Positions 1 to 20,559 of a DNA stretch of 20,559 nucleotides are shown one piece after another. Below the pieces are notes generated by a model, which was not told where the DNA came from, made no database searches, and saw only the letters and a list, made by a program, of their open reading frames with translations. Position 1 is the stretch's first letter. Each line of letters begins with the position of its first letter. Position numbers and translations under genes: made by a program. This DNA comes from a virus. Location of the stretch: positions 1 to 20,559 of the IMG/VR virus record IMGVR_UViG_3300035162_003982. The stretch is one strand, 5' to 3'.

Positions 1-28
1 TTAGATCAACATCTTCCACTTTCAGCAT
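1..28 (-). CDS. 5' end of an unidentified minus-strand gene (partial)
   Basis: An ATG at 28-26 opens a frame that runs off the left edge with no stop (MLKVEDVDL...). An AGAGG ribosome-binding sequence lies about 9 nt upstream. It is the first frame downstream of the promoter-like sequence at 132-159, so it could be the first gene of the late operon. Nine codons are too few to identify a product. Confidence 0.4.
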
Positions 29-167
29 TGTCAAATACCTCTGAGTGATGGTTTAATAATTTTGTTTTGGGGAAGCGCCGCCGTAACGACAACGAGTTAT
101 GCCGGAACCGGACAACTATACTGCTGTTACTATTTTAACCTAAAATTAGCATTCTGCAAACATTTAA
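29..167 (-). promoter_or_regulatory. Putative late promoter and structured leader
   Basis: On the minus strand a -35-like TTGCAG (159-154) and a -10-like TAAAAT (137-132) are separated by 16 nt, a good sigma70-type match. The likely transcript start is near 125. The leader holds an imperfect hairpin: CCGGCATAAC pairs with GTTACGGCGG around an 8-nt loop, 8 of 10 positions paired (roughly 104-77). A GGCGG sequence ends that stem, and no T-run follows, so it does not look like a simple terminator. It lies just after the NusG/RfaH-like gene, the place lambda pR' has after Q, so antiterminated late transcription may start here. The role is inferred from position and sequence only. Confidence 0.45.
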
Positions 168-674
168 TTAAATCGCTTCAATCTCACCATATCCCAACTG
201 CATGTCCTGCTGCCCCATAAAATCGATTAATGCGAATACTCGCTCCTGCTTCGTGCCTTTCACAATTCCTTCAAATCCTGCCAGCCTGCCCTTTTTGATG
301 CGTATTCTATCGCCAGCCTTGTAGTCATTTTCGGTCAGGTGGATGCCAGCATCGTTTTCCTGTTGCCTGAGAAACTCTATCAAATCAGGTGGTGCCACTG
401 AGGGATATTTATAGCCATCGGACTGCAAGGAGTTTCTGACTATTTGGAACACGCCGGGGCATTTGCTCACTGAATAGAAATTATCCCGCCCGGTGTCCAT
501 TTGGAAGAATACATATCTTGGGAATAGTGGTTGAACGATAGCCTTACCGCCCTTGCGCTTGTCGCTGTGCGTCAGAGGACAATACGAGTCTTGGACCAGT
601 TGACGGTTTACCAGCTCATCTCTGGCTTTGCGCTCTTGGGCGTGGTTGGTTATCAGCAAGTACCAGTTTTTCAT
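168..674 (-). CDS. NusG/RfaH-like transcription elongation (antitermination) factor
   Basis: This 168-aa protein has the NusG two-domain layout. The NGN domain spans about residues 1-105, with a WYLL start, PLFPRYVFF at 49-57 (close to RfaH PLFPNYLF) and GVFQIVR at 74-80. A KOW motif at 118-140 (YKAGDRIRIKKG, then GFEGIVKG) leads into an RfaH-like C-terminal barrel. Proteins of this family bind RNA polymerase and suppress pausing and termination; specialised members load at DNA elements in leaders. The ATG follows an AGGAG sequence and starts right after the upstream stop. It is the last gene of the replication operon and is followed by a promoter-like sequence, the position of lambda Q. The family call is firm; a late-gene antiterminator role is inference. 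Confidence 0.85.
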   Translation of the reverse strand: MKNWYLLITNHAQERKARDELVNRQLVQDSYCPLTHSDKRKGGKAIVQPLFPRYVFFQMDTGRDNFYSVSKCPGVFQIVRNSLQSDGYKYPSVAPPDLIEFLRQQENDAGIHLTENDYKAGDRIRIKKGRLAGFEGIVKGTKQERVFALIDFMGQQDMQLGYGEIEAI

Positions 675-962
675 CTATTTCACTCCTATTACCGCAGCCA
701 GTGCTTCGTGAACCGTTGCTACTACCGCCTTTTGCCCTTGCCAATCACGATGAAACCTGACTTGTGCCGGTGTTAGCTTCTGCCTACAGGGAGGCTTATC
801 CCCATCCTTGACCTCTAATAAATGATTTTTCCCTGCTAAGCCCACCAGAAGATCTGGGCATCCTTGTCCAACATTCGCCAAGCTCAACACCGAACATCCT
901 GCTTTCCTCAAAGCATCAACGATGTCCTGTTGGTTTCTGTCGGTTCGCCCTTTCCTTTTCAT
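675..962 (-). CDS. VRR-NUC-type (PD-(D/E)XK) nuclease
   Basis: The 95-aa protein carries the compact VRR-NUC/Holliday-resolvase-like core: GCPDLLVG (P36, D37), then LLEVKDG (E50, K52), then LTPAQVRFHRDW and a final VVATVHEAL strand-helix. D37, E50 and K52 are the expected metal-binding and catalytic residues. Stand-alone VRR-NUC proteins are common in phages and are thought to cut branched or nicked DNA. A longer reading from 1025 is possible, but the ATG at 962 forms an ATGA overlap with the upstream stop and has AGGGGAG about 11 nt before it, so it is preferred. It sits between another nuclease-like gene and the NusG-like gene. Confidence 0.75.
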   Translation of the reverse strand: MKRKGRTDRNQQDIVDALRKAGCSVLSLANVGQGCPDLLVGLAGKNHLLEVKDGDKPPCRQKLTPAQVRFHRDWQGQKAVVATVHEALAAVIGVK

Positions 963-1435
963 CGTTTTGGCAGCTCCCCTTTGTTTAGGTCTTTTATCGG
1001 AATAAAATATCCTTCTGACCTGCACCTCTCTCCTGAATCTCGCCAGTATAAACTTCTGTTTTTAGCCTCATGCCCCCACATCCAGCCTTGAATAATCATG
1101 TCCCCGTTTATTCCAGTGATAAGCACATAAGGCGCATCAGACTTATTTTCATCGTAAACCTTCAGTGTTGCGTTGTGTTTCATCGAGCATCTCACTTCAT
1201 AGAAACCATCAACATCACCTCCGCCTTGTGGTGCGCCGCACCAAAACACATTCAAATATCTGGCAAGGGTTATCTCACCGATACTTCCTTGAATTGCGTA
1301 CTGCCAATCATTTTCATGCCCAGCACTGTGCGTTGGCTTACTTTTCTTCATTCGTTTCCTGCATTGTATGCGAACCCCTTCGTAAGCCGCAGCCATCAGC
1401 TCGATATTGCTTAGTGTTATTTTAGCCGGAAACAT
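959..1435 (-). CDS. Phage protein with nuclease-like fold signature
   Basis: This 158-aa protein resembles a phage family I recall as hypothetical. It has GSIGEITLARYLN at 50-62, GGGDVDGFYEVR at 71-82, then a beta strand APYVLITG (101-108) and a strand-turn around IIQGWMWG (114-121). The spaced G..GE, D and E-V-R residues (E54, D74, E80, R82) look like a PD-(D/E)XK core in which the usual Lys is Arg. This is a fold guess from motif spacing, not a proven activity. It overlaps the VRR-NUC gene by 4 nt and follows the HNH-like gene by 8 nt, so three nuclease-like genes lie in a row behind the DNA-modification pair. Confidence 0.6.
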   Translation of the reverse strand: MFPAKITLSNIELMAAAYEGVRIQCRKRMKKSKPTHSAGHENDWQYAIQGSIGEITLARYLNVFWCGAPQGGGDVDGFYEVRCSMKHNATLKVYDENKSDAPYVLITGINGDMIIQGWMWGHEAKNRSLYWRDSGERCRSEGYFIPIKDLNKGELPKR

Positions 1436-1443
1436 TTCTTACC

Positions 1444-1812
1444 TTATTCGTTAGTAGCCAATATCGCATCAACAACATCCGAGCCAAAAGGCAGCTCACC
1501 TATATCCATTGCCATTATCCTCTGACGTTGTAAATTCCAAAGTCCTGACTGCTTGCCGAACGTCCTGACGAAATTCTTCTTAGATACCGCGATGCTATTC
1601 GGGTTTTCAGTTCCCATGTGTAAATATTCTGGTAAAGGAATAACGAACCAAGTGCCAATTAAAATAGATTCGTGAGTCTTTGGGTGCCGCTGTCGAGACT
1701 TACGTCCTGTGACATGGTGATGCTGAATTGGATAAACAGGGTTCCCTGCTACTGGTCCCCATTTCTCCGTACACTTAGCAATCATCTCATGCCACCGTTG
1801 CTCAGATGTCAT
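1444..1812 (-). CDS. Putative HNH-like phage nuclease
   Basis: This is a 122-aa protein with a histidine cluster (HHHVTGRKSRQ, 31-41), the motif GTWFVIPLPEYLHMG (53-67, H65) and a later NFVRTFGKQSGLWN (80-93). The order of paired His, a strand, then His within a loop resembles the HNH/beta-beta-metal nucleases found among lambdoid nin-region and Ref-like proteins. No cysteine pair for structural zinc is seen. The ATG overlaps the stop of the CmoA-like gene by 4 nt, so the two are probably translationally coupled. Nuclease function is inferred and moderate at best. Confidence 0.5.
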   Translation of the reverse strand: MTSEQRWHEMIAKCTEKWGPVAGNPVYPIQHHHVTGRKSRQRHPKTHESILIGTWFVIPLPEYLHMGTENPNSIAVSKKNFVRTFGKQSGLWNLQRQRIMAMDIGELPFGSDVVDAILATNE

Positions 1813-2468
1813 TTTTTAAACACCACATAAGCAGAAAAATTATAGCTTTTCCAGAATATATGAGGCTCCCCTATTATTCTTAATTCTTTCATAATTTCAC
1901 TCTCTGTTGAGAGCTTCATTGAGTTTATTGTTTGCTGCTGCTTGTCTAATATTTCTTTGTCTGAAAATAACTCTCTTTTGTTTGTTACGTAATTGGTTTG
2001 CGTGACAGACTCCATTCTTGCGTTATTATGATGAACTTTCTCCGCTATAATTAAGCAACCAGTATTAGACAGTTGTTTATTGATTTTCTCAAGCGCACAA
2101 AGCCTTTTTGATCTGGGTAGGAATTGCAGGAAAAAGATAGAGGATATAACCGAACAAGACCCTTCGGGAATGTCTACGTTAAAAAAGTCCTCTCTGGTAA
2201 ACTCTGCCCCTCCCCTTTTACCTTCTTTTAGTAAAGTGCTTGTGTCATATCCAATATACATAGCGTTAGTTTTAGGTATTTCTTCCATCATCTTACCTGT
2301 CGAACACCCATAATCTATTACATAGCTTCCTTCTTCAGTAAAAGCACAAATATAATTCTTTACCTGCTCAACCATAAATTCGTAGTGCATAATGGATAAT
2401 TTAATATGCTCGTCAAAACAATCCTCTTTCCCATCAAACAAAAACTTATTAACTGTTTTCGTGTTCAT
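1809..2468 (-). CDS. CmoA-like carboxy-SAM synthase homologue
   Basis: This 219-aa class I SAM-binding protein resembles E. coli CmoA along most of its length. FDEHIKLSIMHY (18-29) matches the CmoA N-terminal PDMIQRSVPGY stretch. SYVIDYGCSTG (48-58) matches QVYDLGCSLG, IFFLQFLPRSKR (111-122) matches FTLQFLEPSER, IIAEKV (140-145) matches VLSEKF, and the end (W206, YNF 209-211, VVFKK) matches WF.CFNF..LVALK. CmoA converts SAM plus prephenate to carboxy-SAM, normally for tRNA wobble-uridine modification with CmoB. No CmoB is present here; the neighbour, overlapping by 20 nt upstream, is a cytosine-C5 DNA methyltransferase. By hand alignment the CmoA Arg199 that salt-bridges the carboxylate falls at or next to K176-Q177, so cofactor chemistry needs testing. 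AGGGAG lies 8 nt before the ATG. An ordinary methyltransferase derived from CmoA is the alternative. Confidence 0.75.
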   Translation of the reverse strand: MNTKTVNKFLFDGKEDCFDEHIKLSIMHYEFMVEQVKNYICAFTEEGSYVIDYGCSTGKMMEEIPKTNAMYIGYDTSTLLKEGKRGGAEFTREDFFNVDIPEGSCSVISSIFFLQFLPRSKRLCALEKINKQLSNTGCLIIAEKVHHNNARMESVTQTNYVTNKRELFSDKEILDKQQQTINSMKLSTESEIMKELRIIGEPHIFWKSYNFSAYVVFKK

Positions 2469-3432
2469 AGAATTTTCTCCCTATTTCTTCAACAACTGGA
2501 ATTGTGATAGTTCTTCCACATCGCTCCCACCTCTCACCATCAGGAACTAATGATCCGTCTGCATAATATTTTGTGAAGTTATCTGGCAAGCCTTGCAACC
2601 TTTCACACTCAACTGGCGTAAGCCTACGCAAACCTGTGTTTTCTGGGTACTCGATTGCCATTTTATTTTGAGGTGATGTATCTATCGTCCATACATAATC
2701 ACTAAGCCTGTCATTATCAACCATATTAGCTTTGGTGTGCGCTCTCATAGCTATTCTAGCCTTGCCTCCATCATTCACCACATAAGGTCTTGAAGCCCCT
2801 CCTTTTATGTAGTGAGCATCTAAGGTTGGAGAAATGTTGGAGAAAAACCCCTGCCTTTTTCCTTGTTCGTTTTGGTTCTCTCCATTATTCTTTCCACCTG
2901 TTTTGCTGAGAGGAAATATTTTTGGTCTACGTTTTCCTCTAAGACTTCCGCTAATAAATATCCTTTCTCTGTTTTGTGGGACTCCGAAATTCTTGCTGTT
3001 AAGCAACTCCCATTGTACGTCATACCCCAATTCATCCAGACAAGTGATGATGACTCCAAATGTTTTTCCATTGTCATGATTGAGTAATCCTTTGACGTTC
3101 TCAAGGAGAAAAAAAGGTGTTCTTTTATCCCGTAAAATGCGGCAGATTTCAAAAAATAAAGAACCTCGTGTATCTTCTTCATGAAATCCTGTTCTTTTTC
3201 CAGCAATACTAAAAGTTGCGCACGGAAATCCACCACAGAGTAAGTCACCATCTGGGACTTCTGCTGGCTGAATAGATCGGATGTCTCTTGGATCTGGTTT
3301 GTCTTTGAATTGGTATTCATAAATTGACCTCGGTTTATCTAAAATTTCATTACTCCATATTACCTCATGTCCTGCGTTTTCCAGCGCAAGTCTAAAGCCG
3401 CCAATACCTGCAAACAGCTCAATAACTTTCAA
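2449..3432 (-). CDS. Cytosine-C5 DNA methyltransferase with unusual motif X; candidate carboxymethyltransferase
   Basis: This 327-aa C5-cytosine DNA methyltransferase has all main motifs: I (ELFAGIGG, 5-12), IV (GGFPCATFSIAG, 67-78, catalytic Cys71), VI (LLENVKG, 109-115), VIII (QNRERIF, 153-159), a short target-recognition region (about 195-265) and IX (RRLTPVECERLQGLP, 269-283). Motif X reads ERCGRTITIPVV (303-314): Arg307 replaces the nearly invariant Asn of GN(A/S)V, which lies near the transferred group of SAM. The usual PCQ in motif IV is PCA. No restriction partner is adjacent. The start is TTG in a TTGA overlap with the NinB stop, with AAGG 8 nt upstream. The 3' end overlaps the CmoA-like gene. 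A plain solitary methyltransferase is the alternative; the target site is unknown. Confidence 0.93.
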   Translation of the reverse strand: MKVIELFAGIGGFRLALENAGHEVIWSNEILDKPRSIYEYQFKDKPDPRDIRSIQPAEVPDGDLLCGGFPCATFSIAGKRTGFHEEDTRGSLFFEICRILRDKRTPFFLLENVKGLLNHDNGKTFGVIITCLDELGYDVQWELLNSKNFGVPQNRERIFISGSLRGKRRPKIFPLSKTGGKNNGENQNEQGKRQGFFSNISPTLDAHYIKGGASRPYVVNDGGKARIAMRAHTKANMVDNDRLSDYVWTIDTSPQNKMAIEYPENTGLRRLTPVECERLQGLPDNFTKYYADGSLVPDGERWERCGRTITIPVVEEIGRKFYEHENS

Positions 3433-3827
3433 TGTGAATACCTTGGTGCTGGTAACTGCACCCCATGAAACGCCCCTATCTCATAACATCCTTCAATCAG
3501 CTCTGAATACTCGTCCTTGGGTAAGCTGCTCGACTCCATTGGTACAGTGATAGTTCTTTCACCGGGGCATTCAACAGTCTTCTGCCCAATTATGTAAGCC
3601 TTAACCAAAGCCTTAGTTTCACCTTTCCTAAACCCAATCTTATCTCCTAATATTCCACATAGAAGGTGAAAAAAATTCTCCTGTTCTCTGGTCTTATTTT
3701 CTTTGTACGGACGTATCAACACCTCCATCGCTTTATCATCGCAGAGAGTTTTAAACTCAGTAGATTCTAAAAACCTGACTAATCGCTTGAGAATGGTGTC
3801 GTCACGGATTATGTAATTATCAATCAT
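3429..3827 (-). CDS. ninB: NinB-family recombination protein
   Basis: The 132-aa protein matches the NinB (lambda Orf) family in length and motifs: AMEVLIRPYKENKTREQENFFHLLC spans 33-57 with the typical (I/L)xPYKxxRTxEQN-like core, and a C-terminal VPMESSSLPKDEYSELIEGCYEIGA region (95-119) matches the family's GTSxLxxxEMxxLIE..YAxGA end. NinB/Orf proteins bind single-stranded DNA and act as recombination mediators with SSB, replacing host RecFOR. Its place after O- and P-like genes is that of the lambda nin region. It overlaps both neighbours by 4 nt, and GGGAGATAGGTC precedes the ATG. Confidence 0.85.
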   Translation of the reverse strand: MIDNYIIRDDTILKRLVRFLESTEFKTLCDDKAMEVLIRPYKENKTREQENFFHLLCGILGDKIGFRKGETKALVKAYIIGQKTVECPGERTITVPMESSSLPKDEYSELIEGCYEIGAFHGVQLPAPRYSH

Positions 3828-4387
3828 GACCTATCTCCCATTATTTCCTTCATGTAATCCTGCTGAGCAATTATTTTAGCTGCCTTGCCGTCTGCCTCAG
3901 AATACCGTTTCTGTAATTCAATAAGCTGGGCATCAGTTAATTGCATCGAGCCTGTTTCAGACTTCATGTGCTTATCATGGTTGAAGTGTTCAAACTTTTT
4001 CTTATTTGGATTTTTCTTATCCGCAAAATCGGACATCATCTCTTTTATTTTTTTCATGTTGGCATCACGGACAGCCGGGTTTGCACCGGGTGCGGCTAAT
4101 TCTTTGTATGTACCTGTTGGTTTGGCAAGTAAAGTCATAACCTCAATTACTCTTGCTGGCTGCGGGAAGTCCTTGTCCGTCCTGCCGATATATTCCAGTG
4201 CTTCAATTATTCTGAAATGCTTAACCTTGTTTGCCCTCACTAAATCCTCAGTAAGTGCCTCGCAAAATATAGGGATGTCATTTGGTGGTGGTGGGAAGCG
4301 TAACTTTCTCACCATGAGCTTTGCGATGCCACGCTGGACAACGCTGAGCAATTCTGGTGGATTATTTATTATGTCTTGCGAATGCAT
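3824..4387 (-). CDS. P-like replication protein (putative helicase loader)
   Basis: This 187-aa protein directly follows the O-like initiator, as lambda P follows O. The middle (FCEALTEDLVRANKVKHFRIIEALEYI, 41-67, then FPQPARVIEVM, 74-84) looks like the helical core of phage replication P/ninH-region proteins that check or load host DnaB; the C-terminal third is charged and lysine-rich. Similarity is weak, so the role rests mostly on gene order. An upstream ATG at 4423 is available, but the ATG at 4387 has a perfect AGGAGGT Shine-Dalgarno sequence 5 nt away and is chosen. It overlaps the end of the O-like gene by 26 nt. Confidence 0.6.
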   Translation of the reverse strand: MHSQDIINNPPELLSVVQRGIAKLMVRKLRFPPPPNDIPIFCEALTEDLVRANKVKHFRIIEALEYIGRTDKDFPQPARVIEVMTLLAKPTGTYKELAAPGANPAVRDANMKKIKEMMSDFADKKNPNKKKFEHFNHDKHMKSETGSMQLTDAQLIELQKRYSEADGKAAKIIAQQDYMKEIMGDRS

Positions 4388-5102
4388 CTGCCACCTCCTG
4401 TACGACTGACTTACTATCTGCATTTTTCTCTAAGGATATTTCGTCCTCCCACTCACGGTTTCTCAAGTAGTTAGCCGGGTTTGATACATAACCACGTTTC
4501 CAACCAGAATCAACTTCCTTTCTTTTTTCAATGTTTTCCAAAATAAGGTCAAGAGATGAATCCAACATCATGCCATTCCACATATCTTTTGTTTCTGGTT
4601 GCTTGTTCTTTTTTGGGTACGCAAGCCAGAAACATTCAAAACCACTTGTGGGTGTATCTGTATTTGCTTTTGTATTTGTATTTGTATCTTGTATAGGCGA
4701 CATTTGCGACTTGTTGCGACAACTAGCGACATCATTGTTTTCACTACGTTTTTCAGCAATCCTTACCCTATCCTTCTCTTTCTTGTCCTCCCTGCTTGCA
4801 AGGTTGCGATAATACTTATGGTTGACTATCTGCCACCCCCATTCTCGTTCGCTATCAATTAAAATAATGCGCCTCCCTTCATATTCTTTTGAGCGCGAAT
4901 ATTTATCAGGTTGGGCTAAAAAAGTTAGTCCTTCCTCAATAATATCAATAGGGATGTTAGTGCGCCTGGAAATAGCCGGAGGTGTCATATCAACAACCCC
5001 ATCTGCATCACAAAGAACAATTAATTGTTGGAAGGTTACTAGACCTTTCCAGTTGACGGATATTGTTCCATCGTAAATTGACTCAAAGATTTTTCCGTAC
5101 AT
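4362..5102 (-). CDS. O-like replication initiator
   Basis: The 246-aa protein has an N-terminal winged-helix region (about 20-90, with DMTPPAISRRTNIP), followed by EWGWQIVNHKYYR (87-99), a charged linker, a low-complexity DTNTNTKANTDT stretch, and a C-terminal helical domain with FECFWLAYPKKNK and KRGYVSNPANYLRNREWEDE. That N-terminal/linker/C-terminal plan is common in phage replication initiators that bind an origin inside their own gene and recruit the helicase partner. The linker DNA carries phased GCGAC repeats and a hexamer repeat that could be the origin. GGAGG precedes the ATG, and a strong inverted repeat lies just upstream. The following gene is P-like. Confidence 0.75.
   Translation of the reverse strand: MYGKIFESIYDGTISVNWKGLVTFQQLIVLCDADGVVDMTPPAISRRTNIPIDIIEEGLTFLAQPDKYSRSKEYEGRRIILIDSEREWGWQIVNHKYYRNLASREDKKEKDRVRIAEKRSENNDVASCRNKSQMSPIQDTNTNTKANTDTPTSGFECFWLAYPKKNKQPETKDMWNGMMLDSSLDLILENIEKRKEVDSGWKRGYVSNPANYLRNREWEDEISLEKNADSKSVVQEVADAFARHNK
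4654..4689 (+). repeat. Hexanucleotide tandem repeat (GTATTT-type)
   Basis: Six consecutive hexamers read GTATCT, GTATTT, GCTTTT, GTATTT, GTATTT, GTATCT. They encode the Asp/Thr/Asn-rich linker of the O-like protein on the other strand. The T-rich tract lies 7 bp from the GCGAC repeats and could be the easily melted part of a replication origin, or simply a slippage-made linker. Confidence 0.8.
4697..4730 (+). repeat. Four phased GCGAC direct repeats, candidate replication origin iterons
   Basis: GCGAC occurs at 4697, 4706, 4716 and 4726, a spacing of 9, 10 and 10 bp, close to one helical turn. The array is inside the gene for the O-like initiator, as the lambda origin iterons are inside O, and lies beside an AT-rich repeat. 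The repeats are seen directly; the origin function is inferred from position. The units are shorter than lambda's 18-bp iterons. Confidence 0.5.
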
Positions 5103-5129
5103 TTGATACCTCCGATAAGGTTAAAAGAA

Positions 5130-5187
5130 TCACTGGCGGTAATCTAGTGTATCGGCACTAGAAAGCGAGAGCCTGTCCCGCCAGTGA
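5130..5187 (-). promoter_or_regulatory. Nested inverted repeat upstream of the O-like gene
   Basis: A perfect 10-bp inverted repeat (TCACTGGCGG at 5130-5139, CCGCCAGTGA at 5178-5187) encloses a second perfect 6-bp hairpin (CTAGTG 5144-5149, CACTAG 5156-5161, 6-nt loop). It fills nearly the whole gap between the wHTH gene and the O-like gene. The minus-strand RNA has only a short TTCTTTT after it, so it is not a clear terminator. It could be an RNA control element for initiator translation, a protein-binding site or part of the replication origin. Confidence 0.6.
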
Positions 5188-5192
5188 AATAA

Positions 5193-5639
5193 CTATACCA
5201 CATTTAACCGATATTCCCACGTTCCAACAGACTCATCCCGCCTGCGCTCAATATTATGTGAACCAAACCTTTCTTTGCGTAAATGCCTGAGTTGAGCTGA
5301 AATACTGGCTTGTGGATCGCCGGTGATTTTTTCAAGGGCATCGAGCGTCAACCAGGCTCCATCCTTTATCGCGTCATACACTCGCCCGACTTGTTTATTT
5401 AGCCGGTCATCATCCAGAGCAGGATTGTAGTCTGCACCGTCAAACTCAGCATCTGGCTTTTTGTTTGGGATATTGTTCCGCTCATCCAAAATTTCCTGCG
5501 ACCTGTCACGCACCATCTTTTTAAACGCATCGTCACGCTTGCGGGTATTGAACTCAAAGGCAAATGACATCTCCTTGTCTGTTCTCAACCCCATAATAAA
5601 CTCTGCGAGCTGAAGGGGATCTGAAAAGTCGTGAGTCAT
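5193..5639 (-). CDS. Winged-helix phage replication-associated protein
   Basis: This 148-aa protein ends in a wHTH domain: RVYDAIKDGAWLTLDALE (86-103), ITGDPQASISAQLRHLRK (104-121) as the recognition helix region, then FGSHNIERRR and GTWEYRLNV as the wing. The N-terminal half is charged with no recognisable fold. Such a C-terminal domain is familiar in phage hypothetical proteins next to replication genes. It probably binds DNA, but target and role are unknown. The ATG overlaps the upstream stop by 4 nt; downstream lies the inverted repeat at 5130-5187. Confidence 0.65.
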   Translation of the reverse strand: MTHDFSDPLQLAEFIMGLRTDKEMSFAFEFNTRKRDDAFKKMVRDRSQEILDERNNIPNKKPDAEFDGADYNPALDDDRLNKQVGRVYDAIKDGAWLTLDALEKITGDPQASISAQLRHLRKERFGSHNIERRRDESVGTWEYRLNVV

Positions 5640-5974
5640 AAGTTATGAATCCAAGAGTTATGCCGCCCTCCCTCCATCCTCTCGGCTACTTTTAATTTTA
5701 TATAAAGCTCGGCATCTTTTTCGAGTACCCTGTACCCCTTATCTTTATGTCCATACGCCATCCTTGACTTAATCCAGCCCGACCTGAGAGCTTTTCTTAC
5801 TGTATCCACACACACCCCCGCCCTCAGTGCTATGTCATTAACAGTAAGGTAAATAGCGTTAGGGTCAATAGGTTCATCTGTTCCTTGAAGGATTTTCTTT
5901 AGCACCTCCCCTTCCTCGGCTCTTTGTTTCCTTGCCACCTTCTCTCTAAGGTCTTCTAATTCTTCTTCAGTCAT
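5636..5974 (-). CDS. HTH DNA-binding protein
   Basis: This 112-aa protein has a charged N-terminal helix (1-35, Glu/Arg-rich), then IYLTVNDIALRAGVCVDTVRKALRSGWI (41-68), a MerR/excisionase-type helix-turn-helix, and a following GYRVLEKDAELYIKLKV that fits the wing/helix of that class. It is the second gene of the leftward early operon. Possible roles are a CII-like activator, excisionase-like accessory factor or replication protein; the sequence does not decide. GGGGGATAGAG precedes the ATG. Confidence 0.6.
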   Translation of the reverse strand: MTEEELEDLREKVARKQRAEEGEVLKKILQGTDEPIDPNAIYLTVNDIALRAGVCVDTVRKALRSGWIKSRMAYGHKDKGYRVLEKDAELYIKLKVAERMEGGRHNSWIHNL

Positions 5975-6000
5975 CTCTATCCCCCGTAAAATAAACAGAG

Positions 6001-6186
6001 CTAAGTATCAGCGAGTAAATATTGAGCCATTGCACTGCGCGTTTGAGACCTGAAAACAGGGTCAACATCGCACCAGTAATAGTAATTTCTGCGCGATACA
6101 TTAGCCGACTGACAAGCCTGACTGATATTGCCCAATTTCTGTAAGTGCTTGATTATTGATGCTTTATTTGTATTTTGGATAGTCAT
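6001..6186 (-). CDS. Small HTH regulator at the early divergent switch
   Basis: The 61-aa protein is almost entirely one helix-turn-helix: IIKHLQKLGNISQACQSANVS (11-31) then RRNYYYWCDVDPVFR (32-46), a pattern like Fis-type/terminase-small-subunit-type HTHs. Its position, first gene of the leftward operon facing the rightward operon across a palindrome, suggests a Cro- or repressor-like function. There is almost no ribosome-binding sequence, and a promoter-like pair places transcription start at or near the ATG, so it may be read from a leaderless mRNA. Function is inferred. Confidence 0.55.
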   Translation of the reverse strand: MTIQNTNKASIIKHLQKLGNISQACQSANVSRRNYYYWCDVDPVFRSQTRSAMAQYLLADT

Positions 6187-6305
6187 TGCTCAACTTTACA
6201 GTAGTTTCTCGATTCTGGCAATAAACTTATTTAAATAAGTGCTTGCAGTAGCTGCACAGGTGTGAAATACTAGAGCCAAGTTAACCAAAAAGAGGAATAA
6301 ATAAT
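6187..6305. promoter_or_regulatory. Divergent early promoter/operator region
   Basis: A perfect 16-bp palindrome, ACTTATTTAAATAAGT, lies at 6225-6240. A second inverted repeat, TGCAG-tag-CTGCA, lies at 6244-6256. Rightward, TTGCAG (6243-6248) and AATACT (6266-6271) are 17 bp apart. Leftward, TTGCCA (6221-6216) and TAAAGT (6198-6193) are also 17 bp apart. The 16-bp palindrome sits between the two -35 elements, where a dimeric regulator could affect both promoters. The promoter calls are visual matches of 4-5 of 6 bases per element. Confidence 0.5.
6278..6292 (+). repeat. 15-bp direct repeat, copy 1
   Basis: AAGTTAACCAAAAAG occurs here, 13 bp before the ATG at 6306, and again at 6473-6487 before the next gene. 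It contains the palindrome GTTAAC. Copy 1 runs straight into the GAGG that serves as ribosome-binding sequence. Confidence 0.7.
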
Positions 6306-6479
6306 ATGAGACTAATTAAACACAGGCAAATTGCAGCAGCAGAGCAAGCGGCAAAAAAAGAAGCCAAGCTTCGTGTTAGGCAATTAATTAACCGCGAATT
6401 ACTGAACGATGCCGACCAGCAAAACTACACAGACATCCACAGGGCTGAAATGCTTAATATAGCGAAACTGTTAAGTTAA
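6306..6479 (+). CDS. Small basic hypothetical protein
   Basis: A 57-aa frame from ATG 6306 to TAA 6479, preceded by AGAGG about 9 nt upstream. It is rich in Arg, Lys, Gln and Ala and predicted helical (HRQIAAAEQAAKKEAKLRVR, 6-25). It is the first gene of the rightward early operon, where phages often place small takeover or inhibitor proteins. No family is recognised. Real-gene status rests on position and the ribosome-binding site. Confidence 0.55.
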   Translation: MRLIKHRQIAAAEQAAKKEAKLRVRQLINRELLNDADQQNYTDIHRAEMLNIAKLLS

Positions 6480-6487
6480 CCAAAAAG
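6473..6487 (+). repeat. 15-bp direct repeat, copy 2
   Basis: Second exact copy of AAGTTAACCAAAAAG; it overlaps the stop codon of the 57-aa gene and lies 19 bp before the ATG at 6507. Confidence 0.7.
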
Positions 6488-6506
6488 CGCGTAAGAGGAT
6501 AATAAA

Positions 6507-6821
6507 ATGAACTTCAATAAAACCGACACAGCAGCCTCAATACTCCCCTCTCTGCCCGATGGCATGGAGCTACGCCTTAAAGCCAGCCAGTCCAATTTGA
6601 CAGCCTTTGTGAGCCGTATTAGCGATGAAGACCAAGCCGAAGATAAACGCAGACTGATGCTAAAGATTGAGATGGCAAAAACAGAATTGCGCTCCCTTCT
6701 TAATTACGGACCTAAGATGGCTTTCTACCATGACAAGCCAGAGCTGCTTAAAGCCGATATAAACACAGCCAGAGGTAAATTAGAGTTTCTGGAAGTATGC
6801 TTGAAGACATCGCATGGTTAA
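6507..6821 (+). CDS. Hypothetical helical phage protein
   Basis: A 104-aa protein with a hydrophilic start and two likely helices (about 45-70, ending KTELRSLLNYGPKMAFY, and 78-101). No membrane segment or catalytic motif is seen. AGAGG about 8 nt upstream supports the ATG at 6507. It precedes RecT in the rightward operon, the place where lambda-like phages carry kil/gam/bet-region genes, but nothing in the sequence identifies it with them. Confidence 0.65.
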   Translation: MNFNKTDTAASILPSLPDGMELRLKASQSNLTAFVSRISDEDQAEDKRRLMLKIEMAKTELRSLLNYGPKMAFYHDKPELLKADINTARGKLEFLEVCLKTSHG

Positions 6822-6827
6822 TTTTTT

Positions 6828-6897
6828 AGGTGAGGTGGTGTTAGCTTGCATGCCAGCATTTGGGGTTCCGAGTAGCGAACGGTACTCACCTTTTTTT
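6828..6897 (+). terminator. Possible structured attenuator/terminator-like element
   Basis: AGGTGAG (6828-6834) can pair with CTCACCT (6885-6891), which runs into seven T residues (6891-6897). Between them are smaller possible hairpins (GTTC/GAAC; GAGTA/TACTC). The wide loop makes this a poor classic terminator, so an attenuator or folded leader for the gene at 6909 is as likely. A 20-codon frame (6850-6912, MPAFGVPSSERYSPFFGDKL) lies inside and overlaps the next start as ATGA, so it may be a leader peptide. Confidence 0.35.
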
Positions 6898-6908
6898 GGA
6901 GATAAATT

Positions 6909-7088
6909 ATGAGTAAAGAATTATGGGTTTCAGCCTATGACGAAAAGTACAGCGAATTGACGCTGGAAAGGGACGAAGGCTTGAACACCTTCACCGATGA
7001 AAAGATTGACCAACAGGCTACTAATTGGGCAGAAGGTGCTTTTGAAAGAGCTGTAGACCACGCCGAATATCTGAAGGAAAGAGAATGA
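6909..7088 (+). CDS. Small acidic hypothetical protein
   Basis: A 59-aa acidic protein (MSKELWVSAYDEKY...). GGAG lies 7 nt before the ATG, and its stop overlaps the next ATG by 4 nt, which supports it as a true gene. No family is recognised. It is part of a string of small genes leading to RecT. Confidence 0.6.
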   Translation: MSKELWVSAYDEKYSELTLERDEGLNTFTDEKIDQQATNWAEGAFERAVDHAEYLKERE

Positions 7089-7249
7089 GTCTTAAAAGAG
7101 AAACTTTATTAGAAATTGAACTTGAACACGTGGTGAATACGCTGAAGATAATGATTGAGCTTTTGGAGCGAGAAAATTACCCGAACACCATCGAGCGAGT
7201 ACAAGAAACCGTAGACAACGCCACTAAATTATTGGGAGAGAAAGAATGA
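7085..7249 (+). CDS. Small helical hypothetical protein
   Basis: A 54-aa protein, likely one or two amphipathic helices (LEIELEHVVNTLKIMIELLE, 9-28). Both ends are ATGA overlaps, with the 59-aa gene upstream and RecT downstream, so translation of the three is probably coupled. Function unknown. Confidence 0.6.
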   Translation: MSLKRETLLEIELEHVVNTLKIMIELLERENYPNTIERVQETVDNATKLLGEKE

Positions 7250-8313
7250 GCGCGATAACACAAGAACCAGCACTGAACGAGATAATTACATCAGTACAAG
7301 CACCCTTCCAGGCGTATGACCTTGCTAACGGTAAGATACTGGACTTCAAGCAGGAGTGCCTGTTCGCTAAACAACAGATAACAAAAGGGGATGGGTATGC
7401 GTTAAAAGTAGTACAGGGCAACCCAGCCTCGCTCAAAAACTCTCTGTTAAATACTGCGGCAATCGGAATATCCCTGAACCCTGCACTGGCTCACGCCTAT
7501 CTGGTTCCGCGAGGTGGGGCAATCTGCCTTGACATCTCTTACCGGGGACTTGTTTATCTCGCCACTCAATGTGGAGCGATATTATGGGCAAAAGCAGAAT
7601 TAGTGTATTCCAATGACGAGTTTACCTGGAATGGCATCATGGAAGCTCCTCATCATAAGGCAGACCCGTTTAGCGACAGAGGAGAGGTTACCGGAGGGTA
7701 CTGTCTCGCCAAACTACCTGATGGCTCAATAATGACCGATGTTATGAGCAGGGAGGAGCTGGACAAGATCAAACAAACCAGCAAGGCAAAGGATGGTCCG
7801 TGGAAAAATTGGGAAACCGAGATGCAGAAAAAGTCCCTCGTCAAACGAGCCAGCAAGTCATTCCCTCAAACCGGAGACAGGAAGCGCATAGATACCGCCA
7901 TTGAGGTGCTGAATGAACACGAAGGATTTGTTGAGCATGTAGTGCCGGAGGCAACCTTCAGTGTTGAGCAGGAAGCGGAATATAAAAAGTGTATTGAGGA
8001 GGGTGATTTTTTCAATCTTGCCGGTGTAATAACGGCGATGGATGCAGATGACCAATTAAAACTGTTTACTCTACATGCCCCTGTTGGTGAGAAGGGTAAA
8101 AAGATGGCAGTCAAAAAGGAATTTAGTGAGAGTCTGGAAGATGGTCGAATGCGACTGGAAGATGCGGTCAATAACATCCGTGAATTTCTTGATGATGGCA
8201 ACGAAAGTGATATTGAGGAAATTGTCAGCGAGTCCAGTCCATTCACCGTTGAACATATAATGAATAATTTATCTGTTGAGCATAAAGCCGCACTTGTCAG
8301 GTTTGGGGTATGA
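7246..8313 (+). CDS. recT: RecT-family single-strand DNA annealing protein
   Basis: The 355-aa protein has the RecT core in order: ILDFKQECLFAKQQI (31-45), SLKNSLLNTAAIGISLNPALAHAYLVPR (62-89), ICLDISYRGLVYLA (93-106), DEFTWNG, HHKADPFSDRGEVTGGYCLAKL and MSREELDKI, PWKNWETEMQKKSLVKRASK. RecT anneals complementary single strands in phage recombination, usually with a 5'-3' exonuclease. It is longer than typical RecT (about 270 aa): after about residue 225 there is an acidic extension rich in Glu and Asp ending VEHKAALVRFGV. GGGAGAGAAAGA precedes the ATG. No RecE, lambda-exo or YqaJ-type exonuclease gene is in this operon. Confidence 0.95.
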   Translation: MSAITQEPALNEIITSVQAPFQAYDLANGKILDFKQECLFAKQQITKGDGYALKVVQGNPASLKNSLLNTAAIGISLNPALAHAYLVPRGGAICLDISYRGLVYLATQCGAILWAKAELVYSNDEFTWNGIMEAPHHKADPFSDRGEVTGGYCLAKLPDGSIMTDVMSREELDKIKQTSKAKDGPWKNWETEMQKKSLVKRASKSFPQTGDRKRIDTAIEVLNEHEGFVEHVVPEATFSVEQEAEYKKCIEEGDFFNLAGVITAMDADDQLKLFTLHAPVGEKGKKMAVKKEFSESLEDGRMRLEDAVNNIREFLDDGNESDIEEIVSESSPFTVEHIMNNLSVEHKAALVRFGV

Positions 8314-8573
8314 GCTTCGAGAAAAGGTTTCCCAGCGACAAAGGCTACTGCGCCAGGTTAAAGCCGGACACAGGTTCAATTTGTGGCTCAACTGAAGGTC
8401 TTCAAAAAGATCAAAATCTTTGCAAACAATGCAAAAGTGAAAGGAATAGAGGTTTTAAGCAGCAAAAAAAACTCACCGGGCATGATATTTATTTTAAGGC
8501 TGAGTATGCCTTGGCAGGTATGGTGCGCCAGATGATGCAACCTTGGGATGAGCTTACAAGAGGAGGAAGATGA
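8310..8573 (+). CDS. Small putative zinc-binding protein
   Basis: An 87-aa protein with four cysteines, C14, C25, C38 and C41, the last two as LCKQCKSERNRG, which resembles a zinc ribbon or short zinc-finger knuckle. The rest is basic. ATGA overlap with RecT upstream suggests coupled translation and a possible DNA- or RNA-binding role alongside RecT. The zinc site is an inference from cysteine spacing. Confidence 0.55.
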   Translation: MSFEKRFPSDKGYCARLKPDTGSICGSTEGLQKDQNLCKQCKSERNRGFKQQKKLTGHDIYFKAEYALAGMVRQMMQPWDELTRGGR

Positions 8574-8812
8574 TGAGTGCCACAGCGCAAGAAAAAGATG
8601 AAAGGATAATTGAATTGAAAGCTGAGCTGGAGGAAGCGAAGCAACAAAACGATATTTTAACCGTAGATATAGAGATGGGATTGGAGCTGTTAAAAGAAGC
8701 CGAAGAGGAATTGGAAGAAGCCCTAAAGGGTGAGCAAGAGAAAGGGGGTAAACCCTTCAGTGATATGCTGGAGATGGAAGAAGCTATGCGTCAGGATTTA
8801 GGGGATAGATAA
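8570..8812 (+). CDS. Coiled-coil hypothetical protein
   Basis: An 80-aa, strongly acidic protein with heptad-like Glu/Leu pattern (ERIIELKAELEEAKQQNDIL, 11-30, then LELLKEAEEELEEALKGE), so a coiled coil is likely. AGGAGGAAG precedes two ATG codons; the second (8573) has the better spacing and may be the true start. No function is recognised. Confidence 0.6.
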   Translation: MMSATAQEKDERIIELKAELEEAKQQNDILTVDIEMGLELLKEAEEELEEALKGEQEKGGKPFSDMLEMEEAMRQDLGDR

Positions 8813-9003
8813 TGGATGATGACAAAATATACAATATCGATGGTCATCATTACAAATTCGGACGATTTGGATTGGTTTACTATTTGTCACATGACGGAGA
8901 TTGGAAAAGAAGCACCCTGGAGCCTCATAAATTAAGAACTTTTAAAATGCCCTATTTTGAAGATAAAGAATTAAGCAATAAGAAAAATTTTTATGGCTAT
9001 TAA
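8812..9003 (+). CDS. Small hypothetical protein
   Basis: A 63-aa protein with many aromatic residues (DGHHYKFGRFGLVYYLSHDG, 10-29), likely a small beta-rich fold. It starts on the last base of the previous stop (TAATG). Its stop is directly followed by the stop of the convergent lipoprotein gene, with no space for a terminator. Confidence 0.55.
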   Translation: MDDDKIYNIDGHHYKFGRFGLVYYLSHDGDWKRSTLEPHKLRTFKMPYFEDKELSNKKNFYGY

Positions 9004-9342
9004 TTAATAAAATTCGTTCAAATATAAATTATATTTAACCAGACATCGGAGTATACATTTCTTGTAGCTCCGTCCGTCCTTGTGCCATTTAATTCTGCCC
9101 TGCTCGTTATCAGCCAGCACCTCATAGTCGCTGTTGCTCAGGGTCACAAAGCCCTTCTCTTTCTTCTTAATTTCTGGCGGTAACAGCGAGAGTTTGTCAG
9201 GGTCATTGCAATCACATTGAATGTGGTTGGGTTTTGCTCGGTCCTCTTTCTTCAGCTCATAGTTGACATCTAAAGCCGGAGTTTTAGAAAACCAACTGCA
9301 CCCGGAAATGGACAAGCATAGCAATATGATTACGCAGCGCAT
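9004..9342 (-). CDS. Rz1-like outer-membrane spanin lipoprotein
   Basis: From ATG 9342 the 112-aa protein has a short lipoprotein signal: MRC, a hydrophobic VIILLCLSI run and the lipobox ISGC, with Cys15 as the lipidated residue. The mature part is about 98 aa, longer than lambda Rz1, with a Pro/Lys middle (LLPPEIKKKEKG) and extra cysteines. It lies two genes after the Rz-like gene, at the end of the lysis block, which fits an o-spanin joining inner and outer membranes at lysis. A TTG at 9348 is an alternative start. The last residues of the HNH gene overlap the start. Another phage lipoprotein is possible. Confidence 0.6.
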   Translation of the reverse strand: MRCVIILLCLSISGCSWFSKTPALDVNYELKKEDRAKPNHIQCDCNDPDKLSLLPPEIKKKEKGFVTLSNSDYEVLADNEQGRIKWHKDGRSYKKCILRCLVKYNLYLNEFY

Positions 9343-9797
9343 TTCCAATATTTATTCTCTGCTGACTTACGCTGGCAACACGCTTCAAAAAAATCTTTTG
9401 TGTAGCCTAAATGTACTTCTTCACCACAAACCTTAATCCTGACATACCATTTATTATTTCTATACCTTGAAACGCCTGAGATTCCAGAAGAATTGTTTTT
9501 ACGGATTCTATGATTCCTATTTTGCTCTGTGGGTGTTGCCCACCGACAATTATCTGGCTTATAACTACCCTCATTATCAATTCTATCAATCGAATGGGTG
9601 GGTGTTGGTTTTTCCCCCATATCCTCTAAAAACACCGCGAATGAATCACTCCACTTGTCGCACACAGTAATGCCTCTGCCGCCGTAGTCATGGTATCTAT
9701 TATGGGAAGGATTATGGCATCTCGCTTTCATGTTCCGCCATGAATTATACTCAGGTGTTGCTTTAGCTGATGCCGCGCCATGCTTAAAATTACTCAT
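9330..9797 (-). CDS. HNH homing-type endonuclease with C-terminal AP2 domain
   Basis: This 155-aa protein begins with the HNH module typical of phage homing endonucleases: YNSWRNMKARCHNPSHNRYHDYGGRGITVCDKW, then FLEDMGEKP, SIDRIDNEGSYKPDNCRWATPTEQNRN. D-R-I-D-N and N-C-R-W-A are the catalytic and metal-site regions. The C-terminal part (SSGISGVSRYRNNKWYVRI, then VHLGYTKDFFEAC) is an AP2-type three-strand DNA-binding domain. These are selfish genes that cut alleles lacking them. It lies between the two spanin genes. ATG 9797 makes an ATGA overlap with the Rz-like stop; TTG 9815 is less likely. Confidence 0.9.
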   Translation of the reverse strand: MSNFKHGAASAKATPEYNSWRNMKARCHNPSHNRYHDYGGRGITVCDKWSDSFAVFLEDMGEKPTPTHSIDRIDNEGSYKPDNCRWATPTEQNRNHRIRKNNSSGISGVSRYRNNKWYVRIKVCGEEVHLGYTKDFFEACCQRKSAENKYWKCAA

Positions 9798-10222
9798 GGC
9801 TGTATTGTACTCCAATCTGATAATTTTTCCTCTTGCTTTAGAACGCGCTCAGTCGCTTTCGTAGCCCTGCGTTCAAAGTCGGCAAAGTCTACTTCCAGTT
9901 CCTCGATGCGCCCGGTGATGTCCTTGTCCAGTTCCTTCTGGTACACCGCTGCACTCTGCTTTCGCTCCATGTCCTGAGCCTGGTAGATAGCTTGCAATTC
10001 TTTGTTATGTTCTTTCGTCAACGCCAAGGTAGCTTCCATCTCCTCGGCTCGTGCTGTCTGGTAAGCAAGGTTCTGTTTGTCGGCTAATTTCTCTTTGACC
10101 TCGTTATCGTGCTTAGTCCACATATTACCCCACAGCGTCCCGGCAGTCTTCACCCCAGAGATAAGCAGAAACCCCGCAAGCAAGCCGATGCCTATTTTAA
10201 TTAGTAATCCGTAAGGGATCAT
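9794..10222 (-). CDS. Rz-like inner-membrane spanin
   Basis: A 142-aa protein with one N-terminal membrane anchor (YGLLIKIGIGLLAGFLLISG, 4-23) and then a long charged helix rich in Glu, Lys, Gln and Ala (about 40-135), the i-spanin layout. With an o-spanin it disrupts the outer membrane at the end of lysis. It follows endolysin and holin-like genes and overlaps the upstream 88-aa gene by 4 nt. Identification rests on topology and place, as Rz sequences vary widely. Confidence 0.7.
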   Translation of the reverse strand: MIPYGLLIKIGIGLLAGFLLISGVKTAGTLWGNMWTKHDNEVKEKLADKQNLAYQTARAEEMEATLALTKEHNKELQAIYQAQDMERKQSAAVYQKELDKDITGRIEELEVDFADFERRATKATERVLKQEEKLSDWSTIQP

Positions 10223-10485
10223 CGGTAGTCACATACAAAGGTGGTGTTGGTTGTCATTTTGCACTTGTACTTTGCGTCTACAGGGATGCCGGTTCCGAGT
10301 TCGAGTGCGTCCAGCATCTGCTGCTGCTTCCACACTCTCACTGCCTGCACACCGCGCTTGCTCTCCTCCTTGTGAATGAAGCTCGGAGGCTGCAACGACC
10401 ACGTAAATGGATTTCCTTCCAATATGTCGGCATAGTTGTAGCCTCCCCATAGAGCCAGAGGGTACATCAAGTGATGGAGTTTCAT
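10219..10485 (-). CDS. Small hypothetical protein of the lysis block
   Basis: An 88-aa protein (MKLHHLMYPLALWGGYNYAD...) with a short hydrophobic start, two cysteines near the end (KYKCKMTTNTTFVCDYR) that could form a disulfide, and possible export. It lies between the holin candidate and the Rz-like gene, with an ATGA overlap to the latter. A frame from 10495 in another phase covers nearly the same DNA but has a composition unlike a protein. Function unknown; a periplasmic lysis accessory is possible. Confidence 0.55.
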   Translation of the reverse strand: MKLHHLMYPLALWGGYNYADILEGNPFTWSLQPPSFIHKEESKRGVQAVRVWKQQQMLDALELGTGIPVDAKYKCKMTTNTTFVCDYR

Positions 10486-10507
10486 GTAATTTCATGCAGC
10501 CCTATTA

Positions 10508-11023
10508 CTATTTATTATCTACCGACTTATCGTCTTCGGCAAAATGATTGCTGCCCAGTCCCTCACCATGCTCGTCCTGCTCAGGTTTCTTTCTTTTCCA
10601 GTTCATCATCTGGGTCAAATCTTCATGTGGTGGCTCGTACACCACTGTCTTTTTGCCGTCTTGCTTCCGCACTATTTTTAAAGGCTTAGGTGTGAGGAAA
10701 AAATACATTGCTTTAAACGTGTTCAGCTTGGTTTTTTCATAAGCCAAAGTAGTTATGAATTTAAGCAGCTCATAAAGCATTGGGGTTCCAAAAACACAAA
10801 CAAAAGCTCCACTTGATAAAGCTTTGAAAGTGATTGCATCTGTAAAATAATATACACACGCCGCACCTAATAACGAGCTACAAATGAGCATGCAAATAAT
10901 TTTTACTCGCTTGCCGGGGTTCCAGCCAATAGTAATAAATCGGACAGTCATGATACTTGCAAGCATTGCAAAGAAGCCGTGTACGCCTACAAGAGTTATA
11001 ATTTGGTCTAAATATTTCTCCAT
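10508..11023 (-). CDS. Three-helix membrane protein, putative holin
   Basis: The 171-aa protein has three likely membrane helices: about 8-31, 41-62 and 67-93, followed by a long hydrophilic, charged C-terminal tail. It begins with a perfect AGGAGGT ribosome-binding sequence and follows the M15 endolysin gene by 9 nt. Position and topology suggest a holin that opens the inner membrane at lysis time, though it is longer than lambda S (105-107 aa) because of the tail. Sequence alone does not prove this. Confidence 0.6.
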   Translation of the reverse strand: MEKYLDQIITLVGVHGFFAMLASIMTVRFITIGWNPGKRVKIICMLICSSLLGAACVYYFTDAITFKALSSGAFVCVFGTPMLYELLKFITTLAYEKTKLNTFKAMYFFLTPKPLKIVRKQDGKKTVVYEPPHEDLTQMMNWKRKKPEQDEHGEGLGSNHFAEDDKSVDNK

Positions 11024-11032
11024 AATTACCTC

Positions 11033-11494
11033 CTATGGTAAATCTTTCTGAGTTATCACCGCACCGTTTACTCGGCTAATTGTGTAAACTTCGTGGCGGT
11101 TATTACTCTCCCTATAGCTGGCGTGAACCCAGCCTGAAGCAGGGTCTTCATCTGTATAAAATTCTAATATTAGTTTGTCAAATTCAAGGTTGTACTCACA
11201 CCACTTAGCGAGAGTTAAGTTATCTACGCCCGGCACTTCAAAATCAACTGCCTCTGCCAGCGCATGTTGGCTCGTTGTTTTAGACCCTATCTTCAAGCAC
11301 AGTTCCTTGCTGCGATACCAGCTTGACGGACTAAAAGGAACACCAAAGTGTAAACGCACAGGCTCAAGAATATTCTCTGCTACAGCAATAATTTTAGAAA
11401 GGTATTCGTCAGGGGGGGTGTTGTCTATGTAATTTCGTTCTGCGGTCTGAGACTTAATCGCCTCAGAAAAAGAAAAGTGTTTGGATAATTTCAA
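11033..11494 (-). CDS. Peptidase M15-family endolysin
   Basis: This is a D-Ala-D-Ala-type zinc peptidase that would cleave peptidoglycan cross-bridges. After a FSFSEAIKSQTA start come VRLHFGVPFSPSSWYRS (substrate region), SQHALAEAVDFEV (zinc ligands His and Asp; the motif SxHxxGxAxD has Ala in place of Gly) and GWVHASY (third zinc His). A reading from an ATG at 11581 would run 91 nt into the upstream gene and lacks family similarity there. A TTG at 11494 forms a TTGA overlap with the upstream stop and gives a 153-aa protein of normal length. No signal peptide is seen, so a holin would be needed. Confidence 0.8.
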   Translation of the reverse strand: MKLSKHFSFSEAIKSQTAERNYIDNTPPDEYLSKIIAVAENILEPVRLHFGVPFSPSSWYRSKELCLKIGSKTTSQHALAEAVDFEVPGVDNLTLAKWCEYNLEFDKLILEFYTDEDPASGWVHASYRESNNRHEVYTISRVNGAVITQKDLP

Positions 11495-11766
11495 TGACCG
11501 CCGCCCCACCCTTGAAGCGTTATCATTAGGGAGTCGTAAACAAAATACCCAATGCCTGATATTAGTACGATGACTGACCAACCAACAACCTGCTTCTTTA
11601 CCGACTCGCGAAGCTGCTGCGCTCTATCTTCCTTAGCAATGAAGCGAGCTATAAAATCATGGTGAGATTCGTGCAGTTCGCGGTCAACAAAAGCATTTCT
11701 ATTGAATGATTGGTTTACCGCTTCAGACACAATTTCAGCTACATCTTTCTTTTCTTCAGGAGTCAT
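11491..11766 (-). CDS. Small single-pass membrane protein of the lysis block
   Basis: A 91-aa protein with a charged N-terminal part (SFNRNAFVDRELHESHHDFIARFI, about 20-43) and one C-terminal membrane helix (VVGWSVIVLISGIGYFVYDS, 60-79), ending in GWGGGH. It is coupled by a 4-nt overlap to the endolysin gene, so it could be a second holin, antiholin or a membrane anchor acting in lysis. No experimental family is recognised. Confidence 0.55.
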   Translation of the reverse strand: MTPEEKKDVAEIVSEAVNQSFNRNAFVDRELHESHHDFIARFIAKEDRAQQLRESVKKQVVGWSVIVLISGIGYFVYDSLMITLQGWGGGH

Positions 11767-11786
11767 AAAATTTAACGGTTACCCTG

Positions 11787-12053
11787 TTATGGTTTTGGAT
11801 GTGACGTTTTTACGCCTGCAATTCGCAGCTTCCAAGCATCAATGTCGTGATAAATCTCGTCAAGCTGGTCTGTCACTTTTCCGTATTCCTCGGTGCGCTT
11901 TTCTTCCCATGATTTTTCTGGCTCGACATAAGCCTCAACTGAATCGAGCAAGCCATCAGCAACTATCTCATCATAGTCACGGTTTCCGGCTACACAAGGG
12001 ATTGATTTGCCTCCATCTTTAATTTCTGTATGTTCTTTGTTTATATATTTCAT
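11787..12053 (-). CDS. Putative tail-fibre assembly/attachment protein
   Basis: An 88-aa protein lying 2 nt after the tail-fibre gene. Its end (YGKVTDQLDEIYHDIDAWK, then IAGVKTSHPKP) matches a C-terminal motif I know from many small phage proteins placed just downstream of tail-fibre genes (Y-x-x-(I/V)-x-(D/E)-QLD..., ending in hPKP). These may be fibre chaperones or minor virion components. The N-terminal 45 residues show nothing specific. Confidence 0.55.
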   Translation of the reverse strand: MKYINKEHTEIKDGGKSIPCVAGNRDYDEIVADGLLDSVEAYVEPEKSWEEKRTEEYGKVTDQLDEIYHDIDAWKLRIAGVKTSHPKP

Positions 12054-12055
12054 TT

Positions 12056-13714
12056 CTATAACCTCGCGTCAACTGCCCAATTTCCGGCAGAACCGTCTGT
12101 TTGAAGCACAGCACCTGTCCCATCTCCTGAATTTCCATCTATTATAACTGTCAACCGACACCCGTCCTCATTAATATCGTTCGCTGTTATTGAACCACCC
12201 CCAGCAGCAGTGACATCCTCTATTGCAGAGGATTGGATTTGCCAATGGTCGCCTGTAGAAAAAGTAACTGATGGGATTGCCCTTTTCCTTTTATACATGA
12301 ACTGCATTTGTGCTACTGTGGTTGTGGAAAAAACACCTACAGCACCCGCAGACGAACCATTCCCAGCAGCAAAATTTGTATTGTATTCAAAGTACCTCCC
12401 AATCCTATCTAATTCCTCCTGATGACTCCGACCAATAAAAGGTAATGCAACTGCGCCTTTGTCTATTTTGATTTGGGCGAATAGCATGTTGTTGGAGGTT
12501 GAGTCTGCGTTGTTCACCTGATTAGTAGACGCATATACGCCCGACTCAGATAACCACACATCATTAGCTGATGTCATTTCACTCGTCCCTGCGTATATCG
12601 TGAAATGTATTTGAAGACCTTTACCATTTACATAGTCCCACGTTCCTGTACCGTCATTGGCGGGAAAAGTAAGCTCCGCTTTCTCCCATGTGTTAGTGGT
12701 TGTTTGAGTGTACTCTTTCGTTATTACCCTATCAGTAGTGGAACTTGAAAGCTGGACAGAGTTAATGCCCGTCTTGGTGTGCTTGTGCCAAAAAGACAGC
12801 GTAATTGCTTGTTGAGCAAAAGGAAGATAGTCGTACCCTTCTATTGTGTATTTAAAGTAAGCTCCATCACCTGCGTCAATAGTGTCAGCTATAGTGGTGC
12901 AATCTGATTTCATTGAATAGTTAGACTTATGCCCTGATTCTGCAACGGTAGGGACATCAGTAGATCGGCTAACGGTGTGCACATACGCATTAACTCCAGC
13001 CTCAATCCATTTCCACGTGTCGGCAAAATATCTTGAACCCCCATTTGTTAAACCAGCAAAGCTCGTCCCTTCCTGCCATGAGTTGAAGTCACCGTTGATT
13101 ATGGGGTTTTTGTCTACATAGTTTTTGTAGTCCGGTGCTTCATCTGCTCTCATGTATGAAATGCAACGCCAGTCGGCAGAAGCATACTCATAAAGAAAGG
13201 CAATATCTCCAGCAGCGGTTAAGATGTCAGCCGCGCCAGGCAGAATTAAATTAGCAGTTGAGTGAGTTAAGGTACACGCACCATCAAACTGCAAGATAAT
13301 AAAAGTCCCGATGCCTTTTGTTTTGATCGTGGCGATAGTAGTCGTGCCAGTCACATCAAACATATTACCGAATATATCAACATTAAGGTCGGTTGCGCTT
13401 GCAACGTCAGAGCCTTTTAATAACTTCAAGCCCTTGGCAAACTTCGCCATGTCAGTGCCGCCAACTTTGACATCAATCTCATCATCGGTATCGGCAGTAA
13501 TGGAAGTATCACCATCGGCATCTAAAATAATCTCTAAGCCGTTATGGTCGATGATACCTGTAATGACCGTTTGTCCATCCTTATCCACGCTATCAGTCAA
13601 TGCGGTTGCAATATCCGTCATTGTGTTGTTGTGGGTGGTGGAGGAAATCGTGGTTCCGCTAACCACAGGATTCCCCGCGACTAAGCTATATGTCCCGCTA
13701 CCATTCCTAGCCAT
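12056..13714 (-). CDS. Tail fibre / appendage protein
   Basis: The 552-aa protein has a fibre-type N-terminus (YSLVAGNPVVSGTTISSTTH, then DIATALTDSVDKDGQTVI), a beta-rich repetitive shaft region (about 60-195), and from about residue 208 (NPIINGDFNSWQEG) a carbohydrate-binding-module-like jelly-roll, with ADTWKW, LSFWHK and aromatic residues, as in many phage receptor-binding proteins. It should determine host binding. GGGGTAT precedes the ATG. It is separated from the upstream ejection-type genes by an endonuclease gene on the other strand, which must be crossed by late transcription to reach this gene unless it has its own promoter. Confidence 0.75.
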   Translation of the reverse strand: MARNGSGTYSLVAGNPVVSGTTISSTTHNNTMTDIATALTDSVDKDGQTVITGIIDHNGLEIILDADGDTSITADTDDEIDVKVGGTDMAKFAKGLKLLKGSDVASATDLNVDIFGNMFDVTGTTTIATIKTKGIGTFIILQFDGACTLTHSTANLILPGAADILTAAGDIAFLYEYASADWRCISYMRADEAPDYKNYVDKNPIINGDFNSWQEGTSFAGLTNGGSRYFADTWKWIEAGVNAYVHTVSRSTDVPTVAESGHKSNYSMKSDCTTIADTIDAGDGAYFKYTIEGYDYLPFAQQAITLSFWHKHTKTGINSVQLSSSTTDRVITKEYTQTTTNTWEKAELTFPANDGTGTWDYVNGKGLQIHFTIYAGTSEMTSANDVWLSESGVYASTNQVNNADSTSNNMLFAQIKIDKGAVALPFIGRSHQEELDRIGRYFEYNTNFAAGNGSSAGAVGVFSTTTVAQMQFMYKRKRAIPSVTFSTGDHWQIQSSAIEDVTAAGGGSITANDINEDGCRLTVIIDGNSGDGTGAVLQTDGSAGNWAVDARL

Positions 13715-13735
13715 TAGTATACCCCGCAGTTAGTG

Positions 13736-13744
13736 TGTTATAAT
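13736..13744 (+). promoter_or_regulatory. Extended -10 promoter for the plus-strand endonuclease gene
   Basis: TGTTATAAT is a perfect extended -10 (TGnTATAAT), with the hexamer at 13739-13744, 28 bp before the ATG at 13773. No good -35 is seen, which is usual for this class. Confidence 0.55.
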
Positions 13745-13772
13745 AAACAAACATGATAAAGAGACTCCTGTA

Positions 13773-14291
13773 ATGAGAAATAAAAAACTTCAATCTATGT
13801 ACAACACATGGGCAAACATGATCCAGCGTTGCGAAAACCCAAACCGTAAAGATTACAAGTATTGGGGTGGTCGAGGGATTAAGGTCTGCGAAAGATGGCG
13901 AACCATAAACCCGCGAGGAAAAGGGTTTAAAAACTTTGTTGAGGATATGGGGCAACGCCCACCACAACTAACACTTGATCGTATTGATAATAACGGTAAT
14001 TACACTCCTAAAAATTGTCGTTGGGCAACTCGCAGCGAGCAATGGAAAAACTCCAGAAGTGATATAACACCAGCCGTTCTCGCTCATGCCACCAAACAAA
14101 GAGCTAGAACCCATTGCAAACGAGGTCATGAGTTCACTTCTGAAAATACTTATGTTCATAATAATACAAGAAACTGCAAAACCTGTCGCAGAGCTATGGA
14201 CAGATGGCTTTACTACGATAAAAAAAGACCAATAGAAGAATTTTACTATCCTGCTGGCAAGCCTGGAAGAAAGCCGAAAAATGCTGACTAA
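13773..14291 (+). CDS. HNH homing-type endonuclease with zinc-binding C-terminus
   Basis: This 172-aa protein has the same HNH module as the gene at 9330: [61 protein letters not shown]. Instead of an AP2 domain it ends with [18 protein letters not shown] and NCKTCRR, a Cys/His set (CxxGH...CxxC) likely to bind zinc. It is the only plus-strand gene in the late region and has its own extended -10 promoter. It ends 5 bp from the stop of the convergent ejection gene. No group I intron features were noticed, so it looks like a free-standing mobile gene. Confidence 0.9.
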
Positions 14292-14296
14292 TGTTG

Positions 14297-15949
14297 TTAT
14301 TGTTGCCCTTGTAATGCAGAAACCAAACCGCGATTTGTAATCGCCCTCATAGGATCTGTTTTTGGTTTGCCAAGCTGTTGTGCAATTGTGTTCTGAAATT
14401 TCTGCACGTTGTTCATCCCCATTTGAGTCGCAATAGCGTCAGCAGTAAATGCTGTACCTTGCATTCCTGCGGCAGTTGCTGCGCCTGCGCCTGGACCCAA
14501 TGCGTCTGTTACCATTACTGATGGACCAAGAGTGCCTACACCCGACACTGGACCTTTTATAGCAAACTTGCCCATGAACCGCAGAAAGTTTTGAGGTATA
14601 TCGCCTCGAACAATTTTCAGTATATTTTCTTGTTCTTCTTTCGTAAAAGACTTAAATATTTTCTTGTTGTTTGCTACCGTTCTAAACTCTTGTCTTAGCG
14701 CAGTTTCCTTGCCAGCCTGAGTGTAGTTTGCTGCTTTATTTTCAACTCGAAACCAGATGTCTTCAAGCAATTCTAGCTTCTTGTTTGTGCGCCATAAACC
14801 ACGAGCCTGCTTTAGCACTTCCATCGCGGCAGGGTTACCGGAGGTGAGTTGTGTTTGTACTGTGGACTCCATAAAGTCATCAATAGTGTCAACTATGCCT
14901 CCACCGATACCTGCTTGTGCGGCGTTCTTTGGATCTGACCTTTCGGCATTACGCGCAATAATTCTTAATTGTTCCATTTGTTTCAATGACATTGGCTTCC
15001 CTTTATATGCCGCCAGCTCCTCAACAAGTCCTTGTATGGCAGGAGTGATGCGTTTGTTGTAACCTAAACTTATCAACACACCATCAATATTCTGTGCTAA
15101 ATCATCGGTAGCAGCAGCATTGTAACCAGCCCCCATTGCATCAGACCGCTTATAAGCATCAGTAGCTTGCTTTTTAAACACTTCTCTTGTTTCTGCTAAG
15201 GTTTCTAGTTTCTTCGGGCGAAACCCACCACCAGCAATAGCAACACCTGTTCCTGCTAAGATACCAAGAACAGGATTATCGGTCATCTCTGTTACAGCAG
15301 ATGAAGCTGCCGCAGCTGGCGCAGTGACTGCCATTTGAGTGCCGGGTGCGGTTGATAGTTGTTTGGCTATCTGTTTGCCACCTTCTGTCTTGGCAGTTTT
15401 TGCAAGTCTCAGTAATGCTGCTAACTGAGGTCCACCTGTACCCGTTGCATCGCCTGCGGCACTTATTGCCCGTTCAGTTGTCGTTTCTGGTTTCGGACCA
15501 TTAAAGCTCATCAGATTCTTCACAATCTCAGATGGCATTTGATCAAACGGCTCAAATCCACCCTCACCCTCGACCATCTTGTTATAACCAGAAGTCATTA
15601 GGTCGGCGGCAGGTAACATAAAACCACCTGCAATAGCTCCAGGAGGACCAGCAATAGCACCACCAGCTAGACCCAATGCAAGGTTAGGACTTGCGCTACG
15701 AGTAAAAATACTAGCTTTCCGTAACGCTTCATCCTCAAAACTTCTGCTAGGCGTTTCGGGGCTATCTTCTACAGGAGGGATATAGTCTTGCTCTTGCGAT
15801 GTGGATACTATAAAAAAATCATCACCTCTCTTTTTAAGCGTCCCTTTTTCAACAGGTGTAATTTCATCGCCCTTCTGGATAAAATACGCACCGTCTTGAT
15901 TTTTCTTTAACGTCCCTTTTTCAACAGGGATAAGATTATCAGGAGGCAT
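14297..15949 (-). CDS. Putative DNA-ejection / internal virion protein
   Basis: This 550-aa protein starts with two copies of a 24-residue unit (PVEKGTLKK at 8-16 and 32-40, each followed by D..FI). A glycine-rich hydrophobic segment (LALGLAGGAIAGPPGAIAGG, 89-108) and further Ala/Gly-rich stretches could insert into membranes. The C-terminal half (LWRTNKKLELLEDIWFRVEN, EFRTVANN, SFTKEEQENILKIVRGD, FLRFMGKFA) matches a phage protein family I recall from podovirus-like virion blocks. A role in passing DNA through the cell envelope is inferred. It starts at TAATG, overlapping the upstream stop by one base. Confidence 0.65.
   Translation of the reverse strand: MPPDNLIPVEKGTLKKNQDGAYFIQKGDEITPVEKGTLKKRGDDFFIVSTSQEQDYIPPVEDSPETPSRSFEDEALRKASIFTRSASPNLALGLAGGAIAGPPGAIAGGFMLPAADLMTSGYNKMVEGEGGFEPFDQMPSEIVKNLMSFNGPKPETTTERAISAAGDATGTGGPQLAALLRLAKTAKTEGGKQIAKQLSTAPGTQMAVTAPAAAASSAVTEMTDNPVLGILAGTGVAIAGGGFRPKKLETLAETREVFKKQATDAYKRSDAMGAGYNAAATDDLAQNIDGVLISLGYNKRITPAIQGLVEELAAYKGKPMSLKQMEQLRIIARNAERSDPKNAAQAGIGGGIVDTIDDFMESTVQTQLTSGNPAAMEVLKQARGLWRTNKKLELLEDIWFRVENKAANYTQAGKETALRQEFRTVANNKKIFKSFTKEEQENILKIVRGDIPQNFLRFMGKFAIKGPVSGVGTLGPSVMVTDALGPGAGAATAAGMQGTAFTADAIATQMGMNNVQKFQNTIAQQLGKPKTDPMRAITNRGLVSALQGQQ
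15840..15928 (-). repeat. 72-bp-period tandem repeat in the ejection gene
   Basis: GTCCCTTTTTCAACAGG occurs exactly at 15840-15856 and 15912-15928, a period of 72 bp or 24 codons. It encodes the two PVEKGTLKK units near the protein's start. The sequence between has diverged, so the duplication is not recent. Confidence 0.85.
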
Positions 15950-17148
15950 TAATACACATCCTCTAATTCGCCAACACCACCACCCTGAAGGTTCCGTAAT
16001 CGCTCAGCCTCAACCTTGACTTTGCCACGCTGCGCTTCGATAAAGGCTTGCAACTGATATTGTTTTTCCTCTGGACTTGAATCAGGATTAACTAACGCCG
16101 CTTTCAAAGAATCACCTTCAGCCTTTGTGAATGCCGCGCCGAATGTTTGACGCAACAATGGTAATACTTCGTTATCGACAGTTGACACAAGTTTTGCCCT
16201 GTCTTTAGCTCCAACACTCGCAGGATTTTTCATCTGACGATTCCATGTATCGTTCATCTGGTCTGCCCATGTGTATGTCGCTGTTTTACCTAACCCGGTT
16301 AGTTTGTTAACAACTTCTTCAAGGTGAGGGAGCCTTGCGTTCATCTCAGCAACGGTGTTAGAAACCGATCCTATTTCTGATCCAAGAGCTTCAGCTCCTT
16401 TTGTCTTCTGCGCGATAATTGGGTTCATTACTTCTTTAACATCTGACCTCGCTTGTTCTTCACCACCAGCAACTGATGACCTATGATCGACTGTTTCTCC
16501 CGGTTTCAAAGTAACAGTTCCTCCAGGCGCAGGAGTAATCGCCCCGGTGACAGCATCACGATTCCCAAATAACCCACCTAAATTAATAGCCGGGTTTGTT
16601 CGCTTCATTGTTAAATATTCCTTTTTCTCTGCGTCAGTCATATCCTGGTAGGCTTGCCACTCGGCAATATTCGATGGCATAGACGAGGGTGTACTGGCTT
16701 TCTTCTTAGCCAAATTAATCGCTAACTGATTCGTCAGAGCCGTCTTTTGAGCCATTGGTGACTGATAGGGTTCTGGTTTAAGCGGGTCAATAGGCTCAAT
16801 AAGCTCATTACTATCAGCAGGATGAGCACGTAATCTGTCTATTAATGCGTTGCTGCTGCGCTCCGTCAAAGGCGTATCATTAACACCATCGCCGTTAGTA
16901 TCTCCAACGTCAAAGTCTGCTCTGCTGCGAGTCAGAATATCGTTAAGCTCACTCATTTCTAATGCTTTATTTTCTGCCTCCTGCTCCTGTAATTTTTCTC
17001 TACCTTTCTTTCCGTAATGCCCTCGCAAAATATCAGCAATACCACTTAACGGGTTGTAAGAAACGCCTGTACTTCTGTTTCTAGGGGCAGAGTAATTATC
17101 AAGCAGGGCTTGTCGGCGAGCTACGGATTTAGCGTCAAGATAAGCCAT
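15949..17148 (-). CDS. Putative internal virion / ejection protein
   Basis: A 399-aa, mostly helical and hydrophilic protein. Residues 79-93 contain DVGDTNGDGVND, an EF-hand/dockerin-like calcium-binding loop (D83, N85, D87, D91). The C-terminal region (VDNEVLPLLRQTFGAAFTKAEGDSLKAAL, about 325-353, then QLQAFIEAQRGKVKVEAERL) is a helical segment seen in phage proteins of the same block. It overlaps both neighbours by one base. A structural or injected-protein role is inferred from context. Confidence 0.55.
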   Translation of the reverse strand: MAYLDAKSVARRQALLDNYSAPRNRSTGVSYNPLSGIADILRGHYGKKGREKLQEQEAENKALEMSELNDILTRSRADFDVGDTNGDGVNDTPLTERSSNALIDRLRAHPADSNELIEPIDPLKPEPYQSPMAQKTALTNQLAINLAKKKASTPSSMPSNIAEWQAYQDMTDAEKKEYLTMKRTNPAINLGGLFGNRDAVTGAITPAPGGTVTLKPGETVDHRSSVAGGEEQARSDVKEVMNPIIAQKTKGAEALGSEIGSVSNTVAEMNARLPHLEEVVNKLTGLGKTATYTWADQMNDTWNRQMKNPASVGAKDRAKLVSTVDNEVLPLLRQTFGAAFTKAEGDSLKAALVNPDSSPEEKQYQLQAFIEAQRGKVKVEAERLRNLQGGGVGELEDVY

Positions 17149-18467
17149 TAAGGTGCTCCCGCATAAGCCGCGCCGATACTAGCCGCGCCCTCTAATGGGT
17201 TCCAATAACCTGCCATCTGGTTCTGATAGTTCTGTTGAGCAAAGTTACCTGCCGCTAAAGTCGAATCAAATAGAGGTGCTGGCTGGACGTTCGTACCCTG
17301 ATAACCCTGATAGCTGTAAGGTTGGATCTGATTGCCTGAACGTAGAGAATTAGTCTCGTTCAATGGCACGTTGCGGTCATAGGCTTGCTCTTGAATAGCG
17401 CGACCTCTGTCAGCCGTAGTTGCTGCCTGTGCGCCCTGAGCCAAGTTAGCCTGTTGAGCTTGCTGAGACATCTGAGAATCAAATAAGCCCTGTCTCTCGC
17501 CCCATTCCATACCTCGATTGGAGCGTTGCTCACCAAGTAGTCTGGATTGTTCTTGACCAGCATTAACAATCGCACCCAACCTGAAATCATTTTCTGATCG
17601 GTTCAGGTCACGGTTGTTTGTATCCCACGCACTGCCGCCACGAGTATGACCTTGCGTAATTAACTGGTTATTGGCTTGTGTTCTGCGCTCGTCAAACTCA
17701 GGTTGATACCTCTCCATTAATGCCTGAACAATTCTATCCGCGCCGCCAACAGTTGCATCATCGACACCGGACATATTGGCATTGCTTAATTGGTCCACAT
17801 CACCGATCTGGCTTGCATCATACGCATCTACTTGAGGCGCACCGGATGTGTCCCAGGGAGTATTAAAGGATTCGTTGATACGACCAAGCTGGTTCTCACC
17901 TGTATCCAACATGCCCTGTTGCAGACGCTCGTTGGTGTCATAGATGTTTTGTTGGTCTGGAGAGAGGGATTGGATAATAGTAGGTTGGTCTTGGAAGCCG
18001 CCTTGATTGCCACCTCCAGAAACCACATTACCATCCCCGTCTACCCAGTAACCCTGTGTTGCTGGTGGGTTGCCTGTATAGCCACCATCATTTAAACCAG
18101 TTCCCCATGTCCCGAAATTATAAGTTCCTTGCGTACCTGGCGTACCTTCCACCCATGTAGCTTGATTAGCATCGCCGTCTGCTGATGCAGGATTGTCATA
18201 CATTACCTGACCGTCTTGCACATAGCCACTACCCTGAGCAGGCGTACCCCATGAGACAGTCTGTGAACCGCCCGGTGTGTAGACATTCGGGTTGTTCATG
18301 CGTCCTTGAAGACGCGCAGTCTCTATATTATTCTCGCCCTGCTCTCTCGCCGCGCCAGCGTAATCCGGTGCAGCGGGTGCTTTGGGCTTACTGAAGAATA
18401 ATATTAAGCCGCATCTGTAGAGTGAATATTCGAGCCATTGCCCAAGGTATTCTTTAATTTTAGCCAT
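17148..18467 (-). CDS. Virion protein, Gly/Gln/Asn-rich
   Basis: This 439-aa protein begins its recognisable part at about residue 27 (KPKAPAAPDYAGAAREQGENNIETAR), a common N-terminal motif of phage virion proteins near the tail or ejection genes. It is followed by a Gly/Thr/Trp-rich region (about 95-160) and a Gln/Asn-rich helical region (QAQQANLAQGAQAA). The ATG at 18467 lies 64 nt inside the GNAT gene, with AGAG just upstream; no standard start codon appears between the GNAT stop and the PAAPDY motif, which supports this start. Exact virion location is unknown. Confidence 0.6.
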   Translation of the reverse strand: MAKIKEYLGQWLEYSLYRCGLILFFSKPKAPAAPDYAGAAREQGENNIETARLQGRMNNPNVYTPGGSQTVSWGTPAQGSGYVQDGQVMYDNPASADGDANQATWVEGTPGTQGTYNFGTWGTGLNDGGYTGNPPATQGYWVDGDGNVVSGGGNQGGFQDQPTIIQSLSPDQQNIYDTNERLQQGMLDTGENQLGRINESFNTPWDTSGAPQVDAYDASQIGDVDQLSNANMSGVDDATVGGADRIVQALMERYQPEFDERRTQANNQLITQGHTRGGSAWDTNNRDLNRSENDFRLGAIVNAGQEQSRLLGEQRSNRGMEWGERQGLFDSQMSQQAQQANLAQGAQAATTADRGRAIQEQAYDRNVPLNETNSLRSGNQIQPYSYQGYQGTNVQPAPLFDSTLAAGNFAQQNYQNQMAGYWNPLEGAASIGAAYAGAP

Positions 18468-18868
18468 TTACATTTCTCTTTTAACATGCCGTAGACCAGC
18501 ATATCATCGTCGGCTAATGCTTTACGCATGTTACCTTCGTACTCGAAACCTAGGTGAGTGTCAAAACGCCTAGCATCTTTGTTTTTCTTTGGTACAAGTC
18601 CAGTGATTCTATTACAATTTAATTGGTTAAACGGGTAATCAAAACAAGCAAATAAAAACTCTCTGTTGAGCCATCGTCTGCCCGGTATCGCAGCAACGTG
18701 CATCATAATATTAGGGTTCACATAGTGATTATAAATAACACCTGCAATTATTTCACCATCCTTAATTAATCCTAAAGCGGAGTAATCATCAAAAGGGAAA
18801 TGCTCACCTTCACCAATAATACCGCTGACAAACTTTGCAATCTCCTCCTTTGGTTGGGAGACTATCAC
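18404..18868 (-). CDS. GNAT-family acetyltransferase
   Basis: A 154-aa GNAT protein. DDYSALGLIKDGEIIAGVIYNHY (27-49) gives strands 2-4, IPGRRWLNREFLFACFDYPF (61-80) covers the CoA-binding region, and NCNRITGLVPKKNKDARRFDTHLGFEYEG (84-112) is the C-terminal GNAT fold end. Proteins of this sort recur within the structural block of podovirus-like phages, where the substrate is unknown. It starts with GTG in a GTGA overlap with the upstream gene and its end overlaps the next gene by 64 nt. It might act on a phage or host protein, or on modified DNA bases; nothing decides. Confidence 0.8.
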   Translation of the reverse strand: MIVSQPKEEIAKFVSGIIGEGEHFPFDDYSALGLIKDGEIIAGVIYNHYVNPNIMMHVAAIPGRRWLNREFLFACFDYPFNQLNCNRITGLVPKKNKDARRFDTHLGFEYEGNMRKALADDDMLVYGMLKEKCKWLKLKNTLGNGSNIHSTDAA

Positions 18869-20439
18869 CCCACAATGCCACCAGGCTCAAATACATAGTT
18901 GGATGCTTTCAGTCGTACTTCCAGACCACTACTCGCCGTCTGCATTCTTAACGCTGCGTATTCACCTTCAGCAAAAACAGTCTGCCAGTCATCGTTAATA
19001 TTTAAAGCACCACCCCATACACCCGAATCCCAAACAGCCGTATCCCAAACACCATAAGTAGTGCCAGAAAAATTCAAGGCACTTGTTGGTGGTTCATCCT
19101 TAAAATCAGAATTGCAAGCTATCAACACAGAGGGTGAGCCGTTTGAGAACATAAAAGGCTTAATAAGTTTAACGTGCTTTATCATGCCCGGTAGTTGGAA
19201 ATCAGTGAAAGCCTGTTGAAGCTCAGTGTCAATGTTGTTGCCGTTATCGGAATAATTTTCCCAAAACTGTCCGACAGTCTGATTGCCGCCAAAGAAGGGC
19301 TGTCCTTTAAATATCGTCCAGCAATTCGCATTGATATTATCGAAAGTTGTCCATGCACCTGTGATGGTGTTCATGGCGTACTGTTGCTGATTCGAGCCAG
19401 TTGTTCTAGGCACATTTAAAATCAACATATTTGCCTCTGGATAAGATACTATCTGCCATCCAAAATTTGTGGAGTACAGAGCTGATGCGTCCGCTATAGC
19501 ATTTTTAATATTAAACGTAATCGCAGAAGTTGCGTCAGTTTCGGAAGCTATCAACGCTTTGGACAAAGGATAAACACCCTCCTCCAGTATCAATAATGCC
19601 TCACCTCTAAATCTTAATAGTGGGCGAGTGCCAATCGGCTTACCAACAGACCAAACGCCAACAATGCCCCATGTGCTTAAGCTGGTCGGGTCTGATCCGC
19701 GATAAGCTACCACCTCACCCTCTGAGGTAATCGCGTACCAATAGTCATCAGGACCATCACCGCCGTCAAAGGTGTAAGTGCCGCCAGCAACCAAGTGACC
19801 GCCAAGTTTACATACCCCTGATAAGTCTAATTTCTCAGCCGCACCACCAACCGCATCAACAGGCAAAAACCATGCGTGTAAGGAGTTAACCTCTATCATC
19901 CATAAGCGTCTGTGATGCACCCAAGGTGCTTTCAATTTGGTAGTCGTTACTCCAGTAATTGCAGGAGATGACACGCCCGTAATTTCTATCCAACTGCTAT
20001 TGTTCCAATAATACGGCGTGTCATTACCGGCATCGTTAAAGCAGCACAAATACGATGTGCCTGATGTATTGGTAAAGTTAATCGAAGACCATCTGGCATC
20101 CGCTAAAGAGGCTTGTACCGCTGCTCCTGCCGCACCTGCTGTAGTGGCATCAAAGAAGTCAGTCCCTTCCGCACAGAATAGCGTTTCAGTGCCGTCAGGT
20201 TTAACATAAGGCATCAATGATTCAACCTGCCCATTCATACCCGTCAGATGATCATTCGCGCCCTTCCTGACCATAATATCTCTGGTAGTACACCACCAGT
20301 TCTGCATGACGTTTGCGTACTGAGGCTGCATCGTTGCGGCAGAATCACGCGCATTTAAACCACCCACCGGAGCAGGCACAGTTGCCGTCCTACTCGCGCC
20401 TCGTCTCCTTGCAACCTTCAGTAGTGAAGGGTTACGCAC
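18865..20439 (-). CDS. Beta-rich phage virion protein (tail/connector region)
   Basis: The 524-aa protein begins with a phage-typical segment: PAPVGGLNARDSAATMQPQYANVMQNWWC (22-50), then RKGANDH. The rest is repeated beta strands with Trp and Gly turns (WWCTTRD, PYYWNNSSWIEITG, WAWFL-like and VWDTAVWDSGVWGG), resembling a propeller or beta-barrel. I know this family as an uncharacterised structural protein in podovirus-like genomes. It starts with GTG right after the upstream TAG, with GGAG 7 nt before. Role probably in tail or head-tail assembly. Confidence 0.65.
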   Translation of the reverse strand: MRNPSLLKVARRRGASRTATVPAPVGGLNARDSAATMQPQYANVMQNWWCTTRDIMVRKGANDHLTGMNGQVESLMPYVKPDGTETLFCAEGTDFFDATTAGAAGAAVQASLADARWSSINFTNTSGTSYLCCFNDAGNDTPYYWNNSSWIEITGVSSPAITGVTTTKLKAPWVHHRRLWMIEVNSLHAWFLPVDAVGGAAEKLDLSGVCKLGGHLVAGGTYTFDGGDGPDDYWYAITSEGEVVAYRGSDPTSLSTWGIVGVWSVGKPIGTRPLLRFRGEALLILEEGVYPLSKALIASETDATSAITFNIKNAIADASALYSTNFGWQIVSYPEANMLILNVPRTTGSNQQQYAMNTITGAWTTFDNINANCWTIFKGQPFFGGNQTVGQFWENYSDNGNNIDTELQQAFTDFQLPGMIKHVKLIKPFMFSNGSPSVLIACNSDFKDEPPTSALNFSGTTYGVWDTAVWDSGVWGGALNINDDWQTVFAEGEYAALRMQTASSGLEVRLKASNYVFEPGGIVG

Positions 20440-20559
20440 CTAAACGCTCCAGGAACCTTGCGGGACAAATATGCCGGGTATCCGGTCAGAGCGTCCAGCA
20501 TCAAGCCTGAGCTGCCTTGCAGAACCATCCCTTGCCATTGCGTTCGCCACATTCCTCTC
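20440..20559 (-). CDS. C-terminal end of a phage structural-block gene (partial)
   Basis: From the right edge a minus-strand frame reads 39 codons to TAG at 20442-20440, including RLDAGRSDRIPGIFVPQGSW. The reading frame is open and directly abuts the GTG of the next gene, so it is the 3' end of the upstream late gene. The product cannot be named from this part. Confidence 0.6.
   Translation of the reverse strand, partial: ERNVANAMARDGSARQLRLDAGRSDRIPGIFVPQGSWSV

Follow-up and report, generated by a model that had tools for sequence, protein, structure and literature searches.

It is known from Synechococcus phage S-B43 that a phage CmoA together with CmoX, a C5-cytosine methyltransferase (C5-MTase) bearing an arginine, gives rise to 5-carboxymethylcytosine (5cxmC) (Yang et al., Nat Commun, December 2025; PMC12783734). 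The phage CmoA (SpCmoA) produces carboxy-SAM (Cx-SAM), and CmoX (SpCmoX), in which Arg350 replaces Asn304 of HhaI, modifies GC and yields a product that resists HhaI (PMC12783734). In the solved structure (PDB 8YF3) R350 touches the carboxylate of Cx-SAM; the enzyme accepts Cx-SAM only, not SAM, and in E. coli the CmoA of the host was enough for it (PMC12783734). In S-B43 glycine is coupled to 5cxmC by CmoY, an asparagine-synthetase-like amide ligase (PMC12783734). In the same paper 5,615 phage CmoX sequences were catalogued, defined by SPPC together with R350, ParBc was reported near CmoX and SAM depletion was posed as an open question (PMC12783734). Q82 and N304 of HhaI are two conserved pocket residues of motifs IV and X which have been engineered to Ala for bulky cofactors (PMC10666283), and the engineered M.MpeI N374K is cited by Yang et al. 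as accepting Cx-SAM (PMC12783734). Beyond Yang et al., no other report of such a pair was found in the open-access literature, preprints lying outside the search.

The locus described here belongs to IMG/VR entry IMGVR_UViG_3300035162_003982, a virus genome fragment analysed in its complete length of 20,559 bases (the window). With high confidence it is read as a phage pair of CmoA and CmoX, from an HhaI-like branch of its own, that carboxymethylates cytosine in DNA; gene structure, homology, residues, neighbourhood and tree all point this way. The principle itself is not new. A sequence-only reading of the window had proposed that the pair supplies and uses carboxy-SAM to modify DNA cytosine, and this is supported as regards the proposed chemistry, which is the one demonstrated for the S-B43 homologues, and co-occurrence, which is strong, while its novelty has gone, natural examples having been published. 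What is new is an HhaI-like GFPC-A branch of predicted carboxymethyltransferases that the published set does not cover and that, as a rule, lacks the ligase known from S-B43. The window enzyme belongs to a large sister group of the published CmoX, left out by the motif filter of that survey.

The locus and its two enzymes

The features of the locus, all on the minus strand, are as follows.

3429 to 3827, minus strand: NinB/Orf-like recombination mediator, upstream of the MTase (phrog_72, 2.2e-12)
2449 to 3432, minus strand: predicted CmoX-like DNA cytosine C5-carboxymethyltransferase, 327 aa, TTG start, GFPC-A / motif X Arg type (PF00145, 1.3e-73)
3217 to 3222, minus strand: codons for catalytic Cys71 and Ala72 (HhaI C81 and Q82), motif IV GFPCA against the usual GFPCQ
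2512 to 2514, minus strand: codon AGA for motif X Arg307 (HhaI N304, SpCmoX R350 by alignment), predicted contact of the Cx-SAM carboxylate
2449 to 2468, minus strand: overlap of the MTase and cmoA genes, 20 bases (ORF coordinates)
1809 to 2468, minus strand: predicted CmoA-like carboxy-SAM synthase, 219 aa (TIGR00740 3.6e-18; phrog_4752 7.5e-36; fold matches 4iwn, 1im8, 4gek)
1444 to 1812, minus strand: 122-aa ORF downstream of cmoA, ATGA overlap (phrog_1588 at 0.0028 only)

The four ORFs are chained end to start, and the TGA of the NinB/Orf-like gene and the TTG of the MTase overlap as TTGA, the latter start being backed by relatives opening with MKFIELFAG. The claim of two overlapping genes encoding a C5-MTase and a CmoA homologue was borne out, as both are intact, family and structure matches agree, and the 20-base overlap makes their translational coupling likely. 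The 122-aa ORF has no Pfam match and is neither a CmoY nor a ParB homologue, and no second CmoA match occurs in the whole record. Elsewhere in the window two related HNH endonuclease genes (9330 to 9815, minus; 13773 to 14291, plus) match the same PHROGs; one of them lies on the strand opposite to its neighbours, and they are possibly free-standing homing endonucleases.

The MTase matches PF00145 over its full length and TIGR00675 above its cut-off (1e-79), and in PDB it matches M.HhaI at 2.4e-47. Its identity amounts to 34.5% with HhaI and about 26% with SpCmoX, and the profile of its clade recovers HhaI at 2.6e-60 versus SpCmoX (8yf3) at 8.8e-22. The catalytic motifs PC71, E111-N-V and Q153-x-R155-x-R157, shared with M.HhaI and other GFPC-Q/Asn enzymes as the nearest fold and sequence class, are invariant among its relatives. 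The predicted structure (pLDDT 72, the target-recognition region being of low confidence) is best matched by M.HhaI, and also by HaeIII, M.MpeI and, at rank 21, SpCmoX. In contrast to M.HhaI, which carries Gln82 and Asn304, the window enzyme has a cmoA partner, Ala72 after the catalytic Cys and, within the motif X ERC-G-R307-T, an Arg in the column of SpCmoX R350 and HhaI N304, the HhaI sequence having been checked against PDB; the arginine noticed in the sequence-only reading is thereby placed by alignment. Since R307 aligns with R350, the carboxylate contact of SpCmoX, carboxymethyl transfer is favoured, and by analogy with the SpCmoX-Cx-SAM structure R307 is predicted to bind the carboxylate. 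Use of a bulky cofactor is likewise favoured, because the two positions engineered for such cofactors, Q82 and N304, are both changed here. M.MpeI N374K and Q82A/N304A M.HhaI, altered at the same two pocket positions and accepting larger cofactors, are man-made, whereas the Ala and Arg of the window clade are natural and clade-wide.

As in S-B43, a phage CmoA adjoins the C5-MTase, Asn of motif X has given way to Arg in the same column and the Gln after the catalytic Cys is replaced. The C5-MTase fold, the catalytic Cys, the motif X Arg and a nearby cmoA are all found. Motif IV, however, reads SPPC-S in S-B43 CmoX and GFPC-A in the window enzyme and its whole clade, so the published filter, which demands SPPC, would omit it. 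Judged by its sequence, the enzyme appears CmoX-like in its expected mode of action, yet it stands outside the published CmoX set.

The CmoA homologue is, on sequence grounds, a divergent member of its family, with a tree branch of 2.87 and a TIGR00740 score of 66.1 bits against a curated cut-off of 193.3. The proven SpCmoA also falls short of this cut-off, at 115.6 bits, so that the cut-off describes bacterial CmoA. By sequence the closest PDB entries are CmoA of E. coli and H. influenzae, and the nearest proteins of all are phage CmoAs, the proven SpCmoA included, at 29-31% identity. The AF2 model (pLDDT 92, pTM 0.88) has only CmoA structures as its six top PDB matches (TM 0.81-0.84, the three listed above among them), and the SAM-site residues of the E. 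coli enzyme (Y39, D62, G64, S66, D89, D117) are retained in the alignment. Arg199 of E. coli CmoA, which salt-bridges the carboxylate (PMC3663124), is Gln in the window protein and Glu in SpCmoA, and Arg is kept in 2 of 43 sampled. It is not required in phage CmoAs, because the proven enzyme lacks it and so few keep it; its loss is not decisive against activity, and Arg199 was dropped as a diagnostic residue. An Arg one helical turn further on, present in SpCmoA, is missing in the window protein. Many phage CmoAs have an Arg at E. coli position 203; this residue and the basic one in FW(K/R) were weighed as stand-ins for Arg199, and neither proved universal.

Relatives, cmoA partners and origin of the branch

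An IMG/VR scan with the window CmoA alone gave no close relatives, and the MTase was the better bait. Its IMG/VR relatives at 44-60% identity all carry Arg and have an adjoining cmoA, except one at a contig end, and more distant ones carry Asn and are without cmoA. A profile scan with the patterns GFPCATF and QGLPDNF, blind to motif X and cmoA, returned 211 relatives, of which 80 were kept; GFPCATF selects for Ala72 but leaves Arg and cmoA free. To these were added two genome loci that have both, one on a Nanoarchaeota MAG contig and one on a Clostridia MAG contig, and separate control scans were run for GFPC-Q and for SPPC enzymes.

In this IMG/VR sample motif X holds Arg in all 92 genes of the GFPC-A clade (a few duplicates included; 87 loci after removal of known ones), and cmoA lies within 1.5 kb of 90 of them versus 0 of 80 GFPC-Q/Asn relatives; the genes compared are related, so these counts are not independent, and Arg is a single event inside the clade. 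The two genes without cmoA come from one and the same contig, which stops about 15 bases past the gene. Among SPPC/Arg genes cmoA stands beside 64 and is missing in 18 of 82, many of the 18 being short fragments. When whole records of the Asn type were searched, a PHROG 4752 match was seen in 1 of 28, partial and away from the MTase. Neighbour clustering leaves cmoA as the only neighbour conserved across the clade. Co-occurrence of cmoA-like genes with the motif X Arg had been set as a check in the sequence-only reading, and the outcome is strongly in its favour.

In a tree of MTases from which the motif IV and X columns were removed, the GFPC-A/Arg genes, the window among them, are united in one clade with support of 100/94, as are the SPPC genes in a second with 100/100. 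Arg requires two changes on this tree, which suggests a separate origin in the two families, but an AU test does not reject one common CmoX clade (p = 0.40), the SPPC branch being long. In the CmoA tree the partners of the GFPC-A clade are spread over three separate lineages or more: one Erwinia phage-like (99/95), one of 15 members (100/100) and one shared with SPPC-side CmoAs (100/93), in which the window CmoA is a long branch. One MTase branch thus keeps a CmoA partner while swapping the CmoA lineage, which argues for a working link between the two proteins, and the repeated swaps are independent evidence tying carboxy-SAM supply to the GFPC-A branch.

Several other arrangements were seen in the course of this survey. 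In about 42 of 87 GFPC-A loci (for example L106, 1841-3025) the gene after cmoA encodes a ParB_N-domain protein of some 395 aa, which is absent from the window. On the Clostridia MAG contig (L110, 688-3035) tandem C5-MTase ORFs, GFPC-A/Arg and GFPC-T, precede the CmoA homologue. In Staphylococcus phages vB-SscS-F1 (L003, 5485-6492) and SPbeta-like (L004, 4648-5646) cmoA stands beside a C5-MTase with GSPC-Q and a Gly-Gly motif X (DVVGGVIN), a third kind of cmoA partner, without Arg; in vB-SscS-F1 an Asn_synthase-like gene lies between the two. Erwinia phage vB_EamM_Y3 (L277, KY984068.1, about 30.4-32.7 kb) encodes an MTase of the SPPC type, motif X Arg included (ERLGRI), in a 742-residue ORF, with an apparent intein right before the catalytic Cys (DGSPP / CFTENTLIHT...VVHN / CKGFS), about 17 kb from the cmoA and asparagine-synthetase genes of this phage. 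The faecal phage scaffold MT835562.1 (L007, 3917-4711) has a CmoA homologue and no C5-MTase in its 32-kb record; the genes around it code for membrane proteins, an ABC transporter and oxidoreductase-like proteins, and may be host or natural-product genes.

The final base and rival explanations

In the sequence-only reading the pair was taken to give the phage genome a negatively charged cytosine, perhaps as a defence against restriction. In S-B43, however, the carboxyl is a handle for the amide ligase, and no such ligase is seen in the window. A CmoY-like gene adjoins 54 of 82 SPPC genes versus 2 of 92 GFPC-A genes (L065 and L071; Pfam Asn_synthase 1.7e-11 and 6e-12). PF00733 (Asn_synthase) has no match in the 20.6-kb window record, itself a fragment, nor in any of nine GFPC-A records including the window, nor in 18 further ones of 31-70 kb. 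Per whole record the domain is found in 14 of 20 on the SPPC side versus 2 of 20 on the GFPC-A side, those two having been included on purpose; all these records are fragmentary, and the search would overlook a ligase from a different family. Neighbour clustering revealed no clade-wide replacement of CmoY, the ParB-domain gene alone recurring downstream of cmoA. As far as fragmentary records go, the GFPC-A branch thus mostly lacks the ligation step published for S-B43, a further difference from that phage; the window CmoA groups with SPPC-side phage CmoAs. The window system is best read as a variant of CmoA/CmoX, of a kind that probably often leaves bare 5cxmC.

The main question mark over a bare final base is whether 5cxmC is a mere intermediate, coupled to an amine after the manner of CmoY in S-B43 by a ligase whose gene lies in another part of the phage genome or whose family is unrecognised. 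We regard this as a serious possibility, though the less probable course; it bears on the final base and can stand together with the favoured explanation of the pair. The CmoY homologues beside SPPC genes and beside two GFPC-A genes lend it weight, and phages with a related tail gene have about 40 kb, against 20.6 kb for the window fragment, while the scarcity of Asn_synthase in GFPC-A records and the lack of any other recurrent ligase-like neighbour tell against it. The wider scenario, in which the clade arose independently of SPPC CmoX from HhaI-like MTases by changing both pocket residues, gained CmoA several times and leaves unligated 5cxmC as the final base in many environmental phage genomes, is put forward tentatively and, taken as a whole, is less likely than not.

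Other explanations deny the pair its proposed function. An ordinary C5-MTase making 5-methylcytosine beside an unrelated SAM enzyme would fit the full-length PF00145 match, the complete catalytic motifs and the M.HhaI-like fold; it is nevertheless very unlikely, as Asn is found in all Asn-type relatives sampled and Arg throughout the clade, only the Arg type adjoins cmoA, and SpCmoX with the same Arg does not take SAM (PMC12783734). It is just as improbable that the host makes carboxy-SAM and the phage protein performs a later step, for example a CmoM-like methylation of the carboxylate. Such a role would agree with the divergence of the protein, its lack of Arg199 and the sufficiency of host CmoA for SpCmoX in E. 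coli (PMC12783734), yet every family model matched by name is one for CmoA and none is for CmoM, the six top folds are CmoA, the family profile scores CmoA structures best, the gap to whatever follows exceeding 30 orders of magnitude, and the proven SpCmoA lies in the same part of the CmoA tree. Finally, the pair could be aimed at RNA or at host metabolism through SAM depletion, as tRNA is the textbook role of CmoA and depletion was raised for S-B43 (PMC12783734). This is hardly credible given a partner that is a DNA C5-MTase, more akin to HhaI than to DNMT2, which acts on tRNA, and the sole conserved CmoA partner in the clade. The bacterial CmoA/CmoB pathway of tRNA cmo5U has in common with the window a CmoA homologue that supplies carboxy-SAM, whereas here the adjoining partner is the DNA enzyme and the target would be DNA, not tRNA.

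Proposed mechanism and significance

For the favoured CmoA/CmoX pair, what each enzyme catalyses, which base results in the DNA and what that base does are inferred. The CmoA homologue would convert SAM to carboxy-SAM with prephenate of the host, and Cys71 of the C5-MTase would attack C6 of cytosine. Carboxy-SAM would be held by Arg307 in a pocket that Ala72, standing where Gln is usual, opens further, and the carboxymethyl group would be moved to C5, giving 5cxmC in phage DNA, where it would most likely serve as a shield against host nucleases.

If this is true, natural DNA carboxymethylating enzymes extend beyond the SPPC family, and they include enzymes built like HhaI, the framework for which specificity and cofactor engineering are understood best. 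The ligase-poor GFPC-A clade would be the place to seek phage genomes with free, negatively charged 5cxmC, and it would let one ask whether charge alone protects DNA.
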